Shown here in pieces: positions 1 to 64,000 of a stretch of DNA of 64,000 nt. The notes under the pieces were generated by a model that saw nothing but the letters and a program-made list of their open reading frames with translations, made no database searches and was not told the origin of the DNA. Position numbers and translations under genes: made by a program. Numbering within the stretch: position 1 is the first letter of the stretch; every line of letters begins with the position of its first letter. Source of the stretch: an uncultured Acidobacteriota bacterium (lineage in GTDB: Bacteria; Acidobacteriota; Thermoanaerobaculia; UBA5066); contig CAIMWE010000063.1 in assembly GCA_903845115.1 (NCBI GenBank), forward strand, positions 1-64,000, given 5' to 3'.

Positions 1-240
1 GGGGTCGTCATCCTGACCGACATGTTCGGGGGGACCCCTTCGAATCTCGCCCTGGCGTTCCTCGACCACGGCAAGGTCGAGATCGTCTCGGGGATGAACC
101 TTCCGATGGTCCTCAAGGCGCGGAGCCTGTCGCGCGAGGGACGGGACCCTCACACCATCGCCCACGCGCTGGTGGACCGGGGGCGCCGCTCGATCCTGGC
201 GGCCTCGGAGCTCATGGAGACGGACCGGAGGGTGACGTGA
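1..240 (+). CDS. PTS EIIA (mannose/fructose-type) C-terminal part, cut by window start
   Basis: The reading frame is open from base 1, so the N-terminus with the phospho-histidine lies outside the window. The visible 79 residues open with VVILTDMFGGTPSN, the DxxGGTPxN loop typical of mannose-family EIIA domains, followed by the VEIVSGMNLPM segment that is also typical. The stop overlaps the HPr start (GTGA), so both are translationally coupled, and enzyme I follows. In many Gram-negative bacteria such EIIA/HPr/EI sets serve regulation rather than sugar uptake; whether transport subunits exist upstream cannot be seen. Confidence 0.85.
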   Translation, partial: GVVILTDMFGGTPSNLALAFLDHGKVEIVSGMNLPMVLKARSLSREGRDPHTIAHALVDRGRRSILAASELMETDRRVT

Positions 241-506
241 TCGAGAGGACCGTGAAGCTGAAGAACCGTCTCGGCCTCCACGCGCGCGCCGCCGCGAAGC
301 TGGTGCACCTCGCCGCCGGCTTCGAGTCGAAGGTGACCCTGGCCCGGGACGGCGACGAGGTCGACGGGAAGAGCATCCTGGGACTCCTCCTCCTCGCGGC
401 GAGCCAGGGCTCGGAGATCCTCGTGCGCGTCGACGGGACCGACGAGAAGGACGCGTTCGCCGCCCTCCAGAACCTGATCGACCGGCGGTTCGACGAGAAG
501 GAGTGA
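237..506 (+). CDS. ptsH: Phosphocarrier protein HPr
   Basis: 89 residues, normal for HPr. It relays phosphate from enzyme I to EIIA. The active-site histidine is in GLHARAAAKLV near residue 16, and the regulatory serine is in GKSILGLLLLA near residue 47, the site used by HPr kinase where that enzyme exists. It starts at a GTG that overlaps the EIIA stop by 4 bases and lies 89 bases before enzyme I, so the three genes form one PTS phosphorelay operon. Confidence 0.95.
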   Translation: MIERTVKLKNRLGLHARAAAKLVHLAAGFESKVTLARDGDEVDGKSILGLLLLAASQGSEILVRVDGTDEKDAFAALQNLIDRRFDEKE

Positions 507-595
507 GCCGCGCGGGGGGGGCCAGGCAGAGGCCGCGGGACCCTCGCCCCGCGCCCTGGAGAATGCCGCTCCGGGCGTCCGCATAGAATAGCGGT

Positions 596-2386
596 GTGAA
601 GCGTCCGCTCTCTCTCTCCGGTATCGCCGTCTCTCCCGGCGTGGCCATGGGCCGGGCGCTCCTCTGGCTGTCGCGGGACGACACGTTCTCCCGCCGGACG
701 CTCGAGCCAGACGAGATCGCGGGAGAGCTGGAGAAATTCCGGGAGGCCGCGGGGACCGCGGTCCAGGAGATCGAGAGGACGGCCGACGAGGTCGGCAACC
801 GGCTCGGCCCGGAGTACGCCGCGATCTTCCACGCGCACGCGCTCTTCCTGAAGGACCGGACCTTCCTCGGTCCGATCGAGCGCCGGATCTCGAACGACGC
901 CGTCAACGCGGAGTGGGCGGTGGCCTCGGTGACCGAGTCGCTGGCGGCGAGATTCAGGGACCTTCCGGACGAGAACCTCGTCCACCGGGCCGCCGACCTC
1001 GAGGATGTCTCGAAGACTCTCCGCCGCCACCTGGGCGACGGCGGCATCTCGCCGTCCAGGATCGAGACCATCGAGGGGGAGGGAATCGTCCTCATCGCAG
1101 ACGAGCTGACCCCGTCGGACGCCGTCCGGATCCCGCGGGAGAGGATCGTCGGCTTCGTCACGGAACGGGGAGGCCGCACCTCCCACGTCGCGATCCTGGC
1201 CAGGTCGTTCGGCATCCCGGCGGTCGTGGCGGTGCCTCGCCTGCTCGCCTCGATCGGCGAGGGCGACCGCGTGATCGTGGACGGCCTCGAAGGGGTCGTC
1301 TGGAGGGAGCCGACCGGCGACCTGGTCTCGCTGTTCGAGGACAGGAAGAGCCGGGACGCCGACCGGCAGCGCTCCCTGAGGGAACGGAGCCTCTCGGGAG
1401 CGGTGAAGACGCTCGACGGACAGGACATCGCGATCCGGGCGAACATCGAGCTCTCGAGCGAGATCCCGGACGTCCTCGAGTACGGCGCGGACGGCGTCGG
1501 CCTCTTCCGCTCCGAGTTCCTCTACCTGTCGTCGTCGGACGCCGAGTTCCCGGACGAGGCCACCCAGGCCGAGATCTACCGCGACGCCCTGGCGAGGCTC
1601 GCCCCGCACCCCGTCGTCATCCGGACGTGGGACCTCGGGGGGAAGAAGGGCTCCCGGCAGCTCCCGGGGTTCGAGGAGGGCAACCCGGTCCTCGGTCTCC
1701 GGGGAATCCGGCTCTGCTTCAAGCGGCCGGCGATGTTCCGGACGCAGATCCGCGCCCTCCTCCGGGCGGCGAAGGCGGGGGACCTTCGCATCCTCGTGCC
1801 GATGATCTCCGGGATCGAGGAGATGCGGCGCGTCAGGACCCTGATCGACGAGTGCCGCGACGAGCTGCGCGGGGAAGGCGTCGAGGTGCCCGAGCGGATC
1901 GTCCTCGGGACCATGATCGAGGTCCCCGCCGCGGCGATCATGGCGGACCTTCTCGCCGCCGAGGTCGATTTCCTTTCCCTGGGGACGAACGACCTCATCC
2001 AGTACACGCTGGCCGTCGACCGCGCGAACGAGACGGTGTCGGAGCTGTTCCGCCCTCACCATCCGGCCGTGCTGCGCCTGATCGCCCGCGTAGCCGAAGC
2101 GGCGCGGGCGGCGGAGAAGCCGGTCTCCGTCTGCGGCGAGATGGCCGGGGACCCGATCTTCTTCATGCTCTTGCTGGGGCTCGGGATCCGGGAGTTCTCG
2201 ATGGGACCCCGCTCGGTCCCGGCCCTCAAGGAGGTCGCGAGGACCGTCTCGACGGCCGACGCCCAGCGAGTCGCCCGGGCCGCGCTCACGCTGGCCACGG
2301 CCGACGAGGTCGCGGCTCTGCTCTCCCGCGAGGGGCACTCGCTCCTTTCCGGCGAGCTGACGGTCCGGCCAAGGGAGGTGACGTAG
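596..2386 (+). CDS. ptsI: Phosphoenolpyruvate-protein phosphotransferase, PTS enzyme I
   Basis: 596 residues, somewhat longer than the usual ~575. It takes phosphate from PEP and passes it to HPr. The N-terminal SGIAVSPGVAMGRA motif, the phospho-histidine loop GGRTSHVAILARSFGIPAVV (near residue 195) and the PEP-binding TIM-barrel motifs (GLFRSEFLY, LGTNDLIQYTLAVDR, CGEMAGD) are all present. The start is a GTG (VKRPLSLSG). The stop overlaps the next start by one base. Cytoplasmic. Confidence 0.96.
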   Translation: MKRPLSLSGIAVSPGVAMGRALLWLSRDDTFSRRTLEPDEIAGELEKFREAAGTAVQEIERTADEVGNRLGPEYAAIFHAHALFLKDRTFLGPIERRISNDAVNAEWAVASVTESLAARFRDLPDENLVHRAADLEDVSKTLRRHLGDGGISPSRIETIEGEGIVLIADELTPSDAVRIPRERIVGFVTERGGRTSHVAILARSFGIPAVVAVPRLLASIGEGDRVIVDGLEGVVWREPTGDLVSLFEDRKSRDADRQRSLRERSLSGAVKTLDGQDIAIRANIELSSEIPDVLEYGADGVGLFRSEFLYLSSSDAEFPDEATQAEIYRDALARLAPHPVVIRTWDLGGKKGSRQLPGFEEGNPVLGLRGIRLCFKRPAMFRTQIRALLRAAKAGDLRILVPMISGIEEMRRVRTLIDECRDELRGEGVEVPERIVLGTMIEVPAAAIMADLLAAEVDFLSLGTNDLIQYTLAVDRANETVSELFRPHHPAVLRLIARVAEAARAAEKPVSVCGEMAGDPIFFMLLLGLGIREFSMGPRSVPALKEVARTVSTADAQRVARAALTLATADEVAALLSREGHSLLSGELTVRPREVT

Positions 2387-2769
2387 TGACGAACGTTCCA
2401 GGAATCGGCAGGGCGAGGGTCGTCTCCAAGCCATGGGGCGAGGAGCGGGTCTTCGCGGAGAATTCCAGGTATGCGGGGAAGGTGATCCTGATCAAGGCGG
2501 GAGAGAGCCTCTCGTATCAGTATCACGAGAGGAAGGAAGAGACCGTCTTCGTCCTGGAAGGGACGCTCGGGCTCGAGACCGAGGTCGGCGGCACTCGCTG
2601 CCTGCTCGAGCTGAGGGCCGGCGAGCTCTTCCACATCGTGCCGGGGACCCGCCACCGGATGTTCGCTCCCTCGGGGGACTGCACGGTCGCCGAAGTCTCC
2701 ACTCCGGAGCTCGACGACGTCATCCGCCTGGAGGACCGGTACGGCCGGAAAGGGACGAGCGCGCCATGA
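2386..2769 (+). CDS. Cupin protein, mannose-6-phosphate isomerase type II-like
   Basis: 127 residues. The start chosen is the GTG whose first base is the last base of the ptsI stop, preceded by AGGGAGGTGA; the longer ORF-track version is a shadow of ptsI. It is a single cupin domain with the pattern KPWGEERVF, YQYHERKEETVFVLEG and HIVPGTRHRM, giving the usual His/Glu/His metal ligands. It resembles the cupin half of mannose-6-phosphate isomerase/GDP-mannose pyrophosphorylase proteins. As a stand-alone domain its substrate is unknown; a sugar-phosphate role beside PTS genes is inference. Confidence 0.75.
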   Translation: MTNVPGIGRARVVSKPWGEERVFAENSRYAGKVILIKAGESLSYQYHERKEETVFVLEGTLGLETEVGGTRCLLELRAGELFHIVPGTRHRMFAPSGDCTVAEVSTPELDDVIRLEDRYGRKGTSAP

Positions 2770-3485
2770 ATCCGGCCGGTCGCAGGAGGCGGCGCCGCTC
2801 CCGGATCGGGAGGGCCGTGCTGCTGACCGTCGCCCTCGGGACGCCGTTGCCCCTCTTGAGCGCCAGCTCCCCGGAAGAGAGTCCGGCTCCTTCCAGACCC
2901 CTGGCCCCTTACTCGGCGAAGGCGCCGGCCGAGCCTCCCGGCCCGGCGGACGGCAACTCCCTCGGGGAGATCGTCCGCCGATCGAAGGAGGAGCGGACCG
3001 CCTCGGAGGCGAAGAAGCAGCGGTCGCTGGGGACCATCACGAACGAGACCCTGAAGAAGGACGGGACGAAGTCCCCGGGAGACGCCTCCGCCGGAAAGAA
3101 GGGGAGCGGAACGCTCAACGTCCTCCCGAAAGGGTCGATGCCGGCTCCGCCCGCGGGGTCCGCCGGCCAGCAGGTCCTCCGCGACGGGAAGGGCCGGTCG
3201 GAAGAGGAGTGGCGGGGGATCGCGGCGGCGAACCGGGCCCAGATCGAGAAGGCGGACGGGGAGGTCAAGCGCCTGGACCTGGAGACCAAGCGCCTCGAGA
3301 ACGACTTCTACGCGTGGAGCGACGGGAACTACCGCGAACGCGTGATCCGGCCGAACTGGGACCAGGCGCGGGAGAGCCTGACGAAAGCCCGGGCCGATCT
3401 GGATTCCGCCCGGGCCCGCCGGGCCGATCTCGAGGAGGAGGCCCGGAAAGCCGGGACCCCTCCCGGCTGGCTGCGCGAGCCGTAG
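2766..3485 (+). CDS. Hypothetical secreted/periplasmic coiled-coil protein
   Basis: 239 residues, starting at an ATG that overlaps the cupin stop (ATGA). A run of arginines is followed by a hydrophobic stretch (AVLLTVALGTPLPLL), which looks like a signal peptide or anchor. The middle is low-complexity, rich in Pro, Ser and Lys. The C-terminal third is strongly helical (DGEVKRLDLETKRLEND, then LTKARADLDSARARRADLEEE) and likely a coiled coil. I do not recognise a family. The position between PTS genes and miaB suggests only co-transcription. Confidence 0.65.
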   Translation: MNPAGRRRRRRSRIGRAVLLTVALGTPLPLLSASSPEESPAPSRPLAPYSAKAPAEPPGPADGNSLGEIVRRSKEERTASEAKKQRSLGTITNETLKKDGTKSPGDASAGKKGSGTLNVLPKGSMPAPPAGSAGQQVLRDGKGRSEEEWRGIAAANRAQIEKADGEVKRLDLETKRLENDFYAWSDGNYRERVIRPNWDQARESLTKARADLDSARARRADLEEEARKAGTPPGWLREP

Positions 3486-3515
3486 GGGCCCGGTCCTTCT
3501 CTTTCCTTCAGGACG

Positions 3516-4850
3516 ATGATCAACGTGCGTAAGGGCCGGGCTGTCTTCGTGGAGACCTGGGGCTGTCAGATGAACGACCTGGACGGGAGGCGCCTGGTCG
3601 GCCTCCTGTTGCGAGAAGGTTTCAGCGAGGCTCCCAGCGCCGAGGAGGCCGACGTGGTCCTCCTCAACACCTGCTCCGTCCGGGACAAGGCCGAACAGAA
3701 GGTCTACGACCGGCTGGGCCGCCTGGCGCTCGTGAAAAAGAAGCGGCCGGGAATGGTGATCGGGGTGTGCGGCTGCGTCGCCCAGCAGGAGGGAGAGCAG
3801 CTCCTCGAGCGGGTTTCCTGCGTCGACTTCGTCCTGGGGACCGGCCGGATCGAATCCCTGCCGGCGGTCCTCCGGCGGGTGGACGAGGAAGGGGACCGTC
3901 CCGTCGAGGTCGGGTTCGACCTCGACCAGGTGGCCTACACGCCCGGATCCATCGCGCACGCCCTGCCGTACCGGGCGGCGATCACCGTCATCGAGGGATG
4001 CAACAAGAACTGCACGTTCTGCGTCGTCCCGACCACCCGGGGGCGGGAGCGAAGCCGGAACATGGACGACGTCGTCGCCGAGGCGGCCAGGCTCGTGGGG
4101 GACGGAGTCGTCGAGCTCGAGCTCCTCGGTCAGACCGTCAACGCGTACCGGGACCCCGGGACGGGGAAGGGCCTCGCGGATCTCCTCGGCGAGATCGGCG
4201 GACTTCCGGGCCTCCGGCGCCTGAGGTTCGTGACCTCCCACCCGCGGAACTTCGACGACCGGTTGATCCAGGCCATGGCGGACACGCCGACCGCCTGCCG
4301 GTATCTCCACCTCCCCGTGCAGTCGGGCTCCGATCGCCTCCTCGGACGGATGAAGAGGCAGTACACCCGTCAGGAGTACGTGAGCCTGGTGACGCGTCTT
4401 CGCCGGGCGATGCCGGACCTGGCGCTCTCCACCGACGTCATCGTCGGCTTTCCGGGAGAAGGGGAGGGCGACTTCGAGGAGACGCTCTCTCTGCTGGAGG
4501 AAGTCCGGTTCACCGCCGTCTATTCCTTCACCTACTCGCCCCGGCCGCATACGGCGGCGGCCAGGTGGGAAAGCGACGTGCCTCCCCGGGTCGCATCGGA
4601 ACGGCTGGCCAGGTTGATGGACCTGCAGCGAGATATTCAGCGTGCGATTAATACAGAGCTCGTGGGGCGAACGCTGGAGGTTCTGGTGGAAGGAACGGAC
4701 AGGAGGGGGAGCCGTCTCGCGGGGAGATCGGCCTGCAACCGAGTCGTCAACTTCGATGGTGATGGCGTCCAGGTCGGTCAATTCGCCAAAGTCATTATCG
4801 AAAAGGGACTTCCGAACTCTCTTGCCGGCCGTCTGCTCGGACCGGCTTGA
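3516..4850 (+). CDS. miaB: tRNA-2-methylthio-N6-dimethylallyladenosine synthase MiaB
   Basis: 444 residues. This radical-SAM methylthiotransferase adds the 2-methylthio group to i6A37 of tRNAs reading UNN codons. The UPF0004 domain carries three cysteines (GCQMND, NTCSVRDKAEQ, GVCGCVAQ) for one Fe-S cluster. The radical-SAM triad is GCNKNCTFCVVPTTRGRERSR near residue 165. A TRAM domain ends the protein. The pattern fits MiaB better than MtaB or RimO. It starts at an ATG 30 bases after the previous stop. Confidence 0.95.
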   Translation: MINVRKGRAVFVETWGCQMNDLDGRRLVGLLLREGFSEAPSAEEADVVLLNTCSVRDKAEQKVYDRLGRLALVKKKRPGMVIGVCGCVAQQEGEQLLERVSCVDFVLGTGRIESLPAVLRRVDEEGDRPVEVGFDLDQVAYTPGSIAHALPYRAAITVIEGCNKNCTFCVVPTTRGRERSRNMDDVVAEAARLVGDGVVELELLGQTVNAYRDPGTGKGLADLLGEIGGLPGLRRLRFVTSHPRNFDDRLIQAMADTPTACRYLHLPVQSGSDRLLGRMKRQYTRQEYVSLVTRLRRAMPDLALSTDVIVGFPGEGEGDFEETLSLLEEVRFTAVYSFTYSPRPHTAAARWESDVPPRVASERLARLMDLQRDIQRAINTELVGRTLEVLVEGTDRRGSRLAGRSACNRVVNFDGDGVQVGQFAKVIIEKGLPNSLAGRLLGPA

Positions 4851-4908
4851 TAATTCGAGGGGGGCTCTCTAGATTGTCCAACGGGGAAGCTGGAAAAGGG
4901 AGGTCTTC

Positions 4909-5394
4909 TTGAGCATTCGAATGGACGTCAAGGCGTTGATCCTCGATCCGATCGCGAACATGCCCGTCGTGATCCTTCGGGACGAGGACGGCAGTCACTT
5001 CCTCCCGATCTGGGTCGGCGTCTTCGAAGCCAACGCGATCGCTCTCCAGATGGAAGGGATCGCGACTCCACGACCCATGACCCACGACCTTCTCCGGAAC
5101 CTCCTCGCGAAGATCAAAGCCGATGTCGTGAAGGTCGTCATCAACAAGCTTCTCGAGAACACCTTCTATGCGGAGATCCACCTCGAAGTCGATGGCAAGG
5201 CGATGACGCTCGACAGCAGGCCGTCCGACGCGATCGCCCTGGCCCTTCGCTCTTCGGCCCCCGTCTTCGTCGAGGAGGCAGTCCTCGAGAAGAGCCGGGC
5301 GAGCGACGACCCTTCGGAGACCCAGAGCTCGGAACGTCTGAAGAAGTGGCTGGAGGAAGTCGACCCGGAATCGCTCGGAAAGTACCAGATGTAG
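4909..5394 (+). CDS. Bifunctional nuclease family protein (DUF151/BFN)
   Basis: 161 residues, one BFN domain. Family hallmarks are LRDEDGSHFLPIWVG, EANAIALQMEG, RPMTHDLL and the DSRPSDAIALALR motif near residue 105. In Bacteria this family is common near miaB and the parAB genes, but its role is poorly defined; DNase/RNase activity was reported for a plant member. The start is a TTG preceded by GGGAGGTC at good spacing. Cytoplasmic. Confidence 0.88.
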   Translation: MSIRMDVKALILDPIANMPVVILRDEDGSHFLPIWVGVFEANAIALQMEGIATPRPMTHDLLRNLLAKIKADVVKVVINKLLENTFYAEIHLEVDGKAMTLDSRPSDAIALALRSSAPVFVEEAVLEKSRASDDPSETQSSERLKKWLEEVDPESLGKYQM

Positions 5395-5458
5395 CTCGCT
5401 GCGGTGAGGGTTCGCCTTGAACAGGAGTGCGACTCCTCGTATCATTCCGGGCCTCCCC

Positions 5459-6214
5459 ATGATCATCACAATCGCGAACCAAAAAGGCGGAGTCGGAAAG
5501 ACGACGACCGCCATCAACGTCTCGGCCGCCCTCGCCCAGAAGAACCTCAGGACCCTCCTGGTGGACCTGGATCCGCAGGGGAACTCGACGATGTCGTTCC
5601 TGGACAGGAGGTCCATCGAAGGCTCGATGTACGACTGTCTGACCGACTCCTCGGTGGCGCTGAGATCGATCGTCCGGGAGACCTCTCTCCCGAACCTGAA
5701 AGTAGCTCCTGCGAAGATCTCCCTGGCGAAGCTCGAGGCGAAGCTGCTCGGGGAGATCGACGGGCACTACCGACTGAAGGACAGGCTCCAGGAGGAGCTG
5801 GGGCAGTACGACGCCATCATCATCGACACCCCTCCGACCCTCGGGATGATCACGGTGAACGCCCTGGTCGCGTCGACCCATATCCTGATCCCGATCCAGT
5901 CCTCCTTCTTCGCGCTCGAAGGGACCGATGACCTGCTGGAGACGATCGAGAAGATCAAGAGCCGGCCTAACCCGAACCTCCAGATCCTGGGCGTCGTGAT
6001 CACGCTCCACGACAAGCGGACGATCCTTGCGAAGGACATCCAGAGACAGATCGACGAGGTCTTCGGGGTCAAGCTCTTCAAGACGACCATCTCGAAGTCT
6101 ATCCGTCTCGAGGAGTCCCCCGCCTATCACGAGACGATCTTCACCTTCGCCCCTCGTTCGAGCGGCGCCATGGAGTACTACAGCCTCACAGAGGAGATCC
6201 TTTCCCGTGTCTAA
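5459..6214 (+). CDS. parA: Chromosome-partitioning ATPase ParA/Soj
   Basis: 251 residues from the ATG giving MIITIANQKGG. It is a Walker-type ATPase that moves or segregates ParB-parS complexes. The deviant Walker A is KGGVGKTTT, the A' motif LVDLDPQGNST, and the Walker B IIDTPPTLG. A TTG at 5417 in the same frame has a better Shine-Dalgarno (GAGGG) and would add 14 residues (MNRSATPR...). The ATG is chosen from the family's usual N-terminus, so the start is uncertain. The stop overlaps parB. Confidence 0.92.
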   Translation: MIITIANQKGGVGKTTTAINVSAALAQKNLRTLLVDLDPQGNSTMSFLDRRSIEGSMYDCLTDSSVALRSIVRETSLPNLKVAPAKISLAKLEAKLLGEIDGHYRLKDRLQEELGQYDAIIIDTPPTLGMITVNALVASTHILIPIQSSFFALEGTDDLLETIEKIKSRPNPNLQILGVVITLHDKRTILAKDIQRQIDEVFGVKLFKTTISKSIRLEESPAYHETIFTFAPRSSGAMEYYSLTEEILSRV

Positions 6215-7115
6215 GCGCCGTGGACTTCCTGAACGAGCGCAGATGCGCCACGACTCCCACTTCGTAGATCAGCTCTCCCGCGCCGACGAACTCCCCATCG
6301 GGAGACGCATCGCGATCCACATGATCGAGGCCAACCCGGATCAGCCACGGAGCAACCTCGGCGACCTCACCGACCTGAAGGCCTCGATCGCGCAGCGAGG
6401 GGTCCTGGAACCGATCCTGGTCCGGAGGCGCGACGACGGCAGGTTCACGATCATCTCCGGCGAGCGCCGTTTCCGCGCCTCGATGGAGGCCGGCCTGACC
6501 GAGATTCCGTGCATCGAGATGGAGGCCGAAGGGGCGGATCTTCTCGAGATCGCCCTGATCGAGAATCTCCAGAGGAAGGATCTGACCCCTTTCGAGGAGG
6601 CGGACGGCTATGCCGCTCTCCAGTCCCGCTATTCGTACACGCACGAGCAGATCGCGAAGTCGGTGGGGAAGTCGCGCGTCACGGTGACCGAGACCCTTCG
6701 CCTCTCGGAGCTTCCGTCGCCGGTCAAGGACGAATGTCGGCGCGCCGACATCGAGTCGAAGTCCTTCCTTCTGGAGCTGTCGCGGCTGGCCTCCCAGGCG
6801 GAGATGCTGGAGGCGGTCGAATCCTACGCTCGGGGCGACGGCACTTCGCGGGACGATCTCAGGGCGAGACGGAGGGACGGGTCCGACGCACCGCCCACCG
6901 GTTCCGACGCGAAGTTCCCGAAGAGCTACGAACTTCGGTTCCAGCCTCAGGGGATGGCCTACAGCCTGAGCGTCGTGCTCCGAGGGTCTCTCGACTCGAA
7001 GGAGGAGATCCTCCGGGCGGTGCGGGATCTCGCCAGGCGAATCGAGAGTGGCGAGATCGACCTCGAGAACCACGGCCGGTTCGCGAAGTCAGTCCCTCCG
7101 GCTCCCGGCGCCTGA
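6207..7115 (+). CDS. parB: Chromosome-partitioning protein ParB/Spo0J
   Basis: 302 residues. The start chosen is the GTG at 6207 (VSKRRGLPERAQ), which has GAGGAG 11 bases upstream and matches ParB N-termini; the track's longer version is not supported. The ParB CTPase domain shows ISGERRFRAS and ENLQRKDLTPFEEA. A helix-turn-helix follows (YTHEQIAKSVGKSRVTVTET), which would bind parS. The C-terminal part is less conserved. It overlaps parA by 8 bases. I found no clear parS palindrome in the window. Confidence 0.93.
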   Translation: MSKRRGLPERAQMRHDSHFVDQLSRADELPIGRRIAIHMIEANPDQPRSNLGDLTDLKASIAQRGVLEPILVRRRDDGRFTIISGERRFRASMEAGLTEIPCIEMEAEGADLLEIALIENLQRKDLTPFEEADGYAALQSRYSYTHEQIAKSVGKSRVTVTETLRLSELPSPVKDECRRADIESKSFLLELSRLASQAEMLEAVESYARGDGTSRDDLRARRRDGSDAPPTGSDAKFPKSYELRFQPQGMAYSLSVVLRGSLDSKEEILRAVRDLARRIESGEIDLENHGRFAKSVPPAPGA

Positions 7116-7297
7116 CCCTGATTCTCCTTCGTTTCCTCGGGGCGGAAGCGTTCCTGGACGTTCGAGGGAGACAGGGCGTATCACCCTGATCCTCATCCCG
7201 TCGGGCGGCCTCCGCCGACGACGGGAAGGTGGCGGCTCCGGCTCGGCGATCTGAAGGTCCCGGAGCTCTCGCCTGATGAATCCTGGCGGCGGTACCT

Positions 7298-7326
7298 GGA
7301 AATTTAACATAATAAATCTTATCGGA
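7298..7326 (+). promoter_or_regulatory. AT-rich island, possible promoter of the lptF-lptG fusion gene
   Basis: In very GC-rich surroundings the stretch AATTTAACATAATAAATC stands out about 80 bases before the permease start. It contains -10-like hexamers (CATAAT, TAAAAT-like) but no convincing -35 at set spacing. The rest of the 288-base gap after parB shows nothing else I can name. Confidence 0.3.
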
Positions 7327-7403
7327 CCCTACCGTACGGCCCGACTCCCTACAATCAGCGCTCTGAAAAACACTGATTCCAGAGACGTTCCGGAGGCCAT
7401 CGG

Positions 7404-9692
7404 TTGACGCGAATCGATCGGTATCTCATCCGGGAGATCCTGCTTCCCACGGGGGTCGCTCTTCTCTCCTACACGGGGTTCATGCTGATCCGCGGACTGG
7501 TCCAGTTCTCGGACCTCGTCCTCCAGAGCACGGCGCCCCTCCGCGAGACCGCGGCCCTCCTGGCGCTCTCGCTGCCGCACATCGTGGTCCTGACGATCCC
7601 GATCTCGTTCCTCCTGGGACTGCTGATCGGCGTCGGCCGCCTGAGCGCGGACTCGGAGCTGACGGCCCTCCGGGCCTCCGGAATCGACCTGCTGAGACTC
7701 TACCGGCCGATCGTCTGGCTCTCCTTGGCGTTCACGGCCGTCACGCTCCTGATCATGATGGCGGTCGTCCCCCGGACGAACCAGATCCTGTACGACAAGA
7801 AGCTACAGATCTCGACCCTCGTCATCGCCCAGCGAATCCAGCCCGGCGTCTTCAGCTCTGACGTCCGCGGATATCGGATCTACGCCGAACGCGCCTCGGC
7901 CGATCACCGGACCCTCGAGAGCGTCATCGTCTCCGACCGGTCGGACCCTTCGGGGGGTGAACGCCTCACCCTGGCCCGTCGCGGCCACCTCGAGCTCGAG
8001 GAAGACGAGGGGCGCCTCTGGCTCAGGCTGGAGGATGCCGTCACCCAGCGCGTGAAGGACTGGGGAGAGAGCGACGACCGGGCCTCCTACCGGGAGCAGC
8101 GGACTCTCCTCGACGACACGAACCCGAAGGAGCGGACTCTTCGCCTCTCCTTCGACAAGCAGCTCCGGGAGCAGACCATCGGCGAGCTCCTGGCGAGGGC
8201 CCGGAGGGTGCGGACCCCCGTCGAGAGCCGCCTCACCTGGGTCGAGATCCACAAGAAGTTCGCCCTTCCCGCGGCCTGTCTGGTCTTCGGGCTCATCGGC
8301 CTGCCGCTCGGCATCGTCACCCGCCGCGGGGGGCGGGCGGCCGGTTTTGCCGTCTCGGTGGCGATCGTCCTCCTCTACTACGTCCTCCTGGCTGCCGGAG
8401 AGGGAAAGGCGATCGATGGGTCGGTCTCCCCTGCCGTGGCGATGTGGTTTCCGAACGTCCTCCTTCTCGTCCTCGGCCTCTGGTCGCTCTCCCGGGCGAG
8501 ACGGGACCGGTCCCTGCTGACGCTCCCGGCCTTCGCTCTCCGGACCCCTCCGGTCGAGCCCGAGGAGACGCGCCGGGGACGGCGCTTCGCGGGACGCGCC
8601 TTCTCGTCGGCCACCTTCCTCCTCGACCGGTACGTCGCCCGCCGGTTCCTCGGGGTCTTCTCCCTGGTCCTCGCCTCCATCGTCACCCTCTACCTCGTCA
8701 TCGAGTTCATGGAGATCTCCGACGACATCGCCAAGACCCACCCTTCCGCCGGACTCCTCGTGCGGTGGGCCGAGGCCCTCGTCGCCCCGATCCTCTACGA
8801 CGTGACCCCGTACGCGTTTCTCGTCGGGGCGCTCGTCGCCACGGCCGGCATGGTCCGCTCATCCGAGACGACGGCGATCCTCTCCCACGGGATCTCGCTG
8901 CACCGCGCCGTCGCCTCTCTCTTCGCCCTCGCGCTGGCGGTCGGCGCCTTCCTCTTCGTCTTCTCGGACCGGGTCGTCCCGACGGCGGCGGCCGAATCCG
9001 AGAGGCTCCGGGCGCAGATCCTCGGGCACTCGCTCGATGCCCGGTCGACCGCCGGGCAGGCCTGGTTCCGCGGCGAAGGCGGCCGTTTCTTCAGCGTGGA
9101 GGCCGCCGACGGACTCCAGCTGGCCGGCCTCACCGTTCTCCGGATCGAACCGGGCACCTTCCGTCTCCTGGAGCGGACCGACGCCCGGACGGCGGTCCTG
9201 GTCCCCGGCAAGGGCTTCCTCGTCGAGAAGGGCTGGGTCCGGCACTACGGTCCGGGAGACGAGGCGATCGGGGGACGTGCCGAACGCGCCCACTTCGTGG
9301 AGGCTCCGGAAGCTTCCCGGATCCTCCAGGCCGGGAGGGCAGACCCTCGCCTGATGACGACCGCCGAGCTCTGGAGATACATCCGCGCGCGGCGGAACGC
9401 GGGGGCCGACGTCTCGGCCCTCTCGACGAGTCTCTACCAGAAGTCCGCGTCCTCGATCTCGGCGCTCATCCTCACGCTCGTCGGACTCCCCTTCGCTTTC
9501 CGGTACGGAAAACGAGGGGCGGTCGCCGGCGTCGGCGTCGCCATCCTGATCGCCCTCGCGTACCTCTTCACCTCCTCGATCCTGACGAAGCTGGGGGTGA
9601 CCGGCTCCCTCCCGCCCCTCCTCGCGGCCTGGAGCGCGAACGTGCTGTTCGGCCTGGGGGCCGCGTGGGGTCTCCTCGGCGTCCGGACGTGA
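7404..9692 (+). CDS. LptF-LptG fusion, lipopolysaccharide export permease
   Basis: 762 residues, twice the usual ~360 of LptF or LptG. The first half (1-~370) is a complete LptF/G-type unit: RYLIREILLPTG at the N-terminus, three-helix bundle, a periplasmic beta-jellyroll region, then three helices ending near FPNVLLLVLGLWSL. After an Arg-rich linker a second unit starts with FLLDRYVARRFLGVF (~res 403) and runs to LFGLGAAWGLLG. Both halves keep the paired-permease topology, so one chain could replace the LptF/LptG heterodimer that works with LptB. The TTG start has GGAGG upstream. A terminator follows. Confidence 0.88.
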   Translation: MTRIDRYLIREILLPTGVALLSYTGFMLIRGLVQFSDLVLQSTAPLRETAALLALSLPHIVVLTIPISFLLGLLIGVGRLSADSELTALRASGIDLLRLYRPIVWLSLAFTAVTLLIMMAVVPRTNQILYDKKLQISTLVIAQRIQPGVFSSDVRGYRIYAERASADHRTLESVIVSDRSDPSGGERLTLARRGHLELEEDEGRLWLRLEDAVTQRVKDWGESDDRASYREQRTLLDDTNPKERTLRLSFDKQLREQTIGELLARARRVRTPVESRLTWVEIHKKFALPAACLVFGLIGLPLGIVTRRGGRAAGFAVSVAIVLLYYVLLAAGEGKAIDGSVSPAVAMWFPNVLLLVLGLWSLSRARRDRSLLTLPAFALRTPPVEPEETRRGRRFAGRAFSSATFLLDRYVARRFLGVFSLVLASIVTLYLVIEFMEISDDIAKTHPSAGLLVRWAEALVAPILYDVTPYAFLVGALVATAGMVRSSETTAILSHGISLHRAVASLFALALAVGAFLFVFSDRVVPTAAAESERLRAQILGHSLDARSTAGQAWFRGEGGRFFSVEAADGLQLAGLTVLRIEPGTFRLLERTDARTAVLVPGKGFLVEKGWVRHYGPGDEAIGGRAERAHFVEAPEASRILQAGRADPRLMTTAELWRYIRARRNAGADVSALSTSLYQKSASSISALILTLVGLPFAFRYGKRGAVAGVGVAILIALAYLFTSSILTKLGVTGSLPPLLAAWSANVLFGLGAAWGLLGVRT

Positions 9693-9719
9693 AAAGGGAG
9701 GCCGCGGCTGCGGCCTCCC
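9692..9719 (-). terminator. Convergent rho-independent terminator
   Basis: A perfect 10-base stem, GGGAGGCCGC / GCGGCCTCCC, with a GGCT loop lies between the stops of the permease gene (+) and metK (-). Four A residues precede it on +, giving a U-tract for minus-strand transcripts, so it mainly ends the metK operon and may also stop the + strand message. Confidence 0.75.
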
Positions 9720-9746
9720 TACGTTCCACGAGGTGAATCCGTCGTC

Positions 9747-10913
9747 TTACCTGGTGACCGGAACGGCGGCCCCTACCGCGGCGGCGAGAGCGGCCGCCAC
9801 GTCGGTCCGCTCCCACGTGAACTCGGGAAGCCGCCGCCCGAAGTGGCCGTAGGACGCCGTCTTGCGGTAAATGGGGCGCCTCAGGTTCAGCGACTCGATG
9901 ATCCCCTTCGGGGTGAGCTTGAAGTGGTCGCGGACGAGCTGGGGGAGCTTCTCCTCGTCCACCTTCGCGGTCCCGAAGGTGTCGACGTAGACCGAGACGG
10001 GATCGGCGACGCCGATCGCATAGGCGAGCTGGACCTCGACCCGGTCGGCGAGACCGGCCGCCACGAGGTTCTTCGCGATGAACCGGGCCATGTACGAGGC
10101 GGAGCGGTCGACCTTGGTGGGGTCCTTGCCGGAGAAGGCTCCCCCGCCGTGCCGCCCCATCCCCCCGTACGTGTCGACGATGATCTTCCGCCCGGTCAGC
10201 CCGGTGTCGCCCTGCGGACCCCCCACCACGAACCGCCCGGTCGGGTTGATGTGGAATTTCGTCTTCCCGTCCAGGAGGGCCGGGTCGATGACCGGCCGGA
10301 TGATCTCGTCCTCGACGGCCTGCCGGAGCTCCTTGATGTGGATCGACTCGGCGTGCTGGGTCGAGATCACGACGGCGTCCACGCGGACCGGCCGCGACCC
10401 CTCGTACTCGACGGTGACCTGGCTCTTTCCGTCGGGACGGAGCCAGTCCAGGTGGTGCGACCGGCGGGCCTCGGCCAGCCGCATCGTCAGCCGGTGGGCC
10501 AGCGTGATCGGGAGCGGCATGAGCTCTTCGGTCTCCCGCACGGCGAACCCGAACATCAGCCCCTGGTCTCCCGCCCCGCCGGTGTCGACCCCCATGGCGA
10601 TGTCCGGAGACTGCTTGTCGATGGACGCAAGGACGGCGCAAGTCTGGTCGTCGAAGCCGTACTTGGCCCGCGTGTACCCCACGTCGCGAATCGTCTTCCG
10701 GACGATGCCCGGGATGTCGACGTAGGTCGAGGTCGTGATCTCCCCCGCCACGAACGCCATGCCGGTCGTCACGAGCGTCTCGCATGCGACCCGTCCCATG
10801 GGATCGTCCGTGAGGATCGCGTCGAGGACGGCGTCGGAGATCTGATCGGCGATCTTGTCCGGGTGGCCCTCGGTGACCGATTCCGACGTGAACAGCGTGC
10901 GCGTGATGCCCAT
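9747..10913 (-). CDS. metK: S-adenosylmethionine synthase
   Basis: 388 residues, normal length. It makes SAM from methionine and ATP. The sequence shows the N-terminal [21 protein letters not shown] motif, the [10 protein letters not shown] hexapeptide-like segment (residues ~118-127), and the P-loop-like [17 protein letters not shown]. It is the last gene of the minus-strand series, 81 bases after rsmD, and is closed by a strong terminator. The gap holds a hairpin but no recognisable SAM riboswitch. Confidence 0.97.
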
Positions 10914-10932
10914 CGTTCCTTGCCCCTTTTCA

Positions 10933-10951
10933 CCGGGCGGCTCGCGCCCGG
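10933..10951. other. Hairpin in the metK leader
   Basis: CCGGGCG-GCTCG-CGCCCGG forms a 7-base perfect stem with a 5-base loop in the 81-base rsmD-metK gap. There is no U-tract next to it. It could be an attenuator, an RNA-stability element or nothing; I could not match it to a known SAM-sensing class. Confidence 0.35.
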
Positions 10952-10994
10952 GAGTCGAATAGCGACGGAGTCTAAGGGGGACCGGGGAGACCGG

Positions 10995-11537
10995 TCAATC
11001 GAGCCGGTGGTACAGGAGGATCCGGGTCGTGCCGTACCTCCGGCGGGAGGTGAAGGCCGGTCCTCCGGGCAGCGGGTCGCGGTCGTCGCCCCGTTCGTGG
11101 ACCAGGACCCCGCCGGGCAGGAGGAGGGGAAGCAGGCCCCGGAGATCGTCCGACGAGTCGTCCGCGTACGGGGGATCGTGGAAGACGACGGCGAAGCGGG
11201 CTCCCTCGGCGACGGCCCGGCGCACGAAGACGTGCCCAGAGGTCTGGTGGAGCCGGCACCTCTCGGCCACGCCGAGACGGGCGGCGTTCTCCCGGATCGT
11301 GCGGATCGCGAGCAGGCTGGAGTCGACGAGGACGGCTTCCCCCGCTCCCCTCGACAGGGCCTCCAGCCCGTAGGCGCCGGAGCCCGCGGCGACGTCGGCG
11401 ACCCGGTCGGCAAACGTCAGCCGCCCGGGGCCGAGGAGGTCGAACACGGCCTTCCTCGCCAGATCGGTCGTCGGCCGGATCCCCTCGGGTACCGCGATCA
11501 GGCGGCCGCGAAACTCCCCCCCGGTGATCCGGATCAT
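10995..11537 (-). CDS. rsmD: 16S rRNA (guanine966-N2)-methyltransferase RsmD
   Basis: 180 residues. It methylates G966 of 16S rRNA with SAM. It begins MIRITGGEFRGR, typical of RsmD, with PTTDLARKAVFDLL next. SAM binding is at ADVAAGSGAYGLEALSRGA (residues ~47-65) and the catalytic motif is DPPY (~121). It overlaps the hypothetical gene upstream by 4 bases and is co-transcribed with metK. Confidence 0.93.
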   Translation of the reverse strand: MIRITGGEFRGRLIAVPEGIRPTTDLARKAVFDLLGPGRLTFADRVADVAAGSGAYGLEALSRGAGEAVLVDSSLLAIRTIRENAARLGVAERCRLHQTSGHVFVRRAVAEGARFAVVFHDPPYADDSSDDLRGLLPLLLPGGVLVHERGDDRDPLPGGPAFTSRRRYGTTRILLYHRLD

Positions 11538-12247
11538 GGAGGCTCGCCCCCGGGCTCGGCCACCGGCTCCTCGAAGAGCTTCGGCAGGTCCCGGCGGGGC
11601 ACCTTCATCGTTTCCAGGCGGCGGCCGCTCTCCTCGAGCTCGAGGAATCGCGACAGGGTGTCGTCCCGGACGACCCGGAACGACATCCTGTCCCCCCTGC
11701 GCCGGAGGAGGTCGCCTTCCTTGACCGCGGAGGCGCTCCAGCTCCTCTCCTTGTCGCTCGGCCTGGTCTCCCGGAACCGTTCGAAGAGGTCTTCCAGCGC
11801 CCCGCGCGCCCGGCCGAGCGCGAGGGAGAGCTGGGAGAGGTCGCCGAACTCGAAGCGGAGCGAGTCGCCTTCCGGACGCGCGACCTCGATCACCATCCTC
11901 CGGCGGCTCTGGTCCACCAGCAGGGTCGGCGCTCCCTTCGACATCTCGCCGGAGTCCAGCGCCGCGGCGATCACCCTCGAGAGAACGGCCTTCTCCTCTG
12001 GCGAGATCTTCTTTCGTCGAACGGCGGCGGGAGCCTCGCCGACCCGGACGGCCTGGGCGATCGTGCCGTCGTCGAACAGCGCGACCCGCTCGCTCTTCTC
12101 GCCCTGGATCACCTCGAGGGCGGCGAGGAAGACGGGGAGACCGTCCGTCGAGGCGGCCGCCGGGCCAGCCGGAGTGGGCACGAGTTCTGGCGGCGCTCCT
12201 TGCGGCCTCGCCAGGAGGAGAACGAAGAGAGCGAACGGCGCGCTCAC
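11534..12247 (-). CDS. Hypothetical secreted protein between cca-like gene and rsmD
   Basis: 237 residues from a GTG that overlaps the stop of the upstream gene (GTGA); the track's longer version would run into that gene. The N-terminus SAPFALFVLLLARPQGAP looks like a signal peptide. The remainder has a mixed alpha/beta pattern (ERVALFDDGTIAQAVRVGEA, EVARPEGDSLRFEFGDL) without motifs I recognise. Function unknown; a periplasmic location is inferred from the signal alone. Confidence 0.65.
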   Translation of the reverse strand: MSAPFALFVLLLARPQGAPPELVPTPAGPAAASTDGLPVFLAALEVIQGEKSERVALFDDGTIAQAVRVGEAPAAVRRKKISPEEKAVLSRVIAAALDSGEMSKGAPTLLVDQSRRRMVIEVARPEGDSLRFEFGDLSQLSLALGRARGALEDLFERFRETRPSDKERSWSASAVKEGDLLRRRGDRMSFRVVRDDTLSRFLELEESGRRLETMKVPRRDLPKLFEEPVAEPGGEPP

Positions 12248-13116
12248 GCGGCGGCTCCCGCCTCTCTCCGCAGCTTCCGGGAGAAGTTGAGCCGGGTGGC
12301 CACCTCCTTCTTCAGGCCCGGCGGGAGGGCGGCGATCGCCGCCTTCCACCGGGACCCGAGGCCGGCATCGGCCGGGGAGACGGACCGGGGCGGGGCTTCC
12401 CAGCCGTTCACGACGAGCGCGAGGACCCCCATCGAGCCGAGGCGCGCGACGGCTTCCCCCCAGCCGTCTTCGGCCAGGACCTCTTCCATCGAGTTGCGGA
12501 GCCGGTCCCCGGAGATCAGGGCCCAGGCCCCGCTCTCACGGCTGAGGGCGAGCGCGTCGGAGAACGAGGGCTCCATCACCCGGAATCCGAGCCGGCACTC
12601 GTACCGGACGGCCCGGAAGGCTCGCGTGGGGTCGTCGCCGAGGGACCGGGAGTGGAGAAGGCGGAGGCGACGCCCCGCCACGTCGGCCTGCCCGCCGAAA
12701 GGGTCGATGACCGGACCGAGGCCCCCTCGAGGATCGACCTCCATGGCCATGGCGTGGACCGTGAAATCGCGACGGGCCAGGTCCTCCTCCACGGAGGCTC
12801 CCGCCTCGACGACCGGCAGAGCCCCGGGCGACGGGTAGCTCTCCTTCCGGGCGAGGGCGGCGTCGACCCGCAGGCCCGCGGGGGAGGAGAAGGTGGCCGT
12901 TCCGAACCTGCCGTGCGCGGCAAGCGGCCGCCAGCCCGGCAGCGCGCCGAGGCGGGCGGGAAACCCGCTCGTTCCGTCCGACGCCACGACGAGGTCGACG
13001 TCCCGGATCGCCCTCCCCGCGAGGAGGTCGCGGACCGCCCCCCCGACGAGGAAGATCCGGGCCTCCGCCGCGAACCCCGCCACGTCGCGGAGAACCGCCT
13101 CGAGCGGACCCGTCAA
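12244..13116 (-). CDS. CCA tRNA nucleotidyltransferase / poly(A) polymerase-family protein, short form
   Basis: 290 residues from a TTG that overlaps the dnaE stop (TTGA), with GGGGAG upstream. The head domain is intact: LVGGAVRDLLAG, the metal-binding DVDLVV, RRDFTVHAMAM and the DPTRAFRAVRYECRLGF neck motif. The usual body/tail or HD domain is missing, as family members are mostly 380-480 residues. It may be a minimal CCA-adding enzyme, a poly(A) polymerase or a specialised transferase; the sequence alone does not decide. Confidence 0.82.
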   Translation of the reverse strand: MTGPLEAVLRDVAGFAAEARIFLVGGAVRDLLAGRAIRDVDLVVASDGTSGFPARLGALPGWRPLAAHGRFGTATFSSPAGLRVDAALARKESYPSPGALPVVEAGASVEEDLARRDFTVHAMAMEVDPRGGLGPVIDPFGGQADVAGRRLRLLHSRSLGDDPTRAFRAVRYECRLGFRVMEPSFSDALALSRESGAWALISGDRLRNSMEEVLAEDGWGEAVARLGSMGVLALVVNGWEAPPRSVSPADAGLGSRWKAAIAALPPGLKKEVATRLNFSRKLRREAGAAA

Positions 13117-16100
13117 GACTCCCCGCCAGCCCGGTACTTGACGGCTTTCGGGCCGAGGAGGCGAGAGAGCCCCTCCGTCAGCGCCGGCGTCGGCCGGACG
13201 GCGAGGTGCGCCGGAAGCTGGATTCTCGCGTCGAAGTGGCCGGGCCGCCTGATCGAGATCGAGACCGGAATCGAGCCGGGAGCCGATTGCAGCAGGTCGC
13301 GGACGCTGGTGAAGACCTCGTCGAGCGTCTCCGGGATCGTGGCGAAGAGACGGACCTCCCTGGCTGCGGACTCGAGCATTCCCTCGAGCGGCTGGATCTC
13401 GCGGGCGATGATCTCGACCGGCCCCCCTCCCTCCTCGGGCTCGGGGACGCCGGGACCCGACGAGGAGCGGACGGTCCCGGTCACGAGGACCGCCTTGCCG
13501 GGAGTGAGCAGGGACCCGGTCTTCTCCAGCAGCGACGCGAACACGGTCACCGGCACGAACCCGGAGAGGTCCTCCAGGACGGCCTTCGCCATCGTCTTCC
13601 CTTCGTTCTGCCCCTTCTTGATCTGGGCCTTCTTCACCGAGGAGACCAGCCCGGCGATCTTGACGATCTGGTCCACCTTCTCCCGCGCCGTCGCCGTCGT
13701 CGCGTCGCCGAAGAGGTGGACCTCCTCCTCGAAGCGGGAAAGGGGGTGGCCGGTGATGTAGAAGCCCAGCGTCTCCTTCTCGTGCCGGATCTTCTCGTCG
13801 GTCGTCCACTCCGGGCCGTCGGCGAAGGAGTCCTCGTGCGGCGTCGACGACTCCTCCGCAAAGAGCGAGTTCTGGCCCGACTCCCGGCCTTTCCTCTCGG
13901 AGGCCGCCGCCTCGACGGCGGTGTCGAGCCCCCGCTCCAGCGCCGCACGGGTCTTCCCGAAGGCGTCGAACGACCCGGACCGGACGAGCGCCTCGATCAC
14001 CTTCCGGTTCGCACGGCTCAGGTCGACGCGGCAGCAGAAGTCCGTCAGGGAGGTGAACGGCCCGCCCTGGGCCCTGGCGTTCAGGATCGCCTGGACCGCC
14101 CCCTCCCCGATCCCCTTGACGGCTCCGAGCCCGAAGCGGATGGCCCCGGCGTCGGTGGAGAACGAGAGGTCCGAGCGGTTGACGTCGGGGGGCAGCACCG
14201 AGATCTTCATCTCCCGGCAGCTGTTGACGTACTTCACGATCTCGTCCGACTTCGCCGAGTTCGCCGTCAGGACGGCCGCCATGAACTCCACGGGGTAGTG
14301 GACCCTCATCCAGGCCGTGCGGTACGCGAGGAGGGCGTAGACCACCGAGTGGGACTTGTTGAACCCGTAGCGCCCGAACGGGAGGATCAGCTCCCACAGC
14401 TCCTCGGCCTTCTTCTTCGGGGTGCCGGCGGCTACCGCCTTCTTGACGAACTTGTCGCCCTGTTCCTTCAGGGCCGCGTCGTCCTTCTTTCCGATCGCCT
14501 TCCGGAGCTTGTCCGCCTCCCCGGGCGTGTACCCGGCCACCGCCCGGGAGGCGAGCATGACCTGCTCCTGGTAGACGAGGACGCCGTACGTGTCCTTGAG
14601 GATCGGCTCCAGCTGCGGGAGCGGGTATTCGAACTTCTTGCCGCGGCGCCGCTCGATGTAGACCTCCACCGTGCCGGCGTCGAGCGCTCCCGGCCGGTAT
14701 AGGGCGTTCAGCGCCGAGAGGTCTTCGAAGACGGCGGGCTGGACCCGTCGCAGAAGGTCGCGCATGCCCGAGGACTCGAACTGGAAGACGCCGTCGGTCC
14801 GCCCGTCCGAGAAGAGCTTGAAGACCTCCGGGTCGTTCAGGGGGATGTCGGCGAAGGAGGGCTTCGTCCCCGTCCGGCGCTCCACGAGGCGGGCCGCGTC
14901 GTCCAGGATCGTCAGCGTGATCAGCCCGAGGAAGTCCATCTTCAGGAGGCCCATCTTGTCGACGGCCTTCATCTCGAACTGGGTCGTGATCTCCCCGTTG
15001 TTGTTCCGGTAGAGGGGCAGGAACTCGACCAGCGGCCTCGGGGCGATCAGGACGCCGGCCGCGTGGACGCCGGCGTGCCGGGAGACCCCTTCGAGCCGCT
15101 CCCCCAGGTCGAACAGCCGCCGGTACGCCTCGTTCCCCCTCAGCGCGTCCGCCAGCTCGCGGACGTCCCGGCGCGCCTCGGCCAGCGTCGTCGGCTTGCC
15201 GGGGTTCGCGGGGATCATCGCGCAGAGCCTGTTGACCTCGCCGAGGTCGACGCCCAGGACGCGCCCGACGTCCCGGATGACGGCCCGAGCCTTCATCGAG
15301 TTGAACGTGATGATCTGCCCGACGTTCTCCGTCCCGTACTTCTGCCGGACGTACTCGATCACCTCTCCGCGCCGCCGCTCGCACAGGTCGACGTCGATGT
15401 CGGGCATCGAGACCCGGTCCGGGTTCAGGAAGCGCTCGAAGAGGAGGTCGTAGCGAAGCGGGTCGACGTCGGTGATCTCCAGGGTCCAGGCCACCAGCGA
15501 GCCGGCGGCGCTCCCGCGCCCCGGCCCCACGGGGATCCCCTTCGACCTGGCGTACCGGATGAAGTCCCAGACGATCAGGAAGTAGCTCGAGAGGCCCATG
15601 TCCTGGATGACCCCGAGCTCCCACCGGAGCCGCACGTCGTACTCCTCGCGGGTGTGGCGGATGCTCCCCTTCTCGATGAGATCGGCCAGCGGCCCGAGGC
15701 GCGCCGCCAGCCCCTCGGTCGCCAGCGATTCCAGGTAGGTGTCGGGGGTCTCGAACCCCTCGGGGAACGGGAAGCTCGGGAGCTGCAGGCCGGTGTCGAC
15801 GATCACCTTCGGCGCCACCCGGCTGGCGATGACGGCGGAATTCTTCACCGCTTCCAGCGAGATCTCCCGGAACGACTCCCTCATCTCGTCCGGGCTCTTC
15901 ACGTAGAACTCGTCGTTGTAGAACTTCATCCGCTTCGGGTCGTCGAGCCTGCGCCCGGTTCCGATGCAGAGCAGGACTTCCTGGGCGACGGAGTCCTCGC
16001 GGACGAGGTAGTGGGCGTCGTTCGTCGCGACGGTCGGGATCCCGGTCTCCTTCGCGAGCCGGAGGAGGTCCGGGAGGATCTTCCGCTGCTCGGGGATCCC

Positions 16101-16652
16101 GTGGTCCATCAGCTCGATGAAGTAGCGGTCGGGCCCGAAGAGGTCGCGGTACTTCTCCGCGGTCGCCTTGGCCCCCGCGTAGTCGCCGGTGAGGAGCCGC
16201 TGGGAGACCTCCGACTTCAGGCAGCCCGAGAGGGCGATGATCCCCTCGTGGTACTTCTCGAGGAGCTCCCAGTCCATCCGGGGCTTGTAGTAGAAGCCCT
16301 CGAGGAACGCCATCGAGACCAGGCGCGAGAGGTTCCGGTACCCGTCGGGCGTCTCGACGAGGAGCGTGAGGTGGTAGTTCGACCCCTCCCCGTCGACGGT
16401 CTTGACGGTCTCCCGGTCGTGGCGCGAGCCGGGGGCGACGTAAGCCTCCACCCCGAGGATCGGCTTGATGCCGGCTTCGAGCGCCTGCGTCTGGAGGTCG
16501 TACGCCCCGAACATGTTCCCGTGGTCGGTGACGGCAACCGCCGACATCCCGTGGTTCTTGACGTGCTTGATCAGGTCCTTCAGCCGGTTCGCGCCGTCGA
16601 GGAGCGAGAACTGCGAGTGGAGGTGGAGGTGGACGAAGTCCCCGGCCGTCAC
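13113..16652 (-). CDS. dnaE: DNA polymerase III alpha subunit
   Basis: 1179 residues, full length for DnaE1. The start is the GTG giving VTAGDFVHLHLHSQFSLLDG, overlapping the guaA stop; the track's extra N-terminal 400 residues are a guaA shadow. An N-terminal PHP domain (HLHLHSQFS, VTDHGNMFG) is followed by the polymerase core with GPGRGSAAGSLVAW and the catalytic aspartates of PDIDVDLCERRR (~res 395-410), tandem HhH (GLGAVKGIGEGAVQ) and an OB fold. Essential replicative polymerase. It is part of an overlapping minus-strand operon. Confidence 0.97.
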   Translation of the reverse strand: MTAGDFVHLHLHSQFSLLDGANRLKDLIKHVKNHGMSAVAVTDHGNMFGAYDLQTQALEAGIKPILGVEAYVAPGSRHDRETVKTVDGEGSNYHLTLLVETPDGYRNLSRLVSMAFLEGFYYKPRMDWELLEKYHEGIIALSGCLKSEVSQRLLTGDYAGAKATAEKYRDLFGPDRYFIELMDHGIPEQRKILPDLLRLAKETGIPTVATNDAHYLVREDSVAQEVLLCIGTGRRLDDPKRMKFYNDEFYVKSPDEMRESFREISLEAVKNSAVIASRVAPKVIVDTGLQLPSFPFPEGFETPDTYLESLATEGLAARLGPLADLIEKGSIRHTREEYDVRLRWELGVIQDMGLSSYFLIVWDFIRYARSKGIPVGPGRGSAAGSLVAWTLEITDVDPLRYDLLFERFLNPDRVSMPDIDVDLCERRRGEVIEYVRQKYGTENVGQIITFNSMKARAVIRDVGRVLGVDLGEVNRLCAMIPANPGKPTTLAEARRDVRELADALRGNEAYRRLFDLGERLEGVSRHAGVHAAGVLIAPRPLVEFLPLYRNNNGEITTQFEMKAVDKMGLLKMDFLGLITLTILDDAARLVERRTGTKPSFADIPLNDPEVFKLFSDGRTDGVFQFESSGMRDLLRRVQPAVFEDLSALNALYRPGALDAGTVEVYIERRRGKKFEYPLPQLEPILKDTYGVLVYQEQVMLASRAVAGYTPGEADKLRKAIGKKDDAALKEQGDKFVKKAVAAGTPKKKAEELWELILPFGRYGFNKSHSVVYALLAYRTAWMRVHYPVEFMAAVLTANSAKSDEIVKYVNSCREMKISVLPPDVNRSDLSFSTDAGAIRFGLGAVKGIGEGAVQAILNARAQGGPFTSLTDFCCRVDLSRANRKVIEALVRSGSFDAFGKTRAALERGLDTAVEAAASERKGRESGQNSLFAEESSTPHEDSFADGPEWTTDEKIRHEKETLGFYITGHPLSRFEEEVHLFGDATTATAREKVDQIVKIAGLVSSVKKAQIKKGQNEGKTMAKAVLEDLSGFVPVTVFASLLEKTGSLLTPGKAVLVTGTVRSSSGPGVPEPEEGGGPVEIIAREIQPLEGMLESAAREVRLFATIPETLDEVFTSVRDLLQSAPGSIPVSISIRRPGHFDARIQLPAHLAVRPTPALTEGLSRLLGPKAVKYRAGGES

Positions 16653-18187
16653 TCCCACTCGATCGTCCCGGGAGGCTTGGAGGTGACGTCGTACACGACG
16701 CGGTTCACGCCGCGGACCTCGCCGACGATCCGCCGGGACGTCCGGTCCAGGAGATCGTGCGGGAGCCTGGCCCAGTCGGCGGTCATGAAGTCCAGCGTCG
16801 TCACGGCCCGGAGGGCCACCACGTTCTCGTACGTCCGGTTGTCCCCCATGACGCCGACCGACCGGACGGGGAGGAGGACGGCGAACGCCTGCGCCGTCTG
16901 CTCGTAGTAGCCCGAGGCGCGGAGCTCCTCCATGAAGATCGCGTCGGCTTCCTGCAGGACGTGGGCCCGCTCGCGCGTCACCTCCCCGGGGATCCGGACG
17001 GCCAGGCCCGGGCCCGGGAAGGGGTGCCGCCACAGCATCTCGTGGGGGATCCCCAGCTCCTCGCCCAGGCGGCGGACCTCGTCCTTGAAGAGCTCCCGGA
17101 GCGGCTCCACGAGCTTGAAGCCGAGCTTCTCGGGGAGGCCGCCGACGTTGTGGTGGGTCTTGATGACAGAGGAGGGGCCCTTGATGGAGACCGACTCGAT
17201 GACGTCCGGGTAGAGGGTTCCCTGGGCCAGCCAGACGGCTCCGTCGACCGCCCTGGCGTTCTCGGCGAAGACGTCGATGAAGAGGCCGCCGATGATCTTC
17301 CGCTTCCGCTCGGGCTCCGTCACCCCGGCGAGGCCCGAGAAGAAACGGTCGGAGGCGTCGACCCCCTCGACCGGAAGGCCGAGGTGCCGGAACATCTCGA
17401 GGACCTGCCGTCCCTCGTTCTTGCGAAGCAGGCCCGTGTCGACGAAGACGCCCCGGAAGCGCCCGCCCAGCGCCTGCTGGAGGAGCACGGCGGTCACGGT
17501 CGAGTCGACGCCCCCGGAGAGGGCGCCGAGGACGATCCCTTCGGTCACGGTCTCGCGGATCCGCCCGATCGCCTTCTCGCGGAACGACGCCATCGTCCAG
17601 GTCGCGCGGGCCCCGCAGACGTCGTAGAGAAAGTTCTCGAGCATCTGCGCCCCGTGCTCGCTGTGGTGGACTTCCGGGTGGCCCTGGATCCCGTAGAGTC
17701 CGCGGGCGGTGTTCTCGAACGCGGCGACGGGAGCGTTCGAGGTGTGCGCCGTCACCGTGAAGCCGGGAGGGGCCGCCTCGACGTGGTCGCCGTGGGACAT
17801 CCAGACCGTCTCCTCGGGGCCCAGCCCGCGGAAGAGCCGCCCGCCGTCCACGGCGACGAGCGCGCGCCCGTACTCTCGGCCCGGAGCGCTGGCCACGCTC
17901 GCCCCGAACCGGCGCGCGATCCACATCATCCCGTAGCAGAGGCCGAGGACCGGCAGCCCCAGGTCGAAGAGCCGCGGATCCCCCTGCGGGGCCCCCTCGT
18001 CGTAAACGCTGCTCGGGCCCCCCGACAGGATGATTCCCTTCGGCCTCTCCGCCGCGATCCGGTCCGCCGGCGTGTCGTACGGGAGGACGATCGAGAGGAC
18101 CCGCGCCTCGCGAATTCTCCGGGCGATCACCTGCGTGTACTGGGACCCGAAGTCGAGGACGACGACGCTGTCGTGAGCGGCGACCAT
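16649..18187 (-). CDS. guaA: GMP synthase (glutamine-hydrolysing)
   Basis: 512 residues. It converts XMP to GMP. The class I glutamine amidotransferase domain has GLCYGMMWIARRFG (nucleophile Cys), the HPEVHHSEHG His/Glu pair, then the ATP-pyrophosphatase P-loop LSGGVDSTVTAVLL and the dimerisation domain ending SKPPGTIEWE. The ATG start chosen (MVAAHDSVVVLDFGSQY) fits the family; the track's longer reading is a shadow of the membrane protein gene. It overlaps dnaE by 4 bases. Confidence 0.97.
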   Translation of the reverse strand: MVAAHDSVVVLDFGSQYTQVIARRIREARVLSIVLPYDTPADRIAAERPKGIILSGGPSSVYDEGAPQGDPRLFDLGLPVLGLCYGMMWIARRFGASVASAPGREYGRALVAVDGGRLFRGLGPEETVWMSHGDHVEAAPPGFTVTAHTSNAPVAAFENTARGLYGIQGHPEVHHSEHGAQMLENFLYDVCGARATWTMASFREKAIGRIRETVTEGIVLGALSGGVDSTVTAVLLQQALGGRFRGVFVDTGLLRKNEGRQVLEMFRHLGLPVEGVDASDRFFSGLAGVTEPERKRKIIGGLFIDVFAENARAVDGAVWLAQGTLYPDVIESVSIKGPSSVIKTHHNVGGLPEKLGFKLVEPLRELFKDEVRRLGEELGIPHEMLWRHPFPGPGLAVRIPGEVTRERAHVLQEADAIFMEELRASGYYEQTAQAFAVLLPVRSVGVMGDNRTYENVVALRAVTTLDFMTADWARLPHDLLDRTSRRIVGEVRGVNRVVYDVTSKPPGTIEWE

Positions 18188-18189
18188 GC

Positions 18190-18750
18190 CTACCTCCGTT
18201 CCGGCCGCGGGGAGGCCGGATGCGCTGACCAAAGGGAAAGGACGAGCCGCGGGATCGAGACGAGGGCCGCGACGGCGAGCGCGAACGCCGTCGCGACGAA
18301 CGGGATCGCCGCGACCATCACCGGGGCGATATTGACGCCCCCCGGCAGCTCGCCGCCGTGAGCCACGCGGTCCAGCGACCGCGCGGCGAAGACGGACGCT
18401 CCGATCGCCGCCACCACGAACGTCCAGAAGCTCTCGGGCGGAAGGGGCTGCGGCCGGAGCGGCTCTCCCCTTCCGCTCTTGCGCCAGAGGCGGGACGCCA
18501 CCTCGACCCCCGCGTCGGCCAGGAAGAGGAGGAGGGAGGTGACGACGTACGGCAGGAGGAAGAGGACCGACGCGATCACCGCGAACCGCGGGAGGGGGCG
18601 CTTCCCGAACCCTTGACCGAGCGCATCCGTGAGAAACGGGTACGGCGTGAACGCCTCGGCCGCGCGGCCGTGCACCAGGAGGTAGGTCACCAGGCCCGCC
18701 ACGAAGGCGAATGGAACGATCACCAGGAACCCGCGCGCCATTCGGAACAT
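18190..18750 (-). CDS. Hypothetical integral membrane protein upstream of guaA
   Basis: 186 residues with four hydrophobic segments (FLVIVPFAFVAGLVTYLLV, FAVIASVLFLLPYVVTSLLLFL, FWTFVVAAIGASVFAA, VMVAAIPFVATAFALAVAAL). No family recognised. It ends three bases before guaA and so heads the minus-strand operon. A TATACT hexamer sits 8 bases before its ATG, so the transcript may be nearly leaderless. Confidence 0.7.
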   Translation of the reverse strand: MFRMARGFLVIVPFAFVAGLVTYLLVHGRAAEAFTPYPFLTDALGQGFGKRPLPRFAVIASVLFLLPYVVTSLLLFLADAGVEVASRLWRKSGRGEPLRPQPLPPESFWTFVVAAIGASVFAARSLDRVAHGGELPGGVNIAPVMVAAIPFVATAFALAVAALVSIPRLVLSLWSAHPASPRPERR

Positions 18751-18757
18751 CCTGGCG

Positions 18758-18763
18758 AGTATA
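18758..18763 (-). promoter_or_regulatory. Possible -10 box of the guaA-dnaE-metK operon
   Basis: TATACT on the minus strand lies just upstream of the first gene of the operon, in the divergent gap to the chaperone module. The -35 region (TGAAGG) is a poor match. It implies a start site near the ATG. Confidence 0.3.
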
Positions 18764-18899
18764 GCGACGGGCGACGAAAGCCTTCAGAGCGGAGAGACTC
18801 CCGGAAACCGCCGGCCTTTCGGGCGTCGCCTCGCCTGAGACGGTTCGCCCGAGAGCCGGCGCATGAGTTAGATTCAACCCCCGCCGGAGAAGATCACCG

Positions 18900-21314
18900 A
18901 TGCCGAAGACCCCTCTGACAGCTCGTACCGGACCGGCCGCCGAGGCGACGCGCATTGGAGAGCTCCTCGAGCAGGGGCGAATCCGTGACGCTGTCGAGAG
19001 CGCCAAGGAGTTCGCCAAGAGATCTCCGGGGCCAGCGAGCGACGAGCTTCTCGTCGAGAGCTATTCGGCACGCATCCGCCAGCTCCAGGCCGAGGGACTC
19101 GATCGGGACGCTCGCTCGCTTTGCGACCTCGTGGAGAGGAGGATCCCGGCTTCGCGGGAGCGGATGACCGCCCTCCGGAACGAATGTGACCTCCTTGCCC
19201 AAGGGTTCCGCGGGCTCCTCGCCGCCCTCGAGAGAGGAGACGGGGACGAACGGAGGCGCCTTCTCGTCCTTCTCGCGAGGAAGCTGTGCGACCCGGGAGT
19301 CCTGGCAGACTCGGAGGCTCTCCCCGAGGATCACCCCCTGAAGCTGGAGGCCCGGGCCGTCCGGGCGGTCTTCACCGCAGCGACGAGCGGCCCCTTGCCA
19401 GACGAGGCGATGGCGACGCTCGACTTCGTCTCACGCTCCTCGCCGCTGGCGCCCTGGAAGCTCCTCATTCGTGCGATCGACGGTTTCTACCGGGGGGATC
19501 CCGAGTCCGTCCGGCGTAACGTGGCGGCTCTCTCGGCCGGGAGCGCGGTGACTCCTCTTGGCGCTCTTCTTCTCGCGGCGTCCGGGGCTGACCCGCAGAA
19601 GCCGCTCTCCGTCCCGGTCGCGGCTCTCGCCGAGAAGTTGAGCAGCGGGCGGGGAACCCTGAGGGAGAGCCTCGAGGAGCTCGAGCGGGGGCTCGAGAAG
19701 AGGGACCAGCACCGGGCCTCGCGATTCGCAGAGAGAGTCCTCGCCGCACTTCCGGCCGGCGCCGGCAGCGTGCGGCAACGGTTCCGTGCAACCCTTGTCG
19801 CGCGATGGGTCCGAGCCGGCTTCCCGCCGGAGGCGCTTCCCGGGGAGGTTTCGCCAGGTCGCGCCAACAGGCTGGACACCATTCGATACCTGGCGCTGGC
19901 GATGGAGCAGAAGGACTGGACGCAGGCCGTCGGCGGGTGGGACATCTACCTGGAGCTGAGGTCGCTCTCCGGTCCGCCCACGGGCAAGGAAACCGCCGCC
20001 GTCCTCCTCCACATGGCCTCCCTCTTTCCACCGAGCGAAGACGACGTGGCCTCGGCTCTCGGGGTCCACTGCCCCGAATGCCTTCGCCAGGAGATCAGGG
20101 ATGGAACGCTCCCGGCGTTCTTCGACCGTGAGGCACTCCTGGCGAGGGCGGTGGCGGCAGACGGCTCGCGCAGGGGCTTCCTCGCCCTTTTCTCCTTCCA
20201 ATCCGGCCTGGACGAGAAGGTGGCCGCGGAGACCGCGGCCCGGTGGCACGCCGCCCGGCCCGGAGACCCCGAACCGCTGGTCTTCCTGGTCGAGGAGGCC
20301 ATGCGGCGCAAAGACTGGAAGCGAGCACTCTCTCTCCTCGAGCGGGCCGAGGAGGAGAAGCACCTCGGCCCCGAGCTCCGTGGGAAGCGTTTCTCCGTTC
20401 TGGTGGGTCAGCTCGAGATGCAGATCCAGAAGGGCCAGTGCGCTGGCGCGCGGGCGAGCCTCGTCCTTGCCAGAAAGGAGCCGCAGGCGAGCGAGAGCGA
20501 GCTCGGAGCGTACCTGGCAGCACTGGAGTGGGCACTCTGCCAGTCGGGCCGGAAGCCGGAACCGACCGCCACGCTCGAGGCGGCTAAACGGCTCGCGGCG
20601 AGGGCGCACAACCCGGCCTTCGTCTGGATCCTGATGGCCTCCGCCGGGGAGCTACTCAAGCGGTCGCCCCTCCTGCCGGCCACGATCCTCACACCTCGGG
20701 AGAGCTTTGCCGCGCTCGTCCGGACCCAGCGGCTCGTCCCCCGTCTCGATCGGCCCCTCAAGGTGCCTGGCGAGGTCCTGTGGAGCGCGGAGGGTCATCT
20801 GGACGGGGCATCCCCCGACGACCTTCTCGCTCTCTGCGAGGGCGGAGGCGCGATGGCCTGGCCCCGTGAGGCCTTCGCGGCCACGACCCGCGGAATCGCT
20901 TCCGACGGCCCCCTCCTCGCCCGATTCCTCGGCGCGCGGGCCAGGGCGCTGACGACCCGGAACGACGCTGGCCCGCCCGGAAGGGTGCTCGAGATCCTCC
21001 GCGCGGCCCTGGCGCTCGCCGGGACGAACCACGACACGGAAGGCCTCGGCTCCGTCAGCACCGCTCTGCGGCACGTCCGGGCCACGCCCGGGGGACGCAA
21101 AGCTCTCTCGGCCCTCGGCGTCTTTGGCGAGGACCTTCCCGACGCCGAGGCGATCCGCGCCGTGGTTGCGAAAGAGCGGCTCCTCCCGGCGATTCTCGAC
21201 TCGCCGAAACTCCCCCGGAAGGTCAGGCCCACCAAGCCTCCGGGGCGGCCGGCGAAGAAGAAGCCCGAGAGCCAGCGGGAAGAGCTCTCTTTCGATTTTG
21301 GAGATCTCGAATGA
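18900..21314 (+). CDS. Large helical-repeat (TPR-like) protein heading the chaperone module
   Basis: 804 residues, no signal peptide, so cytoplasmic. The composition is Leu/Ala/Arg-rich with repeated helix pairs resembling TPR or SEL1 repeats, for example GDPEPLVFLVEEAMRRKDWKRAL (split into short helices) around residue 460. The C-terminus is a basic Pro/Lys tail ending EELSFDFGDLE. No catalytic motif seen. It starts at an ATG with GGAGA upstream and overlaps the J-domain gene (ATGA). It may be a client-binding or scaffold partner of the Hsp70 downstream; that is inference from context. Confidence 0.75.
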   Translation: MPKTPLTARTGPAAEATRIGELLEQGRIRDAVESAKEFAKRSPGPASDELLVESYSARIRQLQAEGLDRDARSLCDLVERRIPASRERMTALRNECDLLAQGFRGLLAALERGDGDERRRLLVLLARKLCDPGVLADSEALPEDHPLKLEARAVRAVFTAATSGPLPDEAMATLDFVSRSSPLAPWKLLIRAIDGFYRGDPESVRRNVAALSAGSAVTPLGALLLAASGADPQKPLSVPVAALAEKLSSGRGTLRESLEELERGLEKRDQHRASRFAERVLAALPAGAGSVRQRFRATLVARWVRAGFPPEALPGEVSPGRANRLDTIRYLALAMEQKDWTQAVGGWDIYLELRSLSGPPTGKETAAVLLHMASLFPPSEDDVASALGVHCPECLRQEIRDGTLPAFFDREALLARAVAADGSRRGFLALFSFQSGLDEKVAAETAARWHAARPGDPEPLVFLVEEAMRRKDWKRALSLLERAEEEKHLGPELRGKRFSVLVGQLEMQIQKGQCAGARASLVLARKEPQASESELGAYLAALEWALCQSGRKPEPTATLEAAKRLAARAHNPAFVWILMASAGELLKRSPLLPATILTPRESFAALVRTQRLVPRLDRPLKVPGEVLWSAEGHLDGASPDDLLALCEGGGAMAWPREAFAATTRGIASDGPLLARFLGARARALTTRNDAGPPGRVLEILRAALALAGTNHDTEGLGSVSTALRHVRATPGGRKALSALGVFGEDLPDAEAIRAVVAKERLLPAILDSPKLPRKVRPTKPPGRPAKKKPESQREELSFDFGDLE

Positions 21315-21601
21315 GCCCTTTCGAGCTGCTCGGGGTCGTGGAGACCGCTGGCGACGACGAGATCCGGGCCGCCTACCACAAGGCGGTCCTCGCCCACCCG
21401 CCTGACCGCGACCCGGAAGGCTTCCAGAAGGTCCGCGCCGCTTTCGACGCGATCCGCGACGAGGAGGCCCGTCTGGAGCTCCGCCTCTTCGGCCCTCCGC
21501 CCTTCCAGAGCCTCCTCGAGCTTCTCGACGAGCTCGGCGAGGGAAAGAGATGGGTCGGCCCCGGCCCCTGGATCGCCACGCTGAAGGAAACGGGGCCGTG
21601 A
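21311..21601 (+). CDS. Minimal J-domain co-chaperone
   Basis: 96 residues, little more than a J-domain. It starts SPFELLGVVETAGDDEIRAAY (helices I-II) and carries an HPPD variant of the HPD loop that activates Hsp70, then a helix III (FQKVRAAFDAIRDEEAR). There is no G/F region, zinc centre or C-terminal substrate domain. It overlaps its neighbours on both sides (ATGA and GTGA), so it is coupled to the GrpE-like and Hsp70 genes and is likely dedicated to that Hsp70. Confidence 0.85.
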   Translation: MSPFELLGVVETAGDDEIRAAYHKAVLAHPPDRDPEGFQKVRAAFDAIRDEEARLELRLFGPPPFQSLLELLDELGEGKRWVGPGPWIATLKETGP

Positions 21602-22323
21602 GCAGCTTGTCGTCCGAGGAACGGCAGCGTTTCCTCGACCGGGTCGCCTCGTGGCTGGACGCGCTTGGCGAGGAAGAGCCATTTCCCGAGGGCCTCGCAC
21701 CCGAAGCCCTCGTCGCAATGAATCCCGAGCCCGACCTCTTGGCACTCCACGGTCAGATGGCCGCGCTGACGCAGGAGACCCGCCTCCTCGGCCGCGCCAC
21801 GAGCCGTTTGACGGCGGAGATGAAGGAAGCGATCGAGCGGGAAGATAGCCGTGCGGAGAGCGGGACGACCGCCGAAAGCATTTTCCGGGCCCGGCGAGAG
21901 GGCCGGATGGAGCAGGCTGCGGAGCTTCTCGACGTGAGGGACCGGCTCGCGCGCGGCCTTTCCGAGGCGAGGTCCCGCCTTGGCGCGATCCCCCGTTGGC
22001 AGCACCGGCTCTTCGGAGGATCCGCAGTCCTCGAGGCCCTCGTCCGCGGAGACGAGCTCGCCCTCGAGCGGCTCGACGACCTTCTTGCCCGCCTCTCGCT
22101 CCGCGAGGTGCCGTGCCTGGGCCGCGTCTTCGACCCTCTCAAGATGAAAGCCGTGGAGACCGCGGTCTGCGGGAATGTGCCTGCCGGCACGGTTCTCGAC
22201 GTCTATCGTTCCGGCTGGGTGTCAGGAGAGGCCGTCATCAGGTTCGCCGAGGTACGGGTCGCCGGGCAGAGCACTCTCGTATCGGAGTCGACAGGAGGCC
22301 GCCAGGAGGCCACCAGGAGATGA
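21598..22323 (+). CDS. GrpE-like nucleotide exchange factor
   Basis: 241 residues from a GTG overlapping the J-domain stop. A central helical part (LHGQMAALTQETRLLGRATSRL) would form the GrpE stalk. The C-terminal region keeps the GrpE beta-domain pattern: GRVFDPLKMKAVETA, then VPAGTVLDVYRSGWVSGEAVIR (split here from a longer match). Standard GrpE is about 190 residues, so this one has extra N-terminal sequence. It should release ADP from the Hsp70 encoded next. Confidence 0.82.
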   Translation: MSSLSSEERQRFLDRVASWLDALGEEEPFPEGLAPEALVAMNPEPDLLALHGQMAALTQETRLLGRATSRLTAEMKEAIEREDSRAESGTTAESIFRARREGRMEQAAELLDVRDRLARGLSEARSRLGAIPRWQHRLFGGSAVLEALVRGDELALERLDDLLARLSLREVPCLGRVFDPLKMKAVETAVCGNVPAGTVLDVYRSGWVSGEAVIRFAEVRVAGQSTLVSESTGGRQEATRR

Positions 22324-22325
22324 GA

Positions 22326-24128
22326 ATGGCAGATGTCATCGTCGGAATCGACCTCGGGACGACCAACTCGGAGGTCGCCGCATTCCTCGACGGCAGGGTC
22401 CAGATCCTGCCGGTCGAAGGAGATCCGATCCTCCCTTCCGTCGTCGGGATGGCTCTCGACGGAACGCTTCTCGTCGGGGCTCCTGCGCGAAACCAGAGCG
22501 TTCTTTACCCGGAGCGGACCGTCCGCTCGATCAAGCGGCTGATGGGGTCCTCCCAGACGGTCTCGATGGGGGAGAGGACTTTCACCCCGCCCGAGGTCTC
22601 GGCGCTCATCCTCAGGGAGCTGAAGGAGCGGGCCGAGGCGTCGCTCGGGACCGAGGTGAAGAAGGCCGTCATCACGGTGCCGGCCTACTTTTCCGACGCT
22701 CAGCGGCAGGCAACGCGCGACGCTGGTGCCATCGCCGGCCTCGAGGTGCCGAGGATCCTCAACGAGCCAACCGCCGCGGCGCTGGCCTACGGCGAGGACC
22801 GACACGAGGCGAAGACGCTCCTCATCTATGACCTCGGGGGGGGCACGTTCGACGTCTCCGTCGTCCACGCAGAGGGTGACCTGACCGAGGTCCTCTCGAG
22901 CCACGGCGACACGCACCTCGGCGGGGACGATTTCGACCAGCTCCTCCTCGAGCACGTCCATGGCAGGCTGATCGCCGGCGGCGGGCCGGACCTGCGTGCC
23001 GACCGCCGCGCAATGAGCCGGCTCCTCTGGTCCGCCGAGGAGGCCAAGAAGCGACTCAGCGACGAGCCCTGGGCGCGCCTCAGAGAAGAGCACCTCGCCG
23101 AGGTGCGGGGCGTTCCCTTCCACCTCGACGTCGAGGTCTCCCGCCAGGACTTCGAAAGGCTCATCGAGCACCTCCTCGAGCGGACGATCAACAGCGTCCA
23201 CAAAGCGCTCTCGGACGCGGGGAAACGCCCCACCGAGCTCGACGCGATCCTCCTCGTTGGGGGCGCCACGCGGACCCCGCTCGTCTCGGAATTCCTCGAG
23301 CGAGCGACGGGGATGAGGCCCCGCCAGGATCTCCACCCCGACCTCTGCGTCGCCCTCGGGGCCGGCGTCCTGGCGAGCCGGCTAGCGGGGCACGACATCG
23401 AGAAGGTCCTCGTCGACGTTTCTCCCTACTCGTTCGGGCCGTCACATCTCGGAATCCTCGAGGGGCGAGTCACCCCCCACTGCTACCACCCCATCATCAG
23501 ACGGAACTCCCCGCTGCCCGTCAGCAAGACCGAGAGCTACTGGACCGCGAGCGACGACCAGACAAAGGTGCGCCTGGACATCTACCAGGGCGACGACCCG
23601 AACGCCCTCCGCAACATCCCGATCGGCGGCTTCGAGGTCGAGGGACTCTCCCTCGTTCCCAGCGGCAACGAGATCCTCTGCCGGATGGACCTCGACCTGG
23701 ACGGCATCCTGCGCGTGACAGCCGTCGAGAAACGGACGGGCCTGTCGAAGGCGATCACGATCGAACGGGCGACAACCGCCCTTTCCCCCGAGGAGGTCCG
23801 GAAGGCCCGCGAGAGAATGCGAGAGCTGGCCGGCGACGAGGAACTCGACGCAGAAGACGTTGACGGCCGTTGGGAACCCGGTGACGACGAACCAGGCGAC
23901 GGGGGCGAGGGGAACGAAGGCGAGGAGAGCAACGACCACCTCTCACGGGTCGACGGGCTCCTCGAGCGAGGCCGCACCCTGCTCCCGAAGATGGGGCCGG
24001 ACGACCGCGGCGAGGCGATGGCGCTCCTGGAGCGGCTGGAGGAGGCCAGGGAGAAGACCGACGCGCTCCTGATGGAAAGTCTGTCCCAGCAGCTCGAGGA
24101 TCTCCTCTTCTTCATCGAGGAGAAGTGA
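22326..24128 (+). CDS. Hsp70-family chaperone, HscC/DnaK-like
   Basis: 600 residues. The ATG at 22326 is preferred over the one at 22320 because AGGAG then has proper spacing. The ATPase domain shows VGIDLGTTNSEVAAF, the LNEPTAAALAYGED hinge, DLGGGTFDVSVV and LLVGGATRTPLV. The substrate domain is present, but the C-terminal lid is short and very acidic (EPGDDEPGDGGEGNEGEE) before a final helix. Its shape is nearer HscC than housekeeping DnaK. The partner genes are adjacent, so this is a self-contained chaperone set. Confidence 0.92.
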   Translation: MADVIVGIDLGTTNSEVAAFLDGRVQILPVEGDPILPSVVGMALDGTLLVGAPARNQSVLYPERTVRSIKRLMGSSQTVSMGERTFTPPEVSALILRELKERAEASLGTEVKKAVITVPAYFSDAQRQATRDAGAIAGLEVPRILNEPTAAALAYGEDRHEAKTLLIYDLGGGTFDVSVVHAEGDLTEVLSSHGDTHLGGDDFDQLLLEHVHGRLIAGGGPDLRADRRAMSRLLWSAEEAKKRLSDEPWARLREEHLAEVRGVPFHLDVEVSRQDFERLIEHLLERTINSVHKALSDAGKRPTELDAILLVGGATRTPLVSEFLERATGMRPRQDLHPDLCVALGAGVLASRLAGHDIEKVLVDVSPYSFGPSHLGILEGRVTPHCYHPIIRRNSPLPVSKTESYWTASDDQTKVRLDIYQGDDPNALRNIPIGGFEVEGLSLVPSGNEILCRMDLDLDGILRVTAVEKRTGLSKAITIERATTALSPEEVRKARERMRELAGDEELDAEDVDGRWEPGDDEPGDGGEGNEGEESNDHLSRVDGLLERGRTLLPKMGPDDRGEAMALLERLEEAREKTDALLMESLSQQLEDLLFFIEEK

Positions 24129-24385
24129 CAGAGCTCATCTGCCCGACCTGCCGCGCCCAGTGGCGATCTGTCGCGACGTGCGCCCGGTGCGGCACGGATC
24201 TCCTGCCGCTCATGCGCCTCGCCGCGCGCGCTCACGCGCTCCGGGAAGAGGCTTGCGCGGCGCTCCTCGACCCTTCGCGCGCCGCGCAGGCCTTGAACGC
24301 CGCGCAGGCGGCCCATCGTCTTCATCAGACGCCCCGGAGCTCAGCGCTCCTGGCGCTCGCGATCGTGGCCGCGGCCGGAGTCTGA
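24125..24385 (+). CDS. Small zinc-ribbon protein of the chaperone module
   Basis: 86 residues from a GTG overlapping the Hsp70 stop. Two CxxC pairs (CPTC and CARC, residues 6-9 and 20-23) form a zinc ribbon of the kind seen in co-chaperones. An alanine-rich helical part follows and the C-terminus (SSALLALAIVAAAGV) is hydrophobic, perhaps a membrane tail. No exact family recognised. It closes the five-gene overlapping series. Confidence 0.65.
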   Translation: MTELICPTCRAQWRSVATCARCGTDLLPLMRLAARAHALREEACAALLDPSRAAQALNAAQAAHRLHQTPRSSALLALAIVAAAGV

Positions 24386-24455
24386 GCCGACACGGCACAC
24401 GACCGCTTCCAGATGCGACAGCTCACTCGGCGACGGACGAGGAAAGCCCGTCGGA

Positions 24456-24502
24456 GCGGAGGGACTCCCCGAGGGCAGAGACCTTCCGGCCGTAGTCCCG
24501 GA
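24456..24502 (-). pseudogene. Remnant copy of the lytic transglycosylase 3' end
   Basis: 47 bases match the start of the minus-strand transglycosylase tail at 27591-27637 at 43 positions. Read on minus it gives RDYGRKVSALGESLR against RDYVRKVSALWDSLR in the intact gene. No other part of that gene is present here. The rest of the 200-base gap between the zinc-ribbon gene and the small ORF at 24587 shows nothing else. Confidence 0.6.
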
Positions 24503-24586
24503 GCATGAGGCGGAGCGCGGTCTTGGGGCACCGCCCCGAACAAGTCATCAAGTCATGCATGACACCGCTCTGGCAGGAGCGCGGCT

Positions 24587-24784
24587 TCAGGGCTTCGCCG
24601 ATCCTGCGGCCCGCCGCGACTTCACCTGGCGGCCCGTCCGGAGTGCGGATTTTCGCGACATCGCCGCGTCCTGAAGCTGAATGTAGTGCGCGACCAGCCT
24701 CTGAGGATCGTTGCCGTGCTCGCGGGAAATCTCACGCCGCACTTGGCGGAGTCGGGTCTGCGAATCGATTCCTTCAGTTCGCAT
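24587..24784 (-). CDS. Small protein downstream of PIN gene, possible antitoxin partner
   Basis: 65 residues, basic, mostly helical (RLRQVRREISREHGNDPQRL). Its ATG overlaps the end of the broken PIN gene by 11 bases. Short proteins of this type follow some VapC-like PIN genes and may be antitoxins, but I cannot name the family. With its toxin frameshifted it may no longer be under selection. Confidence 0.5.
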   Translation of the reverse strand: MRTEGIDSQTRLRQVRREISREHGNDPQRLVAHYIQLQDAAMSRKSALRTGRQVKSRRAAGSAKP

Positions 24785-25255
24785 CTTGGTCTCCGCTCAG
24801 CTCGAGAGGTGTGACGAGAGTCGGTACGTGAAGGCCGAGCTTGGTGTTCACGCGTTTGATGTGGCCGAACTTGTTGGCGTTCGCAAGGTGCTGGCAATTC
24901 CACGTGAGAAGAAAATCGCACTTGTGGTACGACGCCATCGCAAGGTGGAGCGCGTCCCCAACAGGATCTCTCGGCATGACGTGTTGCAGGACATAGACCT
25001 CGACGATCTCGGCGACAGCCGGCTCGAAAGGCAGAACGGGTAGATCCTTCACAAGAGCCAGGACGTGACGGTGAGCGGGGTAAATTCCTCGGCCAAGTTC
25101 CTCGATGACGGCAAGGCTCGTGACGGTCTCGAAGGCCGATCGGGGATGTCCCACCACCGCCGGGTCCAGAGGCGCCGCGCCACCATCTCGGGCTCGGGCC
25201 GAGCCTCGTAATAGAAGCCAGGGATCGAGGTCTCCACATAGACGAGAGGCGCCAT
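24774..25255 (-). pseudogene. PIN-domain (VapC-like) ribonuclease gene broken by a frameshift
   Basis: The N-terminal part is in one frame (MAPLVYVETSIPGFYYEA, then PEMVARRLWTRRWWD) and holds the first acidic metal-ligand region. The remainder (TSLAVIEELGRG, RDPVGDALHLAMASYHKCD, LLTWNCQHLANANK) is in another frame ending at 24774. The shift falls near 25140-25150, right after the RRWWDIP segment. Joined, they form a normal ~160-residue PIN protein. It is either a real pseudogene or a sequencing indel. Confidence 0.72.
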
Positions 25256-25372
25256 CCACGGAACTGTACCGCCGTAGCCGGCTCCCCGCAAAGAGAGCGC
25301 ACTTGGATGATAAGCCAGTTCCCTCCAGCGGGCGTCTCTCCTCGGTCTCGTTTACCTGCGACACCGCTTTCG

Positions 25373-25750
25373 TCAGCTCGAGGGGTGGGCCAGGCGGAGC
25401 AGTCGCTCGACGAGCCCCTCGAGAAACACTCGAAGCTCGGCGGGTGTGATGCCTGCGGGAACGCGGACATCAGGGCCCACGCTGATCTGGGAGAGAACCC
25501 AAGCAAGCTGAGCGGCCGTGAGACCCCCGTCCTTGGTTGCCGCGGAAGAGAGAGCACTCTCGACGCTGAAACCTGCGCGCTCCAGAAGCAAGACGTCCAC
25601 GAGGCCGCGAACCTCGCCCCGCGAGAGGAGCGTGCAGAGCTTGTTCGCGAGGATCTCCTCGGGAGGATCGACGAGGATGCCTTCGCGCTCGAGCTTCCCC
25701 GGACCGAGGCGACTCACTTCGCTTCCGGCAGCAAACCCTGCCGCGCCCAC
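25373..25750 (-). pseudogene. AbiEii/AbiGii-type nucleotidyltransferase toxin, C-terminal remnant
   Basis: The frame carries VDPPEEILANKLCTLLSRGE, GLVDVLLLERAGFSVESAL and KDGGLTAAQLAWVL, which fit the C-terminal half of AbiEii-family nucleotidyltransferases. The N-terminal half with the GSxxD catalytic motif is missing: the frame meets the end of the upstream gene after about 25 residues. It is therefore a headless relic with no expected transferase activity. Confidence 0.65.
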
Positions 25751-26016
25751 CGGCCGAGCAGAAACTCCCAGAACGGGCGGCGAAGCCCGAGCCGACCGGA
25801 GAGACGAGGCCAGAGACGAGCGACTTCGGCGGGGCTCGTGAAACGCCAGACATCCGTGTCCCGGGCCTCCCGAAGGATGAGGGCCAGAAGACGCAGCCGC
25901 TCTTCCTCCGATGCCGATCGAAGGCGTTCCTCGAGCTCGGCGACGGTCATCGGATCGTCCCAGAGGAAGTAGGGCGAGGCGCCGGGATCGGCGAGATGCG
26001 TCGAGAGCAGAGGCAC
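25714..26016 (-). CDS. Conserved small protein paired with the AbiEii-type relic
   Basis: 100 residues from a GTG giving VPLLSTHLADPGASPYFLWD; the track's extra 16 residues are not needed. The body MTVAELEERLRSASEEERLR, then LALILREARDTDVWRF, looks like a family found directly upstream of nucleotidyltransferase toxin genes, so it is probably the cognate antitoxin or a regulator. The partner downstream has lost its head. Confidence 0.55.
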   Translation of the reverse strand: MPLLSTHLADPGASPYFLWDDPMTVAELEERLRSASEEERLRLLALILREARDTDVWRFTSPAEVARLWPRLSGRLGLRRPFWEFLLGRWARQGLLPEAK

Positions 26017-26085
26017 CGATCGAAGTTTACGCCCTCCGTTTCGCGATGAGGCCCCACGCCCCACCTCATCCGGATCGCCGCGTTC

Positions 26086-26394
26086 ATGCCGGAGACGCTC
26101 CTCGGCGTACGCTATCGGTATGCCGAGGAAGACGGAACGGCCATCCCCGTGGCGTTGCCCCTGCTGCCCGTCCCGCCGGCCGAGGTCCTGCTCGGGGAGG
26201 CGGCGGCGCTGCCGGGAGATCTCGTCGCAGGACTGCGCGACGCGGCCCTCATCGCGGACCTGGACCGGATCCTCGAGCTGACCGGGCTGTTGGAGGCCCG
26301 CGCCCCGGCGATGGCGCAGGAGCTCCGCAGGCTCGCCGAGGGTTTCGCCTACCCGGGGATCCTGGCCCTCCTCGAGCGGGGGACGGCGCCGTGA
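26086..26394 (+). CDS. C-terminal-like fragment of a hybrid histidine kinase
   Basis: 102 residues. LRDAALIADLDRILELTGLL and ALRRLAEGFAYPGILALL-like segments (here LRRLAEGFAYPGILALLERG) resemble the helical tail found at the end of some hybrid sensor kinases. No kinase or receiver domain is present, so it is either a relic or a small adaptor. Its stop overlaps the start of the HD-GYP gene (GTGA), so it may persist as a translational leader. Confidence 0.5.
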   Translation: MPETLLGVRYRYAEEDGTAIPVALPLLPVPPAEVLLGEAAALPGDLVAGLRDAALIADLDRILELTGLLEARAPAMAQELRRLAEGFAYPGILALLERGTAP

Positions 26395-27557
26395 CGGCGC
26401 CTCGCGTCAACCGGGCAGCGGACATCCTGGCCGTGGACGACACCCCGGCCAACCTGCTGATCCTGATCGCCACGCTCAACGCGAAGGGACACCGGGTCCG
26501 GCCGGTTCTCGACGGCAGGCTCGCCCTGGAGGTGGCCCGTCGGACGCCGCCCGAGCTCATCCTGCTCGACATCCGCATGCCGGGGATGGACGGCTTCGAG
26601 GTGTGTGCCCATCTCAAGGAGGACCCCCTGCTCGCGGAGATCCCGGTCATCTTCATCAGCTCCAGCCCGGACGCCTCGGACAAGGTGCAGGCGTTCGCCG
26701 CCGGCGGCGTCGACTACGTCACCAAGCCCTTCCACGTCGACGAGGTGATCGCCCGGGTGGAAGCTCACCTGAAGATCCGGCGGCTCCAGGTCGCGCTCGA
26801 CCAGTACAACCGGGGCCTTCAGGAGATGGTGCGGACGCAGGTGAGGGAGATCTCCGAGTCCCAGATCGCGACGATTTTCGCGCTGGCGAAGCTGTCGGAA
26901 TCTCGCGACGACGAGACGGGGCATCACATCGTCAGGGTCCAGCGGTACTTCGTGGCGCTCGCCCGGCGCCTGTGCGAGGACGGAGTCGTCCCGGAGGCCG
27001 CCCGCGACGGCTTCCTCGAGAACATCTTCCAGGCGTGCGCCCTGCACGACATCGGAAAGGTCGGGATCCCCGACAGCATCCTGCTCAAGCCGGGCGAGCT
27101 GACCCCCGGCGAGCTCGAGGCGATGAAGAGGCACACCCTCATCGGGGCAGAGACCCTTGCCGCCGTCCTCGAGGGCTATCCCGGCAACGCCTTCGTGCGG
27201 ATGGGGGTGGAGGTGACCCGATCCCATCACGAGAGATGGGACGGCAGCGGCTACCCGGACGGCCTTTCCGGCGAGGCGATCCCGCTGGCGGCGCGGATCG
27301 TGATGCTTGCCGACCAGTACGACGCGCTTCGCAACAAGCGTCCCTACAAGGGGGAATTCGACGCGGAAAGGACGTACGCGATCCTGACCGAGGGCGACGG
27401 TCGAAGCGACCCGAGGCACGTGGACCCGCGAGTGCTCGCCGCGTTCAAGGCGATCCGCACGGAGTTCGACGCGATCCACGAGGAGCTGCGGGAGCCGCTG
27501 CCCGGCGGGAGACCTGCGTCTTGGACCGAACAGGTCCTCGAGCAGGCACAGTGGTAA
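26391..27557 (+). CDS. Response regulator with HD-GYP c-di-GMP phosphodiesterase domain
   Basis: 388 residues from a GTG overlapping the upstream fragment. The receiver domain (ILAVDDTPANLLIL, phospho-acceptor in ILLDIRMPGMDGFEV, Lys in VTKPFHVDE) is followed by a short coiled coil and an HD-GYP domain: DDETGHHIVRVQ, HDIGKVGIPDSILLKPG and HHERWDGSGYPDGLSGE. It would hydrolyse c-di-GMP when phosphorylated. The cognate kinase appears lost apart from the fragment upstream. Confidence 0.93.
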   Translation: MTAPRVNRAADILAVDDTPANLLILIATLNAKGHRVRPVLDGRLALEVARRTPPELILLDIRMPGMDGFEVCAHLKEDPLLAEIPVIFISSSPDASDKVQAFAAGGVDYVTKPFHVDEVIARVEAHLKIRRLQVALDQYNRGLQEMVRTQVREISESQIATIFALAKLSESRDDETGHHIVRVQRYFVALARRLCEDGVVPEAARDGFLENIFQACALHDIGKVGIPDSILLKPGELTPGELEAMKRHTLIGAETLAAVLEGYPGNAFVRMGVEVTRSHHERWDGSGYPDGLSGEAIPLAARIVMLADQYDALRNKRPYKGEFDAERTYAILTEGDGRSDPRHVDPRVLAAFKAIRTEFDAIHEELREPLPGGRPASWTEQVLEQAQW

Positions 27558-27587
27558 TGGACGAGGTGTCGGCGAGGGTCTCCGTCG

Positions 27588-28292
27588 TCAGCGGAGGGAG
27601 TCCCAGAGGGCAGAGACCTTCCGGACGTAGTCCCGGGTCTCCCGGTACGGCGGGACCCCCCCGTACGACGCGACGGCCTGCTCCCCGGCGTTGTAGGCCG
27701 CCAGGATCAGCTCCACTTCGGTCTCGCCGAACCGGGTGGCGAGCTGGGAAAGGTAGGCGGCGCCGCCCCGGATGTTCTCTCCCGGGTCGAAGGGGCGCTG
27801 GACGCCGAGACGCCGGGCCGTTGCCGGCATCAGCTGCATCAGGCCGCGGGCGCCTTTCGGGGAGACCGCTCGCGGAGAGAAGTTCGACTCGAAGCGGATG
27901 ACGGCGGTGATGAGGCCCGGGTCGACCCGGTGCTCTAGGGCCGCCGCCAGGATGAGGGGCCGGAGCGACGCCGGCCCCGGAAGCTCCGCGGCCGCGGGGG
28001 TGCGGACGGACCGCCGCGTGGGCCGGGCGGCCTCCTGCCGGGGCAGCTCCGGGTCGGGCACGATCTCGTCGTCCAGGATCCGTTCGATCCGGTCGATGTC
28101 GAGAGAGAGCGTGCCTCCTCCGGGGAGGTGAATGGCCACCCGCTCGCCCTTCAGCTCGAATCCGGTCGCCTTCATCGTCCGCCCGTCGTCGAGGACGACG
28201 AGGGCAGCGTCCAGACGGAGGGTCGACGCGGCGAGCAGCGCCGCGGCCACGGCCAGCCGCCCCCTTCTCCCCTGCCCGCCCCGCTCAGGCAC
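27588..28292 (-). CDS. Lytic murein transglycosylase (SLT domain)
   Basis: 234 residues from a GTG overlapping the xerD stop by 8 bases. A signal-like segment RLAVAAALLAASTLRLDA is followed by a small N-terminal domain (VLDDGRTMKATGFELKGERV) and the SLT domain: catalytic Glu in RFESNFSPRAVSPKGARGL, QLMPATARRLG, and AYNAGEQAVASYGG. It cleaves peptidoglycan in the periplasm. A 47-base copy of its 3' end lies 3 kb away. Confidence 0.9.
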   Translation of the reverse strand: MPERGGQGRRGRLAVAAALLAASTLRLDAALVVLDDGRTMKATGFELKGERVAIHLPGGGTLSLDIDRIERILDDEIVPDPELPRQEAARPTRRSVRTPAAAELPGPASLRPLILAAALEHRVDPGLITAVIRFESNFSPRAVSPKGARGLMQLMPATARRLGVQRPFDPGENIRGGAAYLSQLATRFGETEVELILAAYNAGEQAVASYGGVPPYRETRDYVRKVSALWDSLR

Positions 28293-29184
28293 GAGGATGG
28301 GTCCGGTCGTAGACACGCCGCGCCCTGGCAAGCGAGACGTGCGTGTAGATCTCCGTGGTCGCGATGTCCCGGTGGCCGAGCATCATCTGGACGGCGCGGA
28401 GGTCCGCGTCGTGGTCGACCAGGTGCGTCGCGAACGCGTGCCTCAGGACGTGCGGGGAGACCGACGCCGCCGGCAGACCCGCGGCCCTCGCCGCCGCCTT
28501 CAGGGCGAGAAAGACGGTCTGCCTGGTCACCGGCCGCCCCTTCGACCCGACGAAGAGGGTCCGGCTCGCCGCCGAGCCCTTGACCGACGGACGGACGCTC
28601 TCGAGGTACCGGCGCACCCACTGCGCCGAGCTATCGGCGATCGGGACGACCCGTTCCTTCGACCGCTTCCCTTTCACGAGGACGAATCCGTCGCGGAGCC
28701 TGAGGTTCTCGAGGAGGAGCCCCGTCAGCTCCGAGACGCGGAGGCCACAGGCGTAGAGAAGCTCGAACATCGCCCGGTCGCGAAGGCCCCTCGGCTGGCC
28801 GGTATCTGGCGCCTCGAGGAGGGTCTGGACCTCGGTTTCCGAGAGGAGCTTCGGCAGGACGGCCCACCGCCGGGGGTTCTGGAGCTCGGCCGTCGGGTCG
28901 CTCGGGACGATCTTCTCGGCCTCTAGGAAGCGGAAGAGCCCCCGCAGGGCCGACGTCGCCCTCGCGATCGACCGAGGCGAGGAGCCGTGCGTCCGGAGCT
29001 GCCCCAGGTACCGGACGACGACCGTCCGGCTCACTTCCCCGGTGTCGACGCCCGTCCGCCCCAGGTACTCCCCGAACCGGAGGAGGTCTCCCCGGTATGC
29101 AGCCAGCGAGTTCCCCGCCAGTCCCTTCTCCACCGCGAGGTAGTCCAGGAAAAGCGGGACATGGCGGTCGGCGAACGAGGTCAC
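28285..29184 (-). CDS. xerD: Tyrosine recombinase XerD
   Basis: 299 residues, normal length. It resolves chromosome dimers at dif. The N-terminal SAM-like core-binding domain is present. The catalytic residues are visible: Arg in CGLRVSELTGL, Lys in KGKRSKERVVP, HVLRHAFATHL, the H of LGHRDIATTEIY and the Tyr nucleophile in EIYTHVS. No dif site was identified in the window. It is coupled to the transglycosylase gene. Confidence 0.92.
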   Translation of the reverse strand: MTSFADRHVPLFLDYLAVEKGLAGNSLAAYRGDLLRFGEYLGRTGVDTGEVSRTVVVRYLGQLRTHGSSPRSIARATSALRGLFRFLEAEKIVPSDPTAELQNPRRWAVLPKLLSETEVQTLLEAPDTGQPRGLRDRAMFELLYACGLRVSELTGLLLENLRLRDGFVLVKGKRSKERVVPIADSSAQWVRRYLESVRPSVKGSAASRTLFVGSKGRPVTRQTVFLALKAAARAAGLPAASVSPHVLRHAFATHLVDHDADLRAVQMMLGHRDIATTEIYTHVSLARARRVYDRTHPRA

Positions 29185-29311
29185 GTCCTGATTCTACGGA
29201 TCATGGAGGCGACCCGTCTCGGAACCCGAGCTGGAGAGACGCAGGAACTCTGATTTTCAACAGCAGCGCGGCCGATGGCCGAGACGGCGCGGTGGTAAGG
29301 TTCGCGCCCCG

Positions 29312-30217
29312 ATGGCCTGCGGCGTCCAGCCTCCCCGCCTCACCTTCGTCTCGATGCTCCACTACCTCGAGAGACGCGAAGGGAGCGGTCGGAAAAGCGT
29401 CGAGACGCTCCTCGCGGACGGCCGCCGCCTGACGCTGGCCGTCCGGCATCCGCTCGTCGTCTTCGCCGACCCGGAGGTGGCGGACGCCGTCGAGGAGGCG
29501 CGGGCGGCGGTCGGCCTCTCGGCCTGGACCCGCGTCGAGCGGCTCCCCCTCGAGGAGACGGAAACCTGGCGACGGTACGGCCCGAGGTTCCTCGCGCTCT
29601 CCTTGGCGCCCCGGTTCCGCCTGTCCAACTCGAAGGACTCCCTTCTATTCCGTTTCTTGACGTGGGCCAAGATGGAGTACGTCGCCCGGGTGGTCGAGGA
29701 GAACCCGTTCGGGTCGAGCCACGTCGGCTGGATCGACCTCGGGCTCGCCTACGCCATCGCCCCGGCCGATCCTGCCGCCCTCGACGCCGTCGTGGCCTCG
29801 GCCCCCGACCCGGTGCGGCTCTGCCGGATGTACCCGTCGGAGCCGGCCGAGATCGGCGACGACTGGATGCTCCACGTCCTCGCCGCGGGGCTCCTCACCG
29901 CGGCCGTCCCGACCTGGAGGGAGGTCCTCCCGCTCTTCCGCTCGCAGGCGGAACGCTCGCTGGAGCTCGGGATCCCGCGGCTCGAGGAGTGCATGCTCGC
30001 GACGATCTGGGCCCGGCACCCACGCCTCTTCGCGCCGTACTGGGGCGACTACGCCGACGTGGTGGCGAACTACGTCCGCCCGACCCGGAACGCGCCTTGC
30101 CTCCTGCGCCGGGCGATCGAGGCGCTCCGGACCGGGCGGTACGCGGCGGCCGTCGCTCGCCGCAGACCTCGCGTTCCTCCCGCCCGGCTGACTCTCCCCG
30201 GCGCTCAGCCGACGTAG
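29312..30217 (+). CDS. HtrL/YibB-like putative glycosyltransferase
   Basis: 301 residues. LTFVSMLHYLE at the N-terminus, FLTWAKMEYVARVVEENPFG and SSHVGWIDLGLAYAI match the HtrL_YibB family, thought to be GT-A type glycosyltransferases (the WIDLG segment would be the DxD-like region). It is transcribed away from xerD over a 127-base gap. The C-terminus is basic (VARRRPRVPPARLTL). Surface-sugar modification is likely; substrate unknown. Confidence 0.72.
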   Translation: MACGVQPPRLTFVSMLHYLERREGSGRKSVETLLADGRRLTLAVRHPLVVFADPEVADAVEEARAAVGLSAWTRVERLPLEETETWRRYGPRFLALSLAPRFRLSNSKDSLLFRFLTWAKMEYVARVVEENPFGSSHVGWIDLGLAYAIAPADPAALDAVVASAPDPVRLCRMYPSEPAEIGDDWMLHVLAAGLLTAAVPTWREVLPLFRSQAERSLELGIPRLEECMLATIWARHPRLFAPYWGDYADVVANYVRPTRNAPCLLRRAIEALRTGRYAAAVARRRPRVPPARLTLPGAQPT

Positions 30218-30269
30218 TACCCCGCTCCCTAAGAACGATGACGTCACCGTATTTGTGGAGCGGGGTACT
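30216..30269. repeat. Nested palindrome (REP-like element)
   Basis: A perfect 13-base inverted repeat AGTACCCCGCTCC / GGAGCGGGGTACT encloses about 28 bases that themselves contain the palindrome TGACGTCA. A second arm pair, CCCTAAG / CTTAGGG, overlaps it. It follows the HtrL-like gene directly. It could be a terminator, a REP-type element or the end of a lost mobile element; there is no U-tract. Confidence 0.6.
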
Positions 30270-30370
30270 TAGGGCCAGACCGATTGGAAGCCCGCCGCCG
30301 GCAGGCCGTGGTCCTTCGGCGGGTGGCGCTCGCCCACTCGAGGACGTCTCGCTGGGATACGGGAATACGG

Positions 30371-30376
30371 TAATAT
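30371..30376 (+). promoter_or_regulatory. Possible -10 box of the vapBC pair
   Basis: TAATAT lies 8 bases before the antitoxin ATG inside the locally AT-rich run AATACGGTAATATTG, which also contains short inverted halves. No clear -35 at proper spacing. A transcript from it would be almost leaderless. Confidence 0.35.
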
Positions 30377-30383
30377 TGCTCAT

Positions 30384-30626
30384 ATGAAGACGACCATCGA
30401 CATTCCGGACGACCTTCTCCTCGCAGCGAAAAGGGAAGCGCTCGAGTCCGGCCGCACGCTGCGCGAGCTGGTCAACCTCGGGCTCCGACACCAGCTGGCC
30501 GCGCCTGCCCGTTCCCGCCGGAAGCGCGCGTCGTTCCGGCTCGTGACCGTGCCGGGCAAGCTCGCGCCGGGCCTCGACCTCTCCAGTCGGGAGGCGATGC
30601 ATGATTACCTCCACCGGACGCGATGA
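30384..30626 (+). CDS. VapB-type antitoxin
   Basis: 80 residues. MKTTIDIPDDLLLAAKREAL with SGRTLRELVNLGLRHQL is the ribbon-helix-helix N-terminus of VapB antitoxins of the type II family. The C-terminal tail (FRLVTVPGKLAPGLDLSSRE) is the toxin-binding part. It overlaps the toxin gene by 4 bases (ATGA), the usual order for a VapBC operon, and should autoregulate it. Confidence 0.88.
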   Translation: MKTTIDIPDDLLLAAKREALESGRTLRELVNLGLRHQLAAPARSRRKRASFRLVTVPGKLAPGLDLSSREAMHDYLHRTR

Positions 30627-31048
30627 TCGCCTTCGACACCAATCTTCTCGTCTATGCGCACCGCTCCTCGGAGCCCCAGCATGCCGCCGCGCGCCGGGCC
30701 CTCGAGCGGGCCGCGGCCGATCCGGATGGCTGGGGCTTCTCCCTTGGAGTGGTCTCGGAGTTCTGGAGCGTCGTCACGCACCCGTCCGCACCGCACCCCT
30801 CGACGCCAGAGCAGGCACGAGCGTTCCTCGAGGTCCTCGTCCGCGACGCCGAGGCCAGAGTCTTCACGCCCGGGCCCGGATTTTCCGGGCGCCTCCTGGC
30901 GCTGGCGAGCCGGCTCGGCGTCCGCGGCGTTCGGATCTTCGACCTTCAGATTGGCCTTGCGGCGGTCGAGGCCGGAGCCTCGCAGCTCTGGACTCACGAC
31001 CGCGGATTCGTCGCCTGTCCGGGCCTCGAGGTCCACCACCCCTTGTGA
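30623..31048 (+). CDS. VapC-type PIN-domain ribonuclease toxin
   Basis: 141 residues. The PIN metal ligands are visible: D in MIAFDTNLLVYA, E in GVVSEFWSVVTH, D in VRIFDLQIGLAA and D in WTHDRGF. It would cleave specific RNAs and be held inactive by the VapB upstream. The pair looks intact, in contrast to the broken modules around it. The end overlaps a convergent ribbon-helix-helix gene. Confidence 0.9.
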   Translation: MIAFDTNLLVYAHRSSEPQHAAARRALERAAADPDGWGFSLGVVSEFWSVVTHPSAPHPSTPEQARAFLEVLVRDAEARVFTPGPGFSGRLLALASRLGVRGVRIFDLQIGLAAVEAGASQLWTHDRGFVACPGLEVHHPL

Positions 31049-31356
31049 GCTACGGACGGAGCCCTCGTTGACGATGGCGAAGCCTTCATCGTGATCTTTC
31101 CCTGGACCATCCCCACACCCCCGTGTAGTTGACGCCGAACGAAACGGCGCGATCGGCCGGCCAGCTCGACGAGCTCGTGGAAGGGCCGCAGCCGTTCCTC
31201 CTCACCCCCCGAGTACGCCGCGAGGTACTCCCGAAGAAGCGCGTTCAGAGAGGTCCCTCGGGCCAGCGCGCGCCTCCGTGCCGCCTCGAGGACCTGCTCC
31301 GGGATGGAGATCGTGACGTTCGACCTGGACCCGTGTTCCACAGGCTTGCGTCGCAC
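30994..31356 (-). CDS. Orphan ribbon-helix-helix antitoxin-like protein
   Basis: 120 residues as read. NVTISIPEQVLEAARRRALA with RGTSLNALLREYLAAYSG is a ribbon-helix-helix domain as in many antitoxins. After about residue 75 the frame stops looking like a protein of this type; a neighbouring frame gives GVNYTGVWGWSRERSR then stop, so a small indel may have displaced the true C-terminus. No toxin gene lies downstream; the end runs into vapC on the other strand. Confidence 0.5.
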   Translation of the reverse strand: MRRKPVEHGSRSNVTISIPEQVLEAARRRALARGTSLNALLREYLAAYSGGEEERLRPFHELVELAGRSRRFVRRQLHGGVGMVQGKITMKASPSSTRAPSVAHKGWWTSRPGQATNPRS

Positions 31357-31407
31357 CGGGTCTCCTGCATCTCCTCCTGGGTGAAGACGCCTGGTGGACC
31401 CGGGGAC

Positions 31408-31626
31408 TCAGCGCTTGAGGATCGCCTCTGCCGTGAAGACGTAGCCGATCCCGTGGACCGTCTGGACCGGCAACTCGAGGCCGATCTCGGCGTGGACCTT
31501 CTGCCGCAGGCGGCTCATCTCCTTGTCGAGCCGCCTCTGGTCGAATTCCGAGGGGTTCTCGCCGAGGGAGGCGATCAGGTCCACCCTCCGGACGAGGCGT
31601 CCGCTGGAACCAATTCCGACCAGCTC
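31408..31626 (-). pseudogene. Response regulator winged-helix domain, N-terminally truncated
   Basis: About 70 codons before the stop at 31408 read RLVRRVDLIASLGENPSEFD, RRLDKEMSRLRQKV and LPVQTVHGIGYVFTAEA. This is the recognition-helix half of an OmpR-type DNA-binding domain. The receiver domain and the start of the winged helix are missing because the opposite-strand kinase gene occupies that space. It is the largest feature of the 365-base stretch 31357-31722. Confidence 0.7.
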
Positions 31627-31722
31627 TGACCGATCGGCTGTTATCTTCTCTCCGCGCGCGGAGGGCTCCTTCTTGGCCTGCTCGGACCGAGCCTCGCGGC
31701 GAGCCTCGCGTTCGCCCAGCCG

Positions 31723-33453
31723 GTGCTCCACCTGACGGGGCGGGAAGCCTCCGCCTCCCTCTCGGGACACCTCGCCCTCCTGAGGGACCCGGGCGGAACC
31801 CTCGGAATAGACGAAGCCATCAGATCGACGGGATGGCGGCCCCTCCCGCGCGGCCTCGCCCTCGGCTACACGAAGGACGCCGTCTGGGTCCGATTCGAGA
31901 TCGACCGCGACCCCTCGGCGTCGTCGAGCTGGCTCCTCAGGGTCGCCGAGGCCTCGCTGCAAGACGTCGGCCTCTGGTCCCCCGACTCGCCGACGGGCCT
32001 CCTCGAGCAGCGGTCGGGAGCGGTCGTCCCGAGAGGTCAGCGTCCGATAGACTACCAGGAACCGGCGTTCCGGCTCGACCTGCAGCCGGGAAGGAATCGT
32101 CTCTTCGTGAGGATCCGGACGCGGTTCACCGTCGCCGCGCAGCTCAACGTCTACAGCCCGGAAAGCTTCGCGAACGAGTCGCGGGCCGCCGGTGTCGCCT
32201 GGGGCCTCTTCTTCGGCGCGACCTTCTCGATCGTCGTCTTCCAGCTCTCCTTCTGGGTTCGGACGAAGGAGCCGGTCACCGCGTGGTACGCCGCGTACAT
32301 CGTCCTCTACGGCTGCACCTCCGCCCTGACGATCGGCCTGCCGCAGCAGTACTTCGGGGCCCCCGTTCCCATTTCCGAGCTCCTCCGCAGCCTGGCCCTC
32401 TGCGGCGTCGTCGGCGTCGGCTCGGTCTTCAACTCCCTGGCGCTCGAGCTGGCCAGCACTCTCCCGCGGTTCAACCGTGTCTTCCTCTGGTTCTCCTCGC
32501 TGGCATCCGGGATGGGAGCCGTCTTCCTCGTCCTCGGGCGCGAGAGCGCCGGCCTGGCGACGGCCCAGGCCGGCGGGCTCGTCCTGATCGCCAGCCTCTT
32601 CTGCGTCTCGATTTACCTCTCCCTCCGGGGACACGCGCCGGCACGGCTCTTCCTCGTCGCTTTCGGGCTCTTCTTCGTCGGGATCTCGCTCCGCTTCCTG
32701 CGCAACCTGGGCTTGATCCCCCCGGGAAACCTCGCCGACATCGGCGTTCACGCCGGGGCGCTGGAGGTCGAGCGGGCGGCCCGGGAGGTGCAGCGCGACT
32801 TCGTGGCAATGGTCTCGCACGAGTTCCGGACGCCCTTCTCGGTCATCGACGCGGCGGCGCAGCAACTGAGCATGAGCCCCGACGCCCCCCGGGAGAAAAT
32901 GCTCCGGCGATACCAGAAGATCGGCATCGCGACGGGCAGGATGACCTCGCTCGTCGACGAGTACCTCGCCGCCGACCGGCTCGCCGGGGACGAGACCACG
33001 ATGGATGTCCACCCCTCCAACCTCCACCTCGTGATCGCGCGCGCCGTCGCCGAGCTGCCGGACGGGCGGGCCGCCGTCGCGGCCGGAGACCTCCCCGCAG
33101 GCTTCTCCTGCGACCCCGACCTCCTGCAGGTCGCTCTCCGCAACCTCCTCGCCAACGCCGAGCGCCACTCCCCCCCGGATCGCCTCGTCTCGCTAACCGC
33201 CGCCCGGACGCCGGAAGGCGGAGTCGAGTTCTCCGTCCGGGACGAGGGGTCCGGGATCCCCCCCGACGAGCTGCCCCACCTCTTCCGAAAGTACTTCCGG
33301 GGGCGCGACGCCCAGGCGAGCCTCGGCGCCGGGCTCGGCCTCTACCTCGTCGACGGGATCGCCCACAGGCACGGCGGGTCGGTCACGGTCGAGAGCGCCC
33401 CGGGCGCGGGCACGACCTTCCGCATCCGGCTCCCTGGGACCCCCGCCGGCTGA
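31723..33453 (+). CDS. 7TMR-DISM sensor histidine kinase with damaged 5' end
   Basis: 576 residues from GTG 31723. In frame upstream, back to a stop at 31627, the DNA encodes a clear signal peptide (GLLLGLLGPSLAASLAFAQP) with no ATG, GTG or TTG before it, so the original start is lost. The order is a 7TMR-DISM extracellular domain, about seven helices (GLFFGATFSIVVFQLSFWV onward), then HisKA (VSHEFRTPFSVID) and HATPase (LLANAERHS, DEGSGIPPDELP, GLGLYLVDGIA). The link from the helices to HisKA (NLADIGVHAGALEVERAARE) is unusually short. Confidence 0.82.
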   Translation: MLHLTGREASASLSGHLALLRDPGGTLGIDEAIRSTGWRPLPRGLALGYTKDAVWVRFEIDRDPSASSSWLLRVAEASLQDVGLWSPDSPTGLLEQRSGAVVPRGQRPIDYQEPAFRLDLQPGRNRLFVRIRTRFTVAAQLNVYSPESFANESRAAGVAWGLFFGATFSIVVFQLSFWVRTKEPVTAWYAAYIVLYGCTSALTIGLPQQYFGAPVPISELLRSLALCGVVGVGSVFNSLALELASTLPRFNRVFLWFSSLASGMGAVFLVLGRESAGLATAQAGGLVLIASLFCVSIYLSLRGHAPARLFLVAFGLFFVGISLRFLRNLGLIPPGNLADIGVHAGALEVERAAREVQRDFVAMVSHEFRTPFSVIDAAAQQLSMSPDAPREKMLRRYQKIGIATGRMTSLVDEYLAADRLAGDETTMDVHPSNLHLVIARAVAELPDGRAAVAAGDLPAGFSCDPDLLQVALRNLLANAERHSPPDRLVSLTAARTPEGGVEFSVRDEGSGIPPDELPHLFRKYFRGRDAQASLGAGLGLYLVDGIAHRHGGSVTVESAPGAGTTFRIRLPGTPAG

Positions 33454-33480
33454 TAGCCCCGGGCCCGTCCATCCCCCGAC

Positions 33481-33576
33481 TCAGCACGACCGTGCCAGGC
33501 GGAAGCCGAGGGCGTTCGCCCGTGTCCGCCGGCAGTAAGAGAGATCCCCTCCCCTGGAGGTTGCAGGCGCCGGGGG
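33481..33576 (-). pseudogene. C-terminal remnant of a formylglycine-generating-enzyme-like (SUMF1) gene
   Basis: The last codons before a TGA at 33481 read RGGDLSYCRRTRANALGFR followed by LARSC. The RGG...CR...R...GFRLAR pattern is the end of the FGE-sulfatase/SUMF1 fold. Nothing upstream continues it. It lies between the histidine kinase and the next PIN gene. Confidence 0.5.
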
Positions 33577-33584
33577 AGCCCGGG

Positions 33585-33995
33585 TCACGGGCGCGACGGG
33601 TCGATCACGGTCAGGCCGTCGAAGCGGCGTCGAAAGAAGCCGCGATCGCGGGCCAGAAGACGGTCGGCCCGGACCTTCGCGTGCGAGCCGACGAGGAAGT
33701 CGGGAATCAGGTGCTCCCGCTTTCCGCCTTCGCGCCGGTAGACGTGCCAGAGGTCGCCGGCGAGATCGGCGCAGGCCTCGTCGAATGGGTCGAACCGGAT
33801 CCCTGCCGCTCCGAGGTGCTCGCCAATCCGGTCCGGCTCCCGGAGCGCGGCCCGAACCTCACTCCATACCACCGGGCAGACCACGAGAACGCCCGCGGCG
33901 TGGGCGGCCAAGAGGGCGGAAAGCGAGCTGTCCCGGTGCAGGGGGTCCTCGAGGAGGACGTCGAGCAGGACGGACGAATCGAGCGCCGTGATCAT
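33585..33995 (-). CDS. VapC-type PIN-domain toxin
   Basis: 136 residues. The PIN pattern is MITALDSSVLLDVLLEDP, PVVWSEVRAALREP, LIPDFLVGSHAKV and LLARDRGFFRRRF, with all four acidic positions. It is the toxin of an AbrB/VapC pair; its start overlaps the antitoxin stop by 4 bases. The module looks intact. Confidence 0.9.
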   Translation of the reverse strand: MITALDSSVLLDVLLEDPLHRDSSLSALLAAHAAGVLVVCPVVWSEVRAALREPDRIGEHLGAAGIRFDPFDEACADLAGDLWHVYRREGGKREHLIPDFLVGSHAKVRADRLLARDRGFFRRRFDGLTVIDPSRP

Positions 33996-34246
33996 TCCCC
34001 GTCGCGCTCCTTCGACCAGGCCGGTCCGCGCGAGGCCGCGAGCCAGCGATCGACGTCGACGCCGCGCCGCTCACCCAGGCCTACCAGGCTGCGGATCGGG
34101 TCCTCGGCGACCGCGCGCGAGGCGACGAGCGTGCCCTCTCGCTCTTCGAACATCAGCACGGTCCCCGCGGTCAGCCCAAGCCGCGCGCGCAGTGCTTTCG
34201 GGATCGTCACCTGACCCTTCTCGCTGACGATTGCGCTCGTTTTCAT
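33992..34246 (-). CDS. SpoVT/AbrB-type antitoxin
   Basis: 84 residues starting MKTSAIVSEKGQVTIPKALR, then RLGLTAGTVLMFEEREGTL: a swapped-hairpin AbrB domain as in MazE/VapB antitoxins. The C-terminal part (DPIRSLVGLGERRGVDVDRW) would bind the toxin. The long ORF in the track is not its true start; a promoter and operator sit directly at this ATG. Confidence 0.9.
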   Translation of the reverse strand: MKTSAIVSEKGQVTIPKALRARLGLTAGTVLMFEEREGTLVASRAVAEDPIRSLVGLGERRGVDVDRWLAASRGPAWSKERDGE

Positions 34247-34260
34247 ACCAATAGCGTATG
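34244..34260. promoter_or_regulatory. Inverted-repeat operator at the antitoxin start
   Basis: CATAC-CAATAGC-GTATG is a 5-7-5 inverted repeat that covers the start codon and the -10 box, so antitoxin binding would block transcription. This fits autoregulation usual for type II modules. Confidence 0.5.
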
Positions 34261-34281
34261 AATTCCTACAAGGACTGTCAA
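34253..34281 (-). promoter_or_regulatory. Sigma-70-type promoter of the AbrB/VapC pair
   Basis: On the minus strand a perfect TTGACA is followed by 17 bases and TACGCT. The ATG lies 6 bases after the -10 box, so the message would be leaderless or nearly so. This is the best promoter match in the window. Confidence 0.6.
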
Positions 34282-34303
34282 GATATGGTCCTCCGAAGAG
34301 ACC

Positions 34304-34411
34304 GTGCCTGTACCAGGGACGGGGGGCGGCGAGCTTGAGGGCGTCAGCGGAACGGCTGCACCACAGCACGAGGGTGGTGTAGCAAAGCCCGACGAAGGGA
34401 GCGACGCGGAG
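34304..34411 (-). pseudogene. Possible transposase C-terminal remnant
   Basis: An open stretch upstream of the antitoxin reads LRVAPFVGLCYTTLVLW and, a little later, AAPRPWYRH. This resembles the end of DDE transposases as I remember them, but no catalytic part is present and I could not search it. It would fit the scarred nature of this zone. Confidence 0.28.
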
Positions 34412-34526
34412 GACGGCGTCCTTCTTTCGGGTTGACGAATCGGCGAAGCCGAAGGAGACGCGTTCTCGGCGTTGCCCTGGGCCTCCCTCCCGGCGAGGCG
34501 ATATGCTCGCTGAGCAAAGGGGAAAG

Positions 34527-35939
34527 ATGGCCAAAGGGAACCTTCGAGGCATTACCGTCCTCCTCGTCGAGGACGAGCCGGAGCATCGCGAGGAGCTGGC
34601 CCGCTGCCTTGCCTTGCAGGGTGCGGCCGTCATCGAGGCTGCCGACGGGAAAGAGGGGATGTCGCTCTTCACCGCCGCTCCGCCGGATGTCGTCGTCTCG
34701 GACATCCGGATGCCCCGGATGGGGGGGCTCGAGATGACGGCCCTCATCAAGGCCCTCCGCCCGGAGACTCCCGTGGTCCTCATCACCGCATTCGCCGACA
34801 CCCAGACCCTCGTGAACGCGATCGAGCTGGAGGTGGCCGGGTTCGTCCCCAAGCCGGTCGACGCGGAGGCGCTCGTCCGCGCCGTCAGGAAATCAGTCCT
34901 GCCCCTCCTCCAGAGGCGCGAGATCGAGTTGCTCCGTCACCACGCGACCGTCTCTCTCGAGGCGAGCGTCGGGCCCAGCCCGGCCATGAAGGAGGTCCGG
35001 GAGGCCGTCTTGATGGTCGCCGGATCCGGATACAGCGTCCTCCTGCAGGGGGAGACGGGGGCGGGAAAGACCTACGTGGCGCGGCTCGTCCACGAAATGG
35101 GCGGCAGGCGCGGAAGCCCTTTCGTGCAGGTCGACCTCGGCTCGATCCCCGAGACTCTCCTCGAAGGGGAGCTGTTCGGCGTCCGCAAGGGAGCCTTCAC
35201 GGGCGCCGACCGCGATCGCCCAGGCCGCTTCGAGTCGGCGAAGGGGGGGACGATCTTCCTCGACGAGGTCAGCAGCCTCCCGCCGTCCGTGCAGGCGAAG
35301 CTCCTGCAAGTGGTCGAGGAGAGGCGCTATACCCCGCTCGGCGGCCGCGGCTCGGTGGCGCTGGACGCCCGGATCGTCGCGGCCGTCCAGGGCGACGCCC
35401 GGCTGGCCGTGCGCGAGAAGCGCCTTCGGGAGGACCTCTTCTTCCGCCTCGCGGAGGTCGAGATCGTCCTCCCCCCGATCCGGGAGAGGCTCGAGGACAT
35501 TCCGTGGCTCGCGCGCCGGTTTGCCGCCGAGGCAGCCGACGAGCTGGGCCGTCCCTTTTCTGGCCTCTCCCCCGCCGCCGAGGCCTTCCTTCTCCGGCAA
35601 CCGTGGCCAGGGAACGTCCGCGAGCTCCGGAACGTGGTCCGCCGGGCATTCCTCCTCACCTCCGGCGACGTCCTCACCGAGGACGCCATCCGTGGGGCGG
35701 AGCGTCGCGCGGGCGACCGGGCGCCCGGCCTGAACCCGCTCCCGGTCCGGTTGCCGCAGGTCCCCCTGGAGGAGCTCGAGAAGCTGGCCTTCACGCAGGC
35801 CCTGCTCGAATGCGGCGGAGCGAGGATGAAAGCGGCCCGCCTCCTCGGTCTCGACTACACGACCTTCCGGCGCCGGCTGCGCCGCTTCGGGATCGACGGC
35901 GAGCGAGGCGCAGGCAAGGGAAGGGCGGGCGAACCGTGA
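34527..35939 (+). CDS. NtrC-family sigma-54-dependent response regulator
   Basis: 470 residues from the ATG with AAAGGGGA upstream; an ATG at 34503 would add eight residues. The receiver (VLLVEDEPEHREEL, VVSDIRMPRMGG, VPKPVD) is followed by a AAA+ domain with Walker A GETGAGKT, the sigma-54 contact loop GAFTGAD, Walker B GGTIFLDEV, and a Fis-type helix-turn-helix at the end (ARLLGLDYTTFRRRLRRFG). It activates sigma-54 promoters and is coupled to the kinase downstream. Confidence 0.95.
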   Translation: MAKGNLRGITVLLVEDEPEHREELARCLALQGAAVIEAADGKEGMSLFTAAPPDVVVSDIRMPRMGGLEMTALIKALRPETPVVLITAFADTQTLVNAIELEVAGFVPKPVDAEALVRAVRKSVLPLLQRREIELLRHHATVSLEASVGPSPAMKEVREAVLMVAGSGYSVLLQGETGAGKTYVARLVHEMGGRRGSPFVQVDLGSIPETLLEGELFGVRKGAFTGADRDRPGRFESAKGGTIFLDEVSSLPPSVQAKLLQVVEERRYTPLGGRGSVALDARIVAAVQGDARLAVREKRLREDLFFRLAEVEIVLPPIRERLEDIPWLARRFAAEAADELGRPFSGLSPAAEAFLLRQPWPGNVRELRNVVRRAFLLTSGDVLTEDAIRGAERRAGDRAPGLNPLPVRLPQVPLEELEKLAFTQALLECGGARMKAARLLGLDYTTFRRRLRRFGIDGERGAGKGRAGEP

Positions 35940-37171
35940 CCCCGGCGGCGGACGGTTCGGCCGGCCCCGACCTCTCCCAGGCCCTCCTCGAGAGCGAGGA
36001 GAAGTTCCGGATCCTCGCCGAGAACGCCTCCGTGGGAGTCCTGGTCCGGCATCCCGGCGAGTCCCACTACGTCAACCAGGCCATTTCCGAGATCTTCGAG
36101 TCGACCCGGGAGGAAATGGTCACTCCCGGCTTCCTGGAAGGGCTCATCCATCCCGAGGACCTCCCGAACGTGCAGGACAAGGTCCGGCGGATTCGCAGCG
36201 GCGACCTCGACGCCGCCCACTTCTTCATCAGGGCCCGCCTAAGGTCCGGGTGCGTCCGGCCGCTCGAGATCTTCGCGTCCCGCCTCGTCTACTCGAAGGG
36301 GAGCGCCACCCTCCTGATCGTCATGGACCGGACGGAGCAGCAGCGGCTCGAGGAGGAGATCCGACAGAAGAACCTCCAGCTCGCGGAGCAGGCGGCGAGC
36401 CTGGAGAAACGCGTGATCGACGAGGTGGCGAAGCGGGCAGCCCGCGAGGCGGTCCTCCAGGGGCAGGCGAAGATGGCCGCGATGGGAGAGATGCTCGCCG
36501 CCATCGCCCACCAGTGGCGCCAGCCGGTCTCGACGCTCGGGATGGTCCTTCAGAACCTCGTCACCGAGAGCCGTGCCGGGGGCCTCGACGCCGCCAGGCT
36601 CGAGTCGGCCGTCGGGAAAGCCCGGCAGCAGCTCGGGTTTCTCTCCCAGACGGTCACCAGCTTCCTCTCCTTCTACCGTCCGGACCGAGGGTCGGTTGGA
36701 ATCGACCTCGTTCCGCTCCTCCTCGAGACCGCCTCGCTCCTGAAGGCGCAGCTCGACTACAACTTCGTCGACCTGCGGCTCGACACCGGGGCCGAGATCG
36801 ACGGGGAGTCCCTGTGGGTGCTCGGGCGTCCGAACGACCTGAAGCAGGTGATCGTCATCCTCCTGCAGAACGCCAAGGACGCCATCCTCGCGCGGCGGGC
36901 GGCGGACCCGAATACACCGTCCCTCGTCGACGTTCGCGTCCGCCCCGACGGCTCCTCGATCCGGGTCGAGGTCGAGGACACCGGCGGCGGGATTCCCCCC
37001 GAGATCCTCCCCCGGATCTTCGAGCCCTACTTCTCGACGAAGCCGCAGGGGACCGGAATCGGACTCTCCCTCGCCCGGAGCCTCGTCGAGGCGAGCCTCG
37101 GGGGAACTCTCTCGGCGTCGAACGGCCCGCTCGGGGCGCTCTTCACGATCCTCCTGCCTCCGGCTGGGTAG
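35936..37171 (+). CDS. PAS-domain sensor histidine kinase partner of the NtrC-type regulator
   Basis: 411 residues from a GTG overlapping the regulator stop. There are no transmembrane segments, so it is cytoplasmic. A PAS domain (FRILAENASVGVLVRHPGES) leads through a coiled coil to a HisKA-like H box (AAIAHQWRQPVSTLGM, typical of NtrB/ZraS-like kinases) and HATPase motifs (ILLQNAKDAI, DTGGGIPPEILP, GTGIGLSLARSLVE). It probably controls the adjacent regulator; the signal is unknown. Confidence 0.93.
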   Translation: MTPAADGSAGPDLSQALLESEEKFRILAENASVGVLVRHPGESHYVNQAISEIFESTREEMVTPGFLEGLIHPEDLPNVQDKVRRIRSGDLDAAHFFIRARLRSGCVRPLEIFASRLVYSKGSATLLIVMDRTEQQRLEEEIRQKNLQLAEQAASLEKRVIDEVAKRAAREAVLQGQAKMAAMGEMLAAIAHQWRQPVSTLGMVLQNLVTESRAGGLDAARLESAVGKARQQLGFLSQTVTSFLSFYRPDRGSVGIDLVPLLLETASLLKAQLDYNFVDLRLDTGAEIDGESLWVLGRPNDLKQVIVILLQNAKDAILARRAADPNTPSLVDVRVRPDGSSIRVEVEDTGGGIPPEILPRIFEPYFSTKPQGTGIGLSLARSLVEASLGGTLSASNGPLGALFTILLPPAG

Positions 37172-37219
37172 GCAAAACGCTCACCCCTCCGGCCGATCGG
37201 TAGGCAAGACGCCCACCCC
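37167..37219 (+). repeat. Two-copy short direct repeat after the kinase gene
   Basis: GGTAGGCAAAACGCTCACC at 37167 recurs as GGTAGGCAAGACGCCCACC at 37199, 32 bases apart; the first copy includes the kinase stop codon. It looks like a small tandem duplication. The remaining ~300 bases up to 37519 contain no gene or terminator that I can support. Confidence 0.5.
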
Positions 37220-37518
37220 GCTTCCGGAGGATCGAGCTTCCCCGCTCCCGACCCGGGTACCGGGCGGACCCTCGATCCGGCGCTGAACTCCTGAAGTGCC
37301 AGGGACTTACCTCCCGATCAGCCCTGGCCGGTCCTCTCCCGTCGCCGGGACGGGTGTCGCTGGCCTGTCTCCTGCACTGCACCCGGAAGCGGTGACGCGC
37401 TGGAGGCGGAGCGATCAGGTTCGACTTCGGAGGGAACGGGCGGGAGCGACGGCCCCGGGTTTGTCCGTCAAGGGCCGGTTCGCGGCTCAGGATCGCCTGC
37501 ACCGTCGGGCTCGTCCTG

Positions 37519-38355
37519 ATGGCGCTGGCGGTGCCGGCAGCGGCCGACGAGGCGAGGGACTTCCTGAACGTCCCGAGCGGCTCCTGGTACCCGGCCTACT
37601 ACCTGGTCCTCGCCGAGACCCGCTCTCCCGACGGGAGAACGGTCATCGACAGCACGACCAACCTCTTCCGGGTCACCAACACGCTGAACGTCTTCGGAAG
37701 GACGGGAGGCTGGAACCTCATCGTCCCCCTCCAGACGCTCTCGCTCTCGTACGACGGCGACACCGGCTCCCGGAAGACGAACGTCGGCGACCCGAAGTTC
37801 GTCTTCGACGTGAACCTCTTCGGCGCGCCCGCCCTCACCCGAGAGGAGTTCCGGTCCTACGTCCCCCAGCCGTACGCCAGCCTCCACGTCGCCGTCACCG
37901 CCCCCCTCGGGGCCTACGACCCGAAGGCGGCCCTGAACGCGGGAAGCAACCGCTGGACGATCACCCCCGAGGTCAACTACAGCTGGACCCCGAACGCCGG
38001 GAAGAGCTGGCTGGAGTTCTACTTCAAGCCGACCTTCTACACGGAGTTCCGGAACTACGCCGGGTCCAAGACGATGACCCAGGACGTGCAGCTCGACCTC
38101 GAGGGGCACGCGAGCCACGACCTCGCCCGCTGGGTCTGGGCCGCTCTCGACGTCTTCTACAACGTCGGCGGCGAGACCACCGTCGACGGCGTCCGGCAGC
38201 ACAACGGCGACAGCACCTTCAGTCTCGGAGCCACCGCCAACTTCATCCTGTGGCCGCACGGAAAGGTGCAGCTTGCCTACCGGGAACCCGTCTCCTCTCC
38301 GAGCGACATCTCCCGGACACGCACCTTCATGCTCTACGTCGCCCACCTCTTCTGA
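37519..38355 (+). CDS. Outer-membrane beta-barrel protein (phenol-degradation MetA-like)
   Basis: 278 residues from ATG 37519. Alternating beta strands ending in aromatic residues (RWTITPEVNYSWTPN, WLEFYFKPTFYTEF, WAALDVFYNVGGE, TFMLYVAHLF) fit the small barrel family annotated as MetA-pathway-of-phenol-degradation transporters. The ATG lies inside what looks like a signal peptide (IACTVGLVLMALAVPAAADE), with no ATG/GTG/TTG further upstream in frame, so the true start is uncertain. First gene of the large + strand cluster. Confidence 0.68.
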   Translation: MALAVPAAADEARDFLNVPSGSWYPAYYLVLAETRSPDGRTVIDSTTNLFRVTNTLNVFGRTGGWNLIVPLQTLSLSYDGDTGSRKTNVGDPKFVFDVNLFGAPALTREEFRSYVPQPYASLHVAVTAPLGAYDPKAALNAGSNRWTITPEVNYSWTPNAGKSWLEFYFKPTFYTEFRNYAGSKTMTQDVQLDLEGHASHDLARWVWAALDVFYNVGGETTVDGVRQHNGDSTFSLGATANFILWPHGKVQLAYREPVSSPSDISRTRTFMLYVAHLF

Positions 38356-38376
38356 GGGCCGTCGAGAAAGGACGCG

Positions 38377-39297
38377 ATGATGAACAGCACCATCCGAGAA
38401 CCCGCGAGGGGTCGACTGACGAACTTCCGCCCCGACGGAGCGACCGGACCGAATCGGGTGCTCCTGGGGCTGATGTCCCTCTTCCTCCTCGCCTTCCTCT
38501 ACATGGTGGTCCGCGCTTTTCTCGGGCACTCCCTTCACCTTCCCGGCATACCGGGCGGGCCCTACGGCAAGCTCGTACCCCCTCTAGGCTTCGCCTTCCT
38601 CTACCTCTCCTACACGAGGGGGTTCCGCAGCTCCCTCTTCCTCGTCGCCTTCGCCGCCGTGTTCTGCTGGCTGGCCGAGGAGTGCAGCGTCCACAACGGC
38701 TTCCCCTTCGGCCACTACTACTACTCCGACATGCTCGGCTACAAATTGGACGTCGTGCCGATCACGATCGGCCTCAACTACTTCTGGATCTACATCCTCC
38801 CCGGCCTCGTGGTCGCGAACCTGATCGTCCAGGGGAACCTTTCGGGCTCGGGCGGCGGGCTCGGCCGGCTCCTCTTCACGTCGTTCGTCGCGAGCGTCCT
38901 CGTCTCCGGAATCGATATGGCCGTCGACCCCCTCGATGCCACCAAGCTCTCCGAGTGGGTCTGGACGAAGAACAACTACACCGGCTACTACGGCATCCCG
39001 TACATGAACTACCTCGGCTACGTCCTCGTGATGACCCCCCTGTTCTTCGTCCACGGGGTGGTCGAACGGCGGATCGGCGCCTCCCCGCGCGGCCCCGTGA
39101 ACTGGCCCGTCGCCTCGCTCCCCCTCTTCTTCTATTTCCTCCTGTTCCTCCTCTACGGCATCCCGGCTCAGAGCGGAGTCTTCCTCGTCGCCTGCTTCAC
39201 GATGGGACTTCCCCTGGTCCTCGCCGTCGACCGCCTCGTGGGGTTCTTCGCGGGGCGCCACCTACCAGCGGACGAGCCGGCCGCCGCTCGCTCCTGA
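38377..39297 (+). CDS. CruF-like carotenoid biosynthesis membrane protein (DUF422)
   Basis: 306 residues with about seven hydrophobic helices. The segment WLAEECSVHNGFPFGHYYY, then LGYKLDVVPITIGLNYFWIY, matches the DUF422/CruF family, in which CruF hydrates the psi-end of carotenoids (1',2'-hydratase). No other carotenoid genes are visible here, so the substrate may be another isoprenoid. It follows the barrel protein by 21 bases and is probably in the same operon. Confidence 0.75.
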   Translation: MMNSTIREPARGRLTNFRPDGATGPNRVLLGLMSLFLLAFLYMVVRAFLGHSLHLPGIPGGPYGKLVPPLGFAFLYLSYTRGFRSSLFLVAFAAVFCWLAEECSVHNGFPFGHYYYSDMLGYKLDVVPITIGLNYFWIYILPGLVVANLIVQGNLSGSGGGLGRLLFTSFVASVLVSGIDMAVDPLDATKLSEWVWTKNNYTGYYGIPYMNYLGYVLVMTPLFFVHGVVERRIGASPRGPVNWPVASLPLFFYFLLFLLYGIPAQSGVFLVACFTMGLPLVLAVDRLVGFFAGRHLPADEPAAARS

Positions 39298-39308
39298 TTG
39301 ATGTCCAG

Positions 39309-39557
39309 ATGATCCGATTCGACTACGAAGCTCACGGGGACGAGGGACGGCTGGTCCTCTTCGGGCCGCTCGGCGCCGAGCAGGCCCCCGAGCTCAAGCG
39401 GACGATCCGGCGCTGCCTGGCCTCCACTCCCCACCTCGTCCTCCGGGTCAACGACGGGGGACAGATGGACGAAGCGTGCCTGCGGGTCGTCGAGGCGTCC
39501 TTCGCCACCGGCAGGGTCCGGAGCACTCCAGAGAATGAGAGGAGCCCGCACTCGTGA
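39309..39557 (+). CDS. STAS-like small protein
   Basis: 82 residues: FDYEAHGDEGRLVLFGPLGA, APELKRTIRRCLAS, and HLVLRVNDGGQMDEACLRVV. The beta-alpha pattern resembles a STAS/anti-sigma-antagonist fold, without an obvious phosphorylatable serine. The C-terminus ends abruptly at a duplication scar, so it may be truncated. Function unknown. Confidence 0.45.
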   Translation: MIRFDYEAHGDEGRLVLFGPLGAEQAPELKRTIRRCLASTPHLVLRVNDGGQMDEACLRVVEASFATGRVRSTPENERSPHS

Positions 39558-39583
39558 AGCTCGCCAGAGCCATTTCCCTCGCC
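39537..39583 (+). repeat. Duplication scar, copy 1 of the LinD-like gene 5' end
   Basis: This 47-base stretch matches 40556-40602, the ribosome-binding site and signal-peptide start of the LinD-like gene, at 39 positions (shared core TGAAGCTC.CCAGAGCCATT). It lies 5' to the activator, as expected if a LinD-like gene once stood here. Confidence 0.7.
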
Positions 39584-39646
39584 ACCGTCGTCGACCTCTC
39601 GAAGACTTCCACCGACCACGACGTCGTTCCTTCGGAAGCCCGTTGA
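39554..39646 (+). pseudogene. 30-codon remnant of a second LinD-like gene
   Basis: GTG at 39554 overlaps the STAS-like stop (GTGA) and opens a frame VKLARAISLATVV like the MKLSRAIPFAAFA signal peptide at 40573. It then departs and stops at 39646 after DHDVVPSEAR. It is read as the head of a lost copy of the LinD-like gene. Confidence 0.6.
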
Positions 39647-39695
39647 GCCGGGAGCGACAGGAGAAGCGAATGCCTAACCGGAAAGGAGCAGTCCC

Positions 39696-40535
39696 ATGAT
39701 CGTCGGAGGCGTCGACATCGGTTCCACCACCGCGAAGGCGGTCGTCCTGAGGGGTGACGAGATCATCCTCGGCACCATCCTTCGAGTCACGACCAAGCCG
39801 GAGCACACGGCGAACCTGGCCATGGAGGAGGCGCTGAAGAAGGCGGGCCTCTCCTCCGTCCAGGAGCTGGACTACGTCGTGGCCACCGGCTACGGCCGGC
39901 AGAAGACCACGTTCGCCAACGAGAACATCTCGGAGATCTCCTGCCACGCCCGCGGCGCCTGGCACGTCTGCCCGTCGGTCCGGACCATCATCGACATCGG
40001 TGGCCAGGACTGCAAGTCGATGTCCGTCACGGAGAAGGGAACCGTCGCCGGCTTCGAGATGAACGACCGTTGCGCCGCCGGTACCGGCCGCTTCTTCGAC
40101 GTCATGGCCAAGGTCCTGACGTGCGGCTACGACGGGATCTCGAGCCTCCAGAACGTCAGCGAGACCCCGGCCCACATCACGAGCCAGTGCAGCGTCTTCG
40201 CCGAGTCGGAAGTGATCTCGCTCGTCAACAACGACGTGCCGCTCGCCGACATCATCACCGGCATCAACCTGTCGGTCGCCGGGCGCGCCGGGGGCCTCCT
40301 GAGACGGGTCGGCGTGAAGTCCGACGTCGTCATGACCGGGGGGTGCTCCAGGAACGCCGGCCTGATCCACGCGCTGGAGAAGGCGCTCGGCGTCCCGATC
40401 CTGATGCTCCCGGTGGACCCGCAGTTCATGGGCGCCGTCGGCGCCGCGGTCTTCGCCCGGGACAAGGCGACCGCGGCGAAGGCCGTGCCGGTCGCGACGC
40501 AACCGGCGAAGGAGGCCAGCCATGGGACTGTCTGA
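39696..40535 (+). CDS. 2-hydroxyacyl-CoA dehydratase activator (archerase, BadF/BadG/HgdC family)
   Basis: 279 residues. An ASKHA-fold ATPase that forms a dimer around one [4Fe-4S] cluster and pumps a low-potential electron into its dehydratase by ATP hydrolysis. Seen: phosphate loop GGVDIGSTTAKAVVL, TGYGRQK, IDIGGQDCK, and the two cluster cysteines in DRCAAGTGRFF and SQCSVFAESEV. The ATG has GGAAAGGAG upstream. It is the only activator for three dehydratase pairs. Its last ten residues (PAKEASHGTV) reappear as a relic at 42366-42398. Confidence 0.95.
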   Translation: MIVGGVDIGSTTAKAVVLRGDEIILGTILRVTTKPEHTANLAMEEALKKAGLSSVQELDYVVATGYGRQKTTFANENISEISCHARGAWHVCPSVRTIIDIGGQDCKSMSVTEKGTVAGFEMNDRCAAGTGRFFDVMAKVLTCGYDGISSLQNVSETPAHITSQCSVFAESEVISLVNNDVPLADIITGINLSVAGRAGGLLRRVGVKSDVVMTGGCSRNAGLIHALEKALGVPILMLPVDPQFMGAVGAAVFARDKATAAKAVPVATQPAKEASHGTV

Positions 40536-40547
40536 ACCTTCGCCAAC
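40503..40547 (+). repeat. Direct repeat copy A: activator end plus dehydratase start
   Basis: Forty of 45 bases match 42366-42410. The repeat spans the ribosome-binding site GAAGGAGG and the codons for MGLSE of the dehydratase gene at 42385. Here those codons lead nowhere except into the LinD-like frame, so this is the head of a lost dehydratase copy. Confidence 0.8.
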
Positions 40548-40572
40548 CCCGGAAAGAGAGGGGCCAGCAATC

Positions 40573-42336
40573 ATGAAGCTCTCCAGAGCCATTCCCTTCG
40601 CAGCCTTCGCCATCGCAGCGGTCCTGGCAGCCGCCCCTGCCTTCTCCGCGGCCGTCCCGCCCTCCTACCCTTCGGCTGACGAGAAGGAGTGGGGGCAGCT
40701 CCAGTGGGTGCTGAAACTGGCGGACCAGGATATTGCCGACTTCAGCAATTTTCAGTCCGTGGACGAGCAGGGCATCAGTGCAAGCCGTTACTCCGTCGCG
40801 TTTGCGGCCTATTTCCTGGCTGCCGAGCAGTACCACAAGTTCCCGGCCTGGCGCGATACGATTCAACCTGCGTTCGATCGCATCAACAAGAAGATGCTCG
40901 AAAAGAAAGTCTGGGGATACTGGGCTCACGAGAGCCTGGGAATCACGAAATTCGAGCCGAAGATGGACCGCCCCTATCCGGAGAATGCGGACCCTGTCTC
41001 CCTGGGAAACATCATGTATTCCGGGCATCTGGGACAGATGATCAATCTCTACCAGATGCTCTACAACGACAGGACCTGGGACGCGCCCGGCTCCATCGTC
41101 TTCAAGCAGTCCGACACCGTCTCGTTCGTTTACAACAACAAGAGCCTTCAGGACGTCATGTTCCTGCAGTTGATCAGCAATCCGGTCCCCGGCATCGAGT
41201 GCGAGCGCAACGCCATCTTTCCCGTTTGCAATCTCCATCCCATGCTCAGCTGGAAGCTGTACGACCAGATGCATGGCACGCGCTATTTCGCCGCCGCCCA
41301 GCCGCTCTTCGACGAGTTCTTCGCCTCGAAGTTCGTCGACCCCAAGACGCACAGCTACGCCATCATCTATCTCATCAAGCAGGGCCTCGTGTTCTCCTCG
41401 TGGAGCCCCCGGTACGGCAACAAGATGGACCCCATGATTCAAGGCCTGGTCGAGAAGGGCGCCAATTTCAACTCGGCGAGCATCGACGGCTGGCTCGGCA
41501 CCTTCATGCACGCCTGGAACCCCAAGCTGATCGAAGAGCTCTGGCCCTATCGAAAAGCCTTCCAGGTGAAGACAAGTCCGGACGGCTCCGTCGATCTCCG
41601 AAAGGACGATTTCGCGCCCGACGCCTACTGGGGGTTCTTCACCATGGGGGTCGCCGAGATGGGTGACGCGCCGTTGCTGAAGGCCCTGCACGCGGCTGCC
41701 GACAAGGAGCTGTCGCCCGTGTGGATCGGCGACACGTATCACTATCCATTCATCGACAAGACCCCGACCATCAATCTGGCGGCGGCCGATTCCGAGACCA
41801 AGCCGGCGCCGGCGGAACAGAAAGCACCCGCACCGAGCTCGGTCATGTCAGCGGATTCCGTCAAGACGGAGCCGGCCAAGGCGGATGCCAAGGGCGGTCT
41901 CTGCTGCGCCGGCCAGTTGCGGACGCCAGAGGATGGCAACGTCTGCAACATGAAGACCTGGCCGCAGCATTCCGATCTCGTGGATCGCCAGATCGCGCTG
42001 TCGCGGGCGCTGCCCAAGAACGGCATGTGGACCATGCACAACAAGCCCTTTGACGCCGAGCACTTTTCCGAGCCTGCGATCACCGGGGTCGACGTCAGGA
42101 AGACGGCCCTGAAACGGGCGATCTACGACCGTTCGAAGTCGGCGCTCATCGTCTCGACGATGCCCGCCAGATCCAAGGCGGCGGCGGGTGGGTTCAAGAT
42201 CGTCAACCTCGATCCGACCAGGAGATACCAGCTGACGGTCGACGGCAAACCGGATGCGGTCTTGAACGGAGTCAAGGAATTCCTGGTGACTCTCGACGGC
42301 ACGAAGGCGCACGACGTGATCCTCGCCCGGAAATGA
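40573..42336 (+). CDS. Secreted linalool dehydratase/isomerase-like protein
   Basis: 587 residues from ATG 40573, which opens a clean signal peptide (MKLSRAIPFAAFAIAAVLAA); the track's start at 40522 is a fused relic. The N-terminal ~400 residues match the LinD (alpha6/alpha6 barrel) family: SGHLGQMINLYQMLYND with its histidine, FVYNNKSLQD, the two active-site-type cysteines in CERNAIFPVCNLHP, and the tyrosine/aspartate region SASRYSVAF. Known LinD is ~370 residues mature; the extra ~180-residue C-terminal domain (GLCCAGQLRTPEDGN onward) is unusual. Likely periplasmic hydro-lyase on an isoprenoid-type alcohol; substrate unknown. Confidence 0.82.
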   Translation: MKLSRAIPFAAFAIAAVLAAAPAFSAAVPPSYPSADEKEWGQLQWVLKLADQDIADFSNFQSVDEQGISASRYSVAFAAYFLAAEQYHKFPAWRDTIQPAFDRINKKMLEKKVWGYWAHESLGITKFEPKMDRPYPENADPVSLGNIMYSGHLGQMINLYQMLYNDRTWDAPGSIVFKQSDTVSFVYNNKSLQDVMFLQLISNPVPGIECERNAIFPVCNLHPMLSWKLYDQMHGTRYFAAAQPLFDEFFASKFVDPKTHSYAIIYLIKQGLVFSSWSPRYGNKMDPMIQGLVEKGANFNSASIDGWLGTFMHAWNPKLIEELWPYRKAFQVKTSPDGSVDLRKDDFAPDAYWGFFTMGVAEMGDAPLLKALHAAADKELSPVWIGDTYHYPFIDKTPTINLAAADSETKPAPAEQKAPAPSSVMSADSVKTEPAKADAKGGLCCAGQLRTPEDGNVCNMKTWPQHSDLVDRQIALSRALPKNGMWTMHNKPFDAEHFSEPAITGVDVRKTALKRAIYDRSKSALIVSTMPARSKAAAGGFKIVNLDPTRRYQLTVDGKPDAVLNGVKEFLVTLDGTKAHDVILARK

Positions 42337-42398
42337 AGGCGACGGACGCGTCGGTCGTGGCCCGGCCGGCGAAGGAGGCAAGCCATGGGACTGTCTGA
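42333..42398 (+). pseudogene. Relic of the activator gene C-terminus
   Basis: ATG 42333 overlaps the LinD-like stop and reads MKATDASVVARPAKEASHGTV then stop. The activator ends with KAT...PVATQPAKEASHGTV, so the last ~20 codons of a second activator copy survive here with the rest deleted. It still carries the ribosome-binding site for the dehydratase gene. Confidence 0.75.
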
Positions 42399-42410
42399 AA
42401 CCTCACCCAC
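42366..42410 (+). repeat. Direct repeat copy B: activator relic plus intact dehydratase start
   Basis: Partner of 40503-40547 (40 of 45 identical). In this copy MGLSE continues into the complete dehydratase subunit, so this end of the duplicated block kept the enzyme and lost the activator. Confidence 0.8.
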
Positions 42411-43536
42411 GTTCCGGGACCTCGCCCGGATCGCCGGAACTCTCCGGAATCCCCGCGTCGACTCCTGGAAGAGCGGCGGCGGGAAGGTGATGGGGTACTA
42501 CTGCTCCTTCATCCCCGAGGAGATCTTCGTCGCCGCCGGCCTCCTCCCCTTCCGGATCCGGGGGACCGGGAGCCAGGGAACGGAGCTGGCCGACCAGTAC
42601 TACACCCAGGTCAGCTGCACCTTCCCCCGCCACTCGTTCGACCAGGCGCTCCGCGGCGAGTTCGACTTCCTCGACGGGCTGGTCGTCGGGACATCGTGCG
42701 ACACGATCCGGCACACCTTCGACAACTGGAAGCACGCCGGCCTGAAGACCCCCTTCACCTACCTGCTCCACCGCCCTCACGTCACCGGCGAGCTGCAGGT
42801 CGACTACTACCGGCGGCAGCTCGAGAAATTGAAATCGGCCGTCGAGGAGCACTTCGCCGCCCGGATCACCGACGAGAAGCTCTGGGAGGCCATCGAGCTC
42901 TGCGACGAGACGCGTCGCCTCCAGCAAGAGCTCTACGCCCTCCGGAAGGTCCCCAACCCCGCGATCACCGGGTCGGAGACCGTCGCGGTGATGGTCGCCG
43001 GCGCCTCGATGCCGAAGACCGACTACAACGCGGCCCTCCGGACGCTTCTCGCCGAGCTCGGGACTGCCCCCGGGGGCGGGAAGGCGGGTGCGGCCCGGCT
43101 GATGATCGCCGGCTGCGCCCACGACGACCCGAGCCTCTGCGCGATCGTCGAGGCCGAGGGAGGAATCGTCGTCACCGACTTCACCTGCTTCGGCGGGAAG
43201 GTGATGCTCGAGTCCATCGGTCCCCGCAGCGGGGATCCCCTTCTCGCGCTGGCCCGGTACGGAGTCCTCGACCGCCCCTTCTGCCCGAAGATCGGCGGAG
43301 CCCACCCGATGAGGAAGCAAGCCGTGCTGGACATGGTTCGCGACTTCAAGGTCGACGGCGTCATCGGCCAGGTCCTCGTCTCGTGCGACCCGTGGGGCGG
43401 CGAGATGTTCCTGCTCAAGGACGAGCTGAAGGAGGCCGGCATCCCGATGCTGAAGTTCGAGACGGACTACCTCCCCAGTTCCGTCGGCCAGCTGACCACG
43501 AGAGTCCAGGCGTTCCTCGAGACGGTCAGGAGGTGA
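42385..43536 (+). CDS. 2-hydroxyacyl-CoA dehydratase-family subunit, B-type (pair 1)
   Basis: 383 residues of the HGD-D/BcrC-like fold that holds a [4Fe-4S] cluster. Conserved cysteines: GYYCSFIPEEIF, VSCTFPRHSFD, GTSCDTIRHTFDN, FTCFGGKV, PFCPKIGG and VSCDPWGGE. It begins with the MGLSE repeat and is followed after 3 bases by its larger partner with a strong AGGAGGTGA site. Together they should form a heterodimer that receives an electron from the activator. Substrate is not evident; benzoyl-CoA reductase, dehydratase and double-cubane reductase are the known family roles. Confidence 0.92.
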   Translation: MGLSETSPTFRDLARIAGTLRNPRVDSWKSGGGKVMGYYCSFIPEEIFVAAGLLPFRIRGTGSQGTELADQYYTQVSCTFPRHSFDQALRGEFDFLDGLVVGTSCDTIRHTFDNWKHAGLKTPFTYLLHRPHVTGELQVDYYRRQLEKLKSAVEEHFAARITDEKLWEAIELCDETRRLQQELYALRKVPNPAITGSETVAVMVAGASMPKTDYNAALRTLLAELGTAPGGGKAGAARLMIAGCAHDDPSLCAIVEAEGGIVVTDFTCFGGKVMLESIGPRSGDPLLALARYGVLDRPFCPKIGGAHPMRKQAVLDMVRDFKVDGVIGQVLVSCDPWGGEMFLLKDELKEAGIPMLKFETDYLPSSVGQLTTRVQAFLETVRR

Positions 43537-43539
43537 ATC

Positions 43540-44808
43540 GTGAGTGACAAGGCCACGCAGATGACCATGACGACCCCTGCCCTCGCGAGCGACGCCGGGG
43601 TCTTCGACCAGCTCAACCGCGAGGCGAACGGGATCCTGGCGGAGCTGTTGCCGCAGAAGCTCCTGGAAGCGCCGAAGGGGGGAAAGCCCTTCGTCATCGG
43701 GAGCGACGAGGTCCTCCCCGAGATCGTCTCGGCGATGGACCTCTACTACAACATCCTGACCGTCACCGGGGCCACCGCCGCCGGGATGCCCGACGGCGCC
43801 CAGACCATCGATAAGGCGATCGAGATGGGGGTCGAGAGCCGGCTCTGCAACGCGGTCCGGTGCGCCATGTACTACCTCTACTCGCCCCTGATGCCGATGC
43901 CCGACGCCATCGTCACGACGAACTCCCCCTGCGACGCCGTCGACACCCTCGGCATCATGATGGACAACTACAAGCCGTGGGCCCACGTCCCGAAGTTCCA
44001 CCTCGACGCGCCGCACGGCCGCGAGGAGGAGGACTTCGTCTACTTCGGCAAACAGCTGAAGGAGATGGTGCTCTTCCTCGAGAAGGCGACCGGCCGGAAG
44101 CTCGACCTGGGCCGCTTCCTGGCCCTCTGCGAGGAGTCCAACCGGCAGGGGGCCCTTCTGGCCGAATTCCAGGAGCTAAAGCGAGCCGTCCCGTGCCCGG
44201 TCGACCCCGACTGGGCGCGCCGCGGGTTCCGTCTCTCCCGGTGGATCCCTCCCGGCCGCCCCGAGGTGACCGACATCCTCCGCCGGCTCGTGGCCGCGAC
44301 CGAGGAGCGGGTGAAGGCGAAGCAGGGGATGGACGGCGTCGACGAGAAGATCCGGTTCCTCTGGTGGGACGTCTCCCCCGTCTGGGCGGGAAAGCTGTTT
44401 CCGCGGCTCGCGACGGAGCTGGGCGCCGTCTGCCTCATGGACTACTACTCCTACGCGGCTCCCTGGACCGTCATCGACACGACGAGCGAGGAGAGCGCCC
44501 TCCGGACATTCGGAAAGCGGTACCTGATCGACACCCCCATGACCCGGCAGGCCATGCACGGCGCCGACTTCTGGATCGAGGACGCGCTCCGGATCGTGAA
44601 GGAGTTCCGCCTCGACGCGGTCGTCATGCCGTGTCACATCGGGCACAAGGACCTGAACGCCTTCCCCAAGATCGCCCGCGACGCGTGCCGCGAGGCCGGT
44701 ATCCCGTTCCTCTTCCTCGGCTGCGACGTCTGGGACGAGCGGTACATGCCCCCCGACAAGGTCTTCGAGACGATGAAGACCTTCTTCCAGTCGGTCGGGC
44801 TCGCCTAG
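43540..44808 (+). CDS. 2-hydroxyacyl-CoA dehydratase-family subunit, C-type (pair 1)
   Basis: 422 residues, GTG start. The larger partner subunit. It keeps the full cysteine set of this paralogue group: SRLCNAVRCAMYYL, NSPCDAVDT, VPCPVDP, GAVCLMDYYSYA, VMPCHIGHKD and LGCDVWDERYM. WKW-type helical motifs such as LCEESNRQGALLAEFQELKR are shared with the other two C-type genes. Of the three it is the most likely to be fully active. Confidence 0.92.
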   Translation: MSDKATQMTMTTPALASDAGVFDQLNREANGILAELLPQKLLEAPKGGKPFVIGSDEVLPEIVSAMDLYYNILTVTGATAAGMPDGAQTIDKAIEMGVESRLCNAVRCAMYYLYSPLMPMPDAIVTTNSPCDAVDTLGIMMDNYKPWAHVPKFHLDAPHGREEEDFVYFGKQLKEMVLFLEKATGRKLDLGRFLALCEESNRQGALLAEFQELKRAVPCPVDPDWARRGFRLSRWIPPGRPEVTDILRRLVAATEERVKAKQGMDGVDEKIRFLWWDVSPVWAGKLFPRLATELGAVCLMDYYSYAAPWTVIDTTSEESALRTFGKRYLIDTPMTRQAMHGADFWIEDALRIVKEFRLDAVVMPCHIGHKDLNAFPKIARDACREAGIPFLFLGCDVWDERYMPPDKVFETMKTFFQSVGLA

Positions 44809-44823
44809 GCGGAGAGCGACCGC

Positions 44824-45651
44824 GTGACCATGAACGTCCTGGACGCCTACCTCGAGAGGGTCTACGCCCTCGTCGAGGAGATGCGCGAGCGGGCGGCCCT
44901 GGTACGCGTCTACCAGGCCCCTGGCATTCCGGGCACCGGGGACCTCCCGGGCGCATCGGACGCCCTTGCTCGCCTGACGGAGGGGCTGCCGATCCGGGTC
45001 GGCCCCGGAGCCTCGCCGGGGCTGATCCTGCGCAGCGACACGTTTCTCGAGCTGGGGAGCCCCGAGGCGGGATCGTGCTCGCTCCTTCTCGCGACCGACA
45101 CGACCCGGCTCGTCCACGACGGCCGGGTCACGCTCGTCGGCCCCGAGGTCGGGGAATCGGCCGGCGGAAGCCTCCCCTTCGGACAGGTCCTGATGCTCCG
45201 CGGAGCCGGCCTCGGGGAGAAGGACCTCGACGAGCTGCAGCGGCTGCTGGTGGTGGCCGGACAGATCGAGGGGTACATGGTCCGGAGCGCGCCGGGAAAC
45301 GTCTGGAGCCGCGTGAGCCAGGAAGCGGCCGCGAAGGGGTTCTCCTTCGCAACGCTCGGCCGCGCGCTGCGAGCTCTCGTCATGTCGGGCTCCCCGGCGG
45401 TCGAGGCGGTCGAGGTGCTCTTCGTCACCTCTGGCAAGGCGGACCTCGTCCCCCTGGAGGCCGCGGCGCAGCAGGTCCGGAAGATCGCCCGCGAGGGGAC
45501 GAGGGAGCGCTGGAAGGTCAAGGGCTACGACATCGACTGCGCAAACGACTGTTCGGCCTGTGGCGACAAGCCCGTCTGCGACGACATCCGGAGCGTCCTG
45601 AAGGAAAGACAGCACATCGACGAGTCACCTGGAGGAACGCATGCCACTTGA
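44824..45651 (+). CDS. Acetyl-CoA synthase beta-like / CO dehydrogenase beta family protein
   Basis: 275 residues, GTG start with GGAGAG upstream. The middle (LPFGQVLMLRGAGLGEKDL, VAGQIEGYMVRSAPGNVWSR) and the C-terminal KVKGYDIDCANDCSACGDKP with CDD next recall the short family annotated as carbon monoxide dehydrogenase beta subunit, related to part of acetyl-CoA synthase. Four cysteines (C-x3-C-x2-C-x5-C) could hold an Fe-S or Ni site. It overlaps the CooC-type ATPase gene by 11 bases. Family call from memory, hence moderate. Confidence 0.48.
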   Translation: MTMNVLDAYLERVYALVEEMRERAALVRVYQAPGIPGTGDLPGASDALARLTEGLPIRVGPGASPGLILRSDTFLELGSPEAGSCSLLLATDTTRLVHDGRVTLVGPEVGESAGGSLPFGQVLMLRGAGLGEKDLDELQRLLVVAGQIEGYMVRSAPGNVWSRVSQEAAAKGFSFATLGRALRALVMSGSPAVEAVEVLFVTSGKADLVPLEAAAQQVRKIAREGTRERWKVKGYDIDCANDCSACGDKPVCDDIRSVLKERQHIDESPGGTHAT

Positions 45652-46426
45652 GAAGCTCGGAAATCACGCTGCCGCACCGAGGCCGGCTCCCCAGGTGATC
45701 GCCGTCTGTGGAAAAGGAGGGGTCGGGAAGACCGCCTTCTCCGCCCTACTCTCACGGGTATTGATCGACTCGGGCGTCTCTCCCCTGCTCCTGGTCGACG
45801 CCGATCCCGTCGGTGGGCTCACGTCGGCCATCGGCGAGCGGGCCGTCGAGACGCTTGCCGGCGTGAGGGACCATTTCATCGCCGAGGCCCGCCGCGGCGG
45901 GAAGTCGGGGGCGGCCGACGCCGCCCAGCTCCTCGAATACTCTCTCCTGAAGGCCCTCGTCGAGCGGAAGGGCTACGCACTCCTGGCGATGGGGCACAAC
46001 GGGGAGAAGGGGTGCTTCTGCCCCGCCAACAAGCTGCTGCGCTCGGCGATCGAGGGACTCGTCCCCTCCTTCGCCGCTGTCGTGATCGACGCCGAGGCCG
46101 GCATCGAGCAGATCAACCGGGACGTCACCGAGCGCGTCACCCGCGTCGTCGCCGTCGTGGACGCCTCGCAGCGGAGCCTCGACACGCTCCGGATGATCGT
46201 CGAGATGGTCGGCCCGTCGCGGGTCGGCGTCGTCGCCAACCGCTTCTCGGCGGCGGAGACCCTTTCGCTGCCCGACGGGGCGACGCTCCTCGGACAGGTC
46301 CCCGAGGACGTCGCCCTCCGCCAGTTCGACCGCGAGGGCTGGCCGCTCTGGCAGCTCCCCGAGGGCAACCCGGCGCTGGAGGCGGTCCGCCACGTGGCGG
46401 CCGTTCTCAGGAAAGACCTCGCATGA
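45641..46426 (+). CDS. CooC-type MinD-like ATPase (metallocentre maturation)
   Basis: 261 residues. Walker A CGKGGVGKTAFSALL, LLLVDADPVGG, Walker B VVIDAEAGIEQINRDV and VVAVVDASQRSLDT match the CooC family that loads nickel into CO dehydrogenase. The metal-binding CxC of CooC appears as GCFCPANKLL near residue 125. It overlaps the ACS-beta-like gene, so the two likely act on one metal protein, possibly a dehydratase-family cluster here. Confidence 0.82.
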   Translation: MPLEKLGNHAAAPRPAPQVIAVCGKGGVGKTAFSALLSRVLIDSGVSPLLLVDADPVGGLTSAIGERAVETLAGVRDHFIAEARRGGKSGAADAAQLLEYSLLKALVERKGYALLAMGHNGEKGCFCPANKLLRSAIEGLVPSFAAVVIDAEAGIEQINRDVTERVTRVVAVVDASQRSLDTLRMIVEMVGPSRVGVVANRFSAAETLSLPDGATLLGQVPEDVALRQFDREGWPLWQLPEGNPALEAVRHVAAVLRKDLA

Positions 46427-46455
46427 GATCCGTGCCAGGCGGGAAGAGATCGTAG

Positions 46456-47631
46456 ATGTCAGACAGCATTCGGCCGGCCGCCCTGAAGGCGCTGCTCACG
46501 GCGGCGGCGTCGCTCCGGAACCCCGAGCTGGACGCCTGGACGAGCGCTGGCGGCCGCGTCATCGGTTACTACTGCCCGTTCATCCCCGAGGAGCTCTTCC
46601 TCGCGGGGGGCTTTCTGCCGTTCCGGATGCGCGGGACAGGAAGCACCGACACCGACCAGGCGGACGCCTTCTTCGACCACCTCAACTGCCCCTTCGTCCG
46701 GCACTCCTTCGACCTCGCCCTCCGGGGCGACTACTCCTTCCTCCAGGGCCTCGTCGTCGGCACCGGCTGCGACCACCTGCGCCGCATCTACGACAACGCC
46801 CTTCACGCGCCCCTAGAGGCCTCTTTCGTCTACCTCCTCGACCATCCCCGCACCATGGGATCGGAGGAGGAGGGCGCCGAGCCGATCGTCCGCTACTACC
46901 GCGAGCAGCTCTCGAAGCTGAAGGAGGCGCTGGAGAACCACTTCGGCGTCGCCGTCACGGTACCGGCGCTCCGCGCCGCCATCTCGCTCTGCAACGAGAC
47001 GAGGCGGCTGCAGAGGAGGCTGTACGACCTTTCGGTGGCCCCGGCGCCGAAGGTCTCAGCGTCGGAGCGGGCCGCGGTCATGATGGCGGGGGCCTCCATG
47101 CCGAAGGAGCGGTACAACGCACTCCTCTCGGAAGCGCTGAAGGAGCTCGAAACGGCTCCAGAAACTCCAGGAAAGGCCCTCGCCCGCCTGATGATCGTCG
47201 GGCCGGCCATCGAGGACCCCGCGTTCTACGAGGTCTTCGAGGAACAGGGAGCGGCGATCGTGGTCGACGACACCTGCTTCGGGGCAAGGACCGTCCAGGC
47301 GCTGGTCGACGAAGAGGCCCCCGACCCCCTGACGGCCCTCGCGAAGTACCAGGTCGTCGACATGCCCTTCTGCCCGAAGATCGGCGGCTCGCACGCCCAC
47401 CGGCTCCGCTTCATCCAGGAGATGGTCGCGAGATACCGGGTCGATGGCGTGATCGCCCAGGGCTACGTCTCGTGCGACGCCTGGGGGTGCTCGTACGCGC
47501 TCCTTCGCGAGGCGATGCAGGAGGCCGGCATCCCCTACCTGAGGGTCGAGCGCGAATACATCCACAGCGAGTCGGGCCAGCTCTCCACGAGGATCCAGGC
47601 ATTTCTCGAGACGACAGGAGGCCGCGGATGA
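46456..47631 (+). CDS. 2-hydroxyacyl-CoA dehydratase-family subunit, B-type (pair 2)
   Basis: 391 residues, paralogue of 42385. Cysteines are conserved: GYYCPFIPEEL, LNCPFVRHSFD, GTGCDHLRRIYDN, DDTCFGART, PFCPKIGG and VSCDAWGCS. An insertion near residue 130 (MGSEEEGAEPIV) is specific to it. It overlaps its C-type partner (ATGA). Expected to form a heterodimer with it. Confidence 0.91.
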   Translation: MSDSIRPAALKALLTAAASLRNPELDAWTSAGGRVIGYYCPFIPEELFLAGGFLPFRMRGTGSTDTDQADAFFDHLNCPFVRHSFDLALRGDYSFLQGLVVGTGCDHLRRIYDNALHAPLEASFVYLLDHPRTMGSEEEGAEPIVRYYREQLSKLKEALENHFGVAVTVPALRAAISLCNETRRLQRRLYDLSVAPAPKVSASERAAVMMAGASMPKERYNALLSEALKELETAPETPGKALARLMIVGPAIEDPAFYEVFEEQGAAIVVDDTCFGARTVQALVDEEAPDPLTALAKYQVVDMPFCPKIGGSHAHRLRFIQEMVARYRVDGVIAQGYVSCDAWGCSYALLREAMQEAGIPYLRVEREYIHSESGQLSTRIQAFLETTGGRG

Positions 47632-48875
47632 CTCTCCCCGCCGCTAGCCAGCCGGCCGACGCCTATGCCCAGCTGAAGTCGGAGTTCGGCTCCATGACGG
47701 CCGCCTCGTTCCAGGGCCGGATGGCCGAGTACGTGGCCTCGGGGACTCCCATCGTCGCTGGGACCGACGACTTCTTTCCCGAGCTCTTCACCGCCATGGA
47801 GGTGCCGTTCTATTTCGTCGTGAGGCAAGGCCTCGAGCTGGCGTTCCACGTCGGCAAGGGGCCCGAGGCCGTGGACGGCTACAACGAGCTGGGAGGCTCC
47901 AGCTCCCTCTGCTCGCTCCAGAAAGCCGCCGCCTACCTCCTGATGAAAGGCCGCCTGCCCAAGCCGTCGGCCATCGTCATGACCTCCACCTCGTGCGACG
48001 GACAGACCGCCGTGAACGAGATGATGGCGAACTACGCCCCCTGGTCCGACGTGCCGAAGATGAGCTTCGACGCCTCCTTCGAGAAGGACGAGGCGAGCAT
48101 GGAGTACCTGGGGAAGCAGTGGATGCGCTTCATCCCGCTCGTCGAGAAGGCCACGGGGCGGAAGTTCGACCTCGACCGCCTCAAGGAGGTCTGCGAGGAG
48201 TCGAACCGGCAGACCCGGCTCCTCTTCGACTTCCAGGAGCTGAGGCGTGCCGTTCCCTCCCCCGTCCGGGCGGAGTGGGGATTCCTGGCGTACATGGCGG
48301 CCAGGTGGTCCGGCTGCGGCCGGCCGCTCGCGACCGCCTGGCTCCAGCGGCTCTTCGACACGACGGAGCGCCGGGTGCGGGACGGGAAAGGGATCGACGG
48401 CGTGGAGGAGAAGATCCGGTACGCCTGGTTCGACATCCTCCCCTGCTGGAGCGACCAGCTCTTCCCGAGGCTCGAGCGGGAGCTCGGTGCCGTGAACCTC
48501 ATGGACCTGTACGGCTACAGCGCCCCCTGGCCGGTCATCGACACCTCGACCCTGGAGACCATCTTCACCTCGTTCGCCAAGAGGTTCCTCATCGGAAACC
48601 CGATGACGCGGCAGATCTTCGCGCTCTCGACGGTCTACGGCGGGGATGCCGTCCACATCGCGAAGAACTTCAAGTGCGATGCCATCCTCATGCCGAGCCA
48701 CGTGGGTCACAAGGACGGCGCGGCGTCGCACCGGGTCGTCCACGACCTGTTCCGGGAGATCGGTGTCCCCTTTCTCGTCGTGGGGTGCGACGTCTTCGAC
48801 GAGCGCTACATGACGTCCGACGTCGTGTTCAACAAGATCGAGGCCTTCTTCGACACCAGCGGACTGCGGCGGTAG
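47628..48875 (+). CDS. 2-hydroxyacyl-CoA dehydratase-family subunit, C-type (pair 2), divergent
   Basis: 415 residues, ATG overlapping the partner stop. The fold is clear (LKEVCEESNRQTRLLFDFQEL, WFDILPCWSDQLFPRLEREL, VGCDVFDERYM). Compared with pair 1 it lacks the cysteine in the VMPCHIGHKD region (here LMPSHVGHKD) and in GAVCLMD (here GAVNLMD), while keeping SSLCSLQKA and STSCDGQTA. It may bind its cluster with other ligands, or have changed function. Confidence 0.9.
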   Translation: MTLPAASQPADAYAQLKSEFGSMTAASFQGRMAEYVASGTPIVAGTDDFFPELFTAMEVPFYFVVRQGLELAFHVGKGPEAVDGYNELGGSSSLCSLQKAAAYLLMKGRLPKPSAIVMTSTSCDGQTAVNEMMANYAPWSDVPKMSFDASFEKDEASMEYLGKQWMRFIPLVEKATGRKFDLDRLKEVCEESNRQTRLLFDFQELRRAVPSPVRAEWGFLAYMAARWSGCGRPLATAWLQRLFDTTERRVRDGKGIDGVEEKIRYAWFDILPCWSDQLFPRLERELGAVNLMDLYGYSAPWPVIDTSTLETIFTSFAKRFLIGNPMTRQIFALSTVYGGDAVHIAKNFKCDAILMPSHVGHKDGAASHRVVHDLFREIGVPFLVVGCDVFDERYMTSDVVFNKIEAFFDTSGLRR

Positions 48876-48913
48876 GAGCGGCCATGTGTCTCCGCCCAGC
48901 AGGGAGGACGTGA

Positions 48914-49852
48914 ATGAAAGAGATCTTCGCAAGCCCCCTCTTCCTACAGGCGATCGGCTTCATCGCCCACAGCGGGTTCTTCTGCGTCGTCTTCGCGATC
49001 GCCTCGCGCTGCACGCTGAAGGACCTCCTGGACGAGATAAGGAAGCCCGCGCTCCTCCTGAAAACCTTCGCCGCGACCACGGTCATCGGACCGCTGATCG
49101 CGGCCGGGGTGGTCAAGCTGCTCGACGTCCCGCTCGTCGTCGGCGGCGTCATCCTGCTCGGAGCGGCCACGGCCGGGAGTCCCCTGGCCCCCCTCGGGAC
49201 GAGGGGAAAGAAAGGCAGCCTCCAGCTCGCGTCGACGGTCATGGGGCTCCTCGTCCTGTTGATGCCGGTGACGGTGACGTTCTGGCTGTGGGTCTACAGC
49301 CAGTGGTTCCCGATGCACCTCTCGATCTCGGTCCCGAAGCTCCTGGCGACGGTGGCGCCGCTCACGATCGTCCCCCTCGTCCTCGCGGTGGCGCTCCGGG
49401 AGCTGCTGCCCGCGGTCTCGAAGGTCGCCGGGAAGGCCCTGGACCTCTACTCGAAGGTGTGCATCGTGATCCTGTTCGTCGTCTTCATCGTCCCCGGGCT
49501 CCTGGCCCTGTTCCGTTTCAAGCTCGTGGAGTTCGGGGCCATCGTCATCGTGATGTCGCTCGCGCTCGCCGCGGGCGACTTCCTGGGCGGGCCCGACGCG
49601 AGGGACCGGATCAGCGTCGCCATGGCGGCGACGGAGTGCAACATCACGGCCCTGTTCGTCATCGCCCACGTCTCGTATCCGAAGGTCCACATCCTCGGAA
49701 CGGTGCTCGCCTACATCATCGTGAGCTTCCTGACGGCGGCGGTCTGGTACAGGTTCCTCCTGTACCGGATGAAGGGGCGAGGCGAGACGCTGGAGCCCTC
49801 GGGAACAGGTTCGACGAATCCGACGAAGACAACAAAGGAGGTCAAGCAATGA
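48914..49852 (+). CDS. BASS/ACR3-like membrane transporter
   Basis: 312 residues with about nine or ten hydrophobic helices. The arrangement (FIAHSGFFCVVFAIASRC, ILLGAATAGSPLAPLGTRG, and the DRISVAMAATECNITALFVIA segment) recalls bile-acid:sodium symporter (BASS) and ACR3 carriers. Na+-driven import of an organic anion is inferred. It sits between dehydratase pairs 2 and 3 and overlaps pair 3 (ATGA), so it likely carries a pathway substrate or product. Confidence 0.72.
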   Translation: MKEIFASPLFLQAIGFIAHSGFFCVVFAIASRCTLKDLLDEIRKPALLLKTFAATTVIGPLIAAGVVKLLDVPLVVGGVILLGAATAGSPLAPLGTRGKKGSLQLASTVMGLLVLLMPVTVTFWLWVYSQWFPMHLSISVPKLLATVAPLTIVPLVLAVALRELLPAVSKVAGKALDLYSKVCIVILFVVFIVPGLLALFRFKLVEFGAIVIVMSLALAAGDFLGGPDARDRISVAMAATECNITALFVIAHVSYPKVHILGTVLAYIIVSFLTAAVWYRFLLYRMKGRGETLEPSGTGSTNPTKTTKEVKQ

Positions 49853-51015
49853 AGTCCGGCCTGCAATCGGAGGTCTTCGAAGGGTTCGCCAGCGCGGCCC
49901 GGAGCATCTCCAACCCTGAACTCGAGAAGTGGAAGGGCGGGGGGGGCAAGGTCCTCGGGTACACCTGCTCCTTCGTCCCGGAGGAGCTGATCGTCGCGGC
50001 AGGGCTGATGCCCTTCCGCATCCGCGGGACCGGCAGCCTGACCGCGGAGAGTGCCAACGAGTACTTCGAGGCGGCGAACGTCTGCAGCTTCATCCGGCAC
50101 ACGTTCGACCAGGTCCTCCAGGGAAGGTACGACTTCCTGGACGGCGCCGTGATCGGGGGCGGCTGCGACGCGAACCGGCACATCTACGACAACTGGCAGA
50201 AGAGCCCCGTTAAGCCTCAGTTCCTCGAGACGATCTTCTTCCCGCATGCCAGCGGCGAGCCGATGGCACTCGAATTCCGCGGCCAGCTCGCCGGGCTGAA
50301 GACGAAGATCGAGCAGCACTTCGGGGCGGAGATCACCGACGAGAAGCTCCGGAGCGCAGTCCGCCTCTGCAACGAGACGAGGTCCCTCCAGCGCGATCTC
50401 TACGCTCTCCGGCAGTCGGCGAACCCGCCCATCACCGGCGGCGAGACGGTCGAGGTCATGGTGGCCGGTTCCTCGATGCCCAAGGAGCGGTACAACACGA
50501 TGCTGAGGACGCTGCTCGAGGAGCTGCGAGGCGCGACCGTTCCGGAGCGGAAGATCGGCGCCCGGATCATGATCGTCGGCCCGGGCCACGACGACACCTC
50601 GATGTGCGACATCGTGGAGGAGCTGGGCGGCCTCGTCGCTGCCGACCTGACCTGCTTTGGCGGCAAGGTGATCTTCGGCAGCGTCCAGGAAGAGGGACCC
50701 GACCCGCTCCAGGCCATCGCCGACTACCAGGTCCTCGCCCGTCCCTTCTGCCCGAAGAACCTCGGGGCGCACCCTCACATCCAGAAGGAGCTTCTCGATC
50801 AGGTCCGGGCCCTCCGGGTGGACGGGGTGATCGGCCAGAGCTTCCTCTGCTGCAACATGTGGGGGGGCGAGCTCTACATCCTGCACAAGGAGCTGAAGGA
50901 AGCGGGAATACCGATGCTCCGGCTGGAGCGCGAGTACGTGTCGGGCTCTTCGGGCCAGCTGCAGACGAGGGTCCAGGCGTTCCTCGAGACGATCTCAGGG
51001 GGTGGCTCATGCTGA
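49849..51015 (+). CDS. 2-hydroxyacyl-CoA dehydratase-family subunit, B-type (pair 3)
   Basis: 388 residues with AAAGGAGGTC before the ATG. Cysteines conserved: GYTCSFVPEEL, NVCSFIRHTFD, GGGCDANRHIYDN, LTCFGGKV, PFCPKNLG and LCCNMWGGE. It is closer to pair 1 than to pair 2 by eye. The stop lies inside the start region of its C-type partner. Confidence 0.91.
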   Translation: MKSGLQSEVFEGFASAARSISNPELEKWKGGGGKVLGYTCSFVPEELIVAAGLMPFRIRGTGSLTAESANEYFEAANVCSFIRHTFDQVLQGRYDFLDGAVIGGGCDANRHIYDNWQKSPVKPQFLETIFFPHASGEPMALEFRGQLAGLKTKIEQHFGAEITDEKLRSAVRLCNETRSLQRDLYALRQSANPPITGGETVEVMVAGSSMPKERYNTMLRTLLEELRGATVPERKIGARIMIVGPGHDDTSMCDIVEELGGLVAADLTCFGGKVIFGSVQEEGPDPLQAIADYQVLARPFCPKNLGAHPHIQKELLDQVRALRVDGVIGQSFLCCNMWGGELYILHKELKEAGIPMLRLEREYVSGSSGQLQTRVQAFLETISGGGSC

Positions 51016-52226
51016 ATGCGTTTTCCCAGCTGATGGCCCAGTCGGGCAAGGGGCTCTTCGAGCTGACCGTCAATCCGCAGAACGAATCCACGACGCCGGT
51101 GATCCTCTGCAACGGCGACTTCATGGCCGAGATCCCGGTGGCCCTGGGGTGCGAGTTCTCCGACCTGACCCTGACGGGTGCGATGGGAACAGCCCTCCCG
51201 GAAGGGGCCGACCTGATCGACGGAGGGATCGAGCTCGGCGTCGAGAGCCGGATGTGCAACGCCATCAAGAGCGCCTGCTACTACCTCGAGAGCGGAAAGA
51301 TCCGGACGCCGGAGATGATCATCACGACCAACGCCTGCTGCGACAGCATGGACACGCTCGCCAACCTGATGAACGCCTACGAACCCTGGGCGCACGTCCC
51401 TAGATTCATCATGGACGCGCCGCACACGCTCGACGAGGAGAGCTATGCCTACTTCGGGAGACAGCTTCGCGAGGCCGTCACCTTCTTCGAGGGGGTCCTC
51501 GGCCGGAAGATGGACTGGGACCGCCTCCGCGAGGTCTGCGTCGAGTCGAACAAGCAGAGCCAGCTGCTCCTCGAGTTCCAGGAGCTGAAGAAGGCGGTCC
51601 CCTGCCCCGCCGAGCCGGACCTCGCGCGGCAGGGGACGGAGCTGTCGCGCTGGATCAAGCATCGGGTCTCGCCGGAGGTCACGCGGTGGCTCGAGGAGGT
51701 GGTTCGCCTCACCGAGCAGCGCGTCAAGGAGGGGAAGGGGATTGACGGCGTCGACGAGAAGGTCCGCTTCCTCTGGCAGGACCTGGCCGGCAGCTGGTCG
51801 ACCGGGACGGTCCTGGCGCGGCTCCAGAAGGAGCTGGGCGCGGTCTGCGTCATGGACTACGTGTCGTACGCCACCTGGACGCCGATCGACCTCGCAAGCG
51901 AGGAGAAGATGTTCGCGTCGTTCGCCAAGCGGTTCCTCCTGGAGGCCGCCATGACCCGGCAGGCGCTCCACTCCACGGACCTCTTCATCGGCGACATCCT
52001 CCGGATCGTCAAGGAGTTCCGGTGCGATGCCGTGATCATGCCCGCCCACGTCGGACATCGCGACACGAACTCCCGCCTGAAACTCGTCCGCGACGTCTGC
52101 CGCGAGAACGGCATCCCCTGCCTCGTCCTGGGGATCGACATCTGGGACAAGCGGTTCATCTCCCCCGACGTGGTCTTCGACCGGATGAGCACCTTCTTCC
52201 AGCAGACGGGTCTCATCGCGAGCTGA
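51009..52226 (+). CDS. 2-hydroxyacyl-CoA dehydratase-family subunit, C-type (pair 3), divergent
   Basis: 405 residues from the ATG overlapping the partner stop by 7 bases. It keeps SRMCNAIKSACYYLE, NACCDSMDT, VPCPAEPD and GAVCVMDYVSYA, but the VMPCHIGHKD cysteine is alanine (IMPAHVGHRD) and the LGCDVWDERY cysteine is isoleucine (LGIDIWDKRF). It therefore lost a different set from pair 2. The outer-membrane protein gene follows after 2 bases. Confidence 0.9.
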   Translation: MLNAFSQLMAQSGKGLFELTVNPQNESTTPVILCNGDFMAEIPVALGCEFSDLTLTGAMGTALPEGADLIDGGIELGVESRMCNAIKSACYYLESGKIRTPEMIITTNACCDSMDTLANLMNAYEPWAHVPRFIMDAPHTLDEESYAYFGRQLREAVTFFEGVLGRKMDWDRLREVCVESNKQSQLLLEFQELKKAVPCPAEPDLARQGTELSRWIKHRVSPEVTRWLEEVVRLTEQRVKEGKGIDGVDEKVRFLWQDLAGSWSTGTVLARLQKELGAVCVMDYVSYATWTPIDLASEEKMFASFAKRFLLEAAMTRQALHSTDLFIGDILRIVKEFRCDAVIMPAHVGHRDTNSRLKLVRDVCRENGIPCLVLGIDIWDKRFISPDVVFDRMSTFFQQTGLIAS

Positions 52227-52228
52227 CG

Positions 52229-53056
52229 ATGCGATCGAAGCGAACGCTCGCCGGTTTGGCGGTGGCCGTCTTGGTGGCGGCAGGCCCGCTCGGCGCGCAG
52301 ACGCCCGAGGAGCTGGCCAAGAAGGCGCAGAACCCCATCCAGCCGATGATCAGCGTCCCCTTCCAGCTCAACACTACCTTCAACTACGGCCTCGACGCGC
52401 TGGAGAAGCGCGGCAACCAGTACCTTCTCAACATCCAGCCGGTCGTCCCCATCTCCGTGAGCGCCGAGTGGAACCTGCTCACCCGGACCATCCTCCCCGT
52501 CCTCTCCCAGCCCGTTCCCGAGGGGACGTCGTCCTCGATCGGGGGGATCGGGAACCTCCAGGAGACGGTCTTCCTCTGCCCCGCGAAGCCGGGCAAGGTG
52601 ATCTGGGGCGTCGGCCCGGTCGCCCAGCTCCCGACCGCGACCAACCATTCGATCGGCACGTCGAAGTGGAGCATTGGCCCCTCCCTCGTGGTCCTCACGA
52701 TGCCCGGCCACTGGGTGCTCGGCGCCGTCGTCCAGAACGTCTGGTCCTTCGCCGGCCCAGAGGCAGCCCCGAGCGTGAACCAGTTCCTCTTCCAGTACTT
52801 CGTCAACTACAACCTCCAGAAGGGGTGGTACCTCACCTCCTCGCCCGAGAACATCGCCGACTGGACCCAGGCCGAGAGCAAGGACAGGTGGAGCGTCCCC
52901 CTGGGCCTCGGAGCCGGCCGGGCGTTCCACATCGGCAAACAGGCGATCAACATGTCGCTCCACTACTACTACAACGTCGTGCGCCCCACGGGCAACGTCC
53001 CGTCGGGCCCCTACACGATCCGGTTCCAGTTCCAGGTCATGTTTCCCGAGAAATAG
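52229..53056 (+). CDS. Outer-membrane barrel protein of the cluster
   Basis: 275 residues with a signal peptide (RTLAGLAVAVLVAAGPLGAQ). Beta-rich with family phrases SVSAEWNLLTRTILPVLSQ, GIGNLQETVFL, VWGVGPVAQLPTAT-like segment and the aromatic C-terminus IRFQFQVMF, as in MetA-type outer-membrane transporters often annotated as neuromedin U. Its position directly behind pair 3 suggests uptake of a hydrophobic substrate. Related in type to the barrel at 37519. Confidence 0.72.
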   Translation: MRSKRTLAGLAVAVLVAAGPLGAQTPEELAKKAQNPIQPMISVPFQLNTTFNYGLDALEKRGNQYLLNIQPVVPISVSAEWNLLTRTILPVLSQPVPEGTSSSIGGIGNLQETVFLCPAKPGKVIWGVGPVAQLPTATNHSIGTSKWSIGPSLVVLTMPGHWVLGAVVQNVWSFAGPEAAPSVNQFLFQYFVNYNLQKGWYLTSSPENIADWTQAESKDRWSVPLGLGAGRAFHIGKQAINMSLHYYYNVVRPTGNVPSGPYTIRFQFQVMFPEK

Positions 53057-53128
53057 GTTTCGACCACCTGGGCTCCCGGTCCGCACAACGGCCCGGAACC
53101 GCCCCCTAACCGGTACAGGAGACAGACC

Positions 53129-54586
53129 ATGAAGCCGTCGTGCTCCACCTGGGCCACCTTCCTCGCCGCAGCGGCACTCGCCCTTGCGACCCTCCCGGCG
53201 GCCCTCTCCGCCGAGGAGGCGAAAGCCCCAGCCGCGGCGAAACCGGCCGCGGCAAAGCCTACGAAGCCGGCCAAGGCCGACCCGAACATGACGAAGGTGC
53301 TCGATGCGGTCGCACGGGAGACGTACGAGCAGGTCCTCAACAAGTACAAGGTCGCCTACTACTTCTGGTACGACACCTTCGCGAACGGGGAGGTCCCGCC
53401 CGAGAACGTGGTCGCCGCCGACAAGAAGCTCAAGCTCGCCGAGAGCCAGATCAACGCGCGCGCCTTCGACGCCGCAAGAAAGCTCCTGGCCGAGGCCGAC
53501 GCGCTGCTGAACGTCTACAAGAAGAGCTATGACCAGTTCCCCTACGAGGCGCCCACGCCGCTCCTGAAGCCCGATCTCTCGAAGGCCCAGAAGGCCAAGG
53601 CCGCCGACTACGCCGTCCTCGACCGCTACGGCGTCCTGATGAACGACATCGGACCTTCCATCTGGGGCCGGGGCGACGATGGCGAGTACTACTTCATCAT
53701 GACCTTCTTCAACTACCACGCCCGCGGGAAGATCATCACCCCCGTCGTCGTCGAGATCATGAGCACGAAGGACCCTGGCAAGCGGTACGTCTACCTCCTG
53801 AACAAGGAGACGAAGGTCACCCGGACCGCCGACTCGATCGACTATTACTGCGAGGACGGCGGGAAGACGTTCCACCTCTTCGTCAAGGACGACCCGGTCG
53901 GCGGGGGGACGACGGTCCTGGCCGAGGGGAAGTACCCCGCATTCCCCGGGAAGGCCCCGGCGATGAGCTTCCGCGTCACCACAACCCCCACCTTCTCGTA
54001 CTGGTACAACCAGAACGTCGGGGCGGCCCTGATGTACCCAGGGGTCGTCCTTGCGGGCTTCGAGCAGCCGGGGCCGGCCTCGGGGACCATCACGATGGGA
54101 GACAAGACGGTCACCTTCACGAAGAACGCGGGGGCGGTCACCGAGGTCTGCATGATCAGCGGCGCCCCGGGGAACACGAAGTACGACGAGTACCGGAGCA
54201 CGATGACGAAGTACGGGAACGAGTGGTACATCGCCGTCCACACGGACCAGGTGGACGCGATGTTCATCAGCTATGGGAAGTTCCGGGACGCCGGGATTTA
54301 CTACAAGGGGAAGTACATCGTCCCGACGGAGTACAAGCTCGTTCCCGGCATCGCGAATCAGACGCTCACGCTGATCGCGAAGACCAATGAGTACGGCGAC
54401 CTGGTCCTCGATTTCCAGATGGCGCTCCACGATCCGGTCTACACGGAGCGGGTTGCAACGGTGGACGGCACGTTCGACGGCCAGCCGCTGACGAACGGAG
54501 GAGCCTGGTTCGAGCACGTCTTCAAGGGCTCCCCCGACGGGATCAAGGCGGTACAGGAATCCCCGCAGCTCGTCGACCCGATGTAG
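53129..54586 (+). CDS. Secreted paralogue 1, lipocalin-like, unknown function
   Basis: 485 residues with a signal peptide and an Ala/Pro/Lys linker. An N-terminal helical part (YKVAYYFWYDTFANGEVPPE, heptad-like ARKLLAEADALLNVY) precedes a beta-rich region with YWYNQN, KYGNEWYIAVHTDQVDAMF, YYKGKYIVPTEYKL and GQPLTNGGAWFEH. Two paralogues follow at 55601 and 57087. The beta part faintly recalls AttH/CrtC lipocalin-like proteins; this is a weak guess. Probably periplasmic. Confidence 0.7.
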   Translation: MKPSCSTWATFLAAAALALATLPAALSAEEAKAPAAAKPAAAKPTKPAKADPNMTKVLDAVARETYEQVLNKYKVAYYFWYDTFANGEVPPENVVAADKKLKLAESQINARAFDAARKLLAEADALLNVYKKSYDQFPYEAPTPLLKPDLSKAQKAKAADYAVLDRYGVLMNDIGPSIWGRGDDGEYYFIMTFFNYHARGKIITPVVVEIMSTKDPGKRYVYLLNKETKVTRTADSIDYYCEDGGKTFHLFVKDDPVGGGTTVLAEGKYPAFPGKAPAMSFRVTTTPTFSYWYNQNVGAALMYPGVVLAGFEQPGPASGTITMGDKTVTFTKNAGAVTEVCMISGAPGNTKYDEYRSTMTKYGNEWYIAVHTDQVDAMFISYGKFRDAGIYYKGKYIVPTEYKLVPGIANQTLTLIAKTNEYGDLVLDFQMALHDPVYTERVATVDGTFDGQPLTNGGAWFEHVFKGSPDGIKAVQESPQLVDPM

Positions 54587-54629
54587 GCACGAACCGGCAT
54601 TCCGGACTCGGCTCGAGAGAGAGGAAGTG

Positions 54630-55604
54630 ATGGGCAAGAGACAAGGCCACGGCAACCGATCCCGGGGTGTCGGTCCCCTCCTCGCCGCTCTCGCTGTTCT
54701 CACCGCTCTCTCGGCCGATACGGGGGCAGCGTGGCCCGGAGCGAATCCGGGTCCGCCGCCGCCTCCTCCCCTGCCGGCGGCCGGCGCCCTCCGGACGGTC
54801 GACCTCGGCGGCGGAGAGACGATGACTTTCGTCTGGTGCCCGCCGGGGTCGTTCCAGATGGGGAGCTCGGCCGCCCAGCAGGACGCGGCGACCCGCTTCC
54901 TCCCGGCGGACATCACACCCGCCTCGCGTCGGAAGACCGAGGCGGCGATCCGGGCGGAAGGGCCGTGGCACCTCGTGAAGCTGACCCGCGGCTTCTGGAT
55001 GGCGAGGACCGAGGTGACCCGGGCCCAGTGGATTCGCGTCATGGGAAGCGACCCGAGCCACTTCAGGGATTCAGGTCCAGGCGCCCCCGTCGAGAGCGTC
55101 AGCTGGGATGACTGCCAGGAGTTCGTGAAACGGCTGAACGCCGCCGCCGCGGGTGGAAAGGGGCGTCTCTTCCGGATGCCGACGGAGGCAGAGTGGGAGT
55201 ACGCGGCCCGGGCGGGTTCGGAGAGCGCCTACTGCTTCGGCGACGACGCCGGCGCACTCGGCGACTACGCGTGGTTCGGGGCGAACAGCGGCATGAAGAC
55301 TCACCCCGTCGGGTCGAAGAAGCCGAACGCCTGGGGCCTCTACGACATGCACGGGAACGTCTGGGAGTGGTGCGCCGACGGATATGGTCCCTATCCGTCC
55401 GCCTCCGAGGTGGACCCCCTCCGTGCCGACTCCGGCGCGGGCCGCCTCGGCCGCGGCGGCGGGTGGGACGACTTCGCCGGGGATTGCCGGACGGCCTACC
55501 GGAGCTACGGGAGGCCACCCGGCTTCAAGGCGAGCCCGCTCGGATTCCGGCCCATCATGGTGGAAGAGCAACTGAGCACAGAGAAAGTGAAGAAGATGAG
55601 ATGA
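54630..55604 (+). CDS. Secreted SUMF1/FGE-sulfatase-domain protein
   Basis: 324 residues; ATG 54630 preferred to the GTG three bases before. After a signal peptide and a Pro-rich stretch comes the SUMF1 fold: PPGSFQMGSS, TRGFWMARTEVTRAQWIRVM, PVESVSWDDCQEFVKRLN, RMPTEAEWEYAARAG, YDMHGNVWEWCADGYG and RGGGWDDFAGDCRTAYR, ending GFRPI. Only one of the two copper-site cysteines of true formylglycine-generating enzymes is seen in the last motif, so catalysis is doubtful. It sits between secreted paralogues 1 and 2. Confidence 0.85.
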   Translation: MGKRQGHGNRSRGVGPLLAALAVLTALSADTGAAWPGANPGPPPPPPLPAAGALRTVDLGGGETMTFVWCPPGSFQMGSSAAQQDAATRFLPADITPASRRKTEAAIRAEGPWHLVKLTRGFWMARTEVTRAQWIRVMGSDPSHFRDSGPGAPVESVSWDDCQEFVKRLNAAAAGGKGRLFRMPTEAEWEYAARAGSESAYCFGDDAGALGDYAWFGANSGMKTHPVGSKKPNAWGLYDMHGNVWEWCADGYGPYPSASEVDPLRADSGAGRLGRGGGWDDFAGDCRTAYRSYGRPPGFKASPLGFRPIMVEEQLSTEKVKKMR

Positions 55605-57049
55605 GCAGATTCACCAGGAAAGGTCGCAGCGCGGTCACCGCGATTCTCGTCACAATCGTTGCGGGATTCGGGATCATCGTCCCCCTCGCTGCCGCCGCAC
55701 CGGCCCTCGCCGCCGACGACGGCCTCGCGGCGAGGTACGGCCAGGTCCGGAACAAGTACGACATCGCCCGCTACCAGTGGTACGACCTCTACGCCGAGGG
55801 GATCATGGTCAAGGCCGGCGAGGCCGGGAAGCTCCTGGACCAGGCGAAGGGGCTGATGGACCAGAAGAAGCCCGCCGACGCGGCGAAGCTGCTGGACCAG
55901 GCCGACAAGCTGCTCGACGTCCGCGACAAGAGCGTCCTGCCGCAGTACGCGGCCACCGACAACCTCAAGAACCCGGACCTCTCGAAGCTCCGCAAGTCGA
56001 CCATCGCCGACTACAAGGCGCGCGACATGTACGGGCTGACCAAGGGAGACATCGGCCTCGGGTTCGTCGGGAAGGGGGACGACGGCCTGACCTACGAGAT
56101 CATGCCGCTCGTCAATTACCACGGCTCGGGCGGCATCGTCCAGCCGGTCGCCTTCGAGATCATGCGGAGCGACGAGTTCGGGAAGATCCACATGGTCCTG
56201 ATCAAGGCGAAGCCGATCATCACCCTCGAGACGGCGAGCTCGGTCGTCTGGTACGCGGAGGAGGGGGGGAACTACCAGCTCTACTCCGTCTCCAAGATCG
56301 GCGACGACACCTGGACCTGGGTCGAGGGGAAGGGCAAGGACCTCGGCGGGGTCGACGTCGCCTTCAACATCATGGGGAAGGCCCGTTCCACGTACTGGTA
56401 CAACCAGAACCGGGACGGCTACGTCCTCTACCCGAACTCGGCGTTCGCGGGGTTCGAGGAGATCGGCGCCGCCGAGGGGATGATCACGATCGGAGGGAAG
56501 ACAGCCCGGTTCAAGAACGCGTTCCTGGAGAACGAGAACCTCTTCAATGGCCCGAAACCGTACTCCGAGATCAACCGGACGAGCTACCGGAAGCTGATGA
56601 CGATCTACGGCAACGAGTGGTGGATGCCGTTCCGGACCGACCAGCTCGACGGCTTCCTCTGCTTCATCGGCGCCTCCCGCGACTTCGCGATCTTCCTCGA
56701 CGGGCAGGTGATCGTGCCGACCGAGGTGAAGCTGACGCCGGTGACCGCCAACAGGTCGTTCCGCATCGACGCGAAGACCCCGAAGGGCGATCTGAGGATC
56801 CTCGTCGAGTGCCTCACGAGCGAGCTCTTCTACTACGAGTACGGGACCGTCGTCACCGGGACCTTCAACGGCACGCCGCTGACGAACGGCTACGGCGCGC
56901 TCGAGAAGACCCCGCTCGGCGGCATGAGCGGCGTCGAGACCATCGACCAGATGGGGCGCGGCGAGATCAGTATCTCCGCCGTGATGGACAACCTGCAGAA
57001 GAACTTCCCGCCGCCCCTCCTGGGTAGCGGAAAGATCGGCCCAAAGTAA
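55601..57049 (+). CDS. Secreted paralogue 2, unknown function
   Basis: 482 residues from the ATG overlapping the SUMF1 stop; a signal peptide ends near ALAADD. Same layout as paralogue 1: IARYQWYDLYAEGIMV, AAKLLDQADKLLDV, YWYNQNRDGYVLYPN, IYGNEWWMPFRTDQLDGFL, GQVIVPTEVKLTPV and GTPLTNGYGALE. The conserved positions suggest one binding or catalytic fold used for three related ligands. Confidence 0.72.
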   Translation: MSRFTRKGRSAVTAILVTIVAGFGIIVPLAAAAPALAADDGLAARYGQVRNKYDIARYQWYDLYAEGIMVKAGEAGKLLDQAKGLMDQKKPADAAKLLDQADKLLDVRDKSVLPQYAATDNLKNPDLSKLRKSTIADYKARDMYGLTKGDIGLGFVGKGDDGLTYEIMPLVNYHGSGGIVQPVAFEIMRSDEFGKIHMVLIKAKPIITLETASSVVWYAEEGGNYQLYSVSKIGDDTWTWVEGKGKDLGGVDVAFNIMGKARSTYWYNQNRDGYVLYPNSAFAGFEEIGAAEGMITIGGKTARFKNAFLENENLFNGPKPYSEINRTSYRKLMTIYGNEWWMPFRTDQLDGFLCFIGASRDFAIFLDGQVIVPTEVKLTPVTANRSFRIDAKTPKGDLRILVECLTSELFYYEYGTVVTGTFNGTPLTNGYGALEKTPLGGMSGVETIDQMGRGEISISAVMDNLQKNFPPPLLGSGKIGPK

Positions 57050-57086
57050 CCGAGTTACCGAAGTGACCGGACGAAGGAGGATTCAA

Positions 57087-58376
57087 GTGTTCAGAACAAT
57101 GGTCCGTGGTTTGCTGGCTGCGTTTCTCGTGCTGCCGGGACTGGTGCTGGCCGCCGACGTCTCGAAGGACGCGGTCCTCGCGAAGGCGAAGGTCGTCCAG
57201 AACAAGCTCGAGATCGTCAATACCCAGTGGTACGACATCTACGTTCAAGGAAATGTTCCCGGAGCCGCCGACGCGGCCGTCCTCGTCAAGGCGGCCCAGC
57301 AGGCGTTGGCGGTGGCGGACTTCGGGACCGCGAGCTTCCTCCTGGACCAGGCGAACGCGAAGCTCGACGTCACCCAGAAGGCGGCCGTTCCCCCGGGCTG
57401 GATGGTCCCCAATCCCCTCTCGGCGGACCCGTCCATCATGGGCAATATCCACAAGGCGACGCTCGACGAGCTGAAGCTGGTGGAGCTGTACGGAACCCCC
57501 CGCTACAACACCTGGTTCCAGTTCAGCGGCAAGGGGGACGACGGCAACCTCTACGGGCTCTACGCCTGCGTCAACCACCACGGCACTGGCAAGGCCCAGC
57601 CCCGCGTCATGTTCGCCATCAGCAGCAACGCCTGGAAGGTCCCGCTGCGGGTCCTGGACCTCATGGTCGTCCCCGAGAGGAAGGACCTGCCGACCGAGCT
57701 GGTCTGGGAGGCGAAGGACGGAGCCAAGGAGTTCAGCTGGACGATCAAGAAGGAGAGCACCACCGTCCGCTACAAGGACCCGACGCTCACCGTCAACCTC
57801 ACCCTCCCGACGGAGTATTCCTTCTGGTACAACCGTGGAATCCAGCCGGCGGAGGTGCTGCCGGGCGGCCAGACCGCGGGGTTCGAGCAGCCCGGAAAGG
57901 CGACGGGGACCCTCTCGTTCGACGGCAAGCCGGTGAAGGTCTCCGGGCACGGCGAGTTCGAGAACTACTTCGTGAAGGGCGCCGGGTACCGGGAAGTCCT
58001 CCTGAAGTACGGAAACGAGTGGTGGGTCGCCTTCACCGCGGACCAGGTGAGCGGGCTCGTCTTCGAGGGGATCGCCTACAAGGACGCCGGCCTCTACATC
58101 GGCGGCAAGTACGTCATCCCGTCGGAGTTCTCGATCACGCCGATCGAGGCCAAGAAGTCGTTCGTCATCAAGGCGAAGACGACGGCCGGCGACCTGGAGC
58201 TGAAGTTCAACTTCTGGGGGACCAACCCGGCCCTGTACGAGTACTGGGGCACGATGGAGGGGACCCTGGCGGGCAAGCCGTTGACGAACGGCTACGCCTG
58301 GATCGAGCACGTCCCGAGCGGCGGCGTGGACCTGACGGGGCCGACCAGCAAGAAGGCGATGGCGCCGGCCAACTGA
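57087..58376 (+). CDS. Secreted paralogue 3, unknown function
   Basis: 429 residues from GTG 57087, which has AGGAGG at ideal spacing; the track's GTG at 57063 does not. Signal peptide RGLLAAFLVLPGLVLAAD. Shared motifs: NTQWYDIYVQGNVPG, ASFLLDQANAKLDV, SFWYNRGIQPAEVLPGG, KYGNEWWVAFTADQVSGL, GGKYVIPSEFSITPI and GKPLTNGYAWIEH. It lacks the Pro/Lys linker of paralogue 1. Last large gene of the cluster. Confidence 0.72.
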   Translation: MFRTMVRGLLAAFLVLPGLVLAADVSKDAVLAKAKVVQNKLEIVNTQWYDIYVQGNVPGAADAAVLVKAAQQALAVADFGTASFLLDQANAKLDVTQKAAVPPGWMVPNPLSADPSIMGNIHKATLDELKLVELYGTPRYNTWFQFSGKGDDGNLYGLYACVNHHGTGKAQPRVMFAISSNAWKVPLRVLDLMVVPERKDLPTELVWEAKDGAKEFSWTIKKESTTVRYKDPTLTVNLTLPTEYSFWYNRGIQPAEVLPGGQTAGFEQPGKATGTLSFDGKPVKVSGHGEFENYFVKGAGYREVLLKYGNEWWVAFTADQVSGLVFEGIAYKDAGLYIGGKYVIPSEFSITPIEAKKSFVIKAKTTAGDLELKFNFWGTNPALYEYWGTMEGTLAGKPLTNGYAWIEHVPSGGVDLTGPTSKKAMAPAN

Positions 58377-58463
58377 CGACTGCATGGAAGAGGCTTCCTG
58401 CAAAGCGGAAACGGCCCGATCGGGCTACGATGGAAGATCGAGCCATAGGAGGGCTCGGAACAC

Positions 58464-58913
58464 ATGAAGATCCTTCGATTCGCCGCTCTCGGTATTCTCG
58501 CGGCCGCGCTGCCGCTTTCCGCTGGCCAGATCACGAAGAAGTATGACCTGAAGACCGTCAAGGGGATCCAGGCCTTGAACCTCGAGACGGACGCGATCAG
58601 GGTCAACCAGATCGAGTTCTCGGACGAGGTCTCCTCGCCGAACCTCTTCTCCAAGGGAGGCATGAAGGCCACGGTCCGCGTCGACAACAACAGTCCGGAC
58701 GACTTCGAGGTCGGAATCGCGGTCGTCTTCTTCGACGAGGCGGGGAACATCGTGGCCGCCGGCGCCGGAGGGACGAAGGTCGGCTTCCTCAAGAAGGGAG
58801 CCCGCGACACCCACTCGATCGACTTCGACTACGTCTTCCGGAACGCCAAGAACGCTAAAACGTTCACGGTCACCCTCGAGACCAAGGCGAAGGAAGCGGC
58901 CCCGAAAAAGTAG
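58464..58913 (+). CDS. Hypothetical small secreted protein
   Basis: 149 residues with a signal peptide (ILRFAALGILAAALPLSAG). The mature part looks like one immunoglobulin-like beta sandwich (ATVRVDNNSPDDFEVGIAVV, HSIDFDYVFRNAKNAKTFTV). No family recognised. It is separated from paralogue 3 by 87 bases that show no other feature, has GGAGGGCTCG before its ATG, and is followed by a terminator. Confidence 0.7.
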   Translation: MKILRFAALGILAAALPLSAGQITKKYDLKTVKGIQALNLETDAIRVNQIEFSDEVSSPNLFSKGGMKATVRVDNNSPDDFEVGIAVVFFDEAGNIVAAGAGGTKVGFLKKGARDTHSIDFDYVFRNAKNAKTFTVTLETKAKEAAPKK

Positions 58914-58922
58914 GTTCAATCG

Positions 58923-58965
58923 CCGGGCCGGCTCCGCGACGACGGTCAGCGGTCAGCCGGCCCGG
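58923..58965. terminator. Convergent terminator hairpin at the end of the + cluster
   Basis: An 11-base perfect inverted repeat CCGGGCCGGCT / AGCCGGCCCGG with a 21-base loop lies between the + gene ending at 58913 and the minus gene ending at 58953. On + it is followed by TTT only, so a weak bidirectional terminator is the likely role. Confidence 0.5.
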
Positions 58966-59876
58966 TTTCCGGCCTCGCCCCAGTAGCGGTAGAAGTTGTA
59001 CCACTGCGTCGGCGTCTCCCGGACGGCGCGCTCGACGAAGGCGGCGACCGATCCCATCAGGCGCGCGGCGTCCCGGTCCGGGTCCAGCGACAGGTCGGCC
59101 ATGAGCGGCTCGCCCCACAGGCTCCGGTAGCTCCCGTCGGGGTTCCTCACGTAGACGCCCGGCAGGATCGGGCAGCCGCAGAACCGGGCCAGCAGCGCCG
59201 GGGAACGGAGGAACCGCGTGGGCCTGCCGAAGAACGAGACCACGACGTGGTCGTCCTCGTAGGCGCGGTCGGCCACCAGCGCCACGACCGAGCCCCGCTC
59301 CACCGCGGTTCGCACCCGGAGCGCCGTCGCCATGGAGCTCCCCACGTCGATCGACTCGACCCCCAGCTGATCCCGGATCGACCGGCGCATCCGCTGCACG
59401 TCGGGGTCCAGCTCGGGCTGGCCCAGGACCGCCGGGACGAGCCCGTGGCTCCGGAGGGCCACAGCCCCCATCTCCCAGTTGCCGACGTGGGCCGAGACGA
59501 GGAGGAAGCCCCGGCCTCCCTCTCCCCGCGCCCGGTAGAGCGTCGCCCGGTCCTCCTCGCGCGAGGAGATCGCGGGAAAGAGCTCCGGGCGCCCGGACCG
59601 GCAGCGCCAGACGTCGATCGTGGCGCGGCCGTAGGAAAAGAACTGGGCCCTGGCCAGCCGCCGCGCCTCACGCGGAGAGGCGCCCAGGGCCTTCCCGAAG
59701 TTGTCGGCGATGTCCGCGATCGTGGACCGGAGCGTCGTGACGGCGATCGAGTTCCCGACCGCGTTGATGGCGAGCAGGACCGGCATCGGGAGCCGGACCG
59801 CCCCGTGGAACAGGCCGCCGTAAACGATGGCGTTCGAGAGGTTGTGGCTAACCCACTTCCGGCGGCCCCGCTCCAC
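58953..59876 (-). CDS. LpxL/LpxM-type lipid A acyltransferase
   Basis: 307 residues. The catalytic HxxxxD/E motif is SAHVGNWEMGAVAL near residue 140; DRAYEDDHVVVSFFGRP and TQWYNFYRYWGE are also typical of this family. It adds a secondary acyl chain to lipid A (or a related glycolipid) at the inner membrane; an N-terminal hydrophobic segment (GAVRLPMPVLLAINAVG) could anchor it. It is 15 bases downstream of the secreted gene at 59892 and probably shares its transcript. Confidence 0.88.
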   Translation of the reverse strand: MERGRRKWVSHNLSNAIVYGGLFHGAVRLPMPVLLAINAVGNSIAVTTLRSTIADIADNFGKALGASPREARRLARAQFFSYGRATIDVWRCRSGRPELFPAISSREEDRATLYRARGEGGRGFLLVSAHVGNWEMGAVALRSHGLVPAVLGQPELDPDVQRMRRSIRDQLGVESIDVGSSMATALRVRTAVERGSVVALVADRAYEDDHVVVSFFGRPTRFLRSPALLARFCGCPILPGVYVRNPDGSYRSLWGEPLMADLSLDPDRDAARLMGSVAAFVERAVRETPTQWYNFYRYWGEAGNRAG

Positions 59877-59891
59877 GTCAGGAGACCCGGT

Positions 59892-60479
59892 CTACTTCCC
59901 CTTCGCGATCGACTTGCAGATGTTCTCGACGCCGTTCTCGACCGCGTCGGAGAGGGTCGACCCCTTCGACTTGTGCCGGATCTCGAAGACGGTCTTCCCC
60001 TTCGAGTCCTTCCCGATGATCTCCTGGCAGACGCCGGGGTTGGCCATCCAGCCGCCCCAGGCCCGCGCGGCGCCGCTCGGCTCCCACGCGTCGGCGATGT
60101 TGCCCTCGATCGTCAGGTCCGCCCCGCCCTTGGCGACGTCCCAGTTCAGCTTCGTCTTCGTGACCCACCTGTCCCAGTAGCCAGGGCCGTCCTCGGCCGC
60201 GGCTTTCGAGCGGGAGTTCTTGCCCGTGGCGGCGTACGGCCGGATCTTGACCGTCTTGTAAGCCTTGGCGTCGAAGCCCTCGGCGAACCAGACCCAGTCG
60301 GCTTCCTTCCCCTGGACGAGCTTGTCGTAGTCCTTGAGGAATTTCTGCGGGGCTTCGTCCTCCTTCTTGGCGTCATCCGAGTCGATGAACTTCTTGCTGC
60401 CGGCCTGGGCCGGGGTCGAGAGGGTGGCGGCGATGGCCGCCGCCGCCAGGAACACAAAGGCTTTCGAGCGCTGGAACAT
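59892..60479 (-). CDS. Hypothetical secreted protein
   Basis: 195 residues with a signal peptide (FVFLAAAAIAATLSTPAQAG). The mature start KKFIDSDDAKKEDEAPQKFL and LVQGKEADWVWFAEGFDAKA, then YKTVKIRPY, vaguely recall DUF4410-type lipoproteins but without a lipobox. Function unknown. It has AAGGAGGATCG before its ATG and heads the two-gene unit with the acyltransferase. Confidence 0.65.
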   Translation of the reverse strand: MFQRSKAFVFLAAAAIAATLSTPAQAGSKKFIDSDDAKKEDEAPQKFLKDYDKLVQGKEADWVWFAEGFDAKAYKTVKIRPYAATGKNSRSKAAAEDGPGYWDRWVTKTKLNWDVAKGGADLTIEGNIADAWEPSGAARAWGGWMANPGVCQEIIGKDSKGKTVFEIRHKSKGSTLSDAVENGVENICKSIAKGK

Positions 60480-60523
60480 CGATTCGATCCTCCTTGAAAT
60501 GGGGTCTCAGTGGAAAAAGGATA

Positions 60524-61300
60524 TCACTCTCCCCGGAACGTGGCAGGACGCTTCTCGAGGAAGGCGGTCACGCCTTCCTGCATGTCGGCCGTGGCGGCGC
60601 AGAGGCCGAAGAGGTCGGCCTCCACCCGGAGCGCCTCTCCAAGAGGGAGCTCGGGCCCGTGGTTCACCGCGTCGATCGCGTACTTCACAGCGAGCGGGGC
60701 CCGCGAGACGATCCTGGCGGCCAGAGCCCGCGCCGCCGGCATCAGCTCCTCCGGCTCGACGACCCGGTTCACGAGGCCGATCCGGTACGCCTCCTCGGCC
60801 GGGATCGGATCCCCGGTCAGGATCAGCTCCAGGGCCCGGCCCTTGCCGACGAGCCGGGGGAGCCGCTGGGTCCCCCCGTATCCGGGGATGAGGCCGAGGT
60901 TCACCTCCGGCTGGCCGACGCGGGCGGTCCTCGACGCGATGCGGAGGGTGCACGCCATGGCCAGCTCGAGCCCGCCGCCCAGCGCGAACCCGTTGATCGC
61001 CGCGATGGACGGCTTCCCGAGGCCCTCCAGAAGGTCGAGCACCGCCTGGCCGCGCCGCGCGAGCTCCCGGGCGCCGGCGGCCGTCACCCCCTTGAAACCG
61101 GCGATGTCCGCTCCGGCCACGAACGCCTTGGACCCGGAGCCGGTCAGGATGACGGCGCCGACGGCATCGTCGCCCTTCGCCGCGTGGAGGGCGTCCCGGA
61201 GCGATTCGACGACCTCCGGGTTCAGGGCGTTCAGCTTCTCGGGCCGGTGGATCGTGAGGACCAGGATCCTCTCGGACAGCTCGCGCAGCAGGACGCTCAT
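60524..61300 (-). CDS. Enoyl-CoA hydratase/isomerase family protein
   Basis: 258 residues, normal crotonase size. Oxyanion-hole and CoA-binding motifs are present: HRPEKLNALNPEV, AFVAGADIAGFKG, INGFALGGGLELAMACTLRI and the catalytic Glu regions QPEVNLGLIPGYGGTQRL. It hydrates enoyl-CoA in fatty-acid or related oxidation. It is on the opposite strand from the dehydratase cluster, so participation in it is possible but unsupported. Confidence 0.93.
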   Translation of the reverse strand: MSVLLRELSERILVLTIHRPEKLNALNPEVVESLRDALHAAKGDDAVGAVILTGSGSKAFVAGADIAGFKGVTAAGARELARRGQAVLDLLEGLGKPSIAAINGFALGGGLELAMACTLRIASRTARVGQPEVNLGLIPGYGGTQRLPRLVGKGRALELILTGDPIPAEEAYRIGLVNRVVEPEELMPAARALAARIVSRAPLAVKYAIDAVNHGPELPLGEALRVEADLFGLCAATADMQEGVTAFLEKRPATFRGE

Positions 61301-61304
61301 CGCT

Positions 61305-61811
61305 TCACCCCTTTCGGAACGGGTTCTCGTCCGCGGTCGGGCCGTAGATCGGCGGGAGAGGGACGTCGAGCAGGCGGAGGTAGACCGACAGCTGGCCCCG
61401 ATGGTGGATGGAGTGGTTCAGGAGGATGTTCCTGAGGAACGCGATCCGGGGCATCTCGAGGATCTTCGCGCCGCCGCTCGAGAGGGTCCACGCGCCGAGA
61501 ACCTTCGCGTCGTCGAGCTGGCTCATGGCGCCCTTCGCCGCGGCGCAGTTCGCCGCGAATGCCTCGACGATCGCGGCGCCGGAGCCGGGCGCGGGGACCT
61601 TGACGCGCTCGGCCAGGTCCATCCCGTCGAGAAGCACTCCGGCGGCGACCGTCGCGGGAATCGTCGCGAGGTGCCAGGCGAGGTCCTGCAGGGTCATCGA
61701 CCTCGGGTGCGGCCGCCAGGACAGCTTGTCGTCGGGAAGCCTCTCGAGGAGCTTCTTCGTCGTCGACGCCTCGCGGTCGAACTCCATCAGCATCGGATCG
61801 ATCATTCTCAT
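61305..61811 (-). CDS. DinB-family protein
   Basis: 168 residues from the ATG at 61811, which gives AAGGAG proper spacing; the track starts two codons earlier. The four-helix DinB/YfiT-like fold has its three metal histidines in DLAWHLATIP and LNHSIHHRGQLSVYLRLL. Members include thiol transferases and detoxification proteins; the substrate here is unknown. It ends 4 bases before the enoyl-CoA hydratase start. Confidence 0.88.
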   Translation of the reverse strand: MRMIDPMLMEFDREASTTKKLLERLPDDKLSWRPHPRSMTLQDLAWHLATIPATVAAGVLLDGMDLAERVKVPAPGSGAAIVEAFAANCAAAKGAMSQLDDAKVLGAWTLSSGGAKILEMPRIAFLRNILLNHSIHHRGQLSVYLRLLDVPLPPIYGPTADENPFRKG

Positions 61812-61839
61812 CGGCATCTCCTTGTCGAAATTCCGGAAC

Positions 61840-62535
61840 TCATGGGCGAGAAGAGGGCGCTCCCTTCCTCTGGGGACGGAGCGCCGAGAGGGAGTGGTCG
61901 ATCTCGGCCTGGAGGAGGCTGATCCTCGACCGGTAGGGCTCCAGGATCCGGAGGTTGTTCCTCACCTGGAGGGGCTCGGGCTCCGCGGCCTCCGTCCGGA
62001 CCCTCGCCCTCTCGGCCTCGAATCCCGCGATCTGCTCGTCCACGAGCTGCCGCGAAGGAGGGTCCGCGGCCGTGGCGCGCCGGGCGCGCAGGTCGGCGAG
62101 CGTCTGGTCCAGCATGGCCAGGACGTCGGCATTGAGCTTCGCGTTCATCGCCGACGCCTCGGACTCGAGCACCCTCTCGCGAATCCAGAGGAATTCCTCC
62201 TCGGGAAACCCCGACAAGCGAGCCGCGGCGAGATCGGGTGCGACGAGGGGATCCTCGTCCACGAGCGCGGACGCCTCCTGTCCGGCTCCCGGCGCGGCGG
62301 CGGGCCTCGAGGCCCTGGCCGCGGCCGCCAGGACGACGATGTACCGCTCGACCTGCCCCTGCCGGAGGAGCCCGTCAGGCGGGGGAAGGAAGCTGGCCTT
62401 CGGGATCTCCGCGGCCTGCGGAGGACCTCCAGCGGCGGCCGGGAGCAGAGGCTCTCCTCCGCCCCGTCCGCACCCCGCCCCGACGCCGAAGACCGCGAGG
62501 AGCCCGAGGAGGAGCGTCGATCTCGATAAGCTCAA
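61840..62535 (-). CDS. Putative lipoprotein, helical
   Basis: 231 residues from a TTG. The signal peptide ends in a lipobox (FGVGAGC), so it should be lipidated at the Cys near residue 22. The rest is helical with heptads (MLDQTLADLRARRATAADPP, LVDEQIAGFEAERARVRTEA). No family recognised. It is divergent from the Ser/Thr kinase gene, 44 bases away. Confidence 0.65.
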   Translation of the reverse strand: MSLSRSTLLLGLLAVFGVGAGCGRGGGEPLLPAAAGGPPQAAEIPKASFLPPPDGLLRQGQVERYIVVLAAAARASRPAAAPGAGQEASALVDEDPLVAPDLAAARLSGFPEEEFLWIRERVLESEASAMNAKLNADVLAMLDQTLADLRARRATAADPPSRQLVDEQIAGFEAERARVRTEAAEPEPLQVRNNLRILEPYRSRISLLQAEIDHSLSALRPQRKGAPSSRP

Positions 62536-62579
62536 CGAGCCCCGATGATATCCGAGGATGGTACCCTTGCAGCGACGCG

Positions 62580-64000
62580 ATGCTGACCCAGGTAGGTAAG
62601 TACCAGATCCTCGAGAAGATCGGTGTCGGGGGCTTCGGATCCGTCTATCGGGGCCGGGACCCCTTCATCAAGCGATCTGTCGCCATCAAGACGTGCCAGG
62701 GGGACGACGAAGAGATCCGCAAGCGGTTCTTCCGAGAGGCCGAGTACGCCGGCAACCTCCACCACCCGAACATCACGACGATCTACGACTTCGGCGTCAC
62801 CGACGACGGGATCCCGTACATCGTCCAGGAGTTCCTGACCGGCGAGGACCTCGACAAGAAGATCAAGCGGCAGGAGCCGCTTCCCATCCTCGAGAAGATC
62901 CGGTTCCTCAGGGACGTCGCCGAAGGGCTGGGGTACGCCCACACGGCCGGGATCATCCACCGGGACATCAAGCCGTCGAACATCCGGATCCTCGAGGACG
63001 GCACGGTGAAGATCATGGACTTCGGCATCGCGAAGTCGATGGTCTCGGAATCGACCCTCACCCAGACCGGGATCACCCTCGGGACGGCTTCCTACCTGGC
63101 GCCCGAGCAGATCCGGGGAGAGCCGGTCGACCAGAGGACCGACATCTTCTCGCTCGGCGTCCTCGCGTACGAGCTCTTCACCTACCAGCGGCCGTTCACC
63201 GGAGAGCACATCTCGACGGTCCTCTACAAGATCCTCCACGAGAACCCGGTCCACCCGGCCGAGGCCGGCCCTGGCCTCCCCCCGTCGCTCGCCCTCCTGG
63301 TCCTCTCCATGCTCGAGAAGGAGAGGGAGAAGCGGCCGGCGTCGTGCGCGGATCTGAGGGACCAGCTCTACTGGATCTCGCGGGAGATCTCCGGCCGGAC
63401 GGGGGCGGACGGGCCGTCCCGGACGGAGCGGATCGAGATCGACCCTTCGACGCCTCAGCGGTCGGGCGGGGTGCCGATCGCCCCCACCGCCCCTGTCACC
63501 CAGCCCGATGCCGGACCGACCACTTCCTCGAACACGGTCATCTCGCGTCCGGAGGTTGCCCTGGCCGAGCCGAAACCGGCGGTCGACAGCGGGCCCCGGG
63601 TCGCCGTGTCGGACGTCCCGCTCCACAAGGACGGAACGATCCCGGGCCTGGTCCTTCCAGAGACGAGCGGCGCGAGCCTGGCTCCGCTTCGGATCTTCCT
63701 CGCCTCTCTCACGCTCCTCGCCGCGGTGGCGGGAGCCGGGTGGTACTTCTCCGTCCACGGCCCCGGCAAGGCCGCGGGAAAGGCCCCGGAGAGCGTCCCG
63801 ACGCCGACGCCGGCCCCCGCGCCGGCGCCGGCCGTGTCGGCGGCGTCCACCGCCCCACCGGCTTCCACGGCGCCGGCCCCGGAGGTGATTCCGTCCCCTC
63901 CGGCAACGGCTCCGGTCCCGATCGAGCCCTCCCCCACTCCCGTCCCCGCCGCGCCGCCGGCTCCTGCCATCCGGGAGAGCGCCGGGAAGGCATTCTTCCG
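62580..64000 (+). CDS. Membrane-anchored Ser/Thr protein kinase (PknB-type), cut by window end
   Basis: 473 residues visible with no stop before the window edge, so it is absent from the ORF track. The kinase domain is complete: glycine loop GVGGFGSVYRG, Lys in VAIKTC, HRDIKPSN catalytic loop, DFGIAK, and TLGTASYLAPEQI. After a juxtamembrane linker there is one transmembrane helix (LAPLRIFLASLTLLAAVAGA) and an extracytoplasmic Pro/Ala-rich region, so the sensor part lies beyond the window. Confidence 0.93.
   Translation, partial: MLTQVGKYQILEKIGVGGFGSVYRGRDPFIKRSVAIKTCQGDDEEIRKRFFREAEYAGNLHHPNITTIYDFGVTDDGIPYIVQEFLTGEDLDKKIKRQEPLPILEKIRFLRDVAEGLGYAHTAGIIHRDIKPSNIRILEDGTVKIMDFGIAKSMVSESTLTQTGITLGTASYLAPEQIRGEPVDQRTDIFSLGVLAYELFTYQRPFTGEHISTVLYKILHENPVHPAEAGPGLPPSLALLVLSMLEKEREKRPASCADLRDQLYWISREISGRTGADGPSRTERIEIDPSTPQRSGGVPIAPTAPVTQPDAGPTTSSNTVISRPEVALAEPKPAVDSGPRVAVSDVPLHKDGTIPGLVLPETSGASLAPLRIFLASLTLLAAVAGAGWYFSVHGPGKAAGKAPESVPTPTPAPAPAPAVSAASTAPPASTAPAPEVIPSPPATAPVPIEPSPTPVPAAPPAPAIRESAGKAFF

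Follow-up and report, generated by a model that had tools for sequence, protein, structure and literature searches.

LptF and LptG are fused into a single permease chain throughout the Acidobacteriota

Introduction

The lipopolysaccharide (LPS) ABC exporters LptB2FG(C) with solved structures (from E. coli, Klebsiella, Pseudomonas, Acinetobacter, Vibrio and Enterobacter) have much in common with the protein studied here: membership of PF03739, six transmembrane (TM) helices and a beta-jellyroll in each half, and the coupling-helix glutamates. In those complexes, however, LptF and LptG are a heterodimer of two chains, whereas here they form one polypeptide, with an identity to E. coli LptF and LptG of about 19% per half. 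The role of the coupling-helix glutamates (E. coli LptF E84 and LptG E88) has been described, and the LPS entry gate is placed between LptF TM5 and LptG TM1 (PMC10094684). At the level of genes, the adjacent lptF-lptG pairs of Gemmatimonadota, Fibrobacterota, Latescibacterota, Eiseniibacteriota, Calditrichota, Balneolota and E. coli share the F-before-G order with our locus but encode LptF and LptG in separate reading frames, both of which have a start and a stop. Full-size ABC transporters carry both transmembrane domains in one chain. They resemble the fused LptFG in the covalent joining of the transmembrane halves, and differ from it in that the latter keeps its ATPase separate and has the LptF/G fold.

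Here we analyse the fused gene, which we call lptFG, in a window of 64,000 nucleotides (the whole stretch of DNA under study), together with its relatives within and outside the phylum.

Results

The locus had previously been described from its letters alone, in a sequence-only reading, as one frame of 762 residues at 7404-9692 with two LptF/G-type units, and both the coordinates and the description prove correct. The units are two PF03739 domains, and the features of the locus are as follows.

4909..7115, + strand: bifunctional nuclease, ParA and ParB, conserved neighbours upstream of lptFG and outside the fusion
7392..7396, + strand: GGAGG, Shine-Dalgarno-like, 7 bases 5' of the TTG start (sequence)
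7404..9692, + strand: lptFG fused gene, 762 aa, TTG start (open reading frame)
7404..8504, + strand: LptF half, residues 1-367 (Pfam, NCBIfam, AlphaFold model)
7656..7658, + strand: E85 codon, coupling-helix glutamate of the LptF half, aligning with E. coli LptF E84
8505..8609, + strand: linker, residues 368-402, net basic, predicted disordered (pLDDT <50, alignment)
8604..9689, + strand: LptG half, residues 401-762 (Pfam, NCBIfam, AlphaFold model)
8865..8867, + strand: E488 codon, coupling-helix glutamate of the LptG half, aligning with E. coli LptG E88

Two halves of different type

Pfam PF03739 (LptF_LptG) matches the product twice over its full profile, at residues 6-364 and about 409-757, with a whole-protein score of 470.6 bits (E=4e-141). 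The units score 260.9 and 221.7 bits against a curated cut-off of 27.9, which places both in the family, and no other Pfam domain was found in the product. The halves are nonetheless distinct: the first scores 217.1 bits with TIGR04407 (LptF) versus 139.1 with TIGR04408 (LptG), the second 201.7 bits with TIGR04408 versus 83.4 with TIGR04407. Each half alone stays below its equivalog cut-off (230 bits for TIGR04407, 240 for TIGR04408), and the whole protein passes both because the scores of its halves add up. No second PF03739 locus was found in the genome, an assembly of 305 contigs, and lptFG is its sole source of LptF and LptG.

The proposal that LptF and LptG are fused in this order, F first, is borne out by these family models, by a tree of the halves (see below) and by the fold. 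In an AlphaFold model made with an alignment of 17 homologues (mean pLDDT 74, pTM 0.64, values that speak for the fold of each half and not for their mutual placing), each half comprises six TM helices and a coupling helix together with one periplasmic beta domain, a beta-jellyroll. The coupling helix spans residues 85-91 in the LptF half and 488-494 in the LptG half, and the beta domains about 157-236 and about 553-633. Foldseek matches the model to solved LptF and LptG chains, the best being 6mjp_G (E=1.2e-12, TM 0.86 by target length), with 6mit and 9doh also among the matches.

Between the halves, residues 368-402 are disordered in the model and make a linker of about 35 residues, a stretch poorly conserved in length and sequence that measures about 26-64 residues in 20 homologues (median 36). 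Such variability and predicted disorder would fit a single precursor that is cut within the linker to give an ordinary two-chain LptFG. We nevertheless find this improbable: no processing signal was seen, signal peptidases cannot reach a linker on the cytoplasmic side, and the fusion has been retained phylum-wide. A chain that stays joined is the reading that we follow below.

Conserved residues and partner proteins

The coupling-helix glutamate is present in 26/26 fused halves of each type, and in all unfused halves aligned as well. Certain basic residues of E. coli LptG, which we take to be LPS contacts, are mostly not conserved in the fused proteins or in most of their unfused relatives. 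The substrate contacts of the fused protein, judged from this alignment, may thus differ from those of E. coli. One could go further and suppose that the fused permease exports a non-classical lipid, for example another outer-membrane glycolipid, since the contact residues are not kept. However, the same positions also vary in the unfused LptG of other phyla, so they cannot tell fused from unfused proteins and are uninformative about the substrate, and the fused permease is accompanied by LptB, LptC/LptA-type and LptD proteins. Export of a different lipid is therefore quite unlikely. The genome holds one LptB match above the cut-off (341.7 bits) and an LptD barrel; because these accompany a sole LptF/G locus, the chain most likely forms the core of an ordinary LptB2FG exporter.

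A single frame across the phylum

The source is a draft assembly, and the sequence-only reading had itself raised the possibility of a missed stop, that is, of a sequencing or assembly artefact that had erased a stop and a start between what are truly two genes. This possibility is rejected by independent genomes and by codon periodicity, and we give it practically no weight. No stop interrupts the junction in an independently assembled MAG of 88% identity (L023), in a relative of 57% identity (L022) or in any of the matched genomes of the phylum sample. The periodicity of GC content by codon position continues through the linker without a break, with GC3 of 0.89, 0.89 and 0.91 in the LptF part, the linker and the LptG part. 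Moreover, there is no in-frame ATG, GTG or TTG between residues 347 and 436, which leaves the LptG half without a separate start near its N-terminus.

How far the fusion extends among relatives was a question left by the sequence-only reading, and the answer is far wider than that reading implied: it is the rule across the phylum. Among 20 relatives, all those with a match carry lptFG as one frame, the only short one (559 aa, in G005) being truncated where the stretch ends. In a 72-genome sample of the phylum, 71 genomes were matched and all 71 have the fusion in a single frame, with all 150 rows among the matches listed lying in frames of 744-987 aa. A 297-genome sample gives the same single-frame pattern among the matches listed; the one short frame among these, of 513 aa in G298, was considered as an exception and rejected, as its contig ends there. 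The most divergent family (f33) also has the fusion, and so do the Aminicenantes. The LptFG fusion is standard in the phylum Acidobacteriota as a whole and not the oddity of a single genome.

Two genomes of the phylum samples, G035 and G161, have four LptF/G matches each. In G035 these make up two fused copies, each on a contig of its own, which suggests a paralogous second LptFG.

Outside the phylum, the two-gene arrangement that had been presumed normal is what we see. At 16 outgroup loci (from Gemmatimonadota, Fibrobacterota, Latescibacterota, Handelsmaniibacteriota, Eiseniibacteriota, Calditrichota and Balneolota) there are two adjacent genes, often overlapping, encoded on the same strand in the order F, G. 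The lptF and lptG genes of E. coli are likewise separate, with a one-base overlap.

Origin of the fusion

In a maximum-likelihood tree of 74 half-sequences, all LptF split from all LptG at 100/100, and the fused proteins follow this split throughout, their first halves grouping with LptF and their second halves with LptG. The fusion has therefore joined two ancient paralogues. A recent tandem duplication in which a single permease gene gave two copies of the same type, as membership of both halves in one Pfam family might suggest, is rejected by this tree and is extremely improbable, since the halves show only distant similarity (about 40 bits by phmmer) and are separated by the 100/100 branch, each on the side of its LptF or LptG counterparts from other phyla.

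A single label change suffices for each fused group, with support of 53/87 for the F halves and 93/92 for the G halves. The fusion probably arose once, at or near the base of the Acidobacteriota, the support for a single origin being moderate. Neighbouring lptF and lptG genes could have fused at that point through the loss of a short overlap.

A fused LptFG also occurs on a contig labelled Clostridiales (L034). In the tree it nests within the Aminicenantes, so the label is probably wrong.

Genomic neighbourhood

The nuclease, ParA and ParB genes upstream of lptFG are also found there in the related genomes L022-L025. In Aminicenantes it is the other flank of lptFG that carries the nuclease gene, encoded on the opposite strand. 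Just 3' of the fused gene, metK (S-adenosylmethionine synthetase, 9747-10913, - strand) is convergent with it; it is also near lptFG in L022, L023, L030 and L031.

A second fused chain

In E. coli the LptF-LptG and LptC-LptA joints are both non-covalent. Elsewhere in our genome (contig C292, locus L085, 5985-7991), a frame of 669 aa carries LptC and LptA-type domains, in the order of one N-terminal TM helix, LptC and then three LptA/LptD_N stretches. The LptC match is of 27.6 bits (cut-off 21), and LptA/LptD_N scores 51.6 bits over all three stretches (cut-off 20.4); no further LptA-type match was found in the genome. The frame abuts lptB, followed by genes that resemble rpoN, hpf, hprK and rapZ, named by reading their sequences.

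The same domain order occurs in 9/9 relatives tested, and both matches exceed their cut-offs in 8/9, the LptC match of L088 falling below. Across the 72-genome sample, LptC is matched in 45 genomes and shares one frame with LptD_N in 41/45, a count that leaves out four co-occurrences in which overlapping matches lie in probable LptD frames. LptC was not found in a short stand-alone frame in this sample, the shortest frame (449 aa) standing beside a contig end. Because the domain matches are weak, it is with moderate confidence that we describe the 669-aa chain as looking like a covalent LptC-LptA bridge.

Discussion

The product of lptFG is very probably the core of an ordinary LptB2FG exporter, a single 12-TM chain that supplies both subunits, derives from one ancestral fusion and works through an unchanged cycle. 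Both transmembrane subunits of LptB2FG would be made as one polypeptide with the F half leading, in which the cytoplasmic C-terminus of LptF TM6 would run through the flexible linker into the cytoplasmic N-terminus of LptG. The halves would then fold into the usual pseudo-symmetric pair; each coupling helix would dock one copy of LptB, the ATPase being encoded separately, and the periplasmic beta domains would hand LPS to the bridge protein. As a cytoplasmic connection from LptF TM6 to the start of LptG, the linker would keep the two sides tied together near the LPS entry gate, presumably without blocking it.

It follows soundly from the covalent joining that LptF and LptG would be paired 1:1. 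The likely effect, and the benefit that the fusion may bring, is an obligatory co-synthesis of the two unequal halves in that ratio, while transport itself would proceed through the same cycle as in the two-chain complexes.

An HMM survey of 903 genomes counts Acidobacteria as true LPS diderms and states that they apparently lack lptF and lptG (PMC8871954). The absence stated in that survey may be explained by a fused gene that the orthologue models missed. Among the open-licence literature we found no paper describing an LptF-LptG or an LptC-LptA fusion. The double-PF03739 architecture is presumably already present in public domain databases.

Should the second chain be what it looks like, the Lpt machine of Acidobacteriota would be consolidated at two joints, with LptF and LptG covalently linked and LptC and LptA in one membrane-anchored periplasmic chain of ~670 aa. 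We consider the arguments for and against this wider picture to be evenly balanced. If it is true, the bridge would be a part of fixed length, instead of an assembly of free LptA.

The fusion can serve as a phylum-level marker, and fused genes such as this one call for caution in surveys of presence and absence. LptFG, and probably also LptC-LptA, occur here naturally as single chains, which would be useful for the study of the Lpt complex, whose asymmetric halves and bridge are otherwise hard to fix in place. With the LptFG fusion, a well-known machine is seen in a clean variant that extends through the phylum, and in these bacteria it seems to be built from fewer, longer chains.

Follow-up and report, generated by a model that had tools for sequence, protein, structure and literature searches.

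The window, a stretch of 64,000 nucleotides from an uncultured Acidobacteriota bacterium, carries a gene cluster in which a relative of acetyl-CoA synthase (ACSb) and a CooC-type ATPase stand among HgdB/HgdC-type genes. Domain calls were made gene by gene from Pfam, NCBIfam and PDB searches and gave the following features.

39696..40535, + strand: BadF/HgdC-type ATP-dependent activator (acyl-CoA dehydratase activase); TIGR00241 238 bits, MbdQ 9gai_D E 1.2e-64
40522..42336, + strand: linalool dehydratase/isomerase-like protein; PF18566 228 bits, neighbour in locus L002 72% identical
42385..43536, + strand: HgdB1, BzdN-like, with six double-cubane-type Cys; BzdN 8s02_B E 5.7e-51, Cys pattern
43540..44808, + strand: HgdC1, BzdO-like active-site subunit with His369 in place of the third cluster Cys; BzdO 8s02_A E 2e-10
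44629..44652, + strand: P-C-H-I-G-H-K-D motif of HgdC1 (His-type third ligand)
44824..45651, + strand: ACSb, ACS-domain-2 protein, 275 aa; PF03598 51.4 bits, ACS in the PDB by sequence and fold, clade support 100/100
44989..45432, + strand: CdhC (ACS domain 2) homology region of ACSb, residues 56-203
45538..45579, + strand: Cys tail of ACSb, C239-x3-C243-x2-C246-x5-C252
45641..46426, + strand: CooC-type P-loop ATPase, 261 aa; CooC1 3kje_A E 2.5e-12, CbiA PF01656, motif kept in the cluster relatives
45710..45733, + strand: deviant Walker A GKGGVGKT of CooC, residues 24-31
46010..46021, + strand: GCFC, C-x-C motif of CooC, residues 124-127, aligned to the CxC of CooC1
46456..47631, + strand: HgdB2 (BzdN-like); PF06050 272 bits
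47628..48875, + strand: HgdC2, His-type, motif at 48693-48716; PF06050
48914..49852, + strand: BASS-like permease; TIGR00841 32 bits, weak for a cut-off of 326, a relative adjoins CooC in L002
49849..51015, + strand: HgdB3 (BzdN-like); PF06050 262.5 bits from 49882, start set by eye from the ORF translation
51009..52226, + strand: HgdC3, His-type, motif at 52041-52064; PF06050 138.5 bits, start set by eye

The genes of the module region are all on the + strand with almost no intergenic gaps, in the order activator, linalool dehydratase/isomerase-like protein, HgdB1/HgdC1, ACSb, CooC, HgdB2/HgdC2, permease and HgdB3/HgdC3. A previous reading of the DNA, made from the sequence only, had placed ACSb and CooC between dehydratase pairs, and PF06050 pairs of the HgdB/HgdC type were indeed found on both sides (42385-44808 and 46456-48875); one more pair lies at about 49849-52226. 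The overlap of the ACSb and CooC reading frames seen in that reading was recovered with the same limits and amounts to 11 nt. The alignment with the L002 relative begins at the ATG at 44830, so that this may be the ACSb start (273 aa) rather than the GTG at 44824.

The linalool dehydratase/isomerase-like protein, of about 600 aa with a C-terminal extension, sits between BadF and HgdB1 and has a counterpart in L002 (13307-15091), an Elusimicrobia locus with the same ACSb-CooC module. Directly upstream of the activator lies a carotenoid-biosynthesis-family membrane protein (PF04240, 38377-39297). An outer-membrane protein of the phenol-degradation MetA family (PF13557, 37519-38355) is encoded upstream of the cluster and a formylglycine-generating-enzyme-like protein (PF03781, 144 bits, 54627-55604) downstream of it.

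ACSb and the CooC-type ATPase

The description of the gene at 44824 as encoding a short ACS/CODH-beta-like protein was upheld by the ORF coordinates, by Pfam, by solved ACS chains and by a fold match. In an HMM search of the 275-residue protein against ACS beta families, CdhC (PF03598) was matched with 51.4 bits for a cut-off of 24. Among solved structures, the sequence matched ACS (9c0s_E, E 1.4e-13), and the profile of 53 ACSb relatives matched the ACS chain 8cjc_B with an E-value of 3.2e-23. The AlphaFold2 model of ACSb (pLDDT 89, pTM 0.83) was compared with the PDB, and all 23 matches at E <= 0.001 were ACS chains, the best with an rmsd of 1.8 A over 177 columns. The profile alignment reaches as far as the first A-cluster cysteines, at ACS residue 517/518, with which the last Cys of the tail aligns. 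The A-cluster domain PF19436, which contains the Ni-binding Cys-Gly-Cys, was searched in ACSb and gave no match; the protein ends 23 residues past the Cys tail. What ACSb retains of ACS is the core together with the beginning of the A-cluster loop; it has no Ni site.

The tail agrees exactly with the C-x3-C-x2-C-x5-C spacing that had been read from the sequence (C239/C243/C246/C252). In the 53 ACSb sequences, E76, G78, P80, G106, G150, W161, R163, G179, F200, T202, C243, C246 and C252 are invariant, so that C-x2-C-x5-C is common to all; C239 is present in the 12 sequences of A1 and is missing from part of the Desulfobacterota subfamily. In the domain-2 tree, ACSb forms a monophyletic clade apart from true ACS (support 100/100), and it is an old separate clade with intact motifs.

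The assignment of the next gene to a CooC-type ATPase with a GCFCPAN motif was also correct: its best solved relative is CooC1, GKGGVGKT is present, and GC[FY]CxxN was found in all CooCs of the cluster relatives that were complete enough to be tested. In the CooC1 of Carboxydothermus, Ni is bound by Cys112/Cys114, and CooC helps to insert Ni (PMC6006190). In the window operon, no linkage of CooC to cooS or to another Ni-CODH gene is seen. In the CooC tree, the window-type CooC falls outside the branch of three CODH-linked CooCs from related genomes, a comparison that covers three because no more than that number of the nine CODH/ACS regions retrieved had a CooC nearby. A recent borrowing of CooC from a CODH system was considered and is unsupported, these three CODH-linked CooCs grouping apart.

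The HgdB/HgdC partners and their linkage to ACSb

HgdB is closest to BzdN, and HgdC is a distant relative of BzdO. The six cysteines C40, C78, C105, C268, C300 and C334 of HgdB are present in 37 of 37 sequences and match the six double-cubane ligands of BzdN, Cys36/73/100/263/293/327 (PMC11971306). In BzdO, the active-site [4Fe-4S] cluster is held by Cys95, Cys128 and Cys380 (PMC11971306). Two of these three cysteines are in place in HgdC1, and His369 falls on Cys380 when counted along the pairwise alignment; by this correspondence we infer that His369 binds the active-site cluster. The partners are, on sequence comparison, closer to the class I benzoyl-CoA reductase BzdN/BzdO than to the simple 2-hydroxyacyl-CoA dehydratases, with equivalog scores to bzdN/bzdO or bcrB/C (172 and 48 bits) that remain below the cut-offs of about 454 and 449.

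The motif P-x-H-x-[GA]-H-[KR]-D is found in all three HgdC proteins of the window and in most subfamily-1 loci. Cys is found instead of His in the HgdC of L069, L070 and L071, which are CooC-linked, and of subfamilies 2 and 3. The His ligand as a hallmark of the whole module is therefore ruled out: as two ACSb subfamilies go with a canonical-Cys HgdC, the His change is not the general purpose of the module. Orphan His-type HgdC genes, with no HgdB alongside, were seen in L115 (7680-8978) and L122 (7833-9191).

The linkage of the ACS-like and CooC genes with dehydratase-family pairs was found to be conserved across phyla. Thirteen ACSb relatives were obtained when GTDB genome contigs were scanned, and many more came from larger searches. 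ACSb stands beside HgdB/HgdC in 36 of 39 related loci from Elusimicrobia, Dehalococcoidia, Desulfobacteraceae, Myxococcales and Eubacteriaceae, the other three ending at a contig edge, and in 18 of the 20 loci of a Desulfobacterota set. In our first set, HgdB/HgdC, and usually BadF too, were beside ACSb in all the loci with enough upstream sequence. In ACSb subfamily 1, CooC follows ACSb; in subfamily 2 (L072-L080) there is no adjoining CooC, and an SCP2-like protein of about 150 aa lies between BadF and ACSb in 9/9 loci. A recurrent Desulfobacterota cassette has the order HgdB-HgdC-BadF-BadF-ACSb-CooC-HgdB-HgdC-BadF and lies near GntR-type regulators. Genes for acyl-CoA dehydrogenase, enoyl-CoA hydratase and thiolase are also carried by module loci. 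Within the window's phylum, ACSb was found in one genome out of 297, and no relative was found in any plasmid record.

A conserved-looking protein of about 490 aa without a Pfam family precedes the Desulfobacterota cassette in L163 (2504-3976) and L166 (3100-4566) and may be another part of it. Next to a His-type HgdBC-BadF set, genome G298 (L129, 5960-6265) has a third ACSb copy, which is broken (100 residues, containing a stop).

The His motif was also searched as a DNA pattern in 393 genomes of the Dehalococcoidia class, which holds locus L007. His-type HgdC was found in 23 genomes, and ACSb is present in 21 of these as against 5 of the other 370 (Fisher p 5e-28, a value that ignores shared ancestry and genome completeness and includes operon copies, which are linked by definition). 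Sixteen genomes have His-type copies away from the ACSb operon and 14 of them have ACSb (p 6e-17, likewise ignoring ancestry and completeness). ACSb was not detected in two of the 23 His-type genomes, G486 and G507, and no HgdC was found at the pattern matches in G104, G780 and G747:C541. G840 has its ACSb-CooC by itself, midway along a 72-kb contig, and four His-type HgdB/HgdC pairs spread over three further contigs. In the window's phylum, module and His motif come together in the host genome only, G104, the other pattern match, encoding no HgdC. In the window itself, one ACSb-CooC pair and one BadF gene stand alongside three HgdB/HgdC pairs, all of the His type.

Possible roles of the ACSb-CooC pair

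The sequence-only reading had proposed ACSb and CooC as a dedicated pair for the dehydratase-family proteins. Cross-phylum linkage, co-occurrence with the variant subunit and the absence of CODH/ACS speak for this part of the proposal; the identity of the partners has to be amended, these being nearer to BzdN/BzdO. We favour, tentatively, a role of ACSb and CooC as an accessory module for ATP-dependent enzymes of the class I benzoyl-CoA reductase (BCR)/2-hydroxyacyl-CoA dehydratase superfamily, shared in trans for maturation or activation. Since CooC proteins load Ni, ACSb has an ACS core with a Cys tail and one ACSb-CooC pair is found for several HgdBC pairs, this is the simplest reading. CooC would spend ATP and, through its C-x-C site, charge the Cys tail of ACSb with a metal (Ni by analogy, or else a cluster). 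The charged ACSb would then act in trans as a carrier or scaffold by which the active-site cluster is matured, or kept active, in one HgdB/HgdC pair or several, with low-potential electrons coming from BadF through its usual ATP-dependent action. In the window, a single ACSb-CooC and a single BadF would serve the three pairs with the Cys-to-His change. That the His-type HgdB/HgdC hold a heterometal (e.g. Ni) or an altered cluster bound by two Cys and one His and built by ACSb-CooC, which would make them benzoyl-CoA-reductase-like enzymes whose metal maturation derives from acetyl-CoA synthase, is a further step, which we hold to be unlikely. L069, L070 and L071, which are CooC-linked yet Cys-type, subfamily 2, with no adjoining CooC, the canonical Cys of two subfamilies, and G486 and G507, His-type genomes in which no ACSb was detected, count against the module reading. 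The neighbouring acyl-CoA dehydrogenase, enoyl-CoA hydratase and thiolase genes suggest CoA thioesters as substrates; the linalool dehydratase-like and carotenoid-synthesis-family membrane proteins hint at an isoprenoid substrate in the window, which is only a lead.

No CO dehydrogenase is encoded in the window, as had been noticed from the sequence, and PF03063 was not found anywhere in the assembly. A full CODH/ACS operon elsewhere, which could have been the true user of the two proteins, was also looked for, and neither PF03063 (CODH) nor PF19436 nor a second CdhC was present in the host assembly, which is 96% complete. True ACS is found in 10 of the 13 other genomes carrying the module, and this would fit ACSb-CooC being leftovers of a CODH/ACS operon or serving an undetected one. 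Against this, the linkage is to HgdBC and not to cooS, and one module genome outside the host, Myxococcales G305, is without both PF03063 and PF19436; G297 (Elusimicrobia) and G303 (Dehalococcoidia), which like G305 have no A-cluster domain, each have a CODH match. The remaining module genomes have ACS, so that its absence is not the rule, and these data show only that the ACSb-CooC module does not need ACS. A relic is rejected as hardly credible because CODH, A-cluster domain and other CdhC are lacking in the host and because ACSb is an old separate clade with its motifs intact.

The main rival to maturation is a shared electron carrier, and gene clustering alone would fit such a redox subunit too. 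In this case CooC would mature the tail cluster, and ACSb itself would be the working redox or catalytic subunit, relaying electrons (for example from ferredoxin via ACSb to BadF or HgdBC) or joining the reaction as a common component. The three to four conserved Cys are compatible with an Fe-S cluster, no variation is seen in the ACS core, W161/R163 included, a shared carrier would also occur in trans, as BadF does, and in ACS systems the ATPase (AcsF) acts on ACS itself. However, invariance extends to only three of the Cys, ACSb has no Ni-site domain, the ACSb-CooC of G840 is unlinked from every HgdBC pair, and a CooC-type loader is unusual for a plain electron carrier; we regard this role as possible, if rather unlikely. 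ACSb could also be a docking protein for CoA or acyl-CoA that has retained the CoA-side role presumed for domain 2 of ACS, CooC merely supplying it with a structural cluster. The W-x-R motif (W161, R163), invariant and aligned with ACS, and the CoA-thioester enzymes of the loci agree with docking, but Trp418 of ACS (our numbering of 3git), which we take to be the CoA-site Trp, aligns with Met152 of ACSb and not with a Trp. BzdO moreover has its own CoA-binding channel (PMC11971306), and docking seems quite improbable.

A literature search joining CooC with benzoyl-CoA reductase, HgdB, CdhC or linalool dehydratase, with subscription journals mostly outside its coverage, found nothing relevant. 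The recurrence of the pairing in very distant bacteria suggests a hitherto undescribed accessory system, derived from ACS/CooC, for iron-sulfur enzymes of the BCR/HAD superfamily. The lowest potentials known in biology are attained by class I benzoyl-CoA reductases and related enzymes, and we know of no established maturation route for their unusual clusters. A conserved module from CODH/ACS nickel biochemistry, tied to BCR-like enzymes and to a ligand swap, makes cluster maturation testable by heterologous expression and would give CooC and ACS domains a known use outside CO metabolism. Should the ligand swap reflect a heterometal centre, this would be a new active-site type.

Comparison with known systems

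ACSb shares with ACS/CdhC (the PF03598 + PF19436 system) the domain-2 fold and the core E76-L-G-x-P, G106, W161 and R163, and its cysteines correspond in the alignment to the beginning of the A-cluster [4Fe-4S] loop. It differs in having neither PF19436 nor the Ni-site region, in a shorter Cys spacing, in its separate clade and in its linkage to HgdBC instead of CODH. The window CooC resembles the Ni-insertion ATPases CooC/AcsF by its deviant Walker A and C-x-C motifs, CooC1 being the nearest solved protein, whereas its operon has no cooS and it lies off the branch of the three CODH-linked CooCs.

A parallel in logic only is given by the isr operon of Acetobacterium wieringae (isoprene reductase with HypA/HypB), whose proteins are unrelated to ACSb/CooC: metal-helper genes, here nickel-chaperone genes, adjoin an iron-sulfur reductase rather than the hydrogenase that they normally serve (PMC10134865). 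The window cluster has in common with class I BCR BzdNO, 2-hydroxyacyl-CoA dehydratase and the double-cubane cluster protein the six HgdB cysteines and a BadF activator. The known Bzd/Mbd/Had sets do not, to our knowledge, include ACSb or CooC. With BzdNO in particular, the window HgdC shares two of the three active-site cysteines, whereas the third ligand position is occupied by a His in the window's subfamily.
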